DNA from: Glycomyces xiaoerkulensis
GTDB lineage: Bacteria; Actinomycetota; Actinomycetes; Mycobacteriales; Micromonosporaceae
Length of the DNA: 64,000 nt
Assembly (NCBI RefSeq): GCF_002798405.1
Contig: NZ_PGGV01000004.1
Coordinates: forward strand, 186,001 to 250,000
Reading direction: 5' to 3'
Positions 1 through 64,000 of this stretch are shown here, piece after piece. Position 1 is the stretch's first letter. Every line of letters starts with the position of its first letter. The notes under the pieces were generated by a model. That model was not told the DNA's origin. It made no database searches and was given only the letters and a program-made list of their open reading frames with translations. A program made the translations under genes and the position numbers.

Positions 1-278
1 TTGCCGGTGGTGCCGCGTCGCTGGGCCCAGAGGCCGATGATGAGACCAGTGAACATGAGCACTGCGCCGACGGGAGCGCCCCAGATGGCGGCGCCTGCGA
101 TGACGGTGCCGACGACGACGCCGATCCCAATGACGGTGACCACGCCGGCCACGATGAGGCGGCGGCGGGTCACATGCGCCGGATCCTGGGCGCGCACAGC
201 AGAGGCGAACTGCGGGTCTTCAGACAAGGACTGTTCGATTTCCTCGAACAGGCGCTGTTCGTGATCGGAGAGCGGCAC
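1..278 (-). CDS. DUF3040 membrane protein (partial)
   Basis: Small actinobacterial membrane protein of unknown function. The visible 92 codons start at a GTG preceded by a strong AGGAGGAG ribosome site. The N-terminus reads PLSDHEQRLFEEIEQSL, the hallmark opening of DUF3040 proteins. Two hydrophobic segments follow, at about residues 38-60 and 63-82, giving a two-helix hairpin. The C-terminus is cut off by the window edge. In many actinobacteria DUF3040 genes lie close to DNA polymerase IV and cell-division genes, and here dinB is immediately upstream on the same strand. Confidence 0.85.
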   Translation of the reverse strand, partial: MPLSDHEQRLFEEIEQSLSEDPQFASAVRAQDPAHVTRRRLIVAGVVTVIGIGVVVGTVIAGAAIWGAPVGAVLMFTGLIIGLWAQRRGTTG

Positions 279-352
279 GACACTCCTCCTGCGCTAGTCT
301 CGGCAGGTCCGCCGCTCGGCGGGCCTTAGTGCTTGTGCATTCAAGTCTACGA

Positions 353-375
353 GCCTTTCGCCCGGGGCGAAAGGC
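353..375 (-). terminator. hairpin downstream of dinB
   Basis: Perfect 23-nt palindrome: 11-nt arms GCCTTTCGCCC and GGGCGAAAGGC around a single base, so about a 9-bp stem with a small loop in RNA. It lies between the dinB stop and the DUF3040 start. No T-run follows. It probably ends or attenuates dinB transcription. Confidence 0.5.
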
Positions 376-469
376 GGTTCGTCCTTGAATCTGTCCCTCG
401 CAACCCTACTGAGCGTGGATACCCTCGCGAGCTCGGTCTTATGCTTCCCGCTTCGTTCCCGGTGTCCCA

Positions 470-1627
470 TCACGACTCCGAGCGGCGCAGTCGCCCGCCC
501 GAGCGGATCGAGTCCTTGCCGAACCGGGCGGCGGCGTCGTCGATGGCGGCCTCTATCTCGCGCCAGCCGCGGTCGGGCTCGTCGAGGGCGACCTGGCGGC
601 CGACGGCGGCGTATTCGACCAGGTGGTCGAGCCGGACGCCGATGAGCCGGACGGGCGCGGTCGCGGCCTCGTCGGCGAGCTCGCGGGCGGCGGCGTGGAT
701 CTCCTGGCCGACGTCGGTCGGGGCCGGGAGCATGCGGGAGCGGGTGATGGTCTTGAAGTCGCCGAAGCGGAGCTTGACGGTCACACCGCGGCCGGCGAGC
801 CCTCGGGTCCGCGCGCGGGAGGCGACCTTGCGGGACAGTTCCAGCAGCGTGGGGCCCCAGATCGAGGCGTCGGGGGCGTCGTGGCCGAAGGTGGTCTCGT
901 TGCTGATGGACTTCTCGACCCGCTCGGGGCGGACCGGCCGCGGGTCGATGTTCCGCGCCAGCGCGTGCAGGTGTTCGGCGCTCGCGGTGCCGACCGAGGC
1001 GGCGAGCCGGTCGACCGAGAGCCGGGCGATGTCGCCGACGGTGCGCATGCCGAGCCGGCCGAGTTTCTGGGCGGTCTTCTCCCCGATGCCCCACACCGAC
1101 CGGATCGGGAGGGGGTGCAGGAACCGCAGCTCGGTCTCGCGCGGGACGATGCCGAGGCCGTCGGGCTTGGCGTGCTCGGAGGCCAGCTTGGCGAGGAACT
1201 TGGTGGAGGCGATGCCGACGGTGCAGGTGATGCCGTGCTCGTCGCGGACGCGGGCCCTGATGGTGCGGGCGATCTGGGCGGGGGTGCCGATCATGCGGCG
1301 GGCGCCGGCGACGTCGAGGAAGGCCTCGTCGACCGAGATCGGTTGGACGTGGGGGGTGTACTCGCGGAAGATCGCCATGACCGACCGGGAGACCGCCCCG
1401 TAGGAGGCGGTGGGTTTCATGAACACGCCGCGCGGGCAGCGGCGGCGGGCGACGGCGGTGGGCAGCGCGGAGTGGACGCCGTACTCGCGGGCTTCGTAGG
1501 AGGCGGCCGCGACCACGCCGCGGGGTCCGAGGCCGGCGATGATGACCGGTTTGCCGCGCAGGCTCGGGTCGCGGGCGATCTCGACGGACGCGAAGAACGC
1601 GTCCATGTCGACATGAAGGATATTCAC
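470..1627 (-). CDS. dinB: DNA polymerase IV (Y-family)
   Basis: Error-prone translesion polymerase that extends primers past DNA lesions. 385 aa, normal for DinB. The palm motif VDMDAFFASVE near the N-terminus and SVDEAFLDV near residue 100 carry the metal-binding acidic residues. The helix-hairpin-helix thumb (VWGIGEKTAQKLGRLGMRTVGDIA) and the little-finger domain follow. I chose the GTG at 1627 because the conserved ILHVDMDAFF begins right after it. Upstream in-frame TTG and GTG codons are possible, since the ribosome site at 1627 is close and weak. I see no actinobacterial LexA box upstream. Confidence 0.93.
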   Translation of the reverse strand: MNILHVDMDAFFASVEIARDPSLRGKPVIIAGLGPRGVVAAASYEAREYGVHSALPTAVARRRCPRGVFMKPTASYGAVSRSVMAIFREYTPHVQPISVDEAFLDVAGARRMIGTPAQIARTIRARVRDEHGITCTVGIASTKFLAKLASEHAKPDGLGIVPRETELRFLHPLPIRSVWGIGEKTAQKLGRLGMRTVGDIARLSVDRLAASVGTASAEHLHALARNIDPRPVRPERVEKSISNETTFGHDAPDASIWGPTLLELSRKVASRARTRGLAGRGVTVKLRFGDFKTITRSRMLPAPTDVGQEIHAAARELADEAATAPVRLIGVRLDHLVEYAAVGRQVALDEPDRGWREIEAAIDDAAARFGKDSIRSGGRLRRSES

Positions 1628-1732
1628 TCCCTCATCGGACAATCCGGGACCGAAGAAATCGGACTCTACACTGGCCACGCCCGTATCGTAGCCAGCGCTT
1701 CCGACACTCGCTGTATTGAACGCCGAGGTGCT

Positions 1733-1751
1733 CCCCGCCCACGCGCGGGGC
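1733..1751 (-). terminator. possible terminator after the phosphodiesterase gene
   Basis: Inverted repeat CCCCGC ... GCGGGG in the 143-bp gap between the phosphodiesterase stop and the dinB start. No T-tract is present, so this is a weak call. Confidence 0.3.
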
Positions 1752-1770
1752 TCGATCGCCCGCGAGGCGC

Positions 1771-2937
1771 TCAGCCGGGCCGGTAGGTCCACAGCGGGAC
1801 GGCCATCTCGGCGGCGGTGAGGCCGCCGTGCTGGCCGATCAGGCGGGCGATGTGCGGCGGCTCCCCTTCGACGCCGACCACGGCGAAGGTCTCGCTGCAG
1901 GCGACCACCAGGTCGCCGATGCGCTCCCGGCTGTCGTCGGTGGTCTCGGGACCGAACCATCCGCGGTCGATCGCCTCGTCGCGCCCGATGATCTCGGCCC
2001 GCCCGGCGACCGCCTCGCTCCAGGCGGCGGTCACCTCGTCGGCGGCTCCCGGTTCGACGTGCAGGTACCGCATCCGGCCGTCCCCGGCGACGGCCTCGAC
2101 CCCGGCGAGCAGCTCGGGGCGCTCGTCCACGTGCAGGCGCTCGGTCAGGTTGACCATGCCGTGGTCGGCGGTCACCAGCAGCGCGGCATCGCGCGGCAGG
2201 TCGGTCAGGAGGTCGTCGACGGTCGCCGCGACCGAGGCGACCGCGTGCAGCCATTCGGGCGAGCCGATCCCGTGGAAGTGCCCGGCGGTGTCGACGTTCG
2301 GCAGGTAGGAGTAGACCAGGCTGCGGTCGCCGCGGGACAGCGCGTTCAGCGTCTCGGCGGCGACCTCTCCGGGGGTGGTGGCCGGCAGCCAGTCGGCGCC
2401 GCGGTAGATGGCCCGGGTCAGGCCCGTGTCGCGGAAGGCCCCGTTGGAGACGGCGGTGCACGCGACCCCGTCGGCGGCGGCCCGTTCGAAGACCGTGGGA
2501 TGGGGCTGCCAGGTCTCGGGCTCGGGTCCGCCCTCCCAGCGGATGTGGGTCACCAGGTCCCCGGTCTCGGGGACCCGCAGCGTGAAACCGATGATGCCGT
2601 GCCGCCCCGGCGGCATCCCGCAGGCCAGCGAGGCCAGGCTGATCGGCGTCGAGGAGGGCACGGTCGCCGTGATCGGGGCGAGGGTCCCCAGTTCGCCGTT
2701 GTGGATCGCCTCGACCGTCGCGCTCGCCTGCGCGGCCTGTCGCAGCAGGTGGTACCCGAAACCGTCGAGCAGCAGCACCGCGATGCGGCGCACCCCCTCG
2801 AGCCGCCCGTCGCGCAGGAGCAGCGCCTCGCCGTCGCCGGGCACCCCGAGGGCCGCCAGCGCGGCGGGCATGACGTCGGCGAGGGTGCCGGTGGCGTAGG
2901 CGGGCCGCATGGCCTCCAGGTGCGGGCTCGAGCGCAT
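1771..2937 (-). CDS. type I phosphodiesterase/nucleotide pyrophosphatase (alkaline phosphatase superfamily)
   Basis: 388-aa metal-dependent phosphoryl-transfer enzyme of the nucleotide pyrophosphatase/phosphodiesterase branch. Metal and catalytic positions are visible in order: LLLDGFGYHL (Asp), VPSSTPISLASL (nucleophile region), PNVDTAGHFHG (Asp/His), VTADHGM (Asp-His) and GQHGGLTAAEM (His). There is no signal peptide, so it is probably cytoplasmic. The substrate cannot be read from the sequence. It stands alone between dinB and the MMPL exporter on the same strand, 54 bp downstream of the exporter. Confidence 0.88.
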   Translation of the reverse strand: MRSSPHLEAMRPAYATGTLADVMPAALAALGVPGDGEALLLRDGRLEGVRRIAVLLLDGFGYHLLRQAAQASATVEAIHNGELGTLAPITATVPSSTPISLASLACGMPPGRHGIIGFTLRVPETGDLVTHIRWEGGPEPETWQPHPTVFERAAADGVACTAVSNGAFRDTGLTRAIYRGADWLPATTPGEVAAETLNALSRGDRSLVYSYLPNVDTAGHFHGIGSPEWLHAVASVAATVDDLLTDLPRDAALLVTADHGMVNLTERLHVDERPELLAGVEAVAGDGRMRYLHVEPGAADEVTAAWSEAVAGRAEIIGRDEAIDRGWFGPETTDDSRERIGDLVVACSETFAVVGVEGEPPHIARLIGQHGGLTAAEMAVPLWTYRPG

Positions 2938-2991
2938 GGCCCGAGGCTAGCCGGTGGCCGCGTGCGGCTCGCCCACGGTGCCGGTGTCGGG

Positions 2992-5127
2992 TCAGGCCGA
3001 GGCGCCGGCCGGTTCACGGCGTTCGCCGGCCCGCTCCCGGCCCGGTGGCCGGGCGGTGGGGCCGGGCCACCACATGCGCTCCCCGATCCACAGCGTCAGG
3101 GCCGGGACCAGGAGGCTGCGGACGATGATCGCGTCCACCAGCACGCCGAGCGCCACCACGACGCCGATCTGCATCAGGAAGGTGAGCGGCATCAGCGCCA
3201 GTACCGCGAAGGTGGCGGCCAGGACCAGCCCGGCCGAGGTGATGACCCCGCCGGTGAGGGTGAGCGACCGGAGGACGCCGACGCGGTGGCCCCACGCGGG
3301 GACCTCCTCTCGGGCGCGGGTCATCAGGAAGATCGTGTAGTCGACCCCCATCGCCACCAGGAACAGGAAGCCCAGCAGGAAGAAGCTGTAGTCGACCGTG
3401 CCGTGGCCGAGGGCGTCGAGGACGAGTCCGGCGGCGCCGACGGCGGCGGCGTAGGACAGGACGGTGCACAGGGTGAGCACCACCGCCGCCGTCACGGCCC
3501 GCAGCAGGGCCCCGATCACCGCGAGGACCACGGCGAAGATGAGCGGGATCAGCAGCGCCGCGTCGCGGGCGTTGGCCTCGTCGAGATCGAGGCGGGTGGC
3601 GGTCGCGCCGCCGACCAGGGCGTCGGCGGCGGTGTCGTCCAGTGCGGCCCTCAGTTCGGCCACGGTGTCCTGGGCGGCGGCGGTGGAGGCCTCGTCGACC
3701 AGGACCGCGTCGATGCGGACCCAGTCCGAGGTGGGCGAGGCCTGCGGCTCGGGCACTCGGGCCACGCCGTCGTCGGCGTCGAGGACGGCGGTCACCGCCT
3801 CGGCCTCGGAGGCGGGGGCGTAGACCTCGGCGGGGCTGCCCGCGCCCGCCGGGAAGTGCTCGGCCATCCGGTCGGCGACGCGCTGGGACTCGGTCTCGGT
3901 GGTGAGGATCCGGGACTGGTCGAGCCCGGCCGAGACGCCGGTCGCGCCGACGGCGAGGGCGCCCAGGCCGAGCGCGACCGCGGCCGCGACGGTGCGGGGC
4001 CGCGCCGAGACCAGGCGGGCCACGCCGCCCCAGATGCGGTGGCGGCGCTGGGCCGGCACCAGGTCCTCGCCGGGTTCGTGGCGCGGGATCACCGGCCAGA
4101 ACACGGCCCGGCCGAAGAGCGTCAGGGCCGCCGGCAGGAGCGTGGTCGAGGCGAGCACGGCGCTGACGACGCCGACGATGAGCACCGGGCCGAGGGCGGC
4201 GGTGCTGGAGACCGCGGCCAGCGGCAGGACCGCGAGCGCGAGCACGACGGTCCCGGCCGAGGCGGCCACGGCCGGGAGGGTGCGCGAGAGGGCCTCGCTC
4301 ATGGCCTCGAACCGGTCGGCCCGCCGCCGCAGCTCTTCCCGGTAGCGGGAGACGAGCAGGAGGGTGTAGTTGGTGGAGGCGCCGAATACCAGCACCGTCA
4401 GCACACCGGTGTTCTGGTTGTTGAGGGTGGCCCCGGCGTACTCGCCGAGCAGGTAGGCCGCGCCGGAGGCGAGCTGGGAGGCGATCGCGATGCCGGACAG
4501 CGGGAGGAGCAGCAGCAGCGGGGATCGGTAGCTGAGGGCGAGGACGAGCGCGACCACGCCGACGCTCATCCAGGTGAGCGGGCCGTCGAGCTGCGAGAAC
4601 GCCTCCTCCATGTCGGCGGCGATCGCGGCCTCGCCGGTGAAGCCGGCTTCGAGGGAGCTCGGGAGGCCGTCTTCGACGATGGCGTCGGCGTCGGCGATGA
4701 CGGCGTTGTCTTCGTCCTCGATGGCGGCGGCGTCGACGGGGACGGCGAGCATGAGCGCCCGTCCGTCCTCGGACGGGACGGGTCCGGCGGTGGTCTCGCC
4801 CGGTGCGGCCAGGTCGTCGAGGGCGGCGCGGTCGGCTTCGACGGCCGCGTATTCGGCGTCGCCTACCTGCTCTTCGGCGGTGTAGAGCACCAGGAGTCCG
4901 GCGGTGTCGGAGTCGTCGAACTCGGCTTCGGCCAGTTCCATGGCGCGGGTGGATTCGGCGTCGGCCGGCAGCCAGTTGACCCGGCTGTCGTCGACGGCGC
5001 CGGACAGTTGCGGTCCGAGGGTGAAGCCGACGGCGGCGAGGGCGGCCCACAGGGCCAGGGCGGGCCACCGGCCGCGTCGGGTGCCCGCGAACGCGAGCTT
5101 CGAGCGCTTCGGGGGTGCGGGAGACAT
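2992..5127 (-). CDS. MMPL/RND-family membrane exporter
   Basis: 711-aa proton-driven exporter of the MMPL family, which moves lipids or hydrophobic compounds across the actinobacterial membrane. It has the family's two-fold layout: one helix near residue 22-40, an extracytoplasmic domain, a five-helix bundle (about 183-365), then the same again (about 395-690). The second half has the canonical GVDYTIFLMTRAREE motif. The first half reads GASTNYTLLLVSRYREEL, with Asn253 where a proton-relay Asp is usual. The ATG at 5127 has an AAGGAAA ribosome site. No regulator or lipid-biosynthesis gene is adjacent, so the substrate is unknown. Confidence 0.9.
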   Translation of the reverse strand: MSPAPPKRSKLAFAGTRRGRWPALALWAALAAVGFTLGPQLSGAVDDSRVNWLPADAESTRAMELAEAEFDDSDTAGLLVLYTAEEQVGDAEYAAVEADRAALDDLAAPGETTAGPVPSEDGRALMLAVPVDAAAIEDEDNAVIADADAIVEDGLPSSLEAGFTGEAAIAADMEEAFSQLDGPLTWMSVGVVALVLALSYRSPLLLLLPLSGIAIASQLASGAAYLLGEYAGATLNNQNTGVLTVLVFGASTNYTLLLVSRYREELRRRADRFEAMSEALSRTLPAVAASAGTVVLALAVLPLAAVSSTAALGPVLIVGVVSAVLASTTLLPAALTLFGRAVFWPVIPRHEPGEDLVPAQRRHRIWGGVARLVSARPRTVAAAVALGLGALAVGATGVSAGLDQSRILTTETESQRVADRMAEHFPAGAGSPAEVYAPASEAEAVTAVLDADDGVARVPEPQASPTSDWVRIDAVLVDEASTAAAQDTVAELRAALDDTAADALVGGATATRLDLDEANARDAALLIPLIFAVVLAVIGALLRAVTAAVVLTLCTVLSYAAAVGAAGLVLDALGHGTVDYSFFLLGFLFLVAMGVDYTIFLMTRAREEVPAWGHRVGVLRSLTLTGGVITSAGLVLAATFAVLALMPLTFLMQIGVVVALGVLVDAIIVRSLLVPALTLWIGERMWWPGPTARPPGRERAGERREPAGASA

Positions 5128-5231
5128 CAGCGGTTTCCTTTCGGTGGAACGGATCGTCACCTCGAATCTCGGCCCGGTAAGCCGAATCCACATCGGCCCG
5201 GCAGCGTGCCTCCCCGTACGCCGCAGCGACT

Positions 5232-5516
5232 ATGGCACGGTCGAGCATCATGGACTCGCCACCTGATCGCGGCCCGGAGGAGATCGCCATAGGCACCACC
5301 CCCGTGGAGGTGGACGAAGCGCTGCTCGAAAGGGTCCTCAGGATCTCGGGAGCCCGCACTGTGCGGGATGCGGTGGACTCGGCCCTGCGCGAGTACATCG
5401 AGCGCCGCGAACGAATTGCGCCGGAGCCGGGCGCATCACGCTCAAGGATCGGCAATCGGCGTTCGAGCGGCCGTGGAAGGTTTCAGGGTTCGGGGACTTC
5501 CAGGCCCGATCGGTAG
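5232..5516 (+). CDS. orphan VapB-like (DUF2191-type) antitoxin-like protein
   Basis: The core TTPVEVDEALLERVLRISG followed by ARTVRDAVDSALREYIERRE looks like a ribbon-helix-helix VapB antitoxin. These normally begin M-x-T-T-V-x-V-D. Here the expected start position is an ATA codon at 5289-5291, six bases after a perfect GGAGGAG ribosome site. The first in-frame ATG is 57 bp upstream at 5232, with another at 5250. The C-terminal tail is basic and low-complexity, and overlaps the end of the convergent response regulator gene by 34 bp. No PIN-domain toxin gene is adjacent. It may be a relic, or it may use a non-standard start. Confidence 0.5.
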   Translation: MARSSIMDSPPDRGPEEIAIGTTPVEVDEALLERVLRISGARTVRDAVDSALREYIERRERIAPEPGASRSRIGNRRSSGRGRFQGSGTSRPDR

Positions 5517-6145
5517 GCGATGGCGACCAGGCCGGCCCGGTCCCTCGCCTCCAGCTTGGACAGCAGGCGGCCCACGTGGGTGCGCACGGTGGCGGGGCTG
5601 ATGAACAGGTGGCCGCCGATCTCGTCGTTGGTCAGCCCGGTCGCCACCCAGCGGAGGATCTCCAGTTCGCGTTCGGTCAGCTCCCCCAGCCTCGGGTGGG
5701 GCCTGCCGGGACCGGTCCGGTTCTCGGCATGGGCGTCGATCACCTTGCGGGTCACGTCCGGAGACAGCAGCGAGTCTCCCGCCGCCGCCAGCCGCACCGC
5801 CCGCAGGATCTCGGCGGGGTCGGTGTCCTTCATGACGAACCCGGCCGCACCGTTCGAGAGGGCCTCGAAGATGTAGGAGTCGATCTCGAAGGTCGTCATC
5901 ATGACCACGCGCGTCCGGTCCAGGCCGGAGTCGCGGCCGATGCGCCGCAGCACTTCGAGGCCGTCGACGCCGGGCATGCGGACGTCCAGCAGCGCCACGT
6001 CGGGCCTGATCCGGCGGATCTGCTCCCAGGCCTCTTCGCCGTCGGTGGCCTCGGCGGCCAGGCGCACGTCCGGTTCCTCGGCGACGAGGGTGCGCAGCGC
6101 CATCCTGATCAGGTCCTGGTCGTCGGCGACCACGAGTTCGATCAT
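5483..6145 (-). CDS. NarL/FixJ-family response regulator
   Basis: 220-aa DNA-binding response regulator. The receiver domain (1-120) has the acidic pair in VVADDQDLIRM and the phospho-acceptor Asp in VALLDVRMPGVDGLEVL. The LuxR-type helix-turn-helix (about 150-215) reads LTERELEILRWVATGLTNDE and then PATVRTHVGRLLSKL. The ATG at 6145 has a GGAGGA ribosome site. It is downstream of the histidine kinase with a 34-bp gap, so the two form one operon and a cognate pair. The target genes are unknown; the MMPL exporter downstream is a candidate. Confidence 0.93.
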   Translation of the reverse strand: MIELVVADDQDLIRMALRTLVAEEPDVRLAAEATDGEEAWEQIRRIRPDVALLDVRMPGVDGLEVLRRIGRDSGLDRTRVVMMTTFEIDSYIFEALSNGAAGFVMKDTDPAEILRAVRLAAAGDSLLSPDVTRKVIDAHAENRTGPGRPHPRLGELTERELEILRWVATGLTNDEIGGHLFISPATVRTHVGRLLSKLEARDRAGLVAIAYRSGLEVPEP

Positions 6146-6179
6146 CCGCGTCCTCCGTCTCGGCGAAGCCTGCGGGCTG

Positions 6180-7328
6180 TCAGTCGGCATCGCCTGCATA
6201 GGGAATCTCGGCGTGGACCGCGAAGCCGCCGCCGGGGCCGGGTCCGGCGCGGAACGTCCCGCCGTGGGCCTCCACCCGCTCGATCATGCCCGTGATCCCC
6301 TGGCCGGCGGCAGCGGGGTCGATCTCCCCGCCACGGCCGTCGTCGGTCACCTCGATCGCCAGCCCCTCGGCCCCGCAGTCGATCCGCACGCCCGCGCGGC
6401 TCGCCTCGGCGTGGCGGATGACGTTCGTCAGCGACTCCTGCACCACCCGGTAGGCCGCTGCGGCCGGGCGCGGCGGCACGGCCGCGGCGTCGCCGCCGAT
6501 CGCGCACTCGACCGGCAGGCCGCCGCCCCGCACGTCGTCGACGAGGGCCGGGATGTCCTCGATCGTGTAGGCCGGCCGCAGCTCGGGGGCCTGGCCCTCT
6601 CGCAGCGGCGCCAGCGTCGCCCGCAGGTCGTCGAGGGCGCGGGTCGAGGTGTCGCGGATGGCCCGGAGGTTCTCGACCTGGCCGGCGGCGGCCTCCGGCC
6701 GCTTCTCCAGCATGTGCAGCGCCACCCCGGCGTTCATGCTGACCACGGCCAGGCTGTGGCCGACCACGTCGTGGATCTCGCGGGCCATCGCCACCCGCTC
6801 GTCGGCCCGGTGGCGCTCGCGCTCGGCGGCCGTCTCCCGGGCCCGTGCCCGCCGCGCCTCGCGCACCACCCGCCCGATCGTGGCCGGGATCGCCAGCCAG
6901 ACCACGGTGATCGTGGCCTCCACCAGCGGATCGGGCCCCCGATCGGGGTCGAGCCCGTAGGCCTGGAAGACCGTGTTGGCGACCCACAGGAGCGCCAGAA
7001 CGAACAGGGTCGCCTTGAGTGACCGGGCGAAGGCGTAGAAGAAGACTCCGATCGCCGGCATCACGTAGACCGGCCCCTCCGGGAAATCCAGGGCCAGGTA
7101 GACCCAGAGGACCGCCATGGTGCCGAACAACGTCGCTTCCGGCCAGCGCCGCCGCACCGCGAGCAGGGCCGTGGAGAGTCCGATCAGCGCGAACGCGCCG
7201 AGCCCCGGGGCGTGGTCGGCGGTCGCCCCGATCGTGGCCCCTGCGGTCCCGGCGCCGATCATGAGCGCGACGCCGACGTCGAAGACCAGCGGCTGGGCCC
7301 TCCAGCGGTTCGCGATAGCTTCGGTCAC
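6180..7328 (-). CDS. sensor histidine kinase (HisKA_3/NarX type)
   Basis: 382-aa membrane sensor kinase. Four or five hydrophobic segments fill residues 14-165, so the sensing part is mostly within the membrane. The dimerisation and phospho-acceptor motif MAREIHDVVGHSLAVV (about 185-200) places the phosphorylated His. The ATP-binding domain has the N box RVVQESLTNVIRHAEAS, then TDDGRGG and GITGMIERVEAHGG. This is the partner of the response regulator just downstream. Confidence 0.92.
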   Translation of the reverse strand: MTEAIANRWRAQPLVFDVGVALMIGAGTAGATIGATADHAPGLGAFALIGLSTALLAVRRRWPEATLFGTMAVLWVYLALDFPEGPVYVMPAIGVFFYAFARSLKATLFVLALLWVANTVFQAYGLDPDRGPDPLVEATITVVWLAIPATIGRVVREARRARARETAAERERHRADERVAMAREIHDVVGHSLAVVSMNAGVALHMLEKRPEAAAGQVENLRAIRDTSTRALDDLRATLAPLREGQAPELRPAYTIEDIPALVDDVRGGGLPVECAIGGDAAAVPPRPAAAAYRVVQESLTNVIRHAEASRAGVRIDCGAEGLAIEVTDDGRGGEIDPAAAGQGITGMIERVEAHGGTFRAGPGPGGGFAVHAEIPYAGDAD

Positions 7329-7385
7329 CGCTCCAGCCTAGGGCCGAAGCCGCCTCCGGGAGGTCGGTGCCGCAGCGTATCCGGC

Positions 7386-8165
7386 CTACGCGTCCGGGCG
7401 TATGGGCTTGCGCGCGAGCAGGTGGATCTGGGTGGCCATGTCGCGGAACGGGATCCTCGCGGCCGTGGCGAGTTCGAACTCGCGCAGCTCTTCGCCGGCC
7501 CCGGCGTCGGTCTCGGCCACCGAGCCCGGGATCAGGTCGCCGACGACGCCGACGCCGTGGACCTGCTCGGTGACCAGGCCGGAGCCGCCGACGAGGGCGG
7601 TCAGGGTCGCGGTCTCGAACCGGCGCTTGAGGGTGTCCTTGCCGTCGACGATCCCGTCGACGTGGACCAGCAGGTCCAGGGCCGTCGAGAAGTGGCCGGT
7701 GAGGGCCTTGCTGAGCACGGCGGCGATGCGGTTGGCGACCAGGACGCTCACGGCCCCGCCCTGGGCGCAGACCGACGACAGCGCGTCGAGCGCGACGTCG
7801 GGGTCGTCGATCATCTCCAGGACCGAGTGGCACAGCACCAGGTCGGCCGATTCGGGCTCGATCGCGCCGGGCAGCTCGTCGGCGTCGGCCTGCACGGCCT
7901 CGACCCGGTCGGTCACGCCCGCGTCGGCGGCCCGCTGCTGCAGCGACGCCAACGCGTTCGCGCTGGGTTCGACGACGGTGACCTCGTGGCCGAGCTCGGC
8001 CAGCGGCACGGCGAAGCCGCCGGAGCCGCCGCCGACGTCGACGATCTTCATGCGCGCGCCGGTGCCGGCTGCGAAGCGTTCGATCTCGGCCGACAGCACC
8101 GACCACACCACGGCGACGCGGGGATGGTGCGTGGTGTCGGCGCTCTCCCTGGGTATGTCGACCAT
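7386..8165 (-). CDS. class I SAM-dependent methyltransferase
   Basis: 259-aa Rossmann-fold methyltransferase. Motif I is IVDVGGGSGGFAVPLAELG (about 41-60), the acidic residue ending strand 2 is in VTVVEPS, and motif IV is ADLVLCHSVLEMIDDPD. The C-terminal part carries a family-specific insertion. It begins 20 bp downstream of the WecG/TagA glycosyltransferase gene on the same strand, so it may modify the same glycan or a nucleotide sugar, but the acceptor is not visible. The start is an ATG. Confidence 0.85.
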   Translation of the reverse strand: MVDIPRESADTTHHPRVAVVWSVLSAEIERFAAGTGARMKIVDVGGGSGGFAVPLAELGHEVTVVEPSANALASLQQRAADAGVTDRVEAVQADADELPGAIEPESADLVLCHSVLEMIDDPDVALDALSSVCAQGGAVSVLVANRIAAVLSKALTGHFSTALDLLVHVDGIVDGKDTLKRRFETATLTALVGGSGLVTEQVHGVGVVGDLIPGSVAETDAGAGEELREFELATAARIPFRDMATQIHLLARKPIRPDA

Positions 8166-8185
8166 GAGGATTACCTTATCTTCGG

Positions 8186-8950
8186 CTAGTCGCGCAGGTA
8201 CGGCGGATTGCGGCGGACCGCCCGCAGGTAGGCGGGGTTGTTGCGCAGGTAGCGGCGCCACAGCCGTCTCGGTTCCTTGGCGAGCCGGTAGAGCCATTCG
8301 AGTCCGTTGCGCTGCATCCACGGCGGGGCCTGCGGGATGAGACCGGCGTGGAAGTCGAAGGCGGCGCCGACGCCGAACAGGACCGGCGCGTTCAACCGGT
8401 CGCGGTGGGCGGCCATCCAGCGCTCCTGCTTGGGCGTGGAGAGCCCTACCCACACCAGTTGCGCCCCCGAGTCGTTGATCCGCTCCACGATCTCGGTGTC
8501 CTCGGCCTCGCTCAGGGGGCGGAACGGCGGCGAGTAGGCGCCGGCGATCTTGACGCCGGGGATGCGCTCGGCCAGCTTCTTCGACAGCAGTTCCGGGATG
8601 CCCTCCTTGCCGCCGTAGAGGAACGACGACCAGCCTCTCTCGGCGGCGCGTTCGAGGACGTTCAGCATCAGGTCGGGCCCGTAGACCCGGTCCATCCATT
8701 CGGCGCCGGCCCTGCGGCCGGCCCACACCATGGGCATGCCGTCGGGGGTGGTGAGCCCGGATTCGTTGTGGATGGTCCGCAGCTCGGCGTCGCGCTGGGA
8801 TTCCATGACGCCGTGGACACCCGTGACGCACACGTAGCGGCGCCGTCCCGAGTCGATCCAGCGGGTGATCTCGGCCAGGGCCATCGACTGGTTGACGGTG
8901 GAGACGCCGACGCCGAGGACGTCGACGCGGCGGAGCCTGGGATCGGTCAT
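8186..8950 (-). CDS. WecG/TagA/CpsF-family glycosyltransferase (GT26)
   Basis: 254-aa cytoplasmic-face glycosyltransferase that adds a sugar to a lipid-linked acceptor in wall or exopolysaccharide synthesis. Family features in order: VLGVGVSTVNQSMAL, the acceptor-site Asp in GLTTPDGMPMVWAGR, then WSSFLYGGKEG, the glycine-poor strand LVWVGLSTPKQERWM, FGVGAAFDFHAG, and the basic C-terminal tail LYRLAKEPRRLWRRYL that attaches the enzyme to the membrane. Four bases separate it from the upstream epimerase gene, so the two are co-expressed. Confidence 0.92.
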   Translation of the reverse strand: MTDPRLRRVDVLGVGVSTVNQSMALAEITRWIDSGRRRYVCVTGVHGVMESQRDAELRTIHNESGLTTPDGMPMVWAGRRAGAEWMDRVYGPDLMLNVLERAAERGWSSFLYGGKEGIPELLSKKLAERIPGVKIAGAYSPPFRPLSEAEDTEIVERINDSGAQLVWVGLSTPKQERWMAAHRDRLNAPVLFGVGAAFDFHAGLIPQAPPWMQRNGLEWLYRLAKEPRRLWRRYLRNNPAYLRAVRRNPPYLRD

Positions 8951-8954
8951 GGCG

Positions 8955-9938
8955 CTACAGGTTGTACTTGGCCTTGACCTGGTCGTAGACCCATTCGTAG
9001 GTCTTGGCCATGCCGTCGCGCAGGCTGATCGAGGGCTCCCACCCGAAGTGCTTCTGGATGCGGGTGTTGTCGGAGTTGCGGCCGCGCACGCCCAGGGGAC
9101 CGTCGATGTGCTTGAGCTCGATCTCGATGCCGGCGATGTCGGCGACCAGGTAGTAGAGGTCGTTGATGGTGGTCAGCTCCGAGGAGCCGAGGTTGAGCGG
9201 CTCGGTGACGTCGGAACGGGCGATGGTCTTGGTGCCTTCGACGCAGTCGTCGATGTAGGTGAACGAGCGGGTCTGCTCGCCGTCGCCCCAGATCTCGACC
9301 TCGCGCTCGCCGGTGAGGGCCGCGAGGGCGATCTTCCGGCAGGTGGCGGCGGGGGCCTTCTCGCGGCCGCCGTCCCAGGTGCCTTCGGGGCCGTAGATGT
9401 TGTGGTAGCGGGCCACGCGGGTCGCCAGGCCGAAGTCCTCGCGGAAGTGTCGGGCCATGCGCTCGCTGAACAGCTTCTCCCAGCCGTAGCCGTCCTCGGC
9501 GTCGGCCGGGTAGGCGTCCTCTTCCTTGAGGGGGGCGATGTCGGCGTCGGTCTGCTTGTAGCCGGCGTAGACGCACGCCGAGGAGGAGTAGAAGAAGCGC
9601 TCGGCTTCGGCGTCCCTGGCGGCCATGAGCATGTGGGTCGAGGGCAGGACCGAGAGCATGCACAGGGCCTTGTTGTTCTCGATGAAGCCCATGCCGCCCA
9701 TGTTGCAGGCGAGGTTGTAGACCTCGGCGGCGCCGCCGTCGACCGCCTCGTTGCAGGCGGCCAGGTCGGTGAGGTCGCGTTGGAGGTTCCGGGACTCGGC
9801 GTGCATCTGGTACCACTGGTCGAGCGGTTTGGAGTCGACCGCGCGCACGGTCTTGCCCTCGGCGAGCAGGCTCGCCACCAGGTGACCGCCGATGAAACCA
9901 CCGGCTCCCGCCACTACCGCGTCCACGCCTCGCGCCAT
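8955..9938 (-). CDS. GDP-mannose 3,5-epimerase-like NAD-dependent epimerase
   Basis: 327-aa extended short-chain dehydrogenase/reductase. NAD-binding GAGGFIGGHL is at 11-20. It matches plant-type GDP-mannose 3,5-epimerases unusually closely: NMGGMGFIENN, the catalytic Cys in SSACVYAGYKQ, Tyr/Lys in YGWEKLFSERM, then ARYHNIYGPEGTWDGGREKA, WGDGEQTRSFTYIDDCVEG and GPLGVRGRNSDNT. Such enzymes make GDP-L-galactose or GDP-L-gulose from GDP-D-mannose. The downstream glycosyltransferase and methyltransferase suggest the sugar goes into a surface glycan or glycolipid. The exact product is inference. Confidence 0.88.
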   Translation of the reverse strand: MARGVDAVVAGAGGFIGGHLVASLLAEGKTVRAVDSKPLDQWYQMHAESRNLQRDLTDLAACNEAVDGGAAEVYNLACNMGGMGFIENNKALCMLSVLPSTHMLMAARDAEAERFFYSSSACVYAGYKQTDADIAPLKEEDAYPADAEDGYGWEKLFSERMARHFREDFGLATRVARYHNIYGPEGTWDGGREKAPAATCRKIALAALTGEREVEIWGDGEQTRSFTYIDDCVEGTKTIARSDVTEPLNLGSSELTTINDLYYLVADIAGIEIELKHIDGPLGVRGRNSDNTRIQKHFGWEPSISLRDGMAKTYEWVYDQVKAKYNL

Positions 9939-10031
9939 CGTGACTCCTCCTGCTGTCGGCTACGGGTGAAGAGGGTCTTCAGCCTACCCGGGGGCGGACC
10001 GGGCCCACCAGTCGGGAAACCGGGGCGCGCC

Positions 10032-10901
10032 TCAACCTTTGAGCAGATGGGCCGGGCCGACCCGGAACAGGTTCGGGTCCTCGTCGGCGGCGATGCCGCC
10101 GTCGACGCGGGGCGCGATGCAGACCAGGCTCGCGGGCGGGTCGCCGAGGAGCCGGCGGACGTGGCGCAGGCGCCGGAGCTGCCGGTGGTGCATGAGCAGC
10201 CCCCAGCGGAGGGTGCCGAGGGCGACCGGTTCGCCGTCGGCGTTCCAGGCGGCGACCTCCAGGGTGCGCATCTGGCGGTGGCGCGGGTCGGGCACGACGA
10301 TGCGGGCGGCGGCCACGGCACCGGGGGCGCCGAGCGCCCACTCGCGGGCGAGGTCGGCGAACTCGGCGCGGCAGACGTAGCGGTCGAAGCGGGCATGGGT
10401 CATCCGCCACAGCCGGTCGGTGATGTAGCCGCGGCGCCACCGGGGCAGGTGCTCGGCCATCACCGCGTAGTAGAAGCGCGCCGGCCGGTCCGTCATCATC
10501 CAGAAGGGATCGTCCGGTTCGAGGGGGTTGGGGTGGGCGCGCACCAGGCCGGCCTCGGCCAGATGCTCCAGGGTCGGCCCCAGGTCCTCGAAGCCGGTGA
10601 CGGAGGACAGCTCCCGGGCGGTGCGCGGCCGGATCGTCAGGCGGTCGAGGAGGCGGTCGACCCGCTCGTCGGGCTCCTCCCCCAGCGCCTCGGCGACGGC
10701 GCGCTCGGCGATCCCGAACAGGGGGTTGCCGGGGTTGAGGACGGTCGCCTTGACCCAGTCGGGGACCTCGCCCAGGGTCGCCGGCAGCCGCCCGGCGTGG
10801 GCTAGCAGGCCCGGGTCCGAGCCCAGGACGGCGTGGGCGGCGATAGCCGCCTCCGGATCGGCGATGCCCAACGCGCGCATCCCAGTTGCCAGTTCGCTCA
10901 T
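10032..10901 (-). CDS. winged-helix/DUF234-like protein lacking an ATPase domain
   Basis: 289-aa protein, not firmly recognised. Residues about 85-175 (LTIRPRTARELSSVTGFEDL, then LEHLAEAGLVRAHPNPLEPD, FWMMTDRPARFYYAVMAEHL) look like the winged helix plus DUF234 end of archaeal-type AAA ATPases (ATPase_2 family). No Walker A or Walker B motif is present and no ATPase gene lies upstream, so only the C-terminal half of that architecture is here. Its ATG overlaps the stop of the upstream GNAT gene in ATGA, so the two are translationally coupled. Function unknown. Confidence 0.6.
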   Translation of the reverse strand: MSELATGMRALGIADPEAAIAAHAVLGSDPGLLAHAGRLPATLGEVPDWVKATVLNPGNPLFGIAERAVAEALGEEPDERVDRLLDRLTIRPRTARELSSVTGFEDLGPTLEHLAEAGLVRAHPNPLEPDDPFWMMTDRPARFYYAVMAEHLPRWRRGYITDRLWRMTHARFDRYVCRAEFADLAREWALGAPGAVAAARIVVPDPRHRQMRTLEVAAWNADGEPVALGTLRWGLLMHHRQLRRLRHVRRLLGDPPASLVCIAPRVDGGIAADEDPNLFRVGPAHLLKG

Positions 10902-11392
10902 AACTTCAAGAGCCTATACATGATGTGCATCCCCACCAGGCCGTGCACCGGGTGCCGGAAGCCGTCGGGGACGACCGCGAGCGTCTCGAAGCCGAGCGAG
11001 TGCCACAGCTTCACCGCGCGTTCGTTGGTCTCGACCACCGCGTTGTACTGCATCGCGTGGAAACCGTCGGCGGCGGCCCGGGCCAGCGCGGCCTCGCCGA
11101 GCGCCCGCCCCACGCCCCGGCCGCGGAAGGCCGGGTCGACCATGAACCCGGCGTTCGCCACGTGCGAGCCCTGCCCGGGCTGGTTGGGATGGATCTCCAC
11201 GGTCCCGGCGACCCGCCCGTCGAGCTCGGCGACCTGCACCGACGCCGGCGGTTCCTTCTCGATCCAGAACGAGCGCGCCCACTCCTCGGAGGTGTCCCGC
11301 GGCCACGGGTAGGTCTCCCCGGCTTCGATGATCGGCCTCGCGAAGGCCCAGATGGCGGGCCAGTCGGCCGCCTCGGCGTCACGTATCCGCAT
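10898..11392 (-). CDS. GNAT-family N-acetyltransferase
   Basis: 164-aa acetyl-CoA-dependent acyltransferase. The acetyl-CoA pyrophosphate loop is RGRGVGRALGEAAL (about 93-106). The N-terminal MRIRDAEAADWPAIWAFARP and the late strand VVETNERAVKLWHSLGFET are typical of the phosphinothricin acetyltransferase-like (PAT/RimI) branch. The substrate is not evident. It overlaps the downstream DUF234-like gene by four bases. The upstream monooxygenase gene is on the same strand, 18 bp away. Confidence 0.88.
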   Translation of the reverse strand: MRIRDAEAADWPAIWAFARPIIEAGETYPWPRDTSEEWARSFWIEKEPPASVQVAELDGRVAGTVEIHPNQPGQGSHVANAGFMVDPAFRGRGVGRALGEAALARAAADGFHAMQYNAVVETNERAVKLWHSLGFETLAVVPDGFRHPVHGLVGMHIMYRLLKL

Positions 11393-11410
11393 GGTTCGAA
11401 CGGTAGGGGC

Positions 11411-12565
11411 TCATCGCGGCGGCTGCCAGTCCGAGAGCGAGGTGGCCCGGCCGGCGATCACCGAGTCGGGCATCGCCCGCAGCAGGCCGCGGGTGACCCC
11501 GGGCCCGCCCGAGGCGACCATGTGGACCCGCCGCGACAGCCGCGCGACCTTCCTCACCCGGGCCATCCGGGTCCGGTCGTAGGCGTGGAGGGCGTCGGGG
11601 ATCGACTCGGGGTTGCGTCGCAGCGCCCAGCCGAGGGTGACCGCGTCCTCCAGCGCCAGGCTGGCGCCCTGGGCCAGGATGGGGGCGGTGCCGTGGGCGG
11701 CGTCGCCGACCAGGACCACCCCGTGGTCGCCCTCGGCGTGGTGGAGCCTCGGCGGCAGCGGCCACACGAACCGGACCGGCTGCTGGCTCAGCTCCGAGGG
11801 GCGGGTCGCGGCGATGAACTTGCCGACCGGGCCGGGCCAGTCGGCGAACCAGCGGTTGATCAGCTCGTGCTGGATCTGCGGCGACTCCGGGCGCATCCCG
11901 CCGGGCACGGTGGCCCACCAGCAGGCACCGGAGTGCCCGAGGTCGGCGTAGCCGAAGCGGCGCCGGTCGGGTCCGTAGATCTCGGCCGCCTCGGCGCCCC
12001 GTTCGGGGGCGCGGTGGGCCGGGATGGTGGCGCGGAAGGCCACCACGCCGGCGTCGACGGTGGGGGCGCCGGCGGCGATCATGCCCCGGGTGGGGGTGTC
12101 CATGCCGTCGGCGGCGACGATCAGGTCGGCGTCCCAGCGGCGGGTGGCGTCCCCGGCGGCCAGGTCGACCAGGTCGATCCGGGACACCTGGGTCGCCGGG
12201 TGGATCTGGACGTCGCGGTCGAGGTGGCTCACCAGCGCCTCGTAGAGCACGGCGTTGTGGACCATGACCGAGGGCGTGCCGTCGTCGGCGCCGAGCAGCG
12301 CGGCCGAGAACGAGTTGGCCAGGCGCTCCTCGTGGCGCAGCTCGAACCGGTCGACCGGGGAGCCTCCGGCGTCGAGGGCGGCGTCGATGCCGAGCGCGCG
12401 CAGGGCGCGGACGCCCGAGGCCCACAGCAGCGTGCCGACGTTGTCGCCGCGCAGCCGCTCGCGGCGCTCGAGCAGCGCCACCCGCCAGCCGAGCTTGGAC
12501 AGGACGAGGGCGCTGGCGAGCCCGGCGATGCCGGCACCGACGACTACGGCTCTACGGTCATGCAC
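11411..12565 (-). CDS. FAD-dependent monooxygenase (PHBH fold)
   Basis: 384-aa class A flavoprotein hydroxylase. It has the FAD-binding GAGIAGLASALVLSKLG at 10-26 with the acidic end in LLERRE, the DG motif region VAADGMDTPTRG, and the GD motif VLVGDAAHGTAPILAQGASL near residue 288. The substrate cannot be told; aromatic or polyketide hydroxylation is usual in the family. It lies just downstream of lgt in the minus-strand block, and nothing around it points to a natural-product cluster. Confidence 0.88.
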   Translation of the reverse strand: MHDRRAVVVGAGIAGLASALVLSKLGWRVALLERRERLRGDNVGTLLWASGVRALRALGIDAALDAGGSPVDRFELRHEERLANSFSAALLGADDGTPSVMVHNAVLYEALVSHLDRDVQIHPATQVSRIDLVDLAAGDATRRWDADLIVAADGMDTPTRGMIAAGAPTVDAGVVAFRATIPAHRAPERGAEAAEIYGPDRRRFGYADLGHSGACWWATVPGGMRPESPQIQHELINRWFADWPGPVGKFIAATRPSELSQQPVRFVWPLPPRLHHAEGDHGVVLVGDAAHGTAPILAQGASLALEDAVTLGWALRRNPESIPDALHAYDRTRMARVRKVARLSRRVHMVASGGPGVTRGLLRAMPDSVIAGRATSLSDWQPPR

Positions 12566-12602
12566 GTTGCACCTGCCCGGGGGGAAGCGGTGGAGGGGTC
12601 GG

Positions 12603-13598
12603 TCAACTGTCGTCGCGGGTCCGGCCCGCGTCGGGTTCGTCTTCGGAGGCGTCGTCCTCGGCGGCCTCGCCGTCGTCGTCGGGCGTTTCGGATTCGCGCG
12701 GTTCGGCGCCCTTGGGAAGGCGCCCGGCGGTGTATCCGGCGACCTCGGCGGCCGCGGAGTCCCAGTCGACGGTGACGCGCTCGCCGTTCTCCAGCACGTA
12801 GACCAGGCGGGTGCCGCGCGCCCGCAGCAGGTAGATGACCGCGCCGACGATGACGACCACGCTCATCCACTGGTTGAGGCGCATGCCCGCGAAGGCCTCG
12901 GCGGGGTCGATGCGCAGGCCCTCGATCCAGAACCGGCCGATGCCGTAGAGCAGCACGTAGAGCGCGAAGGCGCGCCCGGCGCCGAACTTCCGCCTGCGGT
13001 CGGCGCCCCACACGATCAGGGCGACCCCGACGTTCCACAGCGCCTCGTACAGGAAGGTCGGGTGGAACGTGGCGTACTGGCCGTAGTCGGCGATGCGGTG
13101 CTGGGGATCGATCTCGACCGCCCAGAACAGCTCGGTCGGCTTGCCGTAGAGCTCCTGGTTGAACCAGTTCCCGAGCCGACCGACCGCCTGCGCGACCGGC
13201 AGGCCGGGGGCGAGGGCGTCGGCCACCATGGCGAAGGACAGGCCGAGCTGGCGGCAGGCGAACCAGACGCCGACGGCGCCGAGCACCACCGCGCCGGGGA
13301 TGCCGAGGCCGCCCTCCCAGACGGCGACGATCTTCCAGGGGTCGCCGTCGGCCCCGAAGTAGGGGTCGGGGCTGGTGAACACGTGGTAGAGCCGGCCGCC
13401 GACGATGCCGAAGGGCACCGCCCACACGGCGATGTCGAGCACGGCCCACTTGGGGGCGCCGCGCGATCGCAGCCGAGCCTCGGTGATCCAGCAGGCGGCG
13501 GCGATGCCGGCGATGAGGGCGAGCGCGTAGGCCCGGATCGGAATCGGTCCGATGTGCCAGACGGATTCACTCGGGCTGGGTATGAATGCGAGGTCCAC
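12603..13598 (-). CDS. lgt: prolipoprotein diacylglyceryl transferase
   Basis: 331-aa integral membrane enzyme that transfers diacylglycerol from phosphatidylglycerol to the lipobox cysteine of prolipoproteins. Key residues are in GGRLYHVFTSPDPYF and in the signature GRLGNWFNQELYGKPTE (about 141-157). Seven hydrophobic segments are visible. Starts at GTG, 23 bp after trpA, in the order trpA-lgt that is usual in actinobacteria. The last 45 residues form an acidic, low-complexity cytoplasmic tail, also common in actinobacterial Lgt. The two lipoprotein binding proteins encoded in this window would be substrates. Confidence 0.96.
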   Translation of the reverse strand: MDLAFIPSPSESVWHIGPIPIRAYALALIAGIAAACWITEARLRSRGAPKWAVLDIAVWAVPFGIVGGRLYHVFTSPDPYFGADGDPWKIVAVWEGGLGIPGAVVLGAVGVWFACRQLGLSFAMVADALAPGLPVAQAVGRLGNWFNQELYGKPTELFWAVEIDPQHRIADYGQYATFHPTFLYEALWNVGVALIVWGADRRRKFGAGRAFALYVLLYGIGRFWIEGLRIDPAEAFAGMRLNQWMSVVVIVGAVIYLLRARGTRLVYVLENGERVTVDWDSAAAEVAGYTAGRLPKGAEPRESETPDDDGEAAEDDASEDEPDAGRTRDDS

Positions 13599-13621
13599 GA
13601 CGTTAAACCGTATAGGAGTCG

Positions 13622-14410
13622 CTATCGGCGCACTCCCGCGGCCAGGTCGGTCGTCAGATCGGCCAGGCGCTGGTGCCCGGTGGGCACGTCGTCGGTGCTC
13701 AGGTAGCAGCCCACGATGGCCGAGCCGACGATGACCGCGTCGCCGTAGGCGGCGACCTCGGCGGCCTGGTCGCCGTCGCGGACGCCCAGGCCGACGCCGA
13801 TCGGCAGATCGGTGTGGGCGCGGGTGCGCTCGACCAGCGCTGGGGCGGCCGCGGAGGTGGCGGTGCGGGCGCCGGTGACGCCCATGACCGACTGGGCGTA
13901 GACGAAGCCGCGGCTGGCCGCGGCGGTGGCGGCGATGCGGTCGTCGGTCGAGGACGGTGCGACCAGGAAGACCCGGTCGAGGTCGTGGGCCTCGGAGGCG
14001 GCGAGCCAGTCCTCGGCCTCGTCGGGGATGAGGTCGGGGGTGATCAGCCCCGCGCCGCCGGCGGCCGCGAAATCGCGGGCGAAGGCCTCGACGCCGTAGC
14101 GTTCGACGAGGTTCCAGTAGGTCATCGACAGGATCGGGACGCGCCCGGCGACCGCTTCGGCGACCTCGAACAGTTGGCGGGTGCGGAAGCCCCCGGCGAG
14201 GGCCCGGTCGGCGGCGCGCTGGATGGCGGGGCCGTCCATGACCGGGTCGGAGTAGGGGATGCCGACCTCGATGAGGTCGGCGCCGTGGTCGATCATGATG
14301 TCGATGGCCTTGATCGAGTCGGCCAGGGTCGGAAAGCCCGCCGGGAGGTAGCCCACGAGCGCGGCGCGGTGCTCGGCCCTGGTCACGGCGAAGGTGTCGG
14401 CGCTCTTCAT
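13622..14410 (-). CDS. trpA: tryptophan synthase alpha subunit
   Basis: 262-aa TIM barrel that cleaves indole-3-glycerol phosphate and channels indole to TrpB. The catalytic Glu and Asp are in LIEVGIPYSDPVMDGPAIQRA. The phosphate-binding loops GVTGAR and GLGVRDGDQ follow. The ATG at 14410 overlaps the trpB stop by one base (TGATG). A GTG three bases earlier is an alternative start. It is the last trp gene of the operon. Confidence 0.95.
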   Translation of the reverse strand: MKSADTFAVTRAEHRAALVGYLPAGFPTLADSIKAIDIMIDHGADLIEVGIPYSDPVMDGPAIQRAADRALAGGFRTRQLFEVAEAVAGRVPILSMTYWNLVERYGVEAFARDFAAAGGAGLITPDLIPDEAEDWLAASEAHDLDRVFLVAPSSTDDRIAATAAASRGFVYAQSVMGVTGARTATSAAAPALVERTRAHTDLPIGVGLGVRDGDQAAEVAAYGDAVIVGSAIVGCYLSTDDVPTGHQRLADLTTDLAAGVRR

Positions 14411-15603
14411 CACTCAGTTCCCCGATCGAAGCCGAAGTAGTCCACTACGGTGCCCATGTCCTTGTCGCCGCGGCCGGACAGGTTGACCAGCACGGCCGCG
14501 CCCGGTTCGAGGTCCGGCGCCAGCCGGAGCGCTCCGGCCACGGCGTGGGCGGACTCGATGGCGCAGATGATGCCCTCGGTGCGGGCGAGCTTCTCCAGCG
14601 CGGCCATGGCCTCGGCGTCGGTGACCGGCTCGTAGACGGCGCGGCCGGCGGCGGCGAGGTGGGCGTGCTCGGGGCCGACGCCCGGGTAGTCGAGGCCGGC
14701 CGAGATCGAGTGCGACTCGATGGTCTGGCCGTCCTCGTCCTGGAGCACGTAGGTGCGGGCGCCGTGGAGGACGCCGACCTCCCCGGCGGTGATGGTGGCG
14801 GCGTGTCGGCCGGTGTCGTAGCCCTCGCCGCCGGCTTCGAAGCCGTAGAGCTTGACTTCGTCGTCGAGGAAGGCGGTGAAGGTGCCCATGGCGTTCGAGC
14901 CGCCGCCTACGCAGGCGGCGACGACGTCGGGCAGCTTCCCGGTCCGCTCCAGCATCTGGGCGCGGGCCTCGTCGCCGATGCCGCGGCAGTAGTCGCGCAC
15001 GACCTTCGGGAACGGGTGGGGACCGCCGACCGAGCCGATGAGGTAGTGGGTGTGGTCGACGGTGGCGACCCATTCGCGGAGCGCCTCGTTCATGGCGTCC
15101 TTGAGGGTGCGCGAGCCCGTGGTCACCGGGACGACCTCGGAGCCGAGCAGGCGCATGCGGGCGACGTTGAGCGCCTGGCGGCGCATGTCCTCCTCGCCCA
15201 TGTAGACGGTGCATTCGAGGCCGAGGTAGGCGGCGGCGGTGGCGGTGGCGACGCCGTGCTGGCCGGCACCGGTCTCGGCGATGACGCGGGGCTTGCCCAT
15301 GCGCTTGGTCAGCAGGGCCTGGCCGAGGACGTTGCGGATCTTGTGCGCGCCGGTGTGGTCGAGGTCCTCGCGTTTGAGCCAGATGTCGACGCCGGCCTCG
15401 GCCGAGAGACGCTCGGCCTTGTACAGCGGCGAGGGCAGGTTCCCGTAGTCGCGGAAGAGCCGGTCGAGTTCGGCCTGGAAGCCGGGGTCCTCGATCGCCT
15501 TGTGGTGGGCGGCGTCGAGCTCCTCGAGCGCGGCGATGAGCGCTTCGGGGACGAACCGGCCCCCGAATTCGCCCCAGTGCCCCTTCAGATCCGGGTTCGG
15601 CAC
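14410..15603 (-). CDS. trpB: tryptophan synthase beta subunit
   Basis: 397-aa PLP enzyme that condenses indole with serine. The PLP lysine is in [20 protein letters not shown] and the phosphate loop is [11 protein letters not shown]. The motif around the lysine differs from the usual EDLNHTGAHKINN at two places: Asp for Asn before HTGAHK, and Arg for Asn after it. The COMM-domain region and the C-terminal SGRGDKDM are normal. It is translationally coupled to trpA and lies 13 bp after trpC. Confidence 0.95.
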
Positions 15604-15616
15604 GGTTGCATCGCTC

Positions 15617-16423
15617 CTAGATGGGTCGCGGCGTGGCCGGGTGGGACCCGGCCGTGACTAGTTCGGCGACGACGTCGCGCGGGCTCTTCTGCTTGACCAG
15701 GCCCTCGCCGACCAGGACCGCGTCGGCGCCGGACGAGGCGTAGCGGATCAGGTCCCGGGTGTCGCGCACGCCCGACTCGGCCACCTTGACCACGTCGCGG
15801 GGCAGGCCCGGGGCGATGCGCTCGAACACCGAGCGGTCCACTTGGAGGGTGGTCAGGTCGCGGGCGTTGACGCCGATGACTTTCGCCCCCGCCGCGAGCG
15901 CCCGGTCGGCCTCGGCCTCGGTGTGCACCTCTACCAGCGCGGTCATGCCGAGGCCGGTGACGCGCTCGTGGAGGGAGACGAGTGTGTCCTGGTCGAGGGC
16001 GGCGACGATCAGCAGCACCAGGTCGGCGCCGTGGGCGCGGGCCTCCAGCACCTGGTAGGGGGAGACGATGAAGTCCTTGCGCAGCAGGGGGACGTCGACC
16101 TTCTCGCGGATGGTGTCGAGGTCGTCGAGGCTGCCCTTGAAGTAGTTGGGTTCGGTGAGGACGCTGATGACCGCGGCGCCGCCGGCGGCGTACTCTGCCG
16201 ACAGCACGGCCGGGTCGGGGATGTCGGCGAGGGAGCCCTTGGAGGGTGAGGCGCGCTTGACCTCGGCGATGACACTCACTCCGCCGCCGTTGAGGGCGGC
16301 GTAGCCGTCGTGCGGGGCCTCGGCGCGCTCGGCGGCCTCCCGGATGGCCTCCATGGGCACCGCGCTCTCCCGGCGCTCGAGGTCGGCGCGGACTTCGGTG
16401 ATGATCTGTTCGAGCACGTTCAC
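15617..16423 (-). CDS. trpC: indole-3-glycerol phosphate synthase
   Basis: 268-aa TIM-barrel enzyme converting CdRP to indole-3-glycerol phosphate. Catalytic Lys and phosphate-site residues lie in [39 protein letters not shown] and VAESGV. It starts with GTG immediately after the stop of the upstream membrane protein, with no spacer, so it is read by coupled translation. It is a stand-alone TrpC with no TrpF fusion; trpF and trpD are not in the window. Confidence 0.95.
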
Positions 16424-16960
16424 CTAAGATCGTCCCTTCTCCTGCGCCGTTGCGGTGATATTAGGCGACGACGGGTCCCGGCCGGAGTCGAGGGCGTTCC
16501 ACAGTTCGGCCGGGTCCTCTGCTATGGCACCGCCATCGACCGGATTCGAAGCGTAGCGGGCCGACGGTTCCGGCCAGCGACCGGAGCGGATCGCCGCGAC
16601 CAGGGCCGCGGCGGTGATGAGGACACCGGCGACGGCCAAGCCGACCGGGGCGGGGCCCTGGGCGGCGTGGAGTCCGCCGGCGAGGGCGACGGCCGCCCCG
16701 GCGGCGGCGGCGAGCACGCCCAGGCCGCGGCGGGTGCGCCGGCCGGCCGCGAGCATCGCCAGGAAGGCGGCCCCGGCGGCGAGCGCGCAGGGCAGCGCCC
16801 AGGCGGCCAGTTCGGAGCCGGGCCGGGCGACGGTCGAGGCGATTCCGGCGGCGTTCTCGACCGTCTCGGAGGTCCAGTCGCTGGTGGCGGCCAGCGCGGC
16901 GCCGCCGACGGCGGCGAGCCCGACCAGGACGGTCCGGGCGCGTTCGGCTGAGCCGGTCAT
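16424..16960 (-). CDS. Trp biosynthesis-associated membrane protein (TIGR02234 type)
   Basis: 178-aa membrane protein with four hydrophobic segments at about residues 10-27, 50-70, 78-98 and 105-125, and a polar C-terminus. Its place between hisI and trpC is the diagnostic context of the actinobacterial TIGR02234/PF09534 family. No molecular function is established. The ATG overlaps the hisI stop in ATGA, and its stop abuts the trpC start, so the whole block is one translational unit. Confidence 0.85.
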
Positions 16961-17340
16961 GCGATCCGCCTTCCGGTGAAGCAGGTCCGGGTGCCGGTGT
17001 GGCAGGCCGGTCCGGTCTGCTCGACCTGGAGCAGGACCGTGTCGCCGTCGCAGTCGATCGAGACCGACTTGACCGCTTGGTGGTGGCCGGAGGTCTCGCC
17101 TTTGACCCAGATCCGGCCGCGGCTGCGGGACCAGTAGGTGCCCTTGCGCGTGTCGATGGTGCGGCGCAGTGCCTCGGCGTTCATCCAGGCGTGCATGAGG
17201 ACTTCGCCGGTGTCGTGCTGCTGTGCGATCGCGGGCACGAGCCCGTCGGCGTTGAACGCCACGCCCGCCAGGGCGTCGTCGCTGGTCTGTCGGCCTTCCA
17301 CGTCTACCGATTCTGAACGCTGCCGTGACCGGTCCGCCAC
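16957..17340 (-). CDS. hisI: phosphoribosyl-AMP cyclohydrolase
   Basis: 127-aa metalloenzyme of the third histidine-biosynthesis step. It shows the full family signature: [39 protein letters not shown], the metal-binding [20 protein letters not shown] and the Cys of TRTCF. Starts at GTG 17340. An internal GTG (VDVEGRQ) would remove a 12-residue extension that is not conserved. Only 28 bp separate it from the divergent reductase gene, so the promoters of both overlap coding sequence. First gene of the hisI-trpCBA run; hisF lies far away at 30.5 kb. Confidence 0.94.
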
Positions 17341-17368
17341 CCGGCCCCGGGGTAAGGCGGATCATGGG

Positions 17369-19078
17369 ATGGTGGTGGCCGTGAATCGACCGCATGTGAT
17401 CGTTTCGGCCGCAATGAGCATCGACGGCTACCTCGACGACGACTCGGGCCGGCGCCTGATCCTGTCGAACGCGGCCGACCTGGACCGGGTCGACGAGGTG
17501 CGCTCGGGGGTGGACGCGATCGCGGTGGGCGCCGGGACGGTCCGGGCCGACGATCCGCGGCTGCTGGTGCGCTCGGCGGAGCGGCGGGCGCTGCGGGAGG
17601 CCGCGGGGAGGCCGCCGTCGCCGCTGCGGGTGGTGTTCTCCCGGTCCGGGGAGCTGGATCCGGGCGCGAGGCTGTTCAACAGCGGCGAGCCGGTCCCGAT
17701 CGTGTACACCGGCGAGGCGGGGGCGGAGCGGTGCCCGCTGGTACGGCGCGGGTCCGGTCCGGCCGCCGAGGTGGTGGTGGCCGGTGGGAGCTCGGTGAGT
17801 CTGCCGCGGGCTTTGGAGGACCTGGCGGCCCGGGGCGTGCGGCGGCTGCTGGTGGAGGGCGGCGGGGCGCTGCACACGGCGTTCCTGTCGGCGGATCTGG
17901 TCGACGAGATGCATCTGGCGGTGGCCCCGTTTCTCCTCGGCGCCCGGGGCGGGGCGCGGCTGGCCGGCCCGGCGAGCTTCCCGCAGTCCCCGGAGCGGCC
18001 GCTGGAACTGGTCGAGACCCGCCCGATCGGAGAGATCGCGGTCATGGTGCACCGCCGAAGGGGCGAGACGGACGCTGCTACGTTAATTCATGACCAAGCG
18101 GCGGAAGGATTTTTCATGAAGGCGATCGTGGTCGAGCAGACCGGCGGCCCGAACGTGATGCGACTTCTGGAGGGCGAGGACCCCGGCCCGCGCCCGGGCC
18201 AGATCGCGGTGCGGGTGGCCGCCGCGGGGGTCAACTTCATCGACACCTACCACCGGTCGGGGGTCTATCCGCTCCCGCTGCCGTTCACTCCGGGCCTGGA
18301 GGGCGGCGGGACGGTGGCGGCCGTCGGCGAGGGGGTCACCGAGTTCGAGCCCGGCGACGAGGTCGCCTGGCCGCAGGTGCCCGGCTCCTACGCCGACACG
18401 GTGGTCGGCCGGGCCGAGGACTTCGTGCCGGTACCGCCGAAGGTCTCGGTCGAGAGCGCCGCAGCGGTGATGCTCCAGGGCATGACCGCGCACTACCTGT
18501 GCAACAGCGTCTACCCGGTGCAGGAGGGCGACACGGTCGTCGTACACGCCGCCGCCGGCGGGGTGGGACTCCTGCTCACCCAGATGGTGAAATACAAGGG
18601 CGGCACCGTGATCGGTACGGTGAGCACCGACGCCAAGGCCGAGCTGGCCCGGTCGAACGGCTGCGACCACGTGCTGTTCTACGAGGGCTTCGCCGCCCAG
18701 GCCCGCGAGCTGACCGACGGCGCGGGCGCCGCGGCGGTCTTCGACGGGGTCGGAAAGGACACCTTCGAGGAGAGCCTGGACGCGCTGCGCCCCAGGGGCA
18801 TGATGGCCCTGTTCGGGCAGTCGAGCGGCCCGGCCGGGCCGCTCGATCCGCAGGCCCTCAACCGCAAGGGCTCGCTGTTCCTGACCCGCCCGACCCTCGC
18901 CCACTACATGGCGACCCGCGAGGAGTACCGGAGCCGGGCCGCCGAGGTCTTCCAGATGATCGAGGACAACAACCTCCACGTCCGCGTCAGCGAGACCTTC
19001 CGCCTCGACGAGGCGGTGGAGGTCCACCAGGCCCTGGAGAGCCGCAAGACCACCGGGAAGGTGCTCCTGATCCCCTGA
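17369..19078 (+). CDS. RibD-type reductase fused in frame to a quinone oxidoreductase
   Basis: A single open frame of 569 codons. Residues 1-235 are a RibD C-terminal/dihydrofolate reductase-like domain: HVIVSAAMSIDGYLDDD, then AIAVGAGTVRADDPRLLV and GVRRLLVEGGGALHTAFL, an NADPH-binding fold close to pyrimidine-deaminase reductases. No stop separates it from the oxidoreductase domain that begins at Met250. The linker (about residues 232-249) contains a leucine TTA codon at 18083-18085 and an internal ribosome site. The ATG at 17369 or the GTG at 17381 could start it. Either this is a real bifunctional protein or an ancestral stop codon has been lost. Confidence 0.7.
   Translation: MVVAVNRPHVIVSAAMSIDGYLDDDSGRRLILSNAADLDRVDEVRSGVDAIAVGAGTVRADDPRLLVRSAERRALREAAGRPPSPLRVVFSRSGELDPGARLFNSGEPVPIVYTGEAGAERCPLVRRGSGPAAEVVVAGGSSVSLPRALEDLAARGVRRLLVEGGGALHTAFLSADLVDEMHLAVAPFLLGARGGARLAGPASFPQSPERPLELVETRPIGEIAVMVHRRRGETDAATLIHDQAAEGFFMKAIVVEQTGGPNVMRLLEGEDPGPRPGQIAVRVAAAGVNFIDTYHRSGVYPLPLPFTPGLEGGGTVAAVGEGVTEFEPGDEVAWPQVPGSYADTVVGRAEDFVPVPPKVSVESAAAVMLQGMTAHYLCNSVYPVQEGDTVVVHAAAGGVGLLLTQMVKYKGGTVIGTVSTDAKAELARSNGCDHVLFYEGFAAQARELTDGAGAAAVFDGVGKDTFEESLDALRPRGMMALFGQSSGPAGPLDPQALNRKGSLFLTRPTLAHYMATREEYRSRAAEVFQMIEDNNLHVRVSETFRLDEAVEVHQALESRKTTGKVLLIP
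18116..19078 (+). CDS. NADPH:quinone oxidoreductase (zinc-independent MDR family)
   Basis: 320-aa quinone reductase if started at its own ATG, which has a good GGAAGGA ribosome site five bases upstream. MKAIVVEQTGGPNVMRLLE is the typical QOR N-terminus. GVNFIDTYHRSGVYPLPLPF and GLEGGGTVAAVGEGV follow. The NADPH-binding loop is HAAAGGVGLLLTQMVK. The zinc-binding cysteines of alcohol dehydrogenases are absent, as expected. The frame is open into the RibD-type domain upstream, so this protein may be made both alone and as the C-terminal half of a fusion. Confidence 0.85.
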   Translation: MKAIVVEQTGGPNVMRLLEGEDPGPRPGQIAVRVAAAGVNFIDTYHRSGVYPLPLPFTPGLEGGGTVAAVGEGVTEFEPGDEVAWPQVPGSYADTVVGRAEDFVPVPPKVSVESAAAVMLQGMTAHYLCNSVYPVQEGDTVVVHAAAGGVGLLLTQMVKYKGGTVIGTVSTDAKAELARSNGCDHVLFYEGFAAQARELTDGAGAAAVFDGVGKDTFEESLDALRPRGMMALFGQSSGPAGPLDPQALNRKGSLFLTRPTLAHYMATREEYRSRAAEVFQMIEDNNLHVRVSETFRLDEAVEVHQALESRKTTGKVLLIP

Positions 19079-19130
19079 TCGCATCATCAGGGAGGTCATT
19101 GCGCTCCGGACCGGCCACTCGCGGAGAGAC

Positions 19131-19319
19131 ACGAACCCCGGGACGAACTCGCCGAAGAGGTCCACAGACCCCGGCCCGCACCCGCCGAAGTGGTCTACGA
19201 GCCTTGAGCCTCACCCGCCGAACCGATCCGCGGGCCTCGGCCTCGCGCGCCGGAGTGGTCCACGAACCTCGGGATGAACCCGCCGAAGTGGTCTACGGGC
19301 CTGGGCCTCACGCGCCGAA
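19131..19319 (+). repeat. degenerate 32-33-bp tandem repeats, left arm
   Basis: Five and a half head-to-tail units, each ending in CGCCGAA or CGCCGGA. Unit boundaries fall at 19157, 19190, 19223, 19255 and 19288, with lengths 33, 33, 32, 33 and 32. A representative unit begins GTGGTCTACGAGCC and ends CTCACCCGCCGAA. The 32-bp units break any common reading frame, so it is probably non-coding. There are no spacers, so this is not CRISPR. Confidence 0.8.
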
Positions 19320-19337
19320 CCGGTATTCGGTCCGGGT

Positions 19338-19418
19338 CACACGGGGGTTCTACGGTCCGGGCCACCCAGAAAAGTTGCGTACGAGCGGCTTCGCCGCTTT
19401 CGGAAGCATTACGCACGA
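19338..19418 (+). repeat. long inverted repeat, left copy (81 bp)
   Basis: Nearly identical, in reverse, to 19648-19727; I count roughly 85 percent match by eye. The inner part (19376-19415) folds by itself: outer stem TGCGTA/TACGCA and inner stem AGCGGC/GCCGCT. Together with the tandem repeats on both outer sides this makes one symmetrical element. Confidence 0.85.
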
Positions 19419-19647
19419 TTCCGTGCCATGTGGGTCGATGAAGCCCGTTCACCCTTACTAGCACTGGGGACCCGAGTCGGGTCCGGCGCGGCGTGCCCTG
19501 CGACCGGCACTGTGGGTCCGGCTTGGCCGGTCGGGCGACCGACGCCCGAGCCCCGTCCTGTGCATCGTCGTGGCCTCCGGCCGGGGCCGACTCGGCTGCC
19601 AGATGCGGGACCAGGTTCGGGGCGTCATCGACCACTACCGGGCTAAT
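19419..19647. other. unique core of the repeat element
   Basis: 229 bp between the two inverted copies. It holds only short open frames without ribosome sites or recognisable products. I see no transposase or integrase signature. Confidence 0.5.
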
Positions 19648-19727
19648 TCGTGCGTAATGCTTCCGAGACGGCGGAGCCGCTCGTACGCAGCCTTTTTGGG
19701 TGGCCCGGACCGTTGAACCCCCGTGTG
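19648..19727 (-). repeat. long inverted repeat, right copy (80 bp)
   Basis: Reverse complement of 19338-19418 with scattered substitutions. The inner hairpin pairing (CGGC/GCCG) is kept even though the loop-flanking bases differ from the left copy, so there may be selection on RNA or DNA structure. Confidence 0.85.
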
Positions 19728-19809
19728 GTGCCGGTGCGTGGATCGGCCCCGGGGTGCGGGCCGGGGTCAGTGGACCGGCTCGACGGGTGCGGGCCGGGGT
19801 CCGTGGGCG
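19728..19809 (-). repeat. tandem repeat, right arm (inverted)
   Basis: Two to three degenerate units that on the minus strand read like the left-arm repeats, sharing ACCCCGGCCCGCACCCG. After this (19810-19926) the DNA becomes AT-rich up to the end of the ABC exporter genes, and I see no gene in it. Confidence 0.65.
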
Positions 19810-19926
19810 ACTTCCAGAGTCCCGGGTTTCGATAATACGGATTCCGGTTTTAGATTCTCCGCAGTCTCGTTTTCGATTTTACAGGCGTGAACCGACGCTC
19901 TAACAGTGAAAACGGGTGGTACTCGG

Positions 19927-21705
19927 CTATCCGGAGCGGGTCTGTTCGATCCAGGAGCCGTGCAGTCCGGCATAGACCGAGCCGCCGGCCTCGACCAGTT
20001 CGTCGTGCCGGCCGTGCTGCACCAGGTTCCCGTCGTCGAAGACCAGGACCTCGTCCGAGGTCTCGGCCGTCGACAGCCGGTGGGCGATGATCACGGTGGT
20101 CCGGCCGCGGGTGACCGCGTCGAGCGCCGCCGACAGGCGCAGCTCGGTGGCCGGATCGACCGCGCTGGTCGCCTCGTCGAGGACCAGCAGGTCCGGGTCG
20201 GCCACGTAGGCGCGCACCAGCGACACCAACTGGCGCTCGCCGACGCTCAGGTTCGCGCCGCTCTCGCCCAGTTGGGTGTCGAGGCCGTCCGGCAGGGCGT
20301 CGATCCAGTCGCTCAGCCCCAGCTCGGAAAAGGCCACGTAGATCTCGGCCGCGCTGATGTCGGGCCGGGCGAAGCGGATGTTGAACGCGAGCGTGCCGTT
20401 GAACAGGAAGCCCTCCTGCGGCACCATCGTCACGCGCCCCCGCAGCGAAGCGAACCGGACGTCGGTCAGCGGCGTCTCGCCGAGCACCACCCGCCCGGAG
20501 GTGGGGTCCATCAGGCGGGTGAGGAGCTTCGCGAACGTCGTCTTGCCCGAGCCGGTCTCGCCGACGACCGCGACCTTCGAATGCGGCCGGATCTCGACGT
20601 CGATGCCGTGCAGCACCTCCTCGCCGCCCGGATAGGCGAACCGCACGTCCTCGAACCGGACCCCGAGCGGGCCGTCGGGCAGGTCGACGCCGTCGACCGG
20701 GTCGGCCACGTCCGGTTCGGTGTCGAGGACGTCGAGCACCCGCCGCCAGCCCGAGACCGCGTTCTGGGCCTCGTTGAGCATCTCGGTCGCGGTCACGACC
20801 GGCTGGATGAACAGCACCACCAGGAACAGGAACGCGGTGAGCTGCCCGACGGTCATGGTGCCGTTCGCCACCAGGTACGCGCCCAGGACGATCACCACCG
20901 CGTACACGCCGAAGTGGACGATTTCACCGGCCCCGAAGGAGAACGCCGACCGCCGGATGGCCTTGGCCTGGTCGCGGCGGTGGTCCTCGATCGCGGCGTC
21001 CAGCCGCCGACTGGTGCGCCCGCCGATCCCGTAGGAACGCACCACGCCCGCGCCGACGACCGCCTCGGACACGGCCGAGAGCATCCTCCCCACGCTCCTG
21101 CGGACGTTGGTGTAGGCGGCGGCCAGGTGCGTCTGGAGCCACTTGATCAGCCACGTCACCGGGACGAACACCACCCAGACCGCCAGCGCCAACTGCCAGG
21201 AGTACACGAACATGACCACCGTGGCCACCAGGATCTGGGCGCTGGAGGTGACCAGCATCATGCCGCCCTGCTGGAGGAACTGGCTGATGGTGTCGACGTC
21301 GGTGGTCACGCGGGCGGTGAGCGCCCCGCGCCGCTCCCCCTGCTGGTGCAGCATCGACAGGTCGTGGATGTGGCGGAAGGTGCGCCTGCGCAGATTCGCC
21401 AGCGAGGTCTCGGTGACGATGAACAGCCGCCGGTTCATCCAGAAGTTCGCGGCCGTGGTCAGCCCCAGGACGCCGACGGCGAGGGCGGTCACCCCGAACA
21501 CGTACGGCAGGTCCGGTCCCCCGTCGGCGAAGAGGCCGTTGTCGAGCACCTGCTGGGCGCTGATCGGCACCACCAGGCGGCCGACGGCGGTGACCGCGGC
21601 CAGGAAGATGGTGAACGCGAGCCCGCGGCGCAGCTCCGGCGAGAGCTTCAGGCCGCGTCCGAGGGTCTCGAACGGTCCGGGTTCGGTCTTGGCGTCCAGG
21701 CTCAT
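19927..21705 (-). CDS. ABC exporter half-transporter B (catalytic site intact)
   Basis: 592-aa fused membrane-ATPase half of a heterodimeric ABC exporter. Six hydrophobic segments lie in residues 25-310. The ATPase domain has Walker A GETGSGKTTFAKLL, the signature LSVGERQLVSLVRAYV, Walker B LLVLDEATSAVD with the catalytic Glu, and the switch His in IIAHRLST. Its ATG overlaps the stop of the preceding half-transporter gene (ATGA). Closest in type to the multidrug/lipid exporters of the MdlB/YheH kind. The substrate is unknown; the neighbouring lanthipeptide cluster has its own exporter pair. Confidence 0.92.
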   Translation of the reverse strand: MSLDAKTEPGPFETLGRGLKLSPELRRGLAFTIFLAAVTAVGRLVVPISAQQVLDNGLFADGGPDLPYVFGVTALAVGVLGLTTAANFWMNRRLFIVTETSLANLRRRTFRHIHDLSMLHQQGERRGALTARVTTDVDTISQFLQQGGMMLVTSSAQILVATVVMFVYSWQLALAVWVVFVPVTWLIKWLQTHLAAAYTNVRRSVGRMLSAVSEAVVGAGVVRSYGIGGRTSRRLDAAIEDHRRDQAKAIRRSAFSFGAGEIVHFGVYAVVIVLGAYLVANGTMTVGQLTAFLFLVVLFIQPVVTATEMLNEAQNAVSGWRRVLDVLDTEPDVADPVDGVDLPDGPLGVRFEDVRFAYPGGEEVLHGIDVEIRPHSKVAVVGETGSGKTTFAKLLTRLMDPTSGRVVLGETPLTDVRFASLRGRVTMVPQEGFLFNGTLAFNIRFARPDISAAEIYVAFSELGLSDWIDALPDGLDTQLGESGANLSVGERQLVSLVRAYVADPDLLVLDEATSAVDPATELRLSAALDAVTRGRTTVIIAHRLSTAETSDEVLVFDDGNLVQHGRHDELVEAGGSVYAGLHGSWIEQTRSG

Positions 21706-23504
21706 GCGGCGGGCTCCTCGTCGAATTCGCGTTCGGCCTCGGCCTGCTCGTAGGCGGTGACGAGATCGGCGTAGGGCCGGTGGCGCTCCAGCAGCTCGCG
21801 GTGGGTGCCGCGGGCGGTGATGCGGCCGCCTTCGAGGAAGACGACCTCGTCGGCCAGCGCGATGGTGGCGCGCCGGTAGGCGACCACGAGGACGCTCGCC
21901 GAGTCCGAGGAGTTCTTGAGGCCGGCGAGGATCCGGGACTCGACCTTGGGGTCGACGGCGCTGGTGGCGTCGTCGAGCAGGAGCAGCCGCGGCGAGCCGG
22001 CGAGGGCGCGGGCGAGGGTGAGGCGCTGGCGCTGGCCGCCCGAGAGGGTGGTGCCGCGCTCGCCGACCTCGGTGTCGAGGCCGTGTTCGAGGTCGCCGAC
22101 GAATTTGTCGGCCCCGGCGGCGGCGAGGGCCTCCCACAGCCGGGTGTCGTCGAGGCCGGGGCGGTCGAGCGAGAGGTTGGCCCGGACGCTGTCGTCGAAG
22201 ACGAAGGGGATCTGCGGGACGAGCGCGGTGGTGGCCGCAAGGCTGGCGTGGTCGAGCTCGCGCAGGTCGGTGCCGTCGAGGCGGACCGCGCCGCCGGTGG
22301 GGTCGGTGAGGCGGACGGCGAGGTGGGCGAGGGTGGATTTGCCCGAGCCGGTGGCGCCGACCAGGGCGACGGTGCGGCCGGGTTCGACGGTGAAGGAGAC
22401 CTCGCGGATGGCTTCGCCGCCGCCGGGGTAGCGGTAGGCGACCGAGTCGAATTCGAGGCGGGCCGGTCCGGCCGCGCGGAGGTCGCGGTCGCCGTAGGAC
22501 ATGTCGCCGGTGGAGGTCAGGACGTGGTCGATGCGGCGGCGGCCGACCACGGAGGTGGGGAGGTCGCCCAGGACCCAGCCGATGGCGCGGATGGGGAAGG
22601 CGAGGATGGAGAACATGAAGGAGACGGTGACCAGTTGCCCCAGATCGATGGCGCCGGCCTGGTAGCGGGCGAGCCCCACCAGCAGGGCGATGAGGGTGCC
22701 GAGTTCGGGGAGCCCCTGGATGGCCGGTTCGAAGGCGGCGCGGAGGCGCCCGACGCCGATCATCGCGTCGCGCAGTTCGCCCGCGGTCCGGGTGAACCGC
22801 TCGGTCTCCTCGGTTTCGCGGCCCATGGCCTTGACGACCAGGGCGCCGTCGAAGGATTCGTGGGCGTCGGAGGAGACTTCGGCGCGCAGCTCCTGGGCGC
22901 GTTTGGCGCGGGGGGCCATCTTGGAGGCGAAGACGGCGTTGAGGGTGAGCAGGATGGGGAACATCGCGAGCGCCACCAGGGCGACCGCCCAGTCGATGGT
23001 GAAGAAGACGCCCATGGAGACCAGGATCATGAACAGGGTGCCGCAGGCGAACGGGAGCGGGGCGAGCGGCCGGGTGGCGGCTTCGACGTCGGCGTTGGCG
23101 TTGGACAGCAGGGTGCCGGTGGGGTGCTTCTGGTGCCAGGAGACCGGCAGGGCCAGGTACCGGCGGGTCACTCGGCGGCGCCAGTGGGCCTGGACCCGGA
23201 ACATCTGGGTGCCCGAGCCGATGCGTCGGGCGCACATGGAGGAGAACCGGAGGGCGGACATGCCCAGGAGGGCGCCGATGCCGAGGGCGACCGATCCGAC
23301 GGTGACCCGGCCGTCCTCGTAGGCCGGGACGGCGACGCGGGAGACGACCCAGCCGACGATGAAGGCGACCGACAGATGCATGGCGGTGTTGACCATCGCG
23401 CCCGTGACCGCGACGCTGAATCGCTTGGGCTCGATCCGGATCATGTCGCCGATGTTGCGCAGCCCCTGGCGGAGGATGCTGGAATCGACGGCAGCGTCTG
23501 TCAT
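21702..23504 (-). CDS. ABC exporter half-transporter A (degenerate catalytic site)
   Basis: 600-aa partner of the downstream half. It has Walker A GATGSGKSTLAHLA, a canonical signature LSGGQRQRLTLARAL, and Walker B RLLLLDDATSAVD, where Asp replaces the catalytic Glu. The final loop reads VVAYRRATIA without the usual switch His. This is the one-active-site layout known from heterodimeric exporters. The ATG at 23504 has a GGAG ribosome site. An 18-bp palindrome lies about 33 bp upstream in the leader or promoter. Confidence 0.92.
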   Translation of the reverse strand: MTDAAVDSSILRQGLRNIGDMIRIEPKRFSVAVTGAMVNTAMHLSVAFIVGWVVSRVAVPAYEDGRVTVGSVALGIGALLGMSALRFSSMCARRIGSGTQMFRVQAHWRRRVTRRYLALPVSWHQKHPTGTLLSNANADVEAATRPLAPLPFACGTLFMILVSMGVFFTIDWAVALVALAMFPILLTLNAVFASKMAPRAKRAQELRAEVSSDAHESFDGALVVKAMGRETEETERFTRTAGELRDAMIGVGRLRAAFEPAIQGLPELGTLIALLVGLARYQAGAIDLGQLVTVSFMFSILAFPIRAIGWVLGDLPTSVVGRRRIDHVLTSTGDMSYGDRDLRAAGPARLEFDSVAYRYPGGGEAIREVSFTVEPGRTVALVGATGSGKSTLAHLAVRLTDPTGGAVRLDGTDLRELDHASLAATTALVPQIPFVFDDSVRANLSLDRPGLDDTRLWEALAAAGADKFVGDLEHGLDTEVGERGTTLSGGQRQRLTLARALAGSPRLLLLDDATSAVDPKVESRILAGLKNSSDSASVLVVAYRRATIALADEVVFLEGGRITARGTHRELLERHRPYADLVTAYEQAEAEREFDEEPAA

Positions 23505-23536
23505 GGGGTTCTCCGGAGGTGGGTGCTCGGCTCCGC

Positions 23537-23554
23537 CCTTGCCGTGCGGCAAGG
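23537..23554. promoter_or_regulatory. 18-bp palindrome upstream of the ABC exporter pair
   Basis: Perfect dyad with arms CCTTGCCG and CGGCAAGG around TG, 33 bp before the exporter start codon. It could be a repressor operator (TetR/MarR-size dyad) or a leader hairpin. No regulator gene of that type is adjacent. Confidence 0.45.
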
Positions 23555-23681
23555 AACCGCCTGCAATCATGCCTCGCGGGTGCGACGGTTGCCAACCCGC
23601 CTCCGCGGCCGGTCGGCGGGAGGTTTCCGACAACCTGGTGTCGCCATTGCGACATAAGTCGTTTGTCGGTTTAACGGCACT

Positions 23682-23710
23682 TTGACCTGGACATATCGAA
23701 AGTGTATGCC
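23682..23710 (+). promoter_or_regulatory. candidate promoter of the orphan response regulator gene
   Basis: TTGACC, a 17-bp spacer, then TATGCC, about 50 bp before the ATG at 23762. The surrounding 23640-23705 stretch is notably AT-rich for this genome. Fits a sigma-70-type housekeeping promoter. Confidence 0.4.
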
Positions 23711-23761
23711 TCTCGCGGGCAGCTCGAAGTCAACCCCGTCGAGCGACAGGCAGGTGGCCCG

Positions 23762-24367
23762 ATGATCCAGGTACTCATGAAGTACGGTCCGTCTTTGCTC
23801 GGTACCGCGCTCGAGCGCGTGCTCGCCTTCGAACCGGATATGACCGTGGTCGGCAGGCTGACGTGGAGCGACGCTCTGGAGCCGGCCGGCGGCGATCCGC
23901 CGCCCGACGTCGTCGTGCTCGACGCCCGCAAGGCCGAGAAGGTGGAATCCGAATGCCGGGCGCTGTCCGAGGCGCTGCCGGCGGCGAACCTGCTGGTGAT
24001 GATCCCCGCGGACGGGCCGGCGGTCCAGCCGGACCTGGCCCGGATGGCGCCGCGCGTGGGCTTCATTACCACCGACGAGAGTTGGGAGCGCTTCACCGAC
24101 GCGATCCGCCGCCTCGCAGGCGGCGGCGCGGTGATCGGCCCCGATGTGGCGTTGGCGGCCCTGAAGGCCAAGGACAATCCGCTGACCGAACGCGAACGCG
24201 AAGCCCTCGCCCTGATGCTCACCGGCGCCTCTACCCAGGAGGTCGCCGACCTGCTCTACCTGCGCGTCGGCACCGTCCGCAACTACCTGTCGAGCGCGAT
24301 CGGCAAGACCGGAGCACGGACCCGCATCGACGCGATCCGGATCGCTCAGGAGGCCGGCTGGATCTGA
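23762..24367 (+). CDS. RamR/AmfR-like orphan response regulator with atypical receiver
   Basis: 201-aa protein with a LuxR-type C-terminal helix-turn-helix (about 137-198: NPLTEREREALALMLTGAST, then LRVGTVRNYLSSAIGKTGA). The N-terminal receiver-like domain keeps the phospho-acceptor position (VVVLDARK) but begins IQVLMKYGPSLLGTALERVL, so it lacks the acidic pair that binds magnesium in normal receivers. No histidine kinase is adjacent. I chose the ATG at 23762 because the receiver strand begins there and AGGTGG precedes it. It converges on, and overlaps by 22 bp, the end of the lanthipeptide transporter operon. By analogy with ram/amf clusters it should activate that operon. Confidence 0.85.
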   Translation: MIQVLMKYGPSLLGTALERVLAFEPDMTVVGRLTWSDALEPAGGDPPPDVVVLDARKAEKVESECRALSEALPAANLLVMIPADGPAVQPDLARMAPRVGFITTDESWERFTDAIRRLAGGGAVIGPDVALAALKAKDNPLTEREREALALMLTGASTQEVADLLYLRVGTVRNYLSSAIGKTGARTRIDAIRIAQEAGWI

Positions 24368-25995
24368 GCGGGCTCGCGCTCGCCGACGGCCGCGCCGTCG
24401 AGGACGAGCACGCGGCGGGCGCGCTCGGCGCTGCCGGTGCGGTGGGCGATGACGATCAGGGTCCCCGGGCGCTCGGCGAAGGCGGCCTCGGCCCGCCGCT
24501 CGGCGACCGGATCCAGGTGGCAGGTGGCCTCGTCGAGCACGCAGATCGGCGCCGGCGACAGGTGAGCGCGGACGAGCGCGAGCTGCTGCCGCTCCCCCGC
24601 CGACAACTCCGACGGTTCGACCGTCGCCGCCGGCCCGCCGATCCGCTCGACCAGATCCGAGGCGCCCACCGCGTCGACCGCCGAGGCGATCTGCCCCGGA
24701 CCGGCCTCGGGCCGCAGGTAGGCCAGGTTGTCGCGGACGGTGCCGGCGAAGACGTACGCCTCCTGCGGGATCAGTACGCGGAACCGCGCGAGTTCGAGCG
24801 GCGACAGTCCGGCGACGTCGCGGCCGCCGACCGAGACGGTGCCCGAGTCGGGCGGCAGCAGGCCGCACAGCAGTCCCGCCAGTGTGGACTTTCCAATGCC
24901 GCTGGCGCCCACGATCGCAAGGTGGTCGCCCGCTGGAATGCGCAGGTCCAGGTTGTGGACGATCGGCTCCGAGTGCGGCCCGTAGGCGAAGGTCAGGCCC
25001 CGGGCCTCCAGGTCGGGCGGCGCGGTCGGCGCCGCCGCGGCCGACCGGACGGGTTCGGGGGGGCCGGTGGAGTCGAGGATGCGGCCGAGGGTGACGACGA
25101 ATCGGAGGCCGCTGCCGCCGACACCCGAGATGAAGCTGTTCAGCGCCGGTTGGAGTCCGTACAGAATGTACAGCAGCCCGCCGGTGATGGTGCCGGCGCT
25201 GAAGCCGGCCTCGACGAGCCGGCCGCTCGCGGCCAGGACGGCGATCAGCGGCAGCCAGCCGCCGACCACGAAGCACAGCGATCGCAGTGCCGCCACCCAT
25301 GCCAACGCTCGCTCGGCGCGGGCCTGTTCGGCGATCGGCCCGGCGACCAGGGAGCGGCCGTGGACCTCGCCGCCGCAGCCGGACAGGTCGACCGTGCCGG
25401 CGAGCACGGAGGCGGCCCGGTCGGCGAGGCGCTCGTCGGCCCGCACCGCCCGCCGTTGCCGCGCCGCCGAGACCCCGAGCGTGGCGACGAACAGGAGAAG
25501 CCCCAGGAAGAACGGCGGAAGGATCATCATCGCCAGCCGGGGCGAGAGCGACATGAGACCCGCGGTGACGCCGAGAGAGGTGACGACGAATCCCCGCACG
25601 GCGACGATGAGCCCGGCGTAGGAGTCGCGGACGATCTCGACCTGGCGGGTCAACTGCGCGACCGCCCCCTCTTTCGCCTCTCCGGCGACGGCCGCACTCA
25701 ACGACCCGCCCACGACCCGCCGCACCAGCCGGTCGCGGAACGGTTCGACCAGGTCCCCGATGCGGAGGAAGACCATTCGGCCGCCGACCGCACCGAGCAC
25801 GGCGGCCAGGAGCAGCGCGGCGAGCCAGGCCGCGCCGGTCCACGGCCGACCGGCCCCGAAACCGTCGTCGACGGCCCTGGCGACCACGATCCCCGAGATT
25901 GTCGCGGGCAGGGTCTGCGGGACCGACCAGCCGATCACGGCGGCCGTGGGGCGCCGTCGAAGACCGCTCAGGCCGTATCGGATCTCGCGTCTCAT
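24346..25995 (-). CDS. lanthipeptide cluster ABC transporter, half 2 (RamB-like)
   Basis: 549-aa ABC half-exporter. The membrane domain spans residues 15-300. The ATPase domain has Walker A GASGIGKSTLAGLL, the signature variant LSAGERQQLALVRAHL, and Walker B ICVLDEATCHLD with catalytic Glu and a switch-region His in IVIAHRTGS. The ATG at 25995 overlaps the stop of half 1 (ATGA). It is the last gene of the synthetase-precursor-transporter operon and ends inside the 3' end of the convergent regulator gene. It probably exports the modified peptide together with half 1. Confidence 0.9.
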   Translation of the reverse strand: MRREIRYGLSGLRRRPTAAVIGWSVPQTLPATISGIVVARAVDDGFGAGRPWTGAAWLAALLLAAVLGAVGGRMVFLRIGDLVEPFRDRLVRRVVGGSLSAAVAGEAKEGAVAQLTRQVEIVRDSYAGLIVAVRGFVVTSLGVTAGLMSLSPRLAMMILPPFFLGLLLFVATLGVSAARQRRAVRADERLADRAASVLAGTVDLSGCGGEVHGRSLVAGPIAEQARAERALAWVAALRSLCFVVGGWLPLIAVLAASGRLVEAGFSAGTITGGLLYILYGLQPALNSFISGVGGSGLRFVVTLGRILDSTGPPEPVRSAAAAPTAPPDLEARGLTFAYGPHSEPIVHNLDLRIPAGDHLAIVGASGIGKSTLAGLLCGLLPPDSGTVSVGGRDVAGLSPLELARFRVLIPQEAYVFAGTVRDNLAYLRPEAGPGQIASAVDAVGASDLVERIGGPAATVEPSELSAGERQQLALVRAHLSPAPICVLDEATCHLDPVAERRAEAAFAERPGTLIVIAHRTGSAERARRVLVLDGAAVGEREPAQIQPAS

Positions 25996-27689
25996 GCGAA
26001 CACCTCCCGGTAGGCGGGCGATTCGGCCCACAGGCGCTCGTGCGGCCCGACCGCGCGGACCCGCCCGGCCTCCAGCCAGACGACGAGTTCGGCGCGGGCG
26101 GCGGTGGCGGCGCGGTGAGTGACCAGCAGCCTGGTGCGGGCCGCCTCGGGGGCGGTGAGCGCGTCGACGATCCGCCGCTCGGTCACGGTGTCGAGGCTCG
26201 ACGTGGCGTCGTCGAGCACCAGCAGTCGTTCGGCGTGCCAAGCCCGGGCCAGACCGATCCGCTGGGCTTCGCCGCCGGACATGGGGGCCTGGTCCAGCGG
26301 GGTGCCGTAGCCGCGGGGCAGGCGGCGGATGAAATCGTGGGCGTCCGCCGCCCGCGCGGCCGGCCGCGGCGAGCGCCCCGGCGCGATCGCGTCGGCAACG
26401 GTGGCGCCGACCAGGACCGGGCGCTCGGGAGCCCACGCGACGGCCCGGCGCAGCGCTTCGCGCCGCAAGCGGCGCAGCGGCACCCCGTCGAGCAGCACCT
26501 CGCCCGCATCCGGGGCGCGCAGCCCGGCGGCCAGCTCCGCGAGGACCGACTTTCCGGCCCCCGAGGCGCCCACCACCGCCGCGACCGTTCCGCCCGGCAG
26601 GATCAGGTCGACGCCGTCGAGCGGGCCCTCGACCGAGACCGCCCGGAACTCCAGGCGGCCGTCGCCGTCGGGCAGGTCGAGCTCGCCGTACTCCGCCACC
26701 GGGACACCGGTGACCTCGGACAGGCGCCTCACCCCGGCGCGCGACCGCGCCAGGGTGGCGAACACGCCGGTCAGCGCACCGATTCCGGCGCCGCTCATCG
26801 CGTACTGGGCCGAGGCCAGCATCTCGCCGGGGCTCAGCCTCCCGGACGACAGCGCCAGACCGGCCGCGAGCAGCACGCCGACGGTGGTCAGGGGACCTAC
26901 CAGCGCGGACTGGGCACCGGTCGCCGCCAGCACCCGCCAAGTCTCGACCCCGTGCTCTCTGAGCCGCGGCAGCTCGGCCAGCACCCGGTGCCGTTCCCGC
27001 TCGACCGTGCCGGCGGCGGCGATGGTGCGCCTGCCGGCCAGGGCCTCGGACAGGCGCGCGGCGATGGCGCCCTGGATCCGCTGGTAGGCGGCGACCGCCG
27101 CCGTAGTGCGGGAGGTGAACACCCGCAGCACGACCGCCACGAGCGCGAGCCCGGCGATGAAGGCGGCGGCGAGCCACCAGTCCAGATAGGCCAGCATCGC
27201 CAGGCTGCCGATCGACGGGAGCAGTCCCGTGGCCGCCCCGACCGCGGCGGGCCCGGCACGGGCGGCGTCGGCGCAGTTGGCCGACACCCGCGCCGTCAGG
27301 TCGCCGGTGTCGAACCGGCGCAGCCGATGCGGATCGAGGGCCAGCACGTGGCGCACCATCCCGCGGCGCAGCCAGGCCGTGGTGGCGGCGGTGCAGGCGG
27401 CTCCGGCGAACGCGTCGACCAGTTCGCAGGCGGCGCTCACGATCACGAGTCCGGCCGCCGCCGCCATCGGCGCGGCCACACCGCGGCCGGCGACGGCCGC
27501 GTCGACGGTCTCGGCCAGTACGAGCGGCAGCGCCAGCATGGACAGCGTGCCGAGCACCGAGGAGCCGCCGATGAGCGGCAGCCAGCGGCGGGCCCGGGCG
27601 ACGGCCGCCCCGAAGGACAGTCCGCGCCCGGACCCGCTCGATTCGGCTACTCGCAGAGCAGCACGCTCAGGCGGCTCGTTCCGTCGCAC
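25992..27689 (-). CDS. lanthipeptide cluster ABC transporter, half 1 (RamA-like)
   Basis: 565-aa ABC half-exporter with Walker A GASGAGKSVLAELA, the signature MSGGEAQRIGLARAW, and Walker B LLVLDDATSSLD, where Asp replaces the catalytic Glu. With half 2 it makes a one-active-site heterodimer. The only plausible start before its first membrane helix is GTG 27689, which lies inside the precursor gene, so the two overlap by 43 bp in different frames. That arrangement would couple transporter synthesis to translation of the precursor. A later GTG at the first helix would truncate it. Confidence 0.85.
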   Translation of the reverse strand: MRRNEPPERAALRVAESSGSGRGLSFGAAVARARRWLPLIGGSSVLGTLSMLALPLVLAETVDAAVAGRGVAAPMAAAAGLVIVSAACELVDAFAGAACTAATTAWLRRGMVRHVLALDPHRLRRFDTGDLTARVSANCADAARAGPAAVGAATGLLPSIGSLAMLAYLDWWLAAAFIAGLALVAVVLRVFTSRTTAAVAAYQRIQGAIAARLSEALAGRRTIAAAGTVERERHRVLAELPRLREHGVETWRVLAATGAQSALVGPLTTVGVLLAAGLALSSGRLSPGEMLASAQYAMSGAGIGALTGVFATLARSRAGVRRLSEVTGVPVAEYGELDLPDGDGRLEFRAVSVEGPLDGVDLILPGGTVAAVVGASGAGKSVLAELAAGLRAPDAGEVLLDGVPLRRLRREALRRAVAWAPERPVLVGATVADAIAPGRSPRPAARAADAHDFIRRLPRGYGTPLDQAPMSGGEAQRIGLARAWHAERLLVLDDATSSLDTVTERRIVDALTAPEAARTRLLVTHRAATAARAELVVWLEAGRVRAVGPHERLWAESPAYREVFA

Positions 27690-27775
27690 AGCGTGACGCT
27701 CAGGTTGCTGTCCTTGCCCTTGTCGTTGGACAGCTCGTCCTTGCTCTCCATGCCTTGCAGGTCGAGAAGTGCCAT
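27647..27775 (-). CDS. lanA: class III lanthipeptide precursor, SapB/RamS-like
   Basis: 42-codon gene with an AAAGGAGAGG ribosome site. The leader opens MALLDLQGMESKDELSNDKG, with the LLDLQxME motif recognised by class III synthetases (compare LFDLQ in RamS). The core holds two copies of S-x-x-S-x-x-x-C: SNLSVTLC (residues 23-30) and SRLSVLLC (34-41), and ends in Glu42. This is the ring-forming pattern of SapB, where each motif gives a thioether ring and a dehydroalanine or a labionin. The cores are hydrophobic between the ring residues, as expected for a surfactant. It lies 22 bp after the synthetase gene. Confidence 0.92.
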   Translation of the reverse strand: MALLDLQGMESKDELSNDKGKDSNLSVTLCDGTSRLSVLLCE

Positions 27776-27797
27776 GATCGCCTCTCCTTTCTTCGGG

Positions 27798-30398
27798 TCA
27801 GGGGAATCTCTTCTTCATCGGCGCCGTCGGCGCCGACGCCTGTGGGCTCGCCGGCCAGGAGGCCGGGAGCAGGGGCATCGCCACCGGATCGGACCGCAGG
27901 ACCGATCCGAGCGCGAGCAGGACACCGGCGCCGCCGGTCGCCAGGTCCATCGACAGCCGCAGCAGGCCCGTGCCGGGGAAGGCGACGCCGCCCTCGTAGG
28001 GCAGGGCATGCCACGACAGCGCGCGGACCTGGTCGCGGACCACCGGGTCGGCCAAGGGCTCGGCGCTGCGACCGGCCCGGTACAGCAGCATGCCGGCGCG
28101 GCCGGTGAACAGGCCCGGAAGGATGTACATCGGCGATTCGGCGGCTCGAGCGATGCGGTCCGAGGCGGCGGCGAAGGACTCGCTGCGGCGCCGGGCCGCG
28201 AAGGCGTCGAGCGCGATGCCGACGCCGGCGGCGCCGACTTCGAGATAGGGCATGGTGCGCCAGCCCTCGTCGACCTCCATGGAGCCGTTGCCGCGGACGG
28301 TGCACCGCCGCAGATCGAGTTCGATGGCCGCTTCGGCGGCGTCGAGGTAGGCGCCGTCGCCGGTCTCGTCGTAGGCGCGCATGAGCAGCAGCGACCGTCC
28401 CGCGCCGCCGCGCATGAGCCCCGCGTAGGCGCCGTCACCGCCGCTGACCTCGCCGACCGCCTCGAACGGCACCCGTTCGGCGACCAGTTCCGCGCACCGC
28501 AGTCCGGTCTCGCGCAGCTCGGTCTCATCGCCGTCGGCCGTGCGCGCCAGGTGCAGCAGATTCAGACCCGCCCCGGCCAGGCCGCCGTCGAGATCGGCGC
28601 TCAGGGTCTCCCACCGCTCGTCGAGGAAGAGATCCACGATATCCAGCGCCGCCTGGCGGTGGCCGAGGTGGTCGAGGGTGAACGCCGCGCCGTGCAGGCC
28701 GTCGTACAGGCCCAGCCTGGTCCCCGGGGGCGGGGCGAGGGAGCGGTCGAGCAGCCAGCGCTCGAAGCGCTCCCAACGACCGGCCCCGCAGGCCGCCAGC
28801 GCATAGAGCACACCGGCCGCACCGAAGGCGAGTCCGAGGCCGCCGGTCGAGAACTGCCGGATGTCGCCGGGGAAGAGCCGGTCGTCGCGTTCGGGGGTGG
28901 CGCTGGCGACGATGGAGCGGGCGATCCGGTCGCGCAGCGCCGGCCAGCGTCCGGTGTCCGGTTCGATGCTCGGGGCGGGTTCGGCCGGGAGGCCGGACGG
29001 CGCGATGCGCTCGACCGCCTCGTCGAGGTAGTCGGCGGCCACCGGGAAGCGCTCCCGGATGATCGCCGCCAAGTGCCTGGCTTTGGGCCGGTGGAGGCCG
29101 AGCAGGTTGGTCAGCGGCAGGAACAGGGCGAGCTTGAGACACGCCAGGGAGTAGCGGTCGGCTTCGGCTCCGGCCATCGAGCGCGGGGCCGCGAAGCCCT
29201 GGTTGCCCAGGCCCGCCGGGCGGGTGGCGTCGGCCGGTCCGGCGACCTCGAAGTCGAGCAGGCAGATCCCGCCTTCGGCTCGTTCGATGACGTTGAACAG
29301 GTGCAGGTCGCCGTAGGCGAGACCTCGCCGGTGGATCGCTTCGAGGACGCCTGCGACGCGATCGTGAGTCGAGCGTGCCCACTCGGTGAAGCGGCGGTAG
29401 TCCTCGGGGGTCGCGGTGGGGTCGGCCAAGGGGTAGCGGTCGACCAGGGCCGAGCTGAGGACCTCGCCGTCGACGTGCTCCATCGCCATGAACCGGTGCT
29501 CGCCGAGCCAGAACAGCTCGTGGGCGCGGGGCACGCCGTCGATGCCTTCGAGCCGACGCAGGATGTCGTATTCGTGCTCCACCCGCTGGACGGCGTCATG
29601 GCTCCTGGCGTCGATGCCCGCGTGCGGGCGTCCCTCCTTGAGCACCACCTGGTCGCCGGAGCGTTCGTCGCGTGCGAGATATATGCCGCCGCCGTTGGAG
29701 AAGTGCAGGACCCGCTCGATCTCGTAGGGCAGGTCGGTCACGGTGACTTCGTTGCGGGCCTTGAGGTGCGGGACCAAGAAGTCGGGCAGGTCGACCCATT
29801 CGGGGGTCCGGAAGACCGGTTCCCTGATGTCGGGAACGAGGAGGCCCTCGGGGTCGGTGATCGCGGGGACCACGTCGCCGCCGTCGGTGACGGTGTAGCG
29901 GTCGGCGAAGGCCCCGTAGCGGACGTGGAGCGGGCCGGAGCCCCAGCGCAGGTCGCTGAGGATGTAGGGGCCCGGCACGCCCTCCAGCAGGGCGCCGAGT
30001 TCGTGGAGGATCCGCTCGCAGGCGTCCTCGTCGGGCGGGTAGACGGTGGCCAGTTTGCCGCTGGAGTCGCGCGGTGCGTACTTGGAGAGCCTGGCGGTCA
30101 GGGCGTTGGGCGAGCGCAGGAACTTGAACTGGACACCGTGGTCGACGCAGTAGTTCCACACCGTCTCGAGGACGCGTTCGGCGCTGTGGGCGGCGGCCGA
30201 GGCGTGGATCTTCCAGCCTTGTGAGGGTAGGGGCCGGTGCGAGCGGACGGTGATCCAGTCGTCCTGTTCGGCGCATTCCCAGCCGTCCGGGAGCGGCCGC
30301 TCGGCGATGGCGAAGGAGGGGCCGGCGGAGGTCGCCGAGTGCATGGCGTCGTAGAAGGTCCGATCGGCCATGCTGTACTTCTCGTAGTGGTCGCCCAT
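27798..30398 (-). CDS. lanKC: class III lanthipeptide synthetase LanKC (RamC-like)
   Basis: 866-aa trifunctional enzyme that phosphorylates, eliminates and cyclises Ser and Cys residues of the precursor. The lyase domain (about 1-225) has GWKIHASA and VQFKFLRS. The Ser/Thr kinase domain (about 230-500) has Lys254 in VVLKEGRPHAG, Asp364 in YGDLHLFNVIE and the DFE form of the DFG motif (382-384). The cyclase domain (about 530-866) has GLYDGLHGAA and WHALPYEGGVAFPGTGLLRL. It lacks the Cys-His-Cys zinc ligands of class I, II and IV cyclases, which places it in class III. I chose the ATG at 30398 (MGDHYEKYSMADRTFYD); an ATG 12 bp earlier is also in frame. Confidence 0.93.
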   Translation of the reverse strand: MGDHYEKYSMADRTFYDAMHSATSAGPSFAIAERPLPDGWECAEQDDWITVRSHRPLPSQGWKIHASAAAHSAERVLETVWNYCVDHGVQFKFLRSPNALTARLSKYAPRDSSGKLATVYPPDEDACERILHELGALLEGVPGPYILSDLRWGSGPLHVRYGAFADRYTVTDGGDVVPAITDPEGLLVPDIREPVFRTPEWVDLPDFLVPHLKARNEVTVTDLPYEIERVLHFSNGGGIYLARDERSGDQVVLKEGRPHAGIDARSHDAVQRVEHEYDILRRLEGIDGVPRAHELFWLGEHRFMAMEHVDGEVLSSALVDRYPLADPTATPEDYRRFTEWARSTHDRVAGVLEAIHRRGLAYGDLHLFNVIERAEGGICLLDFEVAGPADATRPAGLGNQGFAAPRSMAGAEADRYSLACLKLALFLPLTNLLGLHRPKARHLAAIIRERFPVAADYLDEAVERIAPSGLPAEPAPSIEPDTGRWPALRDRIARSIVASATPERDDRLFPGDIRQFSTGGLGLAFGAAGVLYALAACGAGRWERFERWLLDRSLAPPPGTRLGLYDGLHGAAFTLDHLGHRQAALDIVDLFLDERWETLSADLDGGLAGAGLNLLHLARTADGDETELRETGLRCAELVAERVPFEAVGEVSGGDGAYAGLMRGGAGRSLLLMRAYDETGDGAYLDAAEAAIELDLRRCTVRGNGSMEVDEGWRTMPYLEVGAAGVGIALDAFAARRRSESFAAASDRIARAAESPMYILPGLFTGRAGMLLYRAGRSAEPLADPVVRDQVRALSWHALPYEGGVAFPGTGLLRLSMDLATGGAGVLLALGSVLRSDPVAMPLLPASWPASPQASAPTAPMKKRFP

Positions 30399-30456
30399 TG
30401 CCGCTCCCATCGAGTCCGGAAGGTCCGGTTCTCATCGTGACGGGTGAGCGAGAGCT

Positions 30457-30462
30457 GGTATA
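30457..30462 (-). promoter_or_regulatory. candidate -10 box of the lanthipeptide operon
   Basis: TATACC on the minus strand. The likely transcription start is near 30450, giving a leader of about 50 nt before LanKC. No good -35 sequence sits at the right distance, as expected for an activator-dependent promoter. Confidence 0.5.
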
Positions 30463-30472
30463 GACGGGTTTG

Positions 30473-30511
30473 TCACCGATCGGCCGTGAATTTCTCACGG
30501 TCGTGCCGTGA
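30473..30511. promoter_or_regulatory. phased array of four 6-bp half-sites upstream of lanKC
   Basis: TCACCG at 30473, CCGTGA at 30484, TCACGG at 30495 and CCGTGA at 30506. Each begins exactly 11 bp after the last and the orientation alternates. The array runs from just upstream of the -10 box to about -60. It is a strong candidate for the binding site of the cluster's LuxR-type regulator. The middle pair could also form a weak 6-bp RNA hairpin after hisF. Confidence 0.6.
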
Positions 30512-30531
30512 GACGGGCGTGTTCGGCCCGG

Positions 30532-31308
30532 TCAGGCGGGCGGCGGAAGGCGCACGGGGTGTCCGGCTTCGTCGAGATCCCGTTTGATCTCGGCGATGGA
30601 GACTTCGCCGAAGTGGAGGATGGAGGCGGCGAGCACCGCGTCGGCGCCGGCTTCGACGGCGGGCGCGAAGTCGGCGGCCTTGCCGGCGCCGCCGGAGGCG
30701 ATGACGGGGATGTCGACCGCGTCGCGGACGGCGACGATGAGCGGCAGGTCGAAGCCGGCCTTGGTGCCGTCGGCGTCGATGGAGTTGAGCAGGATCTCCC
30801 CGGCGCCGAGCTCGGCGGTGCGCTCGCACCATTCGACGGCGTCGATGCCGGTGCGCCGGCGGCCGCCGTGGGTGGTGACCTCCCAGCCCGAGTCGGTGTC
30901 CGATCCGGAGGCGACGTCCGCCGAGAGCACCAGGACCTGGTTGCCGAAGCGGTCGGCGATCTCGGCGATGACCTCGGGGCGGGCGATGGCGGCGGTGTTG
31001 ACGGCGACCTTGTCGGCTCCGGCGCGCAGCAGCCGGTCGACGTCGTCGGGGGTGCGCACGCCCCCGCCGACCGTGAGCGGGATGAAGACCTGCTCGGCGG
31101 TGCGGGCCACCACGTCGTACATGGTGGCGCGGTCGTCGGAGGAGGCGGTGACGTCGAGGAAGGTGAGCTCGTCGGCCCCGGCGTCGTCGTAGGCGGCGGC
31201 CAGCTCGACCGGGTCGCCCGCGTCGCGGAGGTTCCGGAAGTTCACACCCTTGACGACCCGCCCGGCGTCGACGTCGAGGCAGGGGATCACGCGCACGGCA
31301 ACAGACAC
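30532..31308 (-). CDS. hisF: imidazole glycerol phosphate synthase, cyclase subunit
   Basis: 258-aa TIM barrel that makes imidazole glycerol phosphate and AICAR with ammonia from HisH. Catalytic Asp residues are in [18 protein letters not shown] and [13 protein letters not shown]. The phosphate loops GGGVRT and SGGAGK are present. I chose the GTG at 31308 because [12 protein letters not shown] is the usual N-terminus. It is separated from hisI and from hisH, which is not in the window. The last gene before the lanthipeptide promoter. Confidence 0.95.
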
Positions 31309-31384
31309 GCGATAAGCGTACAAGGCTCGGCGTGTTGATGCGCGTCCGATCCGTGGGCGGACACTACGACTCAGGTTGCGAGAA

Positions 31385-31416
31385 CGGTGGGGCCGGAGCC
31401 GGTTCCGGCCCCACCG
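31385..31416 (-). terminator. terminator after the SCO5389-family gene
   Basis: Perfect 13-bp stem, CGGTGGGGCCGGA with TCCGGCCCCACCG, and a 6-nt loop, 26 bp past the stop codon and upstream of hisF. No U-tract, as is usual in high-GC actinobacteria. Confidence 0.75.
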
Positions 31417-31441
31417 GCCGTTTCGACTTCGGGCGGCAGGT

Positions 31442-31852
31442 TCAGCAGTCGCGCAGTTCCGGCGACTGGTTGAGCAGTTGGCCGCGCGGCGAGATGAACT
31501 TGCGATAGCTGTCGGAGTCGACCTCGGTCGGCGGGAAGGCGGCCACGCGGTGGCAGTTCTGGAAGGCCAGCTTCACTCCGAAGTGGCGTTCGAGCGCCCC
31601 GCGCATCGAGTCCGAGGCCAGCACGCGCAGGAGCTGTCCCCGGGCCTGCTCATCGGGCGGCGGCGTGGTGTTGTCGGCGAACCGGGTCGACCCGGTCGAC
31701 GCCGCTACACCCTGCTTGAGGTCGGCCACCACCTTGCTGATGAGCTGCCAGGCGTAGGGCAGCGACTGCTTCACGCAGTCGACGAAGTCCGCATCGCCGA
31801 TATCGCCGGTTTCGGCCTTGGCGAGCAGGTCCTCTGAGACGTCAAGGGACAT
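31442..31852 (-). CDS. SCO5389-family protein
   Basis: 136-aa conserved actinobacterial protein of unknown function. The family-defining stretches are nearly intact: [60 protein letters not shown] and the C-terminus [14 protein letters not shown]. It is soluble, with no signal or membrane segment. The ATG at 31852 follows GGAG. It is 97 bp downstream of the CooC-like ATPase gene on the same strand, a pairing also known in Streptomyces, so the two probably work together. Confidence 0.88.
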
Positions 31853-31949
31853 GCCGTATCTCCTCTCGGTTCGGATCACTCAGTCTGCGCCGATCGGTCA
31901 CCCTCCGCTGTCGGATAGTCGACGCAGGCAGTTCTCAGATGCATTTCGT

Positions 31950-32918
31950 CTAGACAGTCTGGGCGCCCAGCAAGTGCTCGCCGAGCTCGAAGTCCGGGAC
32001 GATCTGCTCGGCCAGGTCGATCCCGGTCCGGTCGTTGCCCCAGGCAGCGGCGGCTTTGCGGTGGAATTCGCGGGCCTGCCGGGTGAACTTCTCCCAGTCC
32101 TTGCCGGCGGCCGCGGCCCGCTCGCGGGCGGCGTCGAGCACAGCGAGGTTCTCCGGCTCCAGCTCCCCGATCGGTCCCACCCGGCCGCGCTCGGCGGCCT
32201 TGACGTACCCCGAGCGCGAGCACCAGCCGATGAGCGCGTCGCCGACGTGCTCGCGCAGGAAGGCCACGTCCTCGTCGTCGTCGATCTTGTTGCCGATCAC
32301 GGCGATGTTCACCTCGTAGTCGGCGGCGTATCCGGCGTACTGCTTGTAGACGCCGACGCTGCGCAGGGTCGGCTCGCACACCAGGAAGGTGTGGTCGAAT
32401 CGGGTGAACATCCCCGATGCGAAGGCCTCGGCTCCGGCGACCATGTCGACCACGACGAATTCGTCGCGCGCGTCGATGAGGTGGTTGAGCAGCAGTTCGA
32501 CGGCGCCGACCTTGGAGTGGTAGCAGGCCACGCCCAGGTCGTCGTCGACGAACCCGCCGGTGGCTGCGAAGCGGATGCCGTCGATCTCGGTGAACGCCCG
32601 ATCGTAGATCGGGTTCGACTCGCGGACGGTCAGCAGCCGCGAGCCCGGCCCGGGCGGGGTGGTCTTGAGCATCAGGTCGGCCGACGGCACGAGCGGGTTG
32701 GATCCGCGCAGGTAGTCCTTGATGAGCGGCATGTTCTCCCCGAGCGCGGGCCCCATGGCGGCGGCCTCGGGGTCGAGGCCGAGGGCGGCGCCGAGGTGCT
32801 GGTTGATGTCGGCGTCGACGGCGATCACGGGGTGCCCGAGCCCGGCGGCCCGGCGGGCGAACAGCGAGGCCAGCGTGGTCTTGCCGGATCCGCCCTTGCC
32901 GACGAAGGCGAGTTTCAC
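31950..32918 (-). CDS. CooC/MinD-type nucleotide-binding protein
   Basis: 322-aa deviant-Walker P-loop ATPase. MKLAFVGKGGSGKTTLASLF has the KGGxGKT loop with the signature first lysine. AVDADINQHLGAALG is switch I and VVVDMVAGAEAF the Walker B region. CooC relatives load metals or maturate cofactors, but the target here is unknown. Starts at GTG with GGAGG nine bases upstream. Both start codon and ribosome site lie in one arm of a long inverted repeat that encloses a Fur/Zur-like box, so metal-responsive control is possible. Confidence 0.85.
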   Translation of the reverse strand: MKLAFVGKGGSGKTTLASLFARRAAGLGHPVIAVDADINQHLGAALGLDPEAAAMGPALGENMPLIKDYLRGSNPLVPSADLMLKTTPPGPGSRLLTVRESNPIYDRAFTEIDGIRFAATGGFVDDDLGVACYHSKVGAVELLLNHLIDARDEFVVVDMVAGAEAFASGMFTRFDHTFLVCEPTLRSVGVYKQYAGYAADYEVNIAVIGNKIDDDEDVAFLREHVGDALIGWCSRSGYVKAAERGRVGPIGELEPENLAVLDAARERAAAAGKDWEKFTRQAREFHRKAAAAWGNDRTGIDLAEQIVPDFELGEHLLGAQTV

Positions 32919-32978
32919 TGGTGCAGCCTCCAGATGGTAATGATAATGATTGTTGATTTCAGATGGAGGCTACCAGTG
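32916..32978 (-). promoter_or_regulatory. inverted repeat enclosing the start region of the CooC-like gene
   Basis: Arms 32916-32932 (CACTGGTGCAGCCTCCA) and 32964-32978 (TGGAGGCTACCAGTG) pair over 15 bp with a two-base bulge around a 31-nt AT-rich loop. In mRNA begun upstream of 32978 the pairing would bury the GGAGG and the GTG start codon. Confidence 0.6.
32936..32954. promoter_or_regulatory. Fur/Zur-like box
   Basis: GGTAATGATAATGATTGTT, which resembles the 19-bp Fur consensus (GATAATGATAAT and its inverse half) at most positions, and the related actinobacterial Zur boxes. It lies 18 bp upstream of the start codon of the CooC-like gene and is the most AT-rich stretch in the neighbourhood. 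Confidence 0.5.
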
Positions 32979-33008
32979 CCGCGAGACGACGGTGTCTCAC
33001 ATGCAGAA

Positions 33009-33042
33009 CGGCCCCGCCCGTAACCGTGTCCGGGCGGGGCCG
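33009..33042 (-). terminator. terminator of the TRAP transporter operon
   Basis: Perfect 12-bp stem, CGGCCCCGCCCG with CGGGCGGGGCCG, and a 10-nt loop, 14 bp past the permease stop codon. Confidence 0.8.
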
Positions 33043-33055
33043 CAGGGGCTCGGAG

Positions 33056-35371
33056 TCAGTCGGCCGGGGCGGCCGCCCCGGCGTTCTCCGGCTCGGGCGG
33101 GGCCGGGGTCCGGTCGCGGCGCCGGTACTGCAGCGCCAGCATCGCCGCCGCCAGCGCCAGGCCGGCCAGGTCGGTCGTGGTGTCGGCGCTGAGCAGCATC
33201 AGCGCGGACACGAACAGTCCGATCCGCTCCCACCAGTGCAGGCGGGCCTGGAGCTGCCCGGCCACGGAGCCGCCGAGCAGGAACGCCGCCAGCACCGCCG
33301 TGGCACAGGCGAGGATCGTCCCGGCCCAGTCGTCGCCGAGCAGCAGCAACTGCGGGGCGAACACGAACGCGTAGGGCACGATGAAGCCGGAGATCGCCAG
33401 GCGCACCGACTGCACGCCGGTCTTGATCGGGTTGCCGCCCGAGATGCCGGAGGCGGCGAAGGCCGCCAGGCACACCGGCGGGGTGATGTCGGCCAGGACG
33501 CCGAAGTAGAGCACGAACATGTGCGCGATGAGCGTGTACTCCCAGGTCGGCTGGCCGAAGTAGCCGCCGGCCTCCGGCAGGCCGAGGCCGACGTACTGGC
33601 CGTCGATGAGGGCGATGATCGCCGGGGCCGCGACCACGGCCATGACCACGTAGTTCGCGGTGGTCGGCAGGCCGATGCCGAGGATGAGGCAGGCGATCAT
33701 CGTGAAGAACATGACCATCATCAGCTCGGAGCGCTCGAACGGCAGGAACGCCGACAGGTTCGTGCCGAGGTTGATGAGCCCGTCGGCGATCTTCAGCCCC
33801 AGGCCGGTGTTGTTGATCGCCCCGGAGATGATGCCCGCCGCGGCGGTGGCGGCCACGATCGGCAGCGCCATTCTGGCGGCGTCGATCAGACCCTCGCCGA
33901 GGGTCTTGATCGTGAGCTTGTCCGCCATGCTCTTCCAGCCGTCGATGCCCTTGAAGGCCAGGAACAGCAGTTGCACCGTGATGTTCAGGCCGATGGTGGC
34001 CAGGACCGCGTAGAAGGCCGCGGTCATCGGCGTGAGGCCGGTCGACAGCAGCACGAAGATGACGATCAGCGGCAGCAGCAGGTAGCCCTTGGAGACCAGG
34101 AGCGGGCCGAGCTTCGGCAGCTCCGACCGGGGCAGGCCCAGAATGCCCTCGCGGCGCGAGACGTAGTGGACGACGATGAACTGCGAGCCGAAGAACAGGA
34201 TCGCCGGGATCAGGGCGGCGACCATGATGTTGGCGTAGGAGATCTCCTTGCCGATGGTCTCGAGCATGATGAACGCCGCCGCGCCCATGACCGGGGGCAT
34301 GATCTGGCCGCCGGTCGAGGAGGAGGCCTCGACGGCGCCCGCGAACTCGCGCTTGTAGCCCGAGCGCTTCATCATCGGGATGGTGAACGCGCCGTTGGAG
34401 ACGGTGTTGGCGACCGAGGAGCCGGTGATGGTGCCGGAGAACACCGAGGTGATGATGCCGACCTTGGCGGTGCCGCCGACGCGGCCGCCGGCCAGGCCCA
34501 GCGCCAGGTTGGTGAAGAACCGCTCCATGCCGGTGCGCTGCAGCAGGGCCGCGAAGATCATGAACAGGAAGATGAAGGTCGAGGAGACCCCGAGCGGGAT
34601 GCCGAAGACGCCCTTGGTGCCGAGCCAGGCGTCCGAGAGGATGCGGTCGGGGTCGAGGCCGCCGAAGTTCAGGAAGCCCGGCATGTACGAGCCGTACAGC
34701 ATGTAGGCGATCATCAGGACGCACACGACGGTGAGCGCCATGCCGACCGCGCGGGCGGCGGCCACCAGGACCAGCAGCGTGCCGACCGACGCCGCGGCGA
34801 TGCCCGCGGTCGGCCAGGTGCCGCCGACGAACTGGTTGAAGTCGCCGGCGTTGGCGTAGACCCACCAGCAGGCCCAGACGCCGAGCGCGGCGAGCACCAC
34901 GTCGGGCAGGGGCACGCCTCCGACGTCGAGTCGGATGTAGCGGGTGATCTGAACGAGCACCAGCAGCGCCGCCGCCGGGAGCATGATCGCCGGGTCGGAG
35001 ACGCCCACGGCGTAGAAGTAGCCGATGACCGCCAGGCCGGCGGCGGTCCAGATCAGGCCGTTGCGCCGCTCCTTCTCGGCGCGGCGCTTGCTGTTGTAGA
35101 TCAGGAAGATCAGCGCCAGGCCGAACGCGAGGTGGACGACCTGCTGCCGGGGCGTGGCCAGGGTGCCCTGCCAGGCGGTGTAGAGGTGGAACAGCGACAT
35201 CGACAGGGCGATGACGCCGACGATCCACCGCCAGGCGGGGTGGTACTCGCTGCGGACCGGTCCGACCGAGGCGGTGATCGGCTCGGCCTCGCGCATGGCC
35301 TTGATGTCGGCGGCGGCCTGGTCGGTGTCGTAGGCCACCGCGGTGTCGGAGCGTGGTGGTTGGGCGCTCAT
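33056..35371 (-). CDS. TAXI-type TRAP transporter fused permease (4TM/12TM)
   Basis: 771-aa membrane protein joining the small (DctQ-like) and large (DctM-like) TRAP subunits, as in TAXI-family systems. It imports organic acids with sodium or proton coupling. Many hydrophobic segments run through the chain. The core motifs GTITGSSVANTVSNGAFTIP, SSSTGGQIMPPVMGAAAFIM and LPTTANYVVMA are typical of the DctM-like half. The ligand is unknown; some TAXI systems carry glutamate or related acids. Its cognate binding protein is encoded upstream across a strong hairpin. Confidence 0.93.
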   Translation of the reverse strand: MSAQPPRSDTAVAYDTDQAAADIKAMREAEPITASVGPVRSEYHPAWRWIVGVIALSMSLFHLYTAWQGTLATPRQQVVHLAFGLALIFLIYNSKRRAEKERRNGLIWTAAGLAVIGYFYAVGVSDPAIMLPAAALLVLVQITRYIRLDVGGVPLPDVVLAALGVWACWWVYANAGDFNQFVGGTWPTAGIAAASVGTLLVLVAAARAVGMALTVVCVLMIAYMLYGSYMPGFLNFGGLDPDRILSDAWLGTKGVFGIPLGVSSTFIFLFMIFAALLQRTGMERFFTNLALGLAGGRVGGTAKVGIITSVFSGTITGSSVANTVSNGAFTIPMMKRSGYKREFAGAVEASSSTGGQIMPPVMGAAAFIMLETIGKEISYANIMVAALIPAILFFGSQFIVVHYVSRREGILGLPRSELPKLGPLLVSKGYLLLPLIVIFVLLSTGLTPMTAAFYAVLATIGLNITVQLLFLAFKGIDGWKSMADKLTIKTLGEGLIDAARMALPIVAATAAAGIISGAINNTGLGLKIADGLINLGTNLSAFLPFERSELMMVMFFTMIACLILGIGLPTTANYVVMAVVAAPAIIALIDGQYVGLGLPEAGGYFGQPTWEYTLIAHMFVLYFGVLADITPPVCLAAFAASGISGGNPIKTGVQSVRLAISGFIVPYAFVFAPQLLLLGDDWAGTILACATAVLAAFLLGGSVAGQLQARLHWWERIGLFVSALMLLSADTTTDLAGLALAAAMLALQYRRRDRTPAPPEPENAGAAAPAD

Positions 35372-35430
35372 CGGGTGCTGGTGCCTTTCGGGATGTCGAC
35401 CTCGGGGGTGGCGACGAGCTGGGCTGATGG

Positions 35431-35471
35431 CACTTGCGGCGAGCCGGCACGAGGCCGGCTCGCCGCAAGTG
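35431..35471 (-). terminator. strong intercistronic hairpin between binding protein and permease genes
   Basis: Perfect 18-bp stem, CACTTGCGGCGAGCCGGC with its complement, and the 5-nt loop ACGAG. It is 38 bp past the binding-protein stop and 60 bp before the permease start. It probably attenuates read-through or protects the upstream mRNA so that more binding protein than permease is made. Confidence 0.75.
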
Positions 35472-35508
35472 TGGTCTTGCTTACGCGAATCGTACGCCAG
35501 GTCGAACG

Positions 35509-36495
35509 CTAGAGGACGCCCTGCTCCTCGAAGTAGCGCTCCGCGCCCGGGTGCAGTTCGACGTCCACCTGGCCGTCTAGGGCGGTGTCGAGCGAGATCG
35601 AGGCGGCCACCGAGTGGTCGATCTGATCGGCGTTCTCGTACATCGACTGGACCAGCTCGTAGACCTGGTCCTCGTTCAGGCTCGGCAGCGCGTACAGCGT
35701 GGCCCAGCCGGTGACGGTGGTGGCGTCGTTGTCGATCCCGTCGTAGGTGCCGCCCGGGATGTCCAGGCTCGACAGGGTCTGGTCGTCCTCGGTCAGCGTG
35801 CTCAGCACGTCGTCGGGGATCGAGACCATGGTCAGGTCGGTGCCCTGGGCGGCCTCGGTGAGCGAGGCGGCCGGCAGCGAGAGGATGCCGAAGGCCGCAT
35901 CGATCTGGCCGTCGCGCAGCTTCGCGGCGGCGTCGCCGAAGCTGTCGGCGAACGTGTCACCGGGCTCCACACCCGCGGCGTCGAGGATCTGCTGGGTCAT
36001 GCCCTGGGTCCCCGAGCCGTCGGGGCCGATGGCGACCCGCATGCCTTCGAGGTCGGCGATGGTCTCGATCTCGGCGTCCTCACGCGCCACGATCTGCATC
36101 ACCTCGGGGTAGATGTTGCCCAGCATGGACAGCTCGACATCGGTGTCGCCGAACTCGCCCTCGCCGTTGACCGCCTGGGTCGCGGTGCCGTTGACGGCCA
36201 TGGCCAGGTTGATGTCCCCCGACTGCAGCAGCCTGATGTTCTCCACGGAGGCGCCGGTCGAGATCGTCGAGACCCGCAGGTCGTCGAAGTTCGACGACCA
36301 CATCTGCGCGATCGCGCCGCCCAGCGGGTAGTAGGTCCCGCCGACCGACCCGGTGCCGAGCACCATGGACGACATGCGCTCGCCGTCGTCGCCGCCGCCA
36401 CCGTCGTCGCCGCCATCGGACCCGACGCCGCAGCCGGTGGCCAGCAGCGCGGTCGCGGCGACCGGCGCGACGATACGCGCGATCCTCCTCAGCAT
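35509..36495 (-). CDS. TAXI-family TRAP solute-binding lipoprotein
   Basis: 328-aa extracytoplasmic binding protein. Lipoprotein signal with lipobox LATGC and Cys22, followed by a Gly/Asp-rich linker. The binding core starts LGTGSVGGTYYPLGGAIAQ, the TAXI signature, and continues with STGASVENIRLLQSGDINLA and RVAIGPDGSGTQGMTQQIL. Cys22 would be lipidated by Lgt. It delivers ligand to the fused permease encoded downstream. First gene of the operon. Confidence 0.92.
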   Translation of the reverse strand: MLRRIARIVAPVAATALLATGCGVGSDGGDDGGGGDDGERMSSMVLGTGSVGGTYYPLGGAIAQMWSSNFDDLRVSTISTGASVENIRLLQSGDINLAMAVNGTATQAVNGEGEFGDTDVELSMLGNIYPEVMQIVAREDAEIETIADLEGMRVAIGPDGSGTQGMTQQILDAAGVEPGDTFADSFGDAAAKLRDGQIDAAFGILSLPAASLTEAAQGTDLTMVSIPDDVLSTLTEDDQTLSSLDIPGGTYDGIDNDATTVTGWATLYALPSLNEDQVYELVQSMYENADQIDHSVAASISLDTALDGQVDVELHPGAERYFEEQGVL

Positions 36496-36720
36496 CTGTT
36501 ACTCCGTTCAATCGAGATGTGTACGCGCCGCACAGCGGCGGGCACGGGCTGTTCTTAATCCACGGCTGGAAACGCCGCCGTAGGGGTGGGATGAAAGCAC
36601 TCTACGACGCCGGAACCACACAGACAGCAGTACGCGCCGTGATGAGGCCGCATAGTATCCGAACCGTTATGTTCTTCCCGTCGCTGGTCCTCCGCGCCGA
36701 TCGGGATTATTGTCGTCGAC
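36496..36720. other. divergent intergenic region, TRAP operon and lipB
   Basis: 225 bp between the divergent starts. TAGTAT near 36653 is a plausible -10 for lipB. I find no convincing riboswitch, operator dyad or small gene here. Confidence 0.3.
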
Positions 36721-37377
36721 ATGAGCGTGTCCGCACAGCCGGGGAAGATCACCGTCCGAAAGCTCGGCCTGATCGACTACCGCGAGGCCTGGGACTACCA
36801 GAAGGAGTTGCAGCGCCGACGCATCGACGACGAGATCGACGACACCGTCCTGCTCCTCCAGCACCCGAGCGTCTACACCGCCGGCAGGCGCACCGAGACC
36901 TGGGCGCTGCCGCGGGACGGCACCCCGGTGGTGACCGTCGACCGGGGCGGCCAGATCACCTGGCACGGACCGGGGCAACTGGTCGGCTACCCGATCGTCA
37001 AGCTGCGCAAGAAGGTCGACGTGGTGGCCTACGTGCGCCGGGTCGAGGACATGATCTCGGAGGTGTGCCGGGAGTTCGGGGTCGGTTCCGCGCGGGGCCG
37101 GCTGCGCGACCGCACCGGCGTATGGCTCCCGGCCGACGATCGGGGACCCGAGCGCAAGATCTGCGCGATCGGGGTGCGCGTGCGGTGGGCGACGACGATG
37201 CACGGCTTCGCGCTCAACTGCAACCCGGACATGGGCGCCTGGGACCGGATCGCGCCGTGCGCGATCACCGACGCCGAGGTCACCAGCCTGTCGGCCGAAC
37301 TCGGCCGGGAGGTCACCGTCGACGAGGTGACCCCGGTGGTCGAGAAGCACCTGCCGATGCTGCTCGAGGGGGACTGA
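36721..37377 (+). CDS. lipB: lipoyl(octanoyl) transferase
   Basis: 218-aa enzyme that transfers octanoyl groups from acyl carrier protein to lipoyl domains of dehydrogenase complexes. Active-site features: [35 protein letters not shown], the Lys of KICAIGVRV and the Cys of APCAI, where Gly is more usual than Ala after the Cys. Starts at ATG. In many actinobacteria lipA follows directly; here the convergent hydrolase gene begins three bases after the stop instead, and lipA is not in the window. Confidence 0.95.
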
Positions 37378-37380
37378 GCC

Positions 37381-38754
37381 TCAGCAGCCCCCGATGGGGG
37401 GCGGCTGCTCCTCGGCCGGTTCGGGCCGCTCGCCGAGCATCACCGCCAGCAGGTTGTCCCACGCGTCCGACTCGGGGTAGAAGATCTCCGAGTGCGAGTG
37501 GACGCCCTCGACCTCCTTGCCGGAGATGCCGCGGTCGACCAGGCTCACGCCGACGTCGTCGGTCGCGTCCGGTGAGTCCGGGAGGCTACCGGTGAACAGG
37601 GTCTTCGTGCCCGGAAAGTCGTCGGGGTCGGCGCCGTGGCCGAGCAGCGGCACGTACGGCGCGCCCTGGATCCATTCGATCGGGTCGCCGGGCGCGGTCA
37701 TCGAATAGCGCGGGCGGCACGGCTCGGCCAGATCGGCGGGTTCGTAGACGTCGTTGCCCATACCGGCCGAGGCGATGTGGAGGATCCGGTCGGCCGCCAG
37801 CTCGTCGGTTTCGGCCAGACCGATCACGGCCCCGCCGTACGAGTGCCCGGCCAGGGTGATCGGGACGTCCTCGCCCACCTGGGCGCGCAGGTCGGCGGTG
37901 AACGACGACAGGCCCGCGGCCGCGACCGCGGCCCAGGAGGCCCACGACTCCTCTATCCAGCCCGAGGGCCAGGAGGCGCCGGCCCACACCACGACCGCCA
38001 GCCGCCCGTCCGAGGCCTCGGAGAACGACTTGGCGCGCTGGTAGTAGATGTCGAAGTTGGCGCTGGTCAGCACCGCCGAGCCGCCGGGCACGAGCACGGT
38101 GACCGTCTCGGCGGTCGCCAGGTCGCCGACCACCTCGATCCAGGAGCCGTCCCCCGAGTTGTTGTAGGGGTCGAAGTAGAGGAACTCGCGGTCGCCGCCG
38201 GCAAGCTCGGCGATCTCCTCGCGCGGCGGGCGCTCGGCGCCGGCCGTCCAGGGCCGCTCCGGGCCGTCGAACCGGGTGGAGGCCTCGCCGGCGGCCTCGA
38301 TGACGAGCCGGTTGGCGGTCGCGCGCGCCTCGAACGGCGCCCCGGGCAGATCGCCGATGACCGACGGGTACAGCACCGACAGCCACGCCGTGTGCTCCTC
38401 GCCGAGGCCGGTGAAGAACTCCCCCACTTCGACCGGGTCGAACTCGCCGGCGTCCTCGGCGAACGCGGCCAGCGCGGCCGACAGTTCGCCCGCGTCCGGG
38501 TCGGGGCGGGCCTCGACCAGGTCGAGGGCCAGGTCGGCGTCGTCGAGCGCGGCGGTCAGGAGCGCCTCGGGGTCGTCGGCGCCTACCGGCGCGTCGGCGC
38601 GGAAGTCGGCGATCTCGGCGCCGGGGTCGGAGGCGACCGCGGGCACGGGCAGGGCGGGTTCGGCCTCGGCCTCGCCGAGCTGGGTGACCCCGGCGAGGTA
38701 CACCAGGGCCATCGAGCTCACCGCGAGCAGGCTGGACGCCCGCCACCACCGCAT
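37381..38754 (-). CDS. secreted alpha/beta-hydrolase (DUF1023 type)
   Basis: 457-aa hydrolase with an N-terminal membrane anchor or signal (residues 4-24, WWRASSLLAVSSMALVYLAG). The nucleophile elbow is TLAGHSYGGAVIG and a late His in GVHSHSEIFYPES can complete the triad. The strand before the core reads TVTVLVPGGSAVLTSANF, typical of DUF1023 proteins. Substrate unknown. I chose the ATG at 38754; a GTG two codons earlier is equally possible. It ends three bases from lipB, convergently, and its C-terminus is IGGC. Confidence 0.82.
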   Translation of the reverse strand: MRWWRASSLLAVSSMALVYLAGVTQLGEAEAEPALPVPAVASDPGAEIADFRADAPVGADDPEALLTAALDDADLALDLVEARPDPDAGELSAALAAFAEDAGEFDPVEVGEFFTGLGEEHTAWLSVLYPSVIGDLPGAPFEARATANRLVIEAAGEASTRFDGPERPWTAGAERPPREEIAELAGGDREFLYFDPYNNSGDGSWIEVVGDLATAETVTVLVPGGSAVLTSANFDIYYQRAKSFSEASDGRLAVVVWAGASWPSGWIEESWASWAAVAAAGLSSFTADLRAQVGEDVPITLAGHSYGGAVIGLAETDELAADRILHIASAGMGNDVYEPADLAEPCRPRYSMTAPGDPIEWIQGAPYVPLLGHGADPDDFPGTKTLFTGSLPDSPDATDDVGVSLVDRGISGKEVEGVHSHSEIFYPESDAWDNLLAVMLGERPEPAEEQPPPIGGC

Positions 38755-38818
38755 TCTCACGGGCAATAGGGTAGCCGAGGCCCGCGCCGTGTGCGAGCCC
38801 TTGGCGCGTCCCATGGCC

Positions 38819-39610
38819 CTAGACGGCGACCGCGGTGTACCGGCCTCCGCTCGCGTTCAGCGTGAGCGGGAGGCCGAAGGCCTTGGAGAGGGTTTCGGAG
38901 GTGAGCGCCTGGTCGAGCGGGCCGGCTGCGACGACGCTGCCGGCCGACAGGATCAAGGCGTGGGTGAATCCCGGCGGGATCTCCTCGACGTGGTGGGTGA
39001 CCAGGATCAAGGCCGGCGAGGATTCGTCGGTGGCGAGCCCGGAGAGGGTGGAGACCAGGGCCTCGCGGGCGCCGAGGTCGAGTCCGGCGGCGGGTTCGTC
39101 GAGCATGAGCAGCTCGGGGTCGGTCATGAGGGCACGGGCGATCTGCACACGCTTGCGCTCGCCTTCGGAGAGGGTGAAGAACTGCCGGTCGGCGAGCTGG
39201 GCGACGCCGAGCCAGCCGAGCAGCGACATGGCGCGCTCGTCGTCGATCGGGTCGTAGTCCTCGCGCCAGCGGCCGACGCGGCCCCAGGCGGCGGTGCGGA
39301 CGACGTCGAGGGCGGTCTCCTCGCCGGGGAGGGACTCGGCGACCGCGGTGGTGGTCAGGCCGATGCGGGGGCGCAGTTCGAACACGTCGACCGCGCCCAG
39401 GCGTTCGCCGAGGACGTCGACCGTTCCCGATGTGGGGTGGTTCCGGGCGGCCGCTAGGTTGAGCAGGGTGGTCTTGCCGGCCCCGTTCGGACCGAGGACG
39501 ACCCACCGTTGGTCGGCGTCGACGTGCCAGTCGACTTTGTCGAGGAGCCGGTTGCCGCCGCGCACGACGGTGACGCCGGAAAGGTCGAGAACGCGTTCTG
39601 ACTGTGCCAC
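38819..39610 (-). CDS. stand-alone ABC ATPase
   Basis: 263-aa nucleotide-binding subunit. Walker A GPNGAGKTTLLNLA, Q-loop region LRPRIGLTTTAVAES, signature LSEGERKRVQIARALM, Walker B LLMLDEPAAGLD and switch HHVEEIPPGFTHALIL. It resembles the ModF/YheS-like single-domain cytoplasmic ATPases. No permease gene accompanies it, so its partner or role is unknown. The GTG start at 39610 lacks a clear ribosome site, which may mean leaderless translation. Confidence 0.85.
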   Translation of the reverse strand: MAQSERVLDLSGVTVVRGGNRLLDKVDWHVDADQRWVVLGPNGAGKTTLLNLAAARNHPTSGTVDVLGERLGAVDVFELRPRIGLTTTAVAESLPGEETALDVVRTAAWGRVGRWREDYDPIDDERAMSLLGWLGVAQLADRQFFTLSEGERKRVQIARALMTDPELLMLDEPAAGLDLGAREALVSTLSGLATDESSPALILVTHHVEEIPPGFTHALILSAGSVVAAGPLDQALTSETLSKAFGLPLTLNASGGRYTAVAV

Positions 39611-39678
39611 GGGATCAATGAAACCACGGGTGCGATCTGGGGGTTCGTCCGCAACCGGCCCGGTCGGGGGCACGACAC

Positions 39679-39691
39679 TATACCGGGTATA
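39679..39691. promoter_or_regulatory. palindrome in the divergent promoter of two ABC gene sets
   Basis: TATACC-G-GGTATA, a perfect 13-bp dyad. The TATACT at 39688-39693 could serve as -10 for the rightward operon and the mirrored TATACC for the leftward gene. This suits a GntR/YtrA-like or other dimeric repressor controlling both directions. Confidence 0.4.
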
Positions 39692-39740
39692 CTCCGGGTG
39701 ACTCCCGCGCTCCGGCGACGCCCGCACAGAAAGAGAGCCC

Positions 39741-40754
39741 ATGGCCCCGGTCATCGAGATATCGGGGCTGCGCAAGACCTATCGGAAGCTCATGCGCCAG
39801 CCCCATCACGCTTTGGACGGCCTCGACCTGGAGGTCCGCCCCGGAGAGGTCCACGGTTTCCTGGGTCCAAACGGATCCGGCAAGACCACCACGCTGCGGG
39901 CCTTGCTGGGGCTCATCGGCACCGACGGCGGCTCCATGCGGATCCTCGGCGAGGAGGTGCCCCGGCGCCTGCCGCAGGTGGTCGGCCGCGTCGGCGCGGT
40001 GGTCGAGTCCCCCCAGTTCTTCAAGCACTTCTCCGGCAGGCTGACCCTCCGGATCCTGGCCGAGAGCGCCGGCATCCCGGCCACCAGAGTGGACGAGGTG
40101 CTCGAGCAGGTGGGCCTGCGCGACCAGGCGAGGCAGACGGTCAAGAGCTACTCCCTGGGCATGCGCCAGCGGCTGGCGGTGGCGCAGTCGCTGCTGAAGC
40201 GGCCCGAGCTGCTGGTGCTCGACGAGCCGGCCAACGGACTCGACCCGGCCGGCATCCACCACATGCGGGCGCTGCTGCAGTGGCTGGCCCACGAGCAGGG
40301 CGTCACCGTCCTGGTCTCCTCGCACCTGCTGTCGGAGGTGCAGCAACTGTGCGACTCGATGACGATCGTCTCCAGGGGGCGGCGCATCGTCGACGGCAAG
40401 GTCGCCGACATCCTCGCCGGGCACTCCGGATCGCAGATGAGCGTCCGCTTCGCCGACCCGGCCGAGGTCTCCGAAGCGGTCGAGGTGCTGATGGAGGCCG
40501 GTGACAACCTGACGGTCACCGCCGAGCGCGACCGGCTGCTCGTGTCCGGCGCCTCCGACCCCGCGTGGATCACCAAGACCCTGGCCGACCGGTCGCTGTA
40601 CCTGACCGAGCTGGTCACCGAGACCAAGAACCTCGAGTCGGTCTTCCTGGAGCTGACCGGCACCGCCCCGCAGGCCGGCCGGGCCGTCCAGGTGGGCCAG
40701 TCGGCCCCGGCCGCCGATCCCGAGATGACCGTCCCGACTGGAGCCGACCGGTGA
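39741..40754 (+). CDS. ABC transporter ATP-binding protein (DrrA/BcrA type)
   Basis: 337-aa ATPase subunit. Walker A GPNGSGKTTTLRALLG, the signature YSLGMRQRLAVAQSLL, Walker B LLVLDEPANGLDPAG and the switch His in SSHLLSEVQQLCD. The C-terminal 110 residues (SGSQMSVRFADPAEV onward) are the extension typical of bacitracin/daunorubicin-type exporters. It overlaps the permease gene start by four bases (GTGA), so the two form one exporter. Confidence 0.92.
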   Translation: MAPVIEISGLRKTYRKLMRQPHHALDGLDLEVRPGEVHGFLGPNGSGKTTTLRALLGLIGTDGGSMRILGEEVPRRLPQVVGRVGAVVESPQFFKHFSGRLTLRILAESAGIPATRVDEVLEQVGLRDQARQTVKSYSLGMRQRLAVAQSLLKRPELLVLDEPANGLDPAGIHHMRALLQWLAHEQGVTVLVSSHLLSEVQQLCDSMTIVSRGRRIVDGKVADILAGHSGSQMSVRFADPAEVSEAVEVLMEAGDNLTVTAERDRLLVSGASDPAWITKTLADRSLYLTELVTETKNLESVFLELTGTAPQAGRAVQVGQSAPAADPEMTVPTGADR

Positions 40755-41752
40755 ACCTGTACAAAGCCGAGATCCACCGTTTCGCCCGCCGCCGCCTGAG
40801 CCTGATCTTCGGCATCTGCGGGTTCGCGGGCCTGCTGCTGTTCAGCGCCGTGCTGGCCTTCAACTCCCAGACCGGTCCCACCGAGGCCGAGCGGGCCGAG
40901 GCGCGCGAAATGGCCGACAACCTCAACGCCGACTACGACCGGTGCGCCGAGGACGAGGAGTTCTTCGAAGACCCCGAGCACGTCTGGGTGTCCGAGGAAC
41001 CGCACTTCGACGACATGACCCACGAGGAGATCTGCGCGGAGCTGTTCCCGGCCCAGGCCCAGGAGGAGGACTTCCTCTACGTCTACACCTTCCACTTCGA
41101 GAACGAGGGCACCGGCATCATCTCCGGCATCGCGGTCCTGGTCGGACTGCTGGCGATGCTGCTGGCCTCCTCGGTGGTCGGCGCCGAGTGGTCGAGCGGC
41201 GGCATGGCCAACCTCCTGGTGTGGCACCCGGCCCGCATGCGGGTCTGGGGCGCCAAGCTCGCCGCGGGCCTGACCGTCTGCGCCGCCGCCGTGGTCGCGG
41301 TCGTGGCGCTCGCGTTCGTGCTGCTGTACCTGGTGGCGGCGCTCCGGGGCGAGACCGGCACGCTCGACGCGGCCTGGTGGCAGGACGCGCTCGGACGCCT
41401 CACCCGGTCGCTGGCCCTGGCCATGGGGATGACGGTGCTCGGCTCGTCGCTGGCGATGCTGGGACGCCACACCGCGATCGCCGGCGGCGTCATCGCCGGC
41501 TACCTCGTCGTCGGCGACCTGCTGGTGCGGCTCGCCGGGTTCGCCCTCAACGTCAAGTTCCCCAACCGGTTCTCCCTGTACACCTGGGTCGACGCCTGGA
41601 TCAGCGGCCGGGTCACGCTCCGGGACTGGTCCGGCCGGTTCGAGGAGACGATGACGCTGACGGCGACCGACGCCGGGCTGCTGCTGGGCGGGATCGTGCT
41701 GGTGTTCACGGCCCTGGCGACGTGGTCGTTCGCCCGCAGGGACGCCTCCTAG
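40751..41752 (+). CDS. ABC-2 type transporter permease
   Basis: 333-aa membrane subunit. The first helix is at about 18-38, an acidic extracytoplasmic loop spans 45-115, then about five more helices follow (about 118-140, 165-195, 215-240, 245-275, 300-325). The loop is rich in Glu and Asp and contains a Cys pair (DRCAEDEE and EEICAELF). Starts at GTG, coupled to the ATPase gene. Its stop overlaps the convergent ROK gene by four bases. Substrate unknown. Confidence 0.88.
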   Translation: MNLYKAEIHRFARRRLSLIFGICGFAGLLLFSAVLAFNSQTGPTEAERAEAREMADNLNADYDRCAEDEEFFEDPEHVWVSEEPHFDDMTHEEICAELFPAQAQEEDFLYVYTFHFENEGTGIISGIAVLVGLLAMLLASSVVGAEWSSGGMANLLVWHPARMRVWGAKLAAGLTVCAAAVVAVVALAFVLLYLVAALRGETGTLDAAWWQDALGRLTRSLALAMGMTVLGSSLAMLGRHTAIAGGVIAGYLVVGDLLVRLAGFALNVKFPNRFSLYTWVDAWISGRVTLRDWSGRFEETMTLTATDAGLLLGGIVLVFTALATWSFARRDAS

Positions 41753-42918
41753 TCGAACAGGCCGGCGCGGACGGCTTCGAGTCCGAGCAGGATCGCACCG
41801 CGGATGACCGGTTCGTCGGCGACCGCGCCGGCCACGACGCTCGGGTTGACCGGCGCGAGCTGGACGGTCTGGGCGGCTACGCGCCCGGCCAGGTCCAGTC
41901 CGCCCGCGTAGCCGACCGGACCGCCGAGGACGACCACGGTCGGGTCCAGCAGGACGCAGGAGGCCACGATGCCGAGGGCGATGCCCTTGGCGACCTCGTC
42001 GAGGCAGGCCGCGCCCTCCTCGCCGGCGGCGACGGCCGCTCCGACAACCTCGGCCGGGTCGGTGCCCTCGAAGCCGTGCTTGGCGCCGACCTCGACCACC
42101 GCCTGGCCGCCGATGACGCGCTGGTAGGAGCCCTGGGACAGCCGGGTGACGACCCCGCCGGTGGGCAGCTCCCCGCCGGGCACGGGCAGGAAGCCGATCT
42201 CTCCGGCCGCCCCGGTGGCGCCGCGGTGGAGCTGGCCGCCCAGGATGACCCCGAGGCCCAGCCCGCGCCCGTACCAGGCGTAGACGAAGTCGCCCGCGCC
42301 CCCGGCGGCGCCGGAGCGCTGCTCGGCGACGGTGGCGAGATTCACGTCGTTCTCGATCGAGACTTCGGGCGGCAGCTCCTCGTTGAGGGCCGACAGCAGC
42401 CCGCGGTGCCAGGCCGGCAGGTCCCAGGAGAAGCCGATCTCACCGGTGGCGGGGTCGATGACGCCGGGCGTGCCCAGCTCGATCCGGGCGACCTTGCCCA
42501 TCTCGACCCCGGCAGCATCGACCGCGTCGAGCACGACCCGGCGCACCACCGCGACCGGGTCGGTCGATCCCTCCACGGTCGCCTCGGCGCGGCCGACGAT
42601 CCGGCCGGTGAAGTCGGCGCAGGCGCCGTGCGCACTGGACGGTCCGATCTCGACGCCCACGACGTAGGCGAACGACGGCACCGCCGCGTACAGCGAGGCG
42701 TTCGGTCCGCGGCCGCCGGACTTCGATCCGACGACCTCCACCAGGCCGCGGCCCTGCAGCCGCTCCATCATCTGCGAGGCGGTCACCTTGGACATCGAGG
42801 TGCGCTCGGCGAGCTGGGCGCGCGTCTGCGGCCCGTCGTCGAGCAGCAGTTGGAGCGCCGCCTGGTCGTTGAGGACCCGCAGCAGCTTCGGCACCCCCGG
42901 GGTGTGGCTCTTCGGCAT
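41749..42918 (-). CDS. ROK-family transcriptional regulator
   Basis: 389-aa protein with an N-terminal winged helix (about 20-65: LDDGPQTRAQLAERTSMSKV) and a ROK sugar-kinase-like domain (about 85-385: VVGVEIGPSSAHGACADFTG, IELGTPGVIDPATGEIGFSW, GATGAAGEIGFLPV). The Cys-x-Cys-Gly-x-x-Gly-Cys zinc motif of most ROK proteins is missing, unlike the ROK protein at 57.4 kb. It is therefore a divergent member. Its target genes are not evident, since the neighbours are not sugar genes. Confidence 0.88.
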   Translation of the reverse strand: MPKSHTPGVPKLLRVLNDQAALQLLLDDGPQTRAQLAERTSMSKVTASQMMERLQGRGLVEVVGSKSGGRGPNASLYAAVPSFAYVVGVEIGPSSAHGACADFTGRIVGRAEATVEGSTDPVAVVRRVVLDAVDAAGVEMGKVARIELGTPGVIDPATGEIGFSWDLPAWHRGLLSALNEELPPEVSIENDVNLATVAEQRSGAAGGAGDFVYAWYGRGLGLGVILGGQLHRGATGAAGEIGFLPVPGGELPTGGVVTRLSQGSYQRVIGGQAVVEVGAKHGFEGTDPAEVVGAAVAAGEEGAACLDEVAKGIALGIVASCVLLDPTVVVLGGPVGYAGGLDLAGRVAAQTVQLAPVNPSVVAGAVADEPVIRGAILLGLEAVRAGLFD

Positions 42919-42990
42919 CAGATCAGTTCCTCCGAGCCCACATTATCCACAAGCGGTGCACCCCGTGCTCACACCAGGTGCGCCGTGCCT

Positions 42991-45900
42991 TCAATCGGTG
43001 TCCGTGGTGACCAGGCTCCGGATCTCCCGCAGGGCCACCGACAGCACCGCGAGCTTCTCCTCGGAGCGCCCGGCCTCCTCGGTGGCGGCGTGGATGCGGG
43101 TGACCGCCTCGCCGTTGCGCTCGTGCCAGGCTTCGACCGCCGCGGCCGGGCTCGCCCCGGGCTCGGCGCGCATGGCGGCCGTGGTCAGGGCCGCCATCGC
43201 CCCGTACATGTCGTAGCGCAGCGCCGAGCGGGCCAGGGTCTGCCAGCGGTTGCGCCGCGGCAGCGCCGAGATCTGGTTGAGGACCTCGTCGGTGTGGATC
43301 TTGGCGGCGATGCCGTAGTAGACCTGCGCGGTCTCCAGCGGGTCGGTGCCGAGCCGGCGGGCGCAGTCGACGACGTCGATCAGGCCGAAGCCGAAGATCG
43401 GGCCGGAGACGTCGACGGCGAGCTCGGCGGGGATGCCCTGCTCGGCCAGCTCGGTGCAGTACCGCTCGAAGCCGACCGCCTCGGACTCGATGAGCAGCTC
43501 GGGCAGCTTCGGCTGGAGCAGCGCCAGGCCGGGCCGGAGCCGGTCGGTCTCGCCGGCGACGTCGACCGTGCCGCGCCGGTGCTGGAGGATCCAGCGCACG
43601 CCCCGGTCCAGCAGCCGCCGGATCACCAGCAGCGCCGAGATCTGGGCCGTCTGCGGAGCGCGGTTGTCCAGCTCCTCGATGCGCCGCCACAGGTCGGGCA
43701 GGCCGAACGCGTCCCGGACCGCGACATAGGCGCGGACCACGTCGACCACGTCCGAGTTGGTCTCGTCGGAGACGCGGAACAGGAAGGTGGTGCCGCCCCG
43801 GTCGACCGCCTCGCCCACCACGGCGGTGGTGATGATCTCGCGGCGCAGCGGGTGCTCGGCCATGAGGTCGGCGTAGGGCTCCCGCAGCGGCCGCGGGAAG
43901 TATTCGCGCAGCACCGGCTCGGTCCAGGACTCGTCGGGCAGGCCGGAGTCGAGGACGGCGCGCTTGGCCCAGATCTTCACGTACGACAGCAGCACGGCCA
44001 GTTCCGGCTCGGTCAGGCCCACCCCGGCGGCGCTGCGCTCCCGCAACTCCTTGTCGTCGGGCAGGCCCTCGATCTCGCGGTCGAGCCCGACGCGCCTCTC
44101 CAGGTGCTTCATGAGCCTGATGTGGACCGGGAGGAGCCGGAAGTTGAGGTACGAGGCGTTGGCGAGCGCCATGTTCTGGTCGTAGTTGTCGGTCAGGACC
44201 ATGTCGGCGACGGTGTCGGCCATGTCCATGAACAGTTGGTCGCGGCGCTCGGGCTCGATGCGGCCGGCGAGCGCGGCCGAGCGCAGCAGGATCTTGATGT
44301 TGACCTCGTGGTCGGAGGTGTCGACCCCGCCGGAGTTGTCGATGAAGTCGGTGTTGATCCGGCCCTCGTCCCGGGCGTACTCGATGCGTCCGAGCTGGGT
44401 GAACCCGAGGTTCCCGCCCTCGCCGACGACCTTGCAGCGCAGGTCGGCGCCGTCGACGCGGACGGCGTCGTTGGCCTTGTCCCCGGCGGCGGCGTGGGTC
44501 TCGGAGGAGGCCTTGACGTAGGTTCCGATGCCGCCGTTCCACAGCAGGTCGACCTGTGCCTTGAGGATCACCCGGATCAGCTCCGGCGGGGTGACGTCCT
44601 TGGTATCGGGGTCGAGGTCCAGCGCCTCGCGCATCTGGGGCGAGACCGGGATCGACTTGACCGACCGCTTCCAGACGCCGCCGCCTTCGGAGATGAGTGC
44701 GGGATCGTAGTCGGCCCAGGTGGAGCGGGGCGTCTCGAACAGCCGGCGGCGCTCGGCGAACGAGGTCGCCGCGTCGGGGTCCGGGTCGACGAAGATGTGC
44801 AGGTGGTTGAACGCGGCCACCAGTCGGATGTGCTCGGACAGGAGCATCCCGTTGCCGAACACGTCGCCGCCCATGTCGCCGATGCCGACGACGGTGAAGT
44901 CCTCGCTCTGGGTGTCGACCCCCATCGCGCGGAAGTGCCGCTTGACCGACTCCCAGGCGCCGCGGGCGGTGATGCCCATCTTCTTGTGGTCGTAGCCGAC
45001 CGAGCCGCCGGAGGCGAAGGCGTCGCCGAGCCAGAACCCGTAGGAGTCGGCGACCTCGTTGGCGATGTCGGAGAACGTCGCGGTGCCCTTGTCGGCGGCG
45101 ACCACCAGGTAGGGGTCGTCGCCGTCGTGGCGGACCACGTCCGGGGGCGTGATCACGGTGTTGTCGGCGTCGCGGTTGTCGGTGATGTCCAGCAGCGCCG
45201 AGATGAACTCCCGGTAGCGGGCCACGCCCTCGGCCTGTCGGGCGGCGCGGTCGGGGAAGGCGTCCCGCTTGAGCACGAACCCGCCCTTGGCGCCGACCGG
45301 GCTGATGACGGTGTTCTTGACCTCCTGGGCCTTGACCAGGCCGAGGATCTCGGTGCGGAAGTCCTCGCGCCGGTCCGACCAGCGCAGCCCGCCGCGGGCG
45401 ACCTTTCCGTACCGCATGTGGACGCCCTCGAACTCCGGGGAGTAGACGAAGACCTCGAACACCGGGCGCGGCTTGGGCAGGAAGTCGATCTCGCGGGCGT
45501 CGAACTTGAAAGCCATGTGCTTCTTGGGCCGCCCGGCCTCGCCGCGCTGGAAGTAGGAGGTGCGCAGCGTGCAGCGGATCAGGGTGAGGAACGATCGAAG
45601 GATGCGGTCGGCGTCGAGGCTCGGGACCTCGGCGAGCCCGTCGGCCAGCGACCGGTCGATGCGCTCGACCGCGGTCGCCCGGTCGTCGCCCACGCGCGGG
45701 TCGAAGCGGGCCTCGAACAGCCGCACCAGCGAGGAGGCGATCGTCGGGTGGGCGATGAGGGTGCTGGCGATGAAGTCCTGGGAGAACACGAAGCCGCACT
45801 GGCGCAGGTAGTTCGCCAGCGCCCGGAGGACGGCCACCTGCCTCCAGTTGAGGCCGGCGGCGATGACCAGTTCGTTGAACCGGTCGGACTCGGCCTCGCC

Positions 45901-47817
45901 GGTCCAGGCGGCGCGGAAGGCGTTCTCGAAGCGGACGCGCATCTGCGGCACCGATTCGGCGGTCGGGCCCGGCAGCCGCAGCCCGAAGTCGTGCAGGTAG
46001 ACCTTCCCGTCGCGGCGGTCGATGTGGTAGGGCCGCTCTTCGCCGACGGTCACGCCGAGGTACTTCAGCACCGGCAGGGCCTCCGACAGCCCGACCGGGC
46101 TGCCGAAGGAGTAGACCTTGAAGTGGACGTCCTCGTCGTCGCCGCGGCGGCGGAACATCTGGAGTTCCATGTCGCCGGGCTCGTGGAGCATCTCCAGCTT
46201 GGCGATGTCCTTGGCGGCGTCGAGCGGGGTGTGCTCGGCCTTGTAGGCGGCCGGGTAGGCGTTGACGTAGGAGCGGAAGAGGCCGCGGGCCTGGCCCTCG
46301 CCGACGTGGTGGTCCAGTTGCAGCGCGAAGTCGGCGTCCCAGGACCTGGTGGCTTCGGCCAGTTCGGTCTGGACCGACTCGACGTCGACCGGGTCGGACT
46401 CGGCGTACGGGTCGATGCGGATGACGAAGTGGAGGCGTGCCAGGACCGACTCGGTGACGCGGGTGTCGTAGTCGACCCCGACCCCGCCGAGCCGATCGTA
46501 GAGGATGTCCTGGATCTTGATGCGGTTCTCGGTGTTGAACCGGTCGCGCGGCAGGTAGACCAGGCAGGAGTAGAAGCGCCCGTAGACGTCGCGGCGCAGG
46601 AACAGGCGCAGGCGGCGGCGACCGGCCAGGCGCAGCACGCCCATCGCGGTCTCGTACAGGTCGTCGGTGCGTGCCTGGAACAGCTCGTCGCGCGGGTACG
46701 TCTCGAGGGCGGTGACCAGGTCCTTGCCGGAGTGGGAGGACGGGGTGACGCCCGAGCGGTCCAGCACGTCCCGGACCTTGCGGCGCACCACCGGGAGGTC
46801 GGTGACCGACGAGAGGTAGGCGGCGGAGGTGAACAGTCCGAGGAAACGGAGCTCGCCGTCGGGTTCGCCGTCGGCGTCGAAGGTCTTGACGCCGATGTAG
46901 TCCATGTAGGAGGTCCGGTGGACGGTGGAGCGGGCGTTCGACTTGGTGATGACCAGCAGCCGCTTGGCGCCGATCTGGGAGCGGGCGTCGGCGTTGAACG
47001 AGGACAGCGGGCGGGACGCGGCCGGGGCCTTCTTGAGCAGTCCGAGCCCGGTCTCCTCGATGGGGGTCAGCGCCCGGTGCTCACCGGCGCCGGTGAGCTG
47101 GTACCGGCGGAAGCCGAGGAAGGTGAACTTGTCGTCGGCGAGCCAGCGCAGCAGCTCGACGGTGTCGCTGATGTCCTTCTCGGGCACCGGGAGGGCCTCG
47201 CCCGCTTCGAGGTCGGCGGCGATCTCGAGGGCCTTGGCGCGCATCGGCTGCCAGTCGCCCACGCAGACGCGGACGTCGTCGAGGACGGCCCGGATCTCGG
47301 ATTCGAGGGTGGTGAGGAACTCCGGATCGGACACGCGCTGGAGTTCGATGTGCATCCACGACTCGTGCCGTCCGTCGTCGGCGGGGGCCTCGGCCAGTTC
47401 GCCGCCGGCCTCGCGCCGGACCGGGACGATCGGGTGCACGAACACGACGATGTCGATGGCGTGCTTGCCGAACAGCCCCATCAGGGAGTCGACCAGGAAC
47501 GGCGAGTCCTCGCAGGCGATGTCGACGTGCGTGTTCGCGGCCGCGTCGGGGCCGTCGGAGTCGGCGGGGCAGTCGATCTCCAGGCACACCTCGCCGGGAC
47601 GGCGGCGGCGGGCGAGCCGGCGGTGCCTGGCGGTGGTCTCGAACAGATGCTCGGCGCTGCGGCCGACGATGTCGTCGTCGGCGACCAGGCTCCAGTACAG
47701 CTCCACGAGCCTGGCGAGCGATTCGTCCGATCCGGCGAGTCCGGCCGCTTCGGTGAGCAGCTCCCCCCGGTCGGGGAGGGTTTCGCGGAATTCTTCGTCA
47801 CCGATGAACGCCAACAC
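42991..47817 (-). CDS. NAD-specific glutamate dehydrogenase, large (GDH-180) type
   Basis: 1608-aa catabolic enzyme converting glutamate to 2-oxoglutarate and ammonia with NAD. N-terminal ACT-like regulatory domains (about 1-500) include CEDSPFLVDSLMGLFGKHAI. The catalytic core (about 740-1100) contains VARGGLRWSDRREDFRTEIL, KNTVISPVGAKGGFVLK and GRINTDFIDNSGGVDTSDHE. A C-terminal all-helical region follows. I chose the GTG at 47817, which has GGAG seven bases upstream. Earlier in-frame codons lack this. The size is right for the 180-kDa class known from Streptomyces. Confidence 0.95.
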   Translation of the reverse strand: MLAFIGDEEFRETLPDRGELLTEAAGLAGSDESLARLVELYWSLVADDDIVGRSAEHLFETTARHRRLARRRRPGEVCLEIDCPADSDGPDAAANTHVDIACEDSPFLVDSLMGLFGKHAIDIVVFVHPIVPVRREAGGELAEAPADDGRHESWMHIELQRVSDPEFLTTLESEIRAVLDDVRVCVGDWQPMRAKALEIAADLEAGEALPVPEKDISDTVELLRWLADDKFTFLGFRRYQLTGAGEHRALTPIEETGLGLLKKAPAASRPLSSFNADARSQIGAKRLLVITKSNARSTVHRTSYMDYIGVKTFDADGEPDGELRFLGLFTSAAYLSSVTDLPVVRRKVRDVLDRSGVTPSSHSGKDLVTALETYPRDELFQARTDDLYETAMGVLRLAGRRRLRLFLRRDVYGRFYSCLVYLPRDRFNTENRIKIQDILYDRLGGVGVDYDTRVTESVLARLHFVIRIDPYAESDPVDVESVQTELAEATRSWDADFALQLDHHVGEGQARGLFRSYVNAYPAAYKAEHTPLDAAKDIAKLEMLHEPGDMELQMFRRRGDDEDVHFKVYSFGSPVGLSEALPVLKYLGVTVGEERPYHIDRRDGKVYLHDFGLRLPGPTAESVPQMRVRFENAFRAAWTGEAESDRFNELVIAAGLNWRQVAVLRALANYLRQCGFVFSQDFIASTLIAHPTIASSLVRLFEARFDPRVGDDRATAVERIDRSLADGLAEVPSLDADRILRSFLTLIRCTLRTSYFQRGEAGRPKKHMAFKFDAREIDFLPKPRPVFEVFVYSPEFEGVHMRYGKVARGGLRWSDRREDFRTEILGLVKAQEVKNTVISPVGAKGGFVLKRDAFPDRAARQAEGVARYREFISALLDITDNRDADNTVITPPDVVRHDGDDPYLVVAADKGTATFSDIANEVADSYGFWLGDAFASGGSVGYDHKKMGITARGAWESVKRHFRAMGVDTQSEDFTVVGIGDMGGDVFGNGMLLSEHIRLVAAFNHLHIFVDPDPDAATSFAERRRLFETPRSTWADYDPALISEGGGVWKRSVKSIPVSPQMREALDLDPDTKDVTPPELIRVILKAQVDLLWNGGIGTYVKASSETHAAAGDKANDAVRVDGADLRCKVVGEGGNLGFTQLGRIEYARDEGRINTDFIDNSGGVDTSDHEVNIKILLRSAALAGRIEPERRDQLFMDMADTVADMVLTDNYDQNMALANASYLNFRLLPVHIRLMKHLERRVGLDREIEGLPDDKELRERSAAGVGLTEPELAVLLSYVKIWAKRAVLDSGLPDESWTEPVLREYFPRPLREPYADLMAEHPLRREIITTAVVGEAVDRGGTTFLFRVSDETNSDVVDVVRAYVAVRDAFGLPDLWRRIEELDNRAPQTAQISALLVIRRLLDRGVRWILQHRRGTVDVAGETDRLRPGLALLQPKLPELLIESEAVGFERYCTELAEQGIPAELAVDVSGPIFGFGLIDVVDCARRLGTDPLETAQVYYGIAAKIHTDEVLNQISALPRRNRWQTLARSALRYDMYGAMAALTTAAMRAEPGASPAAAVEAWHERNGEAVTRIHAATEEAGRSEEKLAVLSVALREIRSLVTTDTD

Positions 47818-48023
47818 GTTTCGTCTCCAGCTCGAATCGACTCGACCCACCTCGTCGTGGACCGCTTCCAGGCTAGATCTTACGGGGCCGATGCGTCCGG
47901 TGGGTTGCAGCGAGCTAAGGGAGAGCGGCCGGCTCCCGCGGCAAGGGCGCTGGATAGCAGTCATCGCGGCGTCACGGTAGAGTCAAGATCGGAAACGTCC
48001 CCCGATTTTGAAGGTGACCTCAT

Positions 48024-48632
48024 ATGGTTGCGGTCCTGGTGATCGTGCTCCTCCTCGCCGTCGTGGCCTGGTGGCTGTGGCGGCGGAACCGGCAGCGGCG
48101 CGAAGACGAAGCCTACGTGCCACCGGGACCGGCCGACCCCTTCGCCGACGGCGACACCGACATCCTGCGCGGCGATCCCAAGCGGGTCAAGGCCGGCGAC
48201 ATGGTCGAGGCCTACGGCAAGACCCTCGCCGTGCGCGGGACGCTGCGGCTGAGCGAGGGCGACTACTCCTGGGCCGAGCACTTCCTCGACACGGGCACGG
48301 GCGTCAGGCGCTGGCTGTCGGTCGAGGCCGACCCGGATGTCGAACTGGTGCTGTGGGAAGAGGTCAAGGGCGCCGACCTGAAGCCGGGTCCGCGCGAGCT
48401 CAGCTTCGAGGGCGAGTCCTACCGCTCCGACGAGCAGGGCACCGCCGACTACACCAGCGAGGCCACCACCGGTCTGGCGCCGACCGGCACGCTCCGCTAC
48501 CACGACTACGAGGGCCCCGGCGGCCAGAAGCTCTCCTTCGAGGCCTTCGGCGACGGCGCCAAGTGGGAGTTGGCGAAGGGTCTTACGCTGGATCGCAACC
48601 AGGTCACCATCTACCACCAGAACGAATCGTGA
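48024..48632 (+). CDS. DUF4178 membrane-anchored protein
   Basis: 202-aa protein with one N-terminal helix (residues 3-20) followed by a basic stop-transfer segment RRNRQRRED, and a cytoplasmic DUF4178 domain (about 50-200: LRGDPKRVKAGDMVEAYGKT, SEGDYSWAEHFLDTG, WELAKGLTLDRNQVTIYHQ). Molecular function unknown. First gene of a five- to six-gene operon with DUF2617, DUF4247, DUF350 and a spermidine-synthase-like enzyme. It is divergent from the glutamate dehydrogenase gene. Confidence 0.85.
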   Translation: MVAVLVIVLLLAVVAWWLWRRNRQRREDEAYVPPGPADPFADGDTDILRGDPKRVKAGDMVEAYGKTLAVRGTLRLSEGDYSWAEHFLDTGTGVRRWLSVEADPDVELVLWEEVKGADLKPGPRELSFEGESYRSDEQGTADYTSEATTGLAPTGTLRYHDYEGPGGQKLSFEAFGDGAKWELAKGLTLDRNQVTIYHQNES

Positions 48633-49129
48633 TAAGCGCACTCGAGATCCCCTTCATCGACGTCTCCGCCCGAGAGCTGACGTTCCGGCCGGACGCGCCG
48701 TCGATGCCCGTCCTGGACCAGCTCGACCGGGACGCCGGGAAGCTGCGCCTGTCACTGCGGCTGCTGGGGGCCAGCCACCAGGCGGTGGTGGCGACCCCGG
48801 ACGGCCTGGTCGCCGAGACCCTCGCTTACCGCGGCGACCTCTCCCCCGACCTGCCCGAGGCGTTCAGCCGGCGCGCCGGGACCTGGCGGCACCGGTTCAC
48901 CAGCCGGACCGAGCGGCTGGCGGTCCCCGAACTGCGCGACCGCGTGCGGGGGCTCCGCGCCCGCGGCGGCGAACCCGACCTCTTGATCGGCGTGTTCGGC
49001 GACCGGCCCGACGCCCTCACCGCCCTCGAGGTCACCGGTACCGCGCCGCTGACGTGGCGGACGGTGCACACCTACCCTCAGTACGGCGAGGTCGTGACCA
49101 CCACCGGAAGCGTCGAGCATCTAGGCTGA
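48629..49129 (+). CDS. DUF2617 family protein
   Basis: 166-aa soluble protein of unknown function. FIDVSARELTFRPDAPSMPV, GASHQAVVATPDG and the C-terminal RTVHTYPQYGEVVTTTGSVE mark the family. The GTG start overlaps the DUF4178 stop (GTGA), so translation is coupled. The same neighbours occur around it in other actinobacteria. Confidence 0.82.
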   Translation: MISALEIPFIDVSARELTFRPDAPSMPVLDQLDRDAGKLRLSLRLLGASHQAVVATPDGLVAETLAYRGDLSPDLPEAFSRRAGTWRHRFTSRTERLAVPELRDRVRGLRARGGEPDLLIGVFGDRPDALTALEVTGTAPLTWRTVHTYPQYGEVVTTTGSVEHLG

Positions 49130-49162
49130 ACCCGATCCCCGAACGAAGGACCCGCCCGGATT

Positions 49163-49627
49163 ATGCAGCAGAACCCGTCTCACGAACTCCCCCGCTACGG
49201 CGGCGGCATGAATTGGAAGCACTGGCTGGCGATCGGCCTGGTGGTGGTGCTGTGCTGCGGCGGCTGGCTCGTGTCCTCCTTGGACTTCAGTAACCCCACC
49301 GGCCACATCCAGAGCAACTACGAGCGCGCCGCGAACCTCGACGAGGGGCGCGGCCGGGCCTACACCTCGTCGCTGCCGCCGGCCAGCGTCGCCAACTCCA
49401 TCGACGACGCCGACGGCGCCCGCAAGCAGCGCCGGGACGGCAACAAGCACTTCCTGCAGTACAAGAGCCACATCGTGTCGGTCGAACCCCACCGGGGCGG
49501 GTCGAAGATCCTGCTGTTCAACTACCGGGACGGCTACCGGCACTACTCGCCCGTGTTCATCGGGTGGGGATGGTCGTCGTCCCCGCTCCCGCCGTTCCGG
49601 GGCGGCGGACCCGGCAGCGGCAAATAG
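49163..49627 (+). CDS. DUF4247 family membrane protein
   Basis: 154-aa protein with a single helix near residues 20-40 (HWLAIGLVVVLCCGGWLVSS) and an extracytoplasmic C-terminal domain. YRDGYRHYSPVFIGWGWSSS near the end is the typical DUF4247 tail. Function unknown. It sits inside the DUF4178 to spermidine-synthase operon. Confidence 0.8.
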   Translation: MQQNPSHELPRYGGGMNWKHWLAIGLVVVLCCGGWLVSSLDFSNPTGHIQSNYERAANLDEGRGRAYTSSLPPASVANSIDDADGARKQRRDGNKHFLQYKSHIVSVEPHRGGSKILLFNYRDGYRHYSPVFIGWGWSSSPLPPFRGGGPGSGK

Positions 49628-49667
49628 CCCGACCCGCCCGACCAACGAGACCTGAAAGGCAGCCTCC

Positions 49668-50093
49668 ATGTTCGAAGACTTCGGCAACGCCGTTCTCGGC
49701 GCACTCGCCTACAGCGGCGTCGGTATCGCACTGATGGTGCTGGGATACTTCATCGTCGACTGGCTCACCCCCGCCCCGCTGGGCGAGATGATCTGGACCA
49801 ACCGCAACCGGAACGCCGCGCTCCTGCTGGCCTCCAACAGCCTCGGGGTGGGCCTGATCGTGGTCGGCGCGATCTGGGCCTCCGAGGGCAACCTCGTCGA
49901 GGGGATCGTCTCGACCCTGGTGTTCGGTGTGATCGGCCTGGTCGCGATGGCCGTGGCGTTCTTGGTCCTCGACCTGCTGACGCCCGGCAAGCCCGGCGAG
50001 GCAGTGACCTCCGAGGAGTTCCAGCCCGCGGTGTGGGTGAACTCCGCCATGCACGTGGCGCTGGGCGGCGTCATCGCGATGGCCCTGTCTTGA
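49668..50093 (+). CDS. DUF350 membrane protein
   Basis: 141-aa protein with four hydrophobic segments, at about residues 8-32, 50-75, 80-105 and 115-140, and the charged loop MIWTNRNRNAALLLASNSLG that is characteristic of DUF350 (YjfL-like). Its stop overlaps the TTG start of the next gene, so the two products are likely partners in the membrane. Confidence 0.85.
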   Translation: MFEDFGNAVLGALAYSGVGIALMVLGYFIVDWLTPAPLGEMIWTNRNRNAALLLASNSLGVGLIVVGAIWASEGNLVEGIVSTLVFGVIGLVAMAVAFLVLDLLTPGKPGEAVTSEEFQPAVWVNSAMHVALGGVIAMALS

Positions 50094-51670
50094 GGGCCCC
50101 GGCCGCCACCGACGAGCAGCGGACGCCGCCGCGGCGGATCCGTCCGGCGCGGGCCGGACTCCTGGCGACGGTGTTCGTGGTGGCGGCCTGCGGGCTCGTG
50201 TACGAACTGGCGCTCATCACTTTGGGCGCCTATCTGATCGGCAACACCGCCACGCAGGCGTCGATCGTGCTGAGCGTGATGGTGTTCGCGATGGGCCTGG
50301 GCGCCTTGGCGGCCAAACCGCTGCAGAAGCGCCCGGCGCTGGCGTTCGCCGCGATCGAGCTGGCCCTGGCGGTGCTGGGCGGCTTCAGCGTCCTGGTCCT
50401 GTACGCGGCCTTCGCGTGGACGGCGCTGTACAACCTGCCCCTGATCGCGATCGCGTTCGCGATCGGCCTGCTGGTCGGCGCGGAGATCCCGCTGCTCATG
50501 GAGCTGCTGCAGCGCATCCGCCGGCAGGCGGCCGGCAGCGCGGTCGCCGACCTGAACGCGGCCGACTACCTGGGCGGGCTCGTCGGGGGCCTGGCGTTCC
50601 CGTTCCTGCTGCTGCCGCTGTTCGGCCAGATCAGGGGGGCCCTGCTGGTCGGCGCGGTGAACGCCGTGGCCGGGGTGGTGCTGGTGTTCCTGGTCTTCCG
50701 CGGGGACCTGCCGAAGGCCGGCAGGCAGCTCCTGGCGCTCGGCGCGGCCGCGATCGCGATCGTGCTGGCGGCGGCGTTCGCCTACACCGACCGGTTCGAG
50801 GTGGCCGCCCGCCAGGCGCTGTACGCCGACCCGATCATCTACAGCGAGGACACGCAGTACCAGCAGATAGTGATGACCGAGTCGGCCTCGCCGTTCGGCG
50901 GCGAGGACTTCCGGCTGTACCTGAACGGGGACCTGCAGTTCTCGTCGGTGGACGAGTACCGGTACCACGAGGCGCTGGTCCATCCGGTGATGGACGGCCC
51001 GCGGGCCGACGTGCTGGTCCTCGGGGGCGGCGACGCGCTGGCGGTGCGGGAGGTCCTGCGCTATCGGGACGTGGAGTCGGTGACCCTGGTCGACCTCGAC
51101 CCGACGGTGACGGAACTGGCGCGGGACTTCGACCGGCTGGCGGAGCTGAACGGGGGCGCGCTGAGCGACCCGCGGGTCGAGGTGGTCAACCGGGACGCCT
51201 TCACCTGGCTGCGGGACCGGTCCGAGGCCTACGACGTGATCGTGGTGGACATGCCCGACCCGGACGCGACCGAGACGGCGAAGCTGTACTCGGTGGAGTT
51301 CTACGCCATGGCGGCCGGCCGCCTCAACGGTTCCGGCCGCATGGTGGTGCAGGGCGGATCGCCCTATTTCGCCCCGAAGACGTATTGGACGGTCGGGGCC
51401 TCGATCGAGGAGGCGGGCTACGGGACGACGCCGTACCAGGTGTCGGTGCCCTCGTTCGGCGACTGGGGCTTCCACGCGGTGCACGCCTCGGGCGAGGCGC
51501 CTGAAGTGTCGCTGGACACCGAGGCGGGTCCGTTCGAGTCGCTGACGCCGGAGCTGCTGGAGTCGGCCCAGGTCTTCCCGCCTGACCGCGCCCGCCTCGA
51601 AATGGAGCCGTCGACGTTGATGCACCCGGTTATCCTCGACCGGGTCCAGAGCGAGTGGCGCCACTACTGA
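50090..51670 (+). CDS. membrane-bound spermidine synthase-like protein
   Basis: 526-aa protein with about seven helices in residues 18-235 and a cytoplasmic aminopropyltransferase-like Rossmann domain (about 250-500). Domain motifs: FRLYLNGDLQFSSVDEYRYH, VLVLGGGDALAVREVL (Ala where GGGDG is usual), VTLVDLDPTVTELARD and DVIVVDMPDPDATETAKLYS. Starts at TTG within the DUF350 stop (TTGA). Whether it makes polyamines or modifies another substrate at the membrane is open; the fixed DUF350/DUF4178 context favours a membrane role. Confidence 0.87.
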   Translation: MRAPAATDEQRTPPRRIRPARAGLLATVFVVAACGLVYELALITLGAYLIGNTATQASIVLSVMVFAMGLGALAAKPLQKRPALAFAAIELALAVLGGFSVLVLYAAFAWTALYNLPLIAIAFAIGLLVGAEIPLLMELLQRIRRQAAGSAVADLNAADYLGGLVGGLAFPFLLLPLFGQIRGALLVGAVNAVAGVVLVFLVFRGDLPKAGRQLLALGAAAIAIVLAAAFAYTDRFEVAARQALYADPIIYSEDTQYQQIVMTESASPFGGEDFRLYLNGDLQFSSVDEYRYHEALVHPVMDGPRADVLVLGGGDALAVREVLRYRDVESVTLVDLDPTVTELARDFDRLAELNGGALSDPRVEVVNRDAFTWLRDRSEAYDVIVVDMPDPDATETAKLYSVEFYAMAAGRLNGSGRMVVQGGSPYFAPKTYWTVGASIEEAGYGTTPYQVSVPSFGDWGFHAVHASGEAPEVSLDTEAGPFESLTPELLESAQVFPPDRARLEMEPSTLMHPVILDRVQSEWRHY

Positions 51671-51713
51671 GCGGCCCGCCGCTCGCCCGAACCCTCCGAC
51701 GGCAGGAGCGACC

Positions 51714-52136
51714 ATGCATCCCACCCACCCTGCGCCGCAGGCGCAGGAGATCACCGTCCGGCACCGGACCGTGGCCTCGGTCATGTTCATCGTCTGCGGC
51801 GCGCTGTTCCTGCTGCTCGGCGTCCTGGCGCTGACGGGAGACGGGCCGGCGGTGTGGCTCATTCTCGGTCCGGTGATTCTGGCCGCGGGCATCGTCTCGC
51901 GCTTCGTGCCGTTCATCCGCTTCCAGCCGGCTACGGCGACGCTGATCATGCACGGGCCGTTCGGCAACCGGGTCCGCACCTTCGGCGCGCCGAAGGGCGA
52001 GCGGCTGTACTTCGACGGCTCGAACATCATGCGGCTCAAGCCCGACGGCAAGCAGAAGCGGGTCGGTACCGGGTCCGGTGAGCCCGCCGACGTCCAGCGC
52101 CTCCAGCAGACCCTGCTGGGGATGCAGCAGCACTGA
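51714..52136 (+). CDS. small two-helix membrane protein
   Basis: 140-aa protein, not recognised. Two hydrophobic segments at about 22-40 and 47-63 (SVMFIVCGALFLLLGVLAL and WLILGPVILAAGIVSRF), then a soluble C-terminal part with LIMHGPFGNRVRTFGAPKGE. It ends the DUF4178/DUF350 operon, 43 bp after the spermidine-synthase-like gene, and is followed by a strong palindromic terminator. Confidence 0.7.
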   Translation: MHPTHPAPQAQEITVRHRTVASVMFIVCGALFLLLGVLALTGDGPAVWLILGPVILAAGIVSRFVPFIRFQPATATLIMHGPFGNRVRTFGAPKGERLYFDGSNIMRLKPDGKQKRVGTGSGEPADVQRLQQTLLGMQQH

Positions 52137-52139
52137 CGC

Positions 52140-52176
52140 GGTCCGGCCCGCGGACGGGCCGTCCGCGGGCCGGACC
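52140..52176. terminator. bidirectional terminator between convergent genes
   Basis: 37-nt palindrome with 18-nt arms (GGTCCGGCCCGCGGACGG and its complement) around one base. It lies between the convergent stops at 52136 and 52199. Confidence 0.8.
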
Positions 52177-52198
52177 TCCCGGGGAGGCGCCGGGGTCG

Positions 52199-53557
52199 TC
52201 AGTTCCAGTCGAGGTTCGCGCCTCCCGAGGCTATGACCCGCCGGTACCAGTCGGCGCTGCGCTTGGGGGTGCGCCGCTGGGAGTCGTAGTCGACGTGCAC
52301 CAGGCCGAACCGCTTGGAGTAGCCCTCGGCCCATTCGAAGTTGTCCAGCAGGGACCACACGAAGTACCCGCGCAGGTTCACGCCCTTCTCGATGGCCTCG
52401 CCCGCGGCGCGGAAGTAGCCGTCGAGGTATTCGATGCGGTCGGCGTCGTCGACCTCGCCGCCGGGGCCGACCGCGTCGTCGAAGCACGCCCCGCTCTCGG
52501 TGACGTACACCGGCAGGTCGGTGTAATCGGCGCTGAGCCGTTCCAGGACGCGGCGGAGGCTCGCGGGGTGGATCTCCCAGCCGAAGTCGGTCACCGGTCC
52601 CTCCGGCTCGAGCGCGCGGGTGCCCAGGTGCGGGTCGGATTCGTCGGCGGCGATGCGGAAGCGGTGGTAGTGGTTGACGCCGACGAAGTCGAGCGGGGCG
52701 GCGATGGTGTCCATGTCGCCCGGTTCGATCGCGTCGAAGGCGCCCGAGCCGCGGTAGTGCCAGCGCATGTCCTCGGGGTAGGCGCCCTTGAACAGCGGGT
52801 CGAGGAACATCCGGTTGCCGGCGCCGTCGGCCAGCATCGCGGCCGCCTGGTCTTCGGGCCGGTCGCTGGCCGGCTCGATGTCGGTGAGGATGACCGCGGT
52901 GCCGATCCGGGCCGACGGCCGCCGATCGCGGATGGCGGCGGCGGCGAGCCCGTGGGCGAGGTTGAGGTGGTGGACCGTGCGCAGGGCCTGGGTGAGGTCG
53001 CGCCGGCCGGGGGCGTGGACGCCTTCGTAGTGGCCGAGGAAGGCGATGCACCAGGCCTCGTTGATCGGGATCCAGTCCTCGGCCAGGTCGCCGAGGGCGG
53101 CGGCGGTGCGGGCGGCGTAGTCGGCGAACCGGTGGGCCGTCCGCCGCTCCGGCCAGCCGCCCTCGTCGTCGAGCACCTGCGGCAGGTCCCAGTGGTAGAG
53201 CGTCACCAGCGGGGTGATGCCGCGGGAGCGGAGGTCCCCGAGCAGCTCCCGGTAGAAGGCGACGGCCTCGGGGTTGAGTTCGCCGCGGCCGTCCGGTTGC
53301 AATCGGGCCCAGGAGACCGACATGCGGTAGGCGCGCAGGCCGAGCCGCTCGGCGAGGTCGAAGTCCTCCCGCCACCGGTGGTAGTGGTCGCATGCGACGG
53401 CGCCGGTGTCGCCGTCTCGGGTCCTGCCGGGCGCGGCGGCGAAGGTATCCCAGATGGACGGTCCGCGGCCGCCTTCGTCGGCGGCGCCCTCGATCTGGTA
53501 GGCGGCGGTGGAGGCGCCCCACAGGAAGTCCTCGGGGAACGGGCTGGCGTCGGTCAT
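52199..53557 (-). CDS. GH1 beta-glucosidase
   Basis: 452-aa cytoplasmic retaining glycosidase. The N-terminus FPEDFLWGASTAAYQIEGA is diagnostic. The acid/base Glu is in IPINEAW, where NEP is usual. The nucleophile Glu is in YVTESGACFDD, where TENG is usual. NFEWAEGYSKRFGLVHVDYD ends the barrel. No signal peptide, so it cleaves imported disaccharides such as cellobiose or laminaribiose. The ATG has a GAGGAG ribosome site. It is 26 bp downstream of the sugar-importer permease gene and in the same operon. Confidence 0.93.
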   Translation of the reverse strand: MTDASPFPEDFLWGASTAAYQIEGAADEGGRGPSIWDTFAAAPGRTRDGDTGAVACDHYHRWREDFDLAERLGLRAYRMSVSWARLQPDGRGELNPEAVAFYRELLGDLRSRGITPLVTLYHWDLPQVLDDEGGWPERRTAHRFADYAARTAAALGDLAEDWIPINEAWCIAFLGHYEGVHAPGRRDLTQALRTVHHLNLAHGLAAAAIRDRRPSARIGTAVILTDIEPASDRPEDQAAAMLADGAGNRMFLDPLFKGAYPEDMRWHYRGSGAFDAIEPGDMDTIAAPLDFVGVNHYHRFRIAADESDPHLGTRALEPEGPVTDFGWEIHPASLRRVLERLSADYTDLPVYVTESGACFDDAVGPGGEVDDADRIEYLDGYFRAAGEAIEKGVNLRGYFVWSLLDNFEWAEGYSKRFGLVHVDYDSQRRTPKRSADWYRRVIASGGANLDWN

Positions 53558-53583
53558 GTGCGTCTGCTCCTCGGTTGGGTGGT

Positions 53584-54687
53584 TCACTTGTCGACTCCGG
53601 TCACGACGATCCCCTGGACGAAGACCCGCTGCGCCGCGAGGAAGATCGCGACCGGCAGCACCAGCGCCAGGAGCGAGGCGGCCATGATCAGGTGGGGCTC
53701 GGTGTTGTAGACCCCGCTGAAGTAGCTCAGGCCCACCCCGATCGGGACGATGTCGCGGTTGCCGGCCAGGTACAGCAATGGTTCGAAGAAATCGTTCCAG
53801 GCGTAGAAGAAGTGGAACAGGCTGACCGCGGTCAGGGCCGGGATCGCCTGCGGGACGATCACCCGCGCGAAGGTCCGGATCGGTCCGGCCCCGTCGATGC
53901 GGGCGGCCTCCTCGAGTTCCTTGGGGATGGTCAGGAAGTACTGCCTGAGCAGGAACACGTTGAAAGCGTTGGCGAAGAAGTGCGGCACGATCAGCGGCAG
54001 GTAGGTGCCGATCCAGCCCATCTGCAGGAACACCGCGTACTTGGGGACGAGGGTCACCGCCGGCGGCAGCAGGATCGTGGCCATCAGGAGCCCGAACAGC
54101 GCCTTCCGGAACGGGAATCGGAACCTGGCGAAGCCGTAGGCGACGATCGCCGAGGACACGACGGTGGCGAACACGGTGGTCAGCGCGTAGAACAGGGTCC
54201 ATGCGGTCAGGCGCACGAAGTCGATGGTGCTCCAGGCTTCGGCGAAGTTGCCCCACTGCGGGTTGAAGCCGCGGACGGGGTCGAGGGTGCGCCAGCGGCC
54301 CTCCCATTCGATCGGTCCGGCACCGGGGTCGCCGGGGTCGATGAAGACGCTCGATTCGCGGCCGGGCTCGATCAGGGCCAGTTCGCGGACCTCGCCGCCG
54401 GGCATCGGCACGGCGTAGACCTCGTGCTCCTCGCCTTCGTACTCGAAGACCTCGGCCGAGACCGGGAGGATCGGCGAGTTCGGGTCGGAGACGCCGTCCT
54501 TGTCCTTCAGGGCGGTCACCATCCCGTACCCGAGCGGCATCAGGAACAGGCTCACCAGCAGGAATGCGCCCAGGGTGACGCCGCCGCCCCAGAGGATGCG
54601 CTTGCGGCGGCGCCGCATCCGGGCCTCTTCGTGGGTTCGGGCGGGCGTCTGGGCCGCCTCGGGGCGTTCGGGGGCTGCGACGGACAT
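53584..54687 (-). CDS. carbohydrate ABC transporter permease (MalG type)
   Basis: 367-aa inner-membrane permease. First helix at about 35-55, five more in the last 220 residues. The EAA loop that docks the ATPase is EEAARIDGAGPIRTFARVIV. An unusually long extracytoplasmic insert (about residues 58-150) lies between helices 1 and 2; it is Glu/Asp-rich. The ATG overlaps the TAA of the upstream permease gene by one base. The operon lacks an ATPase gene, so a shared MsiK-like ATPase elsewhere must drive it. Confidence 0.92.
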   Translation of the reverse strand: MSVAAPERPEAAQTPARTHEEARMRRRRKRILWGGGVTLGAFLLVSLFLMPLGYGMVTALKDKDGVSDPNSPILPVSAEVFEYEGEEHEVYAVPMPGGEVRELALIEPGRESSVFIDPGDPGAGPIEWEGRWRTLDPVRGFNPQWGNFAEAWSTIDFVRLTAWTLFYALTTVFATVVSSAIVAYGFARFRFPFRKALFGLLMATILLPPAVTLVPKYAVFLQMGWIGTYLPLIVPHFFANAFNVFLLRQYFLTIPKELEEAARIDGAGPIRTFARVIVPQAIPALTAVSLFHFFYAWNDFFEPLLYLAGNRDIVPIGVGLSYFSGVYNTEPHLIMAASLLALVLPVAIFLAAQRVFVQGIVVTGVDK

Positions 54688-55664
54688 TACCGCTCCGATC
54701 CGTAGTGGACCCAGAAGCGCGCGGTGCCGAACAGCACCGCGGTCAGGGCCGCGACGACGAGGAAGATGAACCAGGCCAGGGCGGCGCCGTAGCCCATGTT
54801 CCCGAAGACGAACGCCTGCTGGTAGAAGTGGATCAGCAGGAACCGGCTGCCGCCCTCGGGGTGGCCGGTGGCTCCGAACAGGACCCACGGCTGGACGAAG
54901 TACTGCATGATGAGCACGCTGCCGATGACCAGGTTGTAGAACATGACCGGCGACAGCAGCGGCAGGGTCACCGTCCGCAGGCGGCGCCACCAGCCGGCGC
55001 CGTCGATGGCCGCGGCCTCGTACAACTGCGTGGGGATGCCTTGGAGGCCGGCGAGGTTGATCATCATGGCGTTGCCGACGCCCCACAGGCCGATGAAGCT
55101 GAAGGCGAACAGGACCAGGACCGGGTTGTCGAACCAGCGGATGCCGCCCGCGCCGGTGGCCTGGACGCCGGTGAGGCCGATGATCTTGTTGAGCCAGCCG
55201 GTCTGCGGGTTGAGCACCTGCTGCCAGATCAGGATGCCGGCCACCAGCGGGATCATCGAGGGCGCGTAGAACAGCAGCCGGAAGAAGCCGACGCCCCGCA
55301 GGTGCGCGGAGTTGAGCAGCAGGGCCAGGCCGAGGGCGACGACCAGGCTCAGGGGCAGGAACAGGACCGTGAACCGGAGCGTCACCAGCAGCGACTGCCA
55401 GGTGTGCGGGTCGGACATGGCCCGTTCCCAGTTGCTCATCCCGACGAAGCTGGTCGCTTCGGGGTCGGTGAGCTGGAAGTCGAGCGTGGAGAACACGAGC
55501 GAGGCGAGCATCGGGATGAGCCAGAACAGGGCGAATCCGATGATCCACGGTGCGATGAAGGCGTAGCCCCAGCGGGCCTCGCGCCGCTCCATGGGGCTGG
55601 CGGGACGCTTGGGCGGGCGCTTGCCGCGCCGGGCCCGGCGAACCGCTGCGGTGAGGTCGGACAT
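54687..55664 (-). CDS. carbohydrate ABC transporter permease (MalF type)
   Basis: 325-aa permease with six hydrophobic segments. The EAA loop is YEAAAIDGAGWWRRLRTVTL. It pairs with the MalG-type permease encoded one base downstream. Ribosome site GGAGG-like just before the ATG. It lies 63 bp after the binding-protein gene, across a strong hairpin. Confidence 0.92.
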   Translation of the reverse strand: MSDLTAAVRRARRGKRPPKRPASPMERREARWGYAFIAPWIIGFALFWLIPMLASLVFSTLDFQLTDPEATSFVGMSNWERAMSDPHTWQSLLVTLRFTVLFLPLSLVVALGLALLLNSAHLRGVGFFRLLFYAPSMIPLVAGILIWQQVLNPQTGWLNKIIGLTGVQATGAGGIRWFDNPVLVLFAFSFIGLWGVGNAMMINLAGLQGIPTQLYEAAAIDGAGWWRRLRTVTLPLLSPVMFYNLVIGSVLIMQYFVQPWVLFGATGHPEGGSRFLLIHFYQQAFVFGNMGYGAALAWFIFLVVAALTAVLFGTARFWVHYGSER

Positions 55665-55683
55665 GGCTTCCTTTCGGAGGAGG

Positions 55684-55711
55684 CGCCGGGCGGGCGGGGA
55701 CCCGCCCGGCG
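55684..55711 (-). terminator. intercistronic hairpin between sugar-binding protein and permease genes
   Basis: Perfect 11-bp stem, CGCCGGGCGGG with CCCGCCCGGCG, and a 6-nt loop, 16 bp past the binding-protein stop. Likely partial terminator or mRNA stabiliser keeping binding protein in excess over permease. Confidence 0.7.
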
Positions 55712-55727
55712 GATCGAGCGGCGTCGG

Positions 55728-57155
55728 TCACGCGGCGTCGAAGACCGCCTGCAGGTCCTCGCGGAGCGCCTCCAGCTCGGCCTCGATGTCGAGGTCGTCC
55801 TCTTGGGAGAACCTGGTGCCGTACTCGCCGAGCACGGATTCGGCCTCCAGGAAGTTCGGCATGCCGCCCTCGTGGGAGGGGTTGTCGACGTGGGACATGC
55901 CCTCGACCACGACGTCCCAGTTGATGTCCTGGCCTTCGAAGTTCTCATCGCCGACGCGGTCGAAGTAGCCGTCCTGCAGGCTGATGCGGGCGGGCATCCC
56001 GCCGTAGGTCTGGGTCAGCTCCTCGGCGGCGTCGCCGATGAGGTGGGTGAGGACCTCGAAGGCCTCTTCGGGGTGCTCGGTGTCCTTGGTGATGGAGAAG
56101 GTGTCGGCGTGGAGCTTGGCGGTGACCTCGCCGCCGCTGGCCGGGACCGCGGCGGTGTCCCAGTCGCCTTCGAAGCCGCCCATGCAGCAGGTGGCGTACC
56201 ACAGGTGGGTGTAGCCGATGCCGAGGTTGCCGGATTCGAACCAGGAGCCGGCGCCCATCATGTCCGAGTCGCCGTAGGGGCCGTTCGGCATGAAGTGGTC
56301 CTCCCACATCCCGTCGTAGTACCACTGCTGGGCCTCGACCCAGGGTTCGGGGATCCGGGCGTCGCCGTCCTCGTCGACCAGGCTGCCGGCGCCGAAGAGG
56401 GTCGACTGGGCGCGGATGTCGGCGAAGATGTTGCCGAATCCGAACTGGACGATGTTGTCGGAGTCGAAGGCGGGGTCGGTGGCGTCGTTGCCTTCGGCGT
56501 CGACCGTGAGCCGCATGGCCAGGTCGGTCATCGTCTCGATGTTCCAGGGCCGCTCGGTGCCGTCGGCGTCGACGTAGGGGGCGCCGTACTCCTGCGGCGG
56601 GTAGGGCAGTCCGGCCTCGTCGAACAGGTCGAGGTTGACGTAGAGGAACGAGGGGAAGACCGCGAACGGCAGGCCGATCTGGCCTTCCTCCTCGATCTGG
56701 TAGAAGTCGACCAGCGCCGGGTCGAAGTCGGACAGGTCGTAGTCGTTCTGCTCGATGTGCGGGGTCAGGTCGAGCCAGGCGCCGGGGAAGGTGGAGCGTC
56801 CGCGGATGCCCATGGGGCCGACGATGTCCGGGGCGTCGCCGGTGGCGATCTGGGTGCTGAGGATGTCGGGCGCCTGATCGGCGTCGACGACCTCGAGCAC
56901 CAGCTCGATCTCGTCCTGGCTCGCGTTGAACTCCTCGACGACCTGTTCTTGGGCGGGGATGGTCGGGGCGTCCGACCCGGCCCCCATGCCGACGAACCAG
57001 CGGATCTCGACGGCGTCGGAAGCCGTCGAGGAGGCGCCCCCGCCGTCGAGGCAGGCCGCGGCGGCCAGCGCGGTGCAGGCACCGACGGCGACGGCCCCGG
57101 CGGTCCTGCGCAGCCGGGTGGTGCGCGGGGCGCGTGTGAGAGGTTTGGTCCTCAT
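55728..57155 (-). CDS. ABC sugar-binding lipoprotein
   Basis: 475-aa extracellular solute-binding protein of the family-1 type. The signal peptide ends in the lipobox-like ALAAAAC with Cys35 as the lipidation site. The mature start reads VEIRWFVGMGAG. QDGYFDRVGDENFEGQD and the C-terminal ALREDLQAVFDAA are typical of oligosaccharide-binding proteins. The start has an AGGAGT ribosome site. First gene of the importer/GH1 operon and divergent from the ROK regulator, with shared upstream operators. Confidence 0.92.
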   Translation of the reverse strand: MRTKPLTRAPRTTRLRRTAGAVAVGACTALAAAACLDGGGASSTASDAVEIRWFVGMGAGSDAPTIPAQEQVVEEFNASQDEIELVLEVVDADQAPDILSTQIATGDAPDIVGPMGIRGRSTFPGAWLDLTPHIEQNDYDLSDFDPALVDFYQIEEEGQIGLPFAVFPSFLYVNLDLFDEAGLPYPPQEYGAPYVDADGTERPWNIETMTDLAMRLTVDAEGNDATDPAFDSDNIVQFGFGNIFADIRAQSTLFGAGSLVDEDGDARIPEPWVEAQQWYYDGMWEDHFMPNGPYGDSDMMGAGSWFESGNLGIGYTHLWYATCCMGGFEGDWDTAAVPASGGEVTAKLHADTFSITKDTEHPEEAFEVLTHLIGDAAEELTQTYGGMPARISLQDGYFDRVGDENFEGQDINWDVVVEGMSHVDNPSHEGGMPNFLEAESVLGEYGTRFSQEDDLDIEAELEALREDLQAVFDAA

Positions 57156-57333
57156 AGGATACTCCTAGGTCCAGGCCGCCGCAGTCGGCGGCGGCTCGGG
57201 AGGGATATTTTGAAAGTTTCCTTTGTAGATTTGATGGGGTGATTGCGAAGCTCACAACCGCTGCCACCTGGGACGCCGCCGGATTCCGGTGCGCCCGGGG
57301 CGGCCGAGCGGTAAGCTTGTATCGCCGTACACG

Positions 57334-57359
57334 ACTTAAATGTAAGACTTAGATTAAGT
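57334..57359. promoter_or_regulatory. tandem palindromic operators between the ROK gene and the importer operon
   Basis: Two adjacent dyads: ACTTA-AATG-TAAG (57334-57346) and ACTTA-GAT-TAAGT (57347-57359). They lie in an AT-rich stretch of the divergent promoter region, about 75 bp before the ROK start codon. Likely binding sites of the ROK protein itself. Confidence 0.55.
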
Positions 57360-57434
57360 AATACGGATCGTGCCGTCAACCCCTCTCGACATAACGGCAT
57401 GGTCGCGGCCCCGGAACGACAGACTGGTGGAACG

Positions 57435-58625
57435 ATGGAACGGCCTCGGCACAAGACCACTCGAGACCTCAAGCTCGGCAACCGGATGCGGCTGCTGCGG
57501 ACGCTGTACTTCGACGGCCCGCTCACCCGCCGCGACCTGGCGCCCGCGACCGGCCTGAGCACGGCCTCCATCAGCAATGTGACCTCCGAGCTGCTCGCCG
57601 ACGGGCTCCTGCGCGAGGCCGGCAAGCTCGAATCCGAGGGCGGACGCCCGCAGGTGCTGCTCGAGGTCGACCCCGGCCACGCGCACGTGGTGGGCGTCGA
57701 CGTCGGCGAGACGCACGTGCAGGTGGAGCTGATGGACCTGCGCCTCGGTGTGCGGGCGGGCGCCCGGTACGCCGTGGCGCCGGGCCGGCACGATCCGGAC
57801 ACGGTCATCGAGTACATCGTGAGCGGGGTCCGCTCCGTCCTGGACGAATCGGACGGGACCCAGGTGCTGGGCGTGGGCGTGGGCATGCCGGGCATCGTCG
57901 AGTACGGCCCGGACGGGGTCATCCACGCCAAGACCTTCGGCTGGGACGAGGTCCCGCTGGGTCGGCTGCTGATGGAGCGGCTGGAGCCGCTGCCGGTGCA
58001 CGTCGACAACGGCGCGATGACGATGGGCCAGGCGGAGCTGTGGTTCGGCGCCGGCCGGGGGGCCGACAACGCGGTGATCGCCCTGATCGGCTCGGGCGTG
58101 GGCTCGTGCATCGTGACCGGCGGCGGCCTGTACCGGGGCTCGGCCAGCAGCGCGGGCGAGTGGGGCCACACCACGATGGAGGTGCGCGGGCGCCTGTGCC
58201 GGTGCGGCTGCCGCGGCTGCCTGGAGTCGTACGTGGGCGCCGAGGGCATGATCGAGCGCTACCGCGAGCGCGGCGGCCCCGCGCTGCCCGACGACGAGGA
58301 GGCGGCGCTGGAGTGCCTGCTGGAGGACGGCTCGGAGGCGGCGCGGTCGGTGCTCGCCGAGACCGTGGAGTACCTCGGGGCGGGCCTGGCCGACCTGCTG
58401 AACCTGTTCAATCCCGAGCTGATCGTGATCGGCGGCTGGGCGGGCCTGCGGCTGTCGCAGCGCTGGATGGACGACATCGCCGCGGCCGCGGGCTCCTACG
58501 CGCTGTCCCAGCCGTTCCAGCGCGCCCGCATCGTCCCCGGCAGGCTCGGCGCCGACGCCGTGGCCAAGGGCGGCGCGACCCTGGTGATCGAGCACTTCCT
58601 CGGCGGCGGGCGCCGAGCGGTATGA
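57435..58625 (+). CDS. ROK-family transcriptional repressor (NagC/XylR type)
   Basis: 396-aa regulator. The winged helix is at about 15-65 (LYFDGPLTRRDLAPATGLST, then ASISNVTSELLADGLL). The ROK domain follows, with GVDVGETHVQVELMD, GVGVGMPGIVEYGPDGVIHA and the zinc motif CRCGCRGCLES. I chose the ATG at 57435 (MERPRHKTTRDLKLG). It is divergent from the sugar importer/GH1 operon and probably represses it until the imported sugar or its phosphate binds. Confidence 0.9.
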   Translation: MERPRHKTTRDLKLGNRMRLLRTLYFDGPLTRRDLAPATGLSTASISNVTSELLADGLLREAGKLESEGGRPQVLLEVDPGHAHVVGVDVGETHVQVELMDLRLGVRAGARYAVAPGRHDPDTVIEYIVSGVRSVLDESDGTQVLGVGVGMPGIVEYGPDGVIHAKTFGWDEVPLGRLLMERLEPLPVHVDNGAMTMGQAELWFGAGRGADNAVIALIGSGVGSCIVTGGGLYRGSASSAGEWGHTTMEVRGRLCRCGCRGCLESYVGAEGMIERYRERGGPALPDDEEAALECLLEDGSEAARSVLAETVEYLGAGLADLLNLFNPELIVIGGWAGLRLSQRWMDDIAAAAGSYALSQPFQRARIVPGRLGADAVAKGGATLVIEHFLGGGRRAV

Positions 58626-58656
58626 GAGCGGTGCCGAGTGGCCGCAAGCGGGCCTC

Positions 58657-59688
58657 TCAGGCGGACCCGCGGACGATCAGCTCGGGGTCGAAGATGGACG
58701 AGGTCGGTTCGAGCGAGGGGTCGTCGATCCGCTCCAGCAGCAGGCGCACCATCTCGGCGGCCATGTCCTCCAGCGGCTGCCGGACGGTGGTGACCGGCGG
58801 GCGGCTGGTGCGGGACGGCGCGCTGTCGTCGAAGCCGACCACCGCCACGTCCTCGGGCACCCGGCGGCCGTGGTCGTGGAGGGCGTGGATCGCCCCTTGT
58901 GCCATCAGGTCGCTGCCGGCGAAGACGGCGTCGAGCTCCGGGTGGTCGGCCAGCAGGGCCGACATGGCGCGCTCGCCGCTGCGGTAGGTGAACCCGCCCT
59001 CGGCCGAGGGCACGTAGGCGCAGCCGCGGCGGGCCCATCCGTCGAGGTAGCCGGCGTGCCGCTCGCTCGCGGCCAGGACGTCGAGCGGCCCGGAGACCGC
59101 CGCCGGGCGGCGCCGCCCCAGCGAGGCCAGGTGCCCGGCGGCCAGGGCGCCGCCGTCGCGGTTGGCCAGGTCAACGTAGCTGACCGGGGCCGGCTGCGGC
59201 GGGCGCGCGAAGCGGACCGCCGGTTTCCCGGTGGCGGCGACCATCTCCGGGAGCCGGTCGACCGCGTGGACCGAGATCAGCAGGGCGCCGTCGGCGTTGC
59301 CCTGCTTGAGGTAGCCGGCGATCTCGGCCTCGTCCACTTCGGTCTCGGACAGCATCAGCGCCGGGTAGATGCCGCGCGGCCGGAGCGCGGCGATGATGCC
59401 GGAGAGCATGCGCCCGAAGAACGGGTCGGTGAACATCTCGGTGGCGAAGGGGTTCTCGCCCGAGCCCGCGCCCGCCACGACCACGCCGATCGTGTCGCTG
59501 CGGCGGGTGACCAGGGACCGCGCGGCCCGGTTGGGCACGTATCCGGTGGCGGCCACGGCCCGCCGCACCGCCTCCTGGATCTCGGGGTCGACATTGCGGG
59601 TCCGGTTGATCACCCGGGAGACGGTCGCACGCGATACGCCGGCGACGCGCGCGACGTCTTCCAAGGTGGGGGTGGGCTCTTCGCTCAT
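58657..59688 (-). CDS. LacI-family transcriptional regulator
   Basis: 343-aa repressor. The helix-turn-helix is at 8-28 (TLEDVARVAGVSRATVSRVI) and the hinge helix near 48-58 (VPNRAARSLV). The periplasmic-binding-like sensor domain follows (GVVVAGAGSGENPFATEMFT, FAGSDLMAQGAIHALHDHG, VVGFDDSAPSRTSRPPVTTV). Its own promoter has the -10 TATAAC only six bases before the ATG, so the mRNA is probably leaderless. Matching GAGAGCGCTC operators lie at this promoter and at the divergent glycosidase operon, so it controls both. Confidence 0.92.
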   Translation of the reverse strand: MSEEPTPTLEDVARVAGVSRATVSRVINRTRNVDPEIQEAVRRAVAATGYVPNRAARSLVTRRSDTIGVVVAGAGSGENPFATEMFTDPFFGRMLSGIIAALRPRGIYPALMLSETEVDEAEIAGYLKQGNADGALLISVHAVDRLPEMVAATGKPAVRFARPPQPAPVSYVDLANRDGGALAAGHLASLGRRRPAAVSGPLDVLAASERHAGYLDGWARRGCAYVPSAEGGFTYRSGERAMSALLADHPELDAVFAGSDLMAQGAIHALHDHGRRVPEDVAVVGFDDSAPSRTSRPPVTTVRQPLEDMAAEMVRLLLERIDDPSLEPTSSIFDPELIVRGSA

Positions 59689-59694
59689 GGGCCA

Positions 59695-59700
59695 GTTATA
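59695..59700 (-). promoter_or_regulatory. -10 box of the lacI-type gene, leaderless start
   Basis: TATAAC on the minus strand, six bases from the ATG at 59688. Transcription should begin at or next to the start codon. No ribosome site is present. Confidence 0.5.
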
Positions 59701-59709
59701 GCATGTTTT

Positions 59710-59723
59710 GGAGAGCGCTCACC
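59710..59723. promoter_or_regulatory. LacI-type operator at the regulator's own promoter
   Basis: GGAGAGCGCTCACC, one half matching the perfect operator at 59886 and the other half one base off. It lies just upstream of the -10 box, so binding would block transcription (autorepression). Confidence 0.65.
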
Positions 59724-59847
59724 GACGCCGAACCGCCGCCTCCGGATCCGGCTCGAGTGCGCCTCACACTGCGCGTGTTTTGTCCGACGCAGTACCGATT
59801 CTCGACCGCCTACGGCACCCGCCGGTCAGGTCGACATATCGAAGTTC

Positions 59848-59877
59848 TTGACAACCTGAAAATCCTCGCCGTACTAT
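59848..59877 (+). promoter_or_regulatory. promoter of the extracellular glycosidase operon
   Basis: TTGACA, an 18-bp spacer, then TACTAT. The expected start is near 59884, next to the operator, leaving a leader of about 80 nt. Confidence 0.6.
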
Positions 59878-59885
59878 GACCGCAT

Positions 59886-59903
59886 TGGGAGAGCGCTCTC
59901 CCA
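59886..59903. promoter_or_regulatory. perfect LacI-type operator
   Basis: TGGGAGAGCGCTCTCCCA, an 18-bp perfect palindrome overlapping the expected transcription start of the glycosidase operon. It resembles the CebR/CelR box TGGGAGCGCTCCCA with two extra central bases in each half. Confidence 0.8.
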
Positions 59904-59963
59904 TCTGATCCAGTCCGAATCACTCCGAATCCACCCCGGAAACGACCCTCACAGGAGTCTCTT

Positions 59964-61817
59964 ATGCAGGAAGAACACTCCCCTCCGAGCCCGGCGCTGG
60001 GACGGCGCGCCGCCCTCGGCGGGGCCGCCGCCGTGGCCCTCGCCGCCGGGGCCGGCGTCGGCGTGAGCATCGCCCGCGCCGAGCCCGGCGCCACCGCCGG
60101 CGACTGCGGCGAGCCACCCGACCTCCTCCCGCCCACCGACGCCTACGACCCCGACTTCGGACCGAACACTCTCGTGTTCGACGAATCGACGCCGGCCGAC
60201 CAGATCCAGGCGGCCGCCGACGCCATCACCGACCAGATGCGCACCAACCAGTTCGGGACCGAGCGCCACGCCGTGCTGTTCAAGCCCGGCACCTACTCCG
60301 CCGACATCGACCTGCGCTTCTACACCCAGGTGGCGGGCCTCGGGCTGCTGCCGGGCGACGTGGTCCTCAACGGGCACCTCCGCGTCGAGGCCGACTGGCT
60401 CAGCCAGGGCGACGACCCCGACTACCTCGGCAACGCCACCCAGAACTTCTGGCGGTCGGCCGAGAACCTCGCCGTCCACAACCCCGACGGGGCGATCGCC
60501 CGCTGGGCGGTCTCCCAGGCCGCCCCGTTCCGCCGCGTCGACCTCCGCACGCTCGAGATGCAGTTGTGGGACGGCTTCGAAGGCTGGGCCTCCGGCGGCT
60601 ACATCGCCGACTCCCGCATCTCCGGCACCGTCGTATCCGGCTCCCAGCAGCAGTTCTTCACCCGCAACAGCAGCCTCGACGGCGGCTGGTCCGGCTCGGT
60701 CTGGAACATGACGTTCGTCGGCGTCGAAGGCGCCCCGAGCCACCACTTCCCCGACCCCTCCCACACCGTCGTCGACACCGCGCCGGCGCTGCGGGAGAAA
60801 CCCTTCCTGTACGTCGCCGACGACGGCGAGTACCGGGTGTTCAAGCCCGCGCTGCGCCACGGCGCCGCCGGGACCAGTTGGGCCGGCGGCGAACCCGAAG
60901 GCGTCTCGATCTCCCTGGCGGAGTTCTTCACCGTCACCCCCGGAACGGATGCCGCCACCGTGAACACCGCCCTCGAACAGGGCCGCCACCTGCTGTTCAC
61001 CCCCGGCGTCTACGAATTCGACCGGACGATCGAAGTCACCTCCCCCGGCACCGTCGTGCTCGGCCTGGGACTGGCCACGATCATCCCCACCGCCGGCCAG
61101 ACCGCCGTCACCGTGGCCGACGTCGACGGCGTCGCCCTCGCCGGACTCCTCATCGACGCCGGGGAGACCGAATCGGACGTCCTCGTCCAGATCGGACCGC
61201 CCGGGTCCGCCGCCGACCACACCGCCGACCCGACCTCGGTCCACGACCTGTTCGCCCGCATCGGCGGCGCCCACCCGGGCAAGGCCGCCGTCAGCCTCGA
61301 GATCAACAGCCAAGGCGTGATCGCCGACCACCTGTGGCTGTGGCGCGGCGACCACGGCGAAGGCATCGGCTGGACGGTCAACACCGCCGCCAACGGCCTC
61401 ATCGTCAACGGCGACGACGTCACCGCCTACGGCCTGTTCGCCGAGCACTACCAGGAACACCAGGTCATCTGGTCCGGCGAGCGCGGGCGGACCTACTTCT
61501 TCCAGAACGAGATGCCCTACGACCCGCCCGACAACGCCACCTGGCGCGAAGGCGCCGACGGATGGGCCTCCTACAAGGTCGACGACGGCGTCACCGAGCA
61601 CGCCGCCTGGGGCGTGGGCGGCTACTGCTTCTTCAACGACAACCCCGGCGTGGTCGCCGACCGCGTCTTCGAGGTCCCCGACCGCGACGGGGTCCGCTTC
61701 ACCAGTCTCGCCGCCGTCTCCCTCGGAGGCGTCGGCACCATCCGCAACGTCATCAACGACACCGGCGACCAGGCCGACGAGTCCAACCTCGTCAGCTACG
61801 TCGTCAGCTACCCGTGA
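59964..61817 (+). CDS. Tat-exported GH55-like beta-helix protein
   Basis: 617-aa secreted protein. The N-terminus has a twin-arginine signal (LGRRAALGGAAAVALAAGAG). The body shows repeated beta-helix patterns and stretches typical of the GH55-like exo-beta-1,3-glucanase group that databases often name coagulation factor 5/8 or adenylyl cyclase: TNQFGTERHAVLFKPGTYSA, GNATQNFWRSAENLAV, RWAVSQAAPFRRVDLR and GSQQQFFTRNSSLDGGWSGS. The AGGAG ribosome site is six bases from the ATG. First gene of a LacI-controlled operon with the next glycosidase. The beta-1,3-glucan substrate is inference. Confidence 0.8.
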   Translation: MQEEHSPPSPALGRRAALGGAAAVALAAGAGVGVSIARAEPGATAGDCGEPPDLLPPTDAYDPDFGPNTLVFDESTPADQIQAAADAITDQMRTNQFGTERHAVLFKPGTYSADIDLRFYTQVAGLGLLPGDVVLNGHLRVEADWLSQGDDPDYLGNATQNFWRSAENLAVHNPDGAIARWAVSQAAPFRRVDLRTLEMQLWDGFEGWASGGYIADSRISGTVVSGSQQQFFTRNSSLDGGWSGSVWNMTFVGVEGAPSHHFPDPSHTVVDTAPALREKPFLYVADDGEYRVFKPALRHGAAGTSWAGGEPEGVSISLAEFFTVTPGTDAATVNTALEQGRHLLFTPGVYEFDRTIEVTSPGTVVLGLGLATIIPTAGQTAVTVADVDGVALAGLLIDAGETESDVLVQIGPPGSAADHTADPTSVHDLFARIGGAHPGKAAVSLEINSQGVIADHLWLWRGDHGEGIGWTVNTAANGLIVNGDDVTAYGLFAEHYQEHQVIWSGERGRTYFFQNEMPYDPPDNATWREGADGWASYKVDDGVTEHAAWGVGGYCFFNDNPGVVADRVFEVPDRDGVRFTSLAAVSLGGVGTIRNVINDTGDQADESNLVSYVVSYP

Positions 61818-61835
61818 TCCCCCAAGGAGCGTCCA

Positions 61836-64000
61836 ATGCGATCACCTCTGCGAATGACGGCCCGCCGGGCCGCCGTGCTCGCCCTCGCGGCGACCACGGC
61901 GCTCTCGGCCTGGGCCTTCGCCGTCACCGGCGCCAACGCCCAGACCGAGGAGGTGGCCCTGCTGTCGCAGGACCGGCCGGCCACCGCCTCCTCGGTCGAG
62001 AACCCCGACTACACGCCCGCCTCGGCCGCCTTCGACGGCGACCCGGACACCCGCTGGGCCAGCGAGTTCAGTGACCCCCAATGGATCGAGGTCGACCTCG
62101 GCGACGTCTTCGACCTGAAACGCGTCGAACTGGTCTGGGAGGCCGCCTACGCGACCGCCTACGAGATCCAGGTGTCGACCGACGGCGAAACCTGGACCAC
62201 CGCCCACAGCACCGACGACGGCCAAGGCGGATCCGAGACGGTCGGCATCGACGTCCCCGGCCGCTACGTCCGCATGATGGGCCTGGAGCGAGCCACCGGC
62301 TACGGCTACTCGCTGTGGAGCCTCGAGGTGTACGGCTGCACCGCCGACGGCGGCGACGACGGCGACGGAAACGGGGACGGTGCGGCGGCCGCGGTCGAAG
62401 TCACCGGCGGCCAGGGCGACTGGCAGCTCAACGTGGACGGCGAGCCGTTCACCGTCAAGGGCCTCACCTGGGGGCCGTCCAGCGCCGAGGCCGAGCAGTG
62501 GATGCCCGAACTGGCCGACATGGGCGTCAACACCCTCCGCACCTGGGGGACCGACGCCTCCACCGAACCGCTGCTCGACAGCGCCGCCGCGCACGGGATC
62601 AAGGTCATGCTCGGCTTCTGGCTGATGCCCGGCGGCGGCCCCGGCTCCGGCGGCTGCATCGACTACACCGCCGACCAGCAGTACAAGGACGACACCCTCG
62701 CCGACATCGTCGGCTGGGTCGAGACCTACCGCGACCACCCGGGCGTGCTGATGTGGAACGTCGGCAACGAATCCGTACTCGGGCTCGGCGACTGCTACGA
62801 CGGCGGCGAACTCGAGGCGCAGCGCGACGCCTACACCACCTACGTCAACGACGTCGCCGTCGCCATCCACGGCGTCGACGACCGGCACCCGGTCACCTCG
62901 ACCGACGCCTGGACCGGCGCCTGGCCGTACTACCAGGCCAACTCCCCCGACCTCGACCTGCTGTCGGTCAACGCCTACGGCGACGTCTGCGGCGTCGAGC
63001 AGGACTGGGCCGACGGCGGCTACGACCGGCCCTACATCATCACCGAGACCGGCCCGATCGGCGAATGGGAGGTGCCCGACGACGCCAACGGCGTGCCGGA
63101 CGAGCCCGGCGACGTCGAAAAGGCCCAGGCCTACCTGGACGCCTGGGACTGCATCACCGGACACGAGGGCGTGGCCCTGGGCGCGACCATGTTCCACTTC
63201 GGCACCGAGGGCGACTTCGGCGGAGTGTGGTTCAACCTGATCCCCGGCGGCAACCGCCGCCTCGCCTACGACGCGGTGGTCGAGGCCTACGGCGGCACGC
63301 CGCGATCCAACACCGCCCCCGTGATCTCGGCGATGGACCTCGGGCTCGACGGTCCCGTGGTCGGCGGCGAGGAGTTCACCGTCACCATGGACGTCGCCGA
63401 ACCCGACGGGGACTCGATCGAGTTCATCCCGATGGTCAACAGCGCCTATATCAACGACTCCTGGGACATGCTGCTGGCCGACCACGAGGTCAACGCGGAC
63501 GGCACGATCACCGTCACCGCCCCGGAGATCCTCGGGGTCTGGAAGCTGTACGTGTGGGCCGAGGACGGCCAGGGCAACGTCGGCGTCGAGAGCCGCTCGT
63601 TCGAAGTGACCCTCGCCGACGTCGAGGGCGAGAACCTCACCGAAGGCGCACCGACCACCGCCTCGACCTTCCAGGAATGGGGTGGGCACGGCCCCGGCCA
63701 GGCCACCGACGGCGACCTGTCCACACGCTGGGCCAGCGAGTGGTCCGACACCGAATGGATCCAGGTCGACCTGGGCGAGCGCACCGCCTTCGACACCGTC
63801 CAACTGGTGTGGGAGGACGCCTACGCCACCGGCTACGAGATCCAAACCTCCGACGACGGCGAGTCCTGGACGACCGTCCACCAGACCTCCGACGGCAACG
63901 GCGGCGCCGACACGATCGGCGCCGAGGGCGCCGGACGCTACGTGCGGGTGCTCTGCCAGGAGCGCGCCACCGAGTGGGGCTATTCGCTCTACGAGTTCGG
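61836..64000 (+). CDS. secreted TIM-barrel glycosidase with two discoidin domains (partial)
   Basis: 721 codons are visible and the frame is still open at the window end. The signal peptide is at 1-36. Discoidin/F5-8C domain 1 is at about 38-170 (AFDGDPDTRWASEFSDPQWI). An Asp/Gly linker and a GH2/GH5-like TIM barrel (about 185-490) follow, with the putative acid/base Glu312 in MWNVGNES and nucleophile Glu404 in IITETGPIG. An Ig-like segment is next (about 495-600). Discoidin domain 2 (about 605 on) closely copies the first (ATDGDLSTRWASEWSDTEWI). AAGGAG precedes the ATG, 18 bp after the GH55-like gene. It probably binds and cuts extracellular polysaccharide. Confidence 0.85.
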   Translation, partial: MRSPLRMTARRAAVLALAATTALSAWAFAVTGANAQTEEVALLSQDRPATASSVENPDYTPASAAFDGDPDTRWASEFSDPQWIEVDLGDVFDLKRVELVWEAAYATAYEIQVSTDGETWTTAHSTDDGQGGSETVGIDVPGRYVRMMGLERATGYGYSLWSLEVYGCTADGGDDGDGNGDGAAAAVEVTGGQGDWQLNVDGEPFTVKGLTWGPSSAEAEQWMPELADMGVNTLRTWGTDASTEPLLDSAAAHGIKVMLGFWLMPGGGPGSGGCIDYTADQQYKDDTLADIVGWVETYRDHPGVLMWNVGNESVLGLGDCYDGGELEAQRDAYTTYVNDVAVAIHGVDDRHPVTSTDAWTGAWPYYQANSPDLDLLSVNAYGDVCGVEQDWADGGYDRPYIITETGPIGEWEVPDDANGVPDEPGDVEKAQAYLDAWDCITGHEGVALGATMFHFGTEGDFGGVWFNLIPGGNRRLAYDAVVEAYGGTPRSNTAPVISAMDLGLDGPVVGGEEFTVTMDVAEPDGDSIEFIPMVNSAYINDSWDMLLADHEVNADGTITVTAPEILGVWKLYVWAEDGQGNVGVESRSFEVTLADVEGENLTEGAPTTASTFQEWGGHGPGQATDGDLSTRWASEWSDTEWIQVDLGERTAFDTVQLVWEDAYATGYEIQTSDDGESWTTVHQTSDGNGGADTIGAEGAGRYVRVLCQERATEWGYSLYEF

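Follow-up and report, generated by a model that had tools for sequence, protein, structure and literature searches.

SapB of Streptomyces coelicolor derives from a precursor with an LLDLQ-type leader, two S-x2-S-x3-C motifs and hydrophobic ring residues. The accessible literature describes SapB as a surfactant that promotes the aerial mycelium (PMC9011353), and the gene content it gives for the SapB cluster (ramCSAB-ramR) and for that of AmfS of S. griseus is the same as in the locus reported here. Durhapeptin of S. durhamensis likewise has two tandem S-x2-S-x3-C motifs. The durhapeptin paper reports two labionins supported by mass spectrometry and a variant with morphogenetic activity, an activity that needs hydrophobic residues. 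Its core and its lineage differ from those of our peptide, and its cluster comprises durKC, durA and durT together with an ABC-domain ORF and a response regulator. The same text states that the synthetase is a poor guide to whether Lan, Lab or mixed products form; thus, ring chemistry cannot be read from the sequence. Stackepeptins, made by Stackebrandtia nassauensis, are described in the title of their report as 'supersized' class III lanthipeptides with motif multiplication (Jungmann et al. 2016). In the grouping of the genomes searched, the genus studied here belongs to the same family as Stackebrandtia.

We analysed a 64,000-nucleotide stretch of the Glycomyces xiaoerkulensis genome (hereafter the window), part of contig C34 in a 40-contig draft assembly totalling 4.37 Mb. 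Profile matches and open reading frames reveal an intact five-gene locus at 23762-30398 with the ram/amf gene order: from position 30398 the minus strand encodes a class III synthetase, the precursor and two ABC half-transporters, towards which a regulator gene on the plus strand converges (Table 1). The original prediction had named these five genes, and their positions and strands agree with the ORFs and with the Pfam and NCBIfam matches. Its assignment to the SapB/AmfS family, with the ram/amf gene content and as a 'new relative of SapB', is backed by curated models and synteny. The 42-residue precursor (MALLDLQGMESKDELSNDKGKDSNLSVTLCDGTSRLSVLLCE) scores 56.4 bits against Pfam RamS PF19402 (cut-off 24.3) and 56.2 bits against NCBIfam SapB/AmfS NF033212 (cut-off 25), and it combines an LLDLQ leader with tandem S-x2-S-x3-C core motifs, following the motif rule in the accessible literature. 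The synthetase scores 1039 bits against the class III LanKC model NF038151 (cut-off 575) and 359 bits against the class IV model, below its cut-off of 650; solved class III synthetases in the PDB match its residues 59-847.

Table 1. Features of the SapB/AmfS-type locus in the window
Feature	Position	Strand	Evidence or note
LuxR/NarL-type orphan regulator, RamR position, convergent	23762..24367	+	Pfam GerE; alignment of 21 regulators
ABC half-transporter 2	24346..25995	-	Pfam ABC_tran; tblastn to relatives
ABC half-transporter 1	25992..27689	-	Pfam ABC_membrane, ABC_tran
Precursor gene, 42 codons + stop, SapB/AmfS (RamS) family	27647..27775	-	PF19402, NF033212
Core motif SRLSVLLC, third motif of relatives	27653..27676	-	Alignment with 11 relatives
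Core motif SNLSVTLC, second motif of three-motif relatives	27686..27709	-	Alignment with 11 relatives
Site of the lost first motif, NDKGKD	27710..27727	-	DNA and protein alignments
Class III lanthionine synthetase (RamC/LanKC type), 866 aa	27798..30398	-	NF038151; Pfam RamC_N and kinase; PDB match
Candidate operator, palindrome GTGA-N5-TCAC	30484..30499	-	About 100 bases upstream of the synthetase start

The genes are tightly packed. The sole good upstream start of transporter 1, a GTG, overlaps the precursor gene by 43 bases, as it also does in the nearest relative (G122, locus L072). The transporter 2 start overlaps the transporter 1 stop by 4 bases, and the regulator and transporter 2 overlap tail to tail by 22 bases. 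Directly upstream of the locus lies hisF (30532-31323), found at that place among 10 congener loci (one of them, L073, a short contig) only in G122. The gene content and order of ramCSAB-ramR, as the accessible literature gives them for Streptomyces, are those of the window. Among the 22 related loci compared, 17 clearly show a synthetase gene followed by two ABC genes and a convergent regulator, which is more than chance; records named as Streptosporangium, Actinomadura, Kribbella, Streptomyces and Nonomuraea are among them. Three of these 17 loci (L003, L008 and L009) have the regulator about 2 kb further off; the other five have two regulator matches (L078 and L079), a partial one (L007) or stretches that end before any regulator (L073 and L080). 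Two more ABC half-transporters, both on the minus strand, are encoded at 21702-23633 and in the C-terminal half of the frame 19927-23655. This pair begins no more than about 130 bases from the regulator gene and is transcribed away from it; its second member is 85% identical in G122, and nothing matched it in the nine remaining congener loci. On the other side, an open frame at 31442-31879 (minus strand) matches the Pfam model 'NucS shadow ORF' with 213 bits.

Since the tie of the window peptide to aerial growth is an analogy carried over from the family, and since some class III lanthipeptides, such as the labyrinthopeptins and NAI-112, have other activities, the product might be an antimicrobial or other bioactive peptide instead of a morphogen. 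We regard this as improbable, because the gene content matches that of morphogen clusters, the RamR-type regulator included.

We compared the precursor with those of its relatives. All ten congeners with a precursor carry three S-x2-S-x3-C motifs (SSxSGHSC, then PSNLSAxLC, then a third ending in LLCH), and the window has two. NDKGKD stands where 11 aligned relatives have SSxSGHSC plus a proline, and the DNA alignment shows the window gene shortened by 18 bases relative to G122, with the reading frame kept. The window peptide ends in Glu. No second precursor copy with a [DE]LQ-type leader occurs in the window. The precursor of S. nassauensis (G348), whose gene we infer to be the stackepeptin gene, has a leader that begins almost identically, and its second and third motifs closely resemble those of the window; it differs in having three motifs and a final His, whereas the window lacks the first motif. 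With SapB and AmfS the window peptide shares the LLDLQ-type leader, two S-x2-S-x3-C motifs and hydrophobic ring residues, but its core sequence differs. Four dehydrations, as originally predicted, are the right expectation for two such motifs; for a possible core beginning at DSNLS, the mass calculated after loss of four waters is 2152.03 Da, and Thr might be dehydrated too. By its Kyte-Doolittle mean, taken in three relatives, the first motif is polar (-0.31 to -0.59); the retained motifs are hydrophobic (0.76 to 2.10). A His lies inside the first motif in 20 of 25 three-motif members; in G320 it stands just before the motif, and G053, G028, G075 and G069 have none. Another arrangement occurs in G339 (locus L160), where one cluster holds two tandem dissimilar RamS-like precursors, one with the His-rich stretch HSSHSHSC in its core.

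The loss could in principle be a sign that the cluster is degenerating, its pathway being relaxed or on the way out and its peptide having ceased to matter. Window-unique changes in the synthetase outnumber G122-unique ones against all four outgroups tried (p 0.02 to 0.15), and half of the genus has no precursor. However, the five window frames contain no stops, both remaining motifs are exact, and the transporters and the regulator show no such excess (p > 0.1 in 12 of 12 relative-rate tests). The synthetase dN of 0.18 is well below the dS of 0.48 between the window and G122, indicating purifying selection. We thus consider degeneration quite unlikely. Faster evolution after ring loss was rejected as well: among 16 relative-rate tests, one gave p 0.02 and the rest gave at least 0.07. 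A functional locus remains the favoured reading, and a working surfactant instead of a relic is what we would expect, since the hydrophobic rings appear to be kept (hydrophobic residues being needed in durhapeptin, according to the available text) and the polar ring seems to have given way to charges; the purifying selection on the synthetase agrees with this.

We investigated the origin of the two-motif form with synthetase trees of 23, 30 and 45 rows, all of which agree on the place of the window. The window synthetase is 75% identical to that of G122, 64% to that of S. nassauensis and about 47% to two Streptomyces synthetases fetched. In the 45-row tree, it lies inside a clade of 27 members (support 100/100) that includes S. 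nassauensis; the two Streptomyces synthetases fall outside. Reading each precursor revealed three S-x2-S-x(2-3)-C motifs in 25 of the 27 members and two in the remaining pair, the window and G142 (locus L159), the latter from another genus. Deep inside the clade, the window is sister to the three-motif G122 (100/100 with 45 rows, 100/99 in the smaller trees). On the 45-row tree, the motif number must have changed at least three times, which fits one gain and two losses. Forcing the window and G142 into one clade costs 173 log-likelihood units (AU p ~1e-54, for a pair picked after the tree was seen), which indicates that the two losses are independent. We did not score the two-motif precursor of G001 as a loss, since its synthetase reading forms a long branch of odd composition outside the clade. 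That the window holds an ordinary two-motif SapB/AmfS orthologue, its three-motif relatives having gained a motif later, is very improbable and disfavoured by the synthetase tree: SapB does carry two motifs, like the two-motif precursors that were read from beyond the clade, and both types pass the same NCBIfam model, but the window is sister to G122 and nested in three-motif lineages at several starred branches, and the clade members read outside its genus, G142 apart, have three motifs. The kinship with SapB put forward in the original prediction thus holds for the family, and its nearest lineage has to be corrected to the three-motif clade with S. nassauensis, not Streptomyces SapB. As read from the sequences, the two motifs of the window precursor are a secondary reduction and not the inherited SapB form. 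The best reading is that the peptide represents a reduced form of a stackepeptin-type three-motif ancestor that would have lost its polar ring, and such a loss seems to have occurred twice in the lineage.

The extent of the three-motif type was estimated by running a profile of 10 three-motif precursors against 354 family genomes and a sample of 394 genomes from the class. Matches read singly added 15 three-motif genomes, giving at least 25 genomes in 11 genera; outside the family, none of the 13 readable genomes among the 15 class-sample genomes with a match had a three-motif precursor. The 151 family genomes with a PF19402 match were read in part, so that the figure of 25 three-motif genomes is a minimum and further two-motif clade members may exist. 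The evidence for ring loss comes from a single draft genome of the window species and, in the case of G142, likewise from a single genome. A search of the open-access literature, which covers few subscription papers, showed no report of ring loss in this lineage among the papers listed, which is weak evidence of absence. The two reduced peptides share an acidic end: the final residue is Glu in the window and Asp in G142, which also has GHGHGG before its core, and it is His, Lys, Asn or Pro in the 25 three-motif members. Acidic ends also occur in two-motif peptides elsewhere (L014 and L016), and the link between ring loss and an acidic end is thus a lead from two events, not a law.

Taken together, we are confident that this is a functional SapB/AmfS-family locus whose two-ring product descends from a three-ring stackepeptin-type ancestor and likely acts at the hyphal surface. 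The synthetase would bind the LLDLQ leader, phosphorylate and eliminate the Ser residues, and close the two S-x2-S-x3-C units as labionin or lanthionine. The peptide would be exported by the two half-transporters and its leader trimmed by proteases encoded elsewhere, while the LuxR-type regulator would activate the operon, perhaps by way of the palindrome that precedes the synthetase gene. The predicted product is an amphipathic two-ring peptide, acting most likely at the hyphal surface like SapB, in which the N-terminal polar ring would have been lost, with the charged linear stretch NDKGKD in its place and a new C-terminal Glu. A more tentative idea, which we hold to be possible though not probable, is that the N-terminal ring is a separable polar head, usually bearing His, that has been lost at least twice with an acidic C-terminus each time, charge replacing the ring. 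There would then be a repeatable switch, with a three-ring surfactant that may respond to pH or metals on one side and an acidic two-ring surfactant on the other, both tolerated by the synthetase. A three-ring class III peptide from which two-ring forms have descended twice independently makes a natural experiment. With the window peptide beside that of its close three-ring relative G122, the role of the extra ring of the 'supersized' class III peptides becomes directly testable, as does the question of whether synthetases count motifs or only read them.

We also examined the regulation of the locus. In an alignment of 21 regulators, those of the window and G122 have both residues of the receiver acidic pair replaced and a residue other than Lys at the conserved lysine; one acidic residue is retained in each of the eight remaining regulators aligned from congeners. 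Glu occupies the normally phosphorylated Asp position in five of the nine congener regulators aligned, and the Nonomuraea and Streptosporangium homologues keep the standard receiver residues. From these replacements, the window regulator probably works without phosphorylation. The palindrome GTGA-N5-TCAC occurs with at most one mismatch in 21 of 30 loci (six exact), 75-135 bases upstream, the motif having been chosen on these same loci; a Markov background gave a mean of 0.66 and a largest value of 4, and four control windows gave 0, 2, 0 and 0. Applied unchanged to 20 held-out loci, it matched seven, none exactly (Markov mean 0.48, largest 3; 0 in three control windows), and three of these seven (G410, G559 and G464) share another-looking element, GTGA..CGTGAC. 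The palindrome was thus rejected as a family-wide operator. It is found in all three held-out three-motif loci (G321, G320 and G323) and is missing from the clade members G130, G126, G074, G340, G094 and G076. We regard it as a lineage-limited candidate operator. The one match of its longer form in the window is not significant alone, as 27 of 100 shuffles have at least one. Most Streptomyces amf-like clusters, according to the accessible literature, have a TTA codon, whereas the five window genes have none, and bldA-type control was rejected; among 18 synthetase genes examined, one (G094) has a TTA codon.

The RamS model is met in 151 of the 354 family genomes, and a 2026 paper puts the size of the NCBI SapB/AmfS family above 4,000 sequences. 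In itself the locus is therefore ordinary, one more of several thousand known SapB/AmfS-family genes. Within the genus, a RamS-type precursor is present in 11 of 22 genomes, that of the window included, and absent from the other 11, indicating that the peptide is not essential in the genus. Chaplin domains are found in all 22, with 3-4 matches each, and a partner system for aerial growth may thus be present with or without the lanthipeptide. The idea that the cluster is there because chaplins are absent was rejected on the same count. The chaplins of Streptomyces are separate, short proteins. The matches here apparently lie within one open frame of 326-347 aa (G000:C8:320945-321583 in the window genome, and 21 others), so that the genus chaplin is apparently a multi-domain protein. 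The window genome also encodes a class IV synthetase (LanL; G000:C10:67343-70144, corresponding to L002:10-2811, minus strand) that scores 1012 bits against a cut-off of 650, and its contig, C10, has a 16S rRNA gene at one end.
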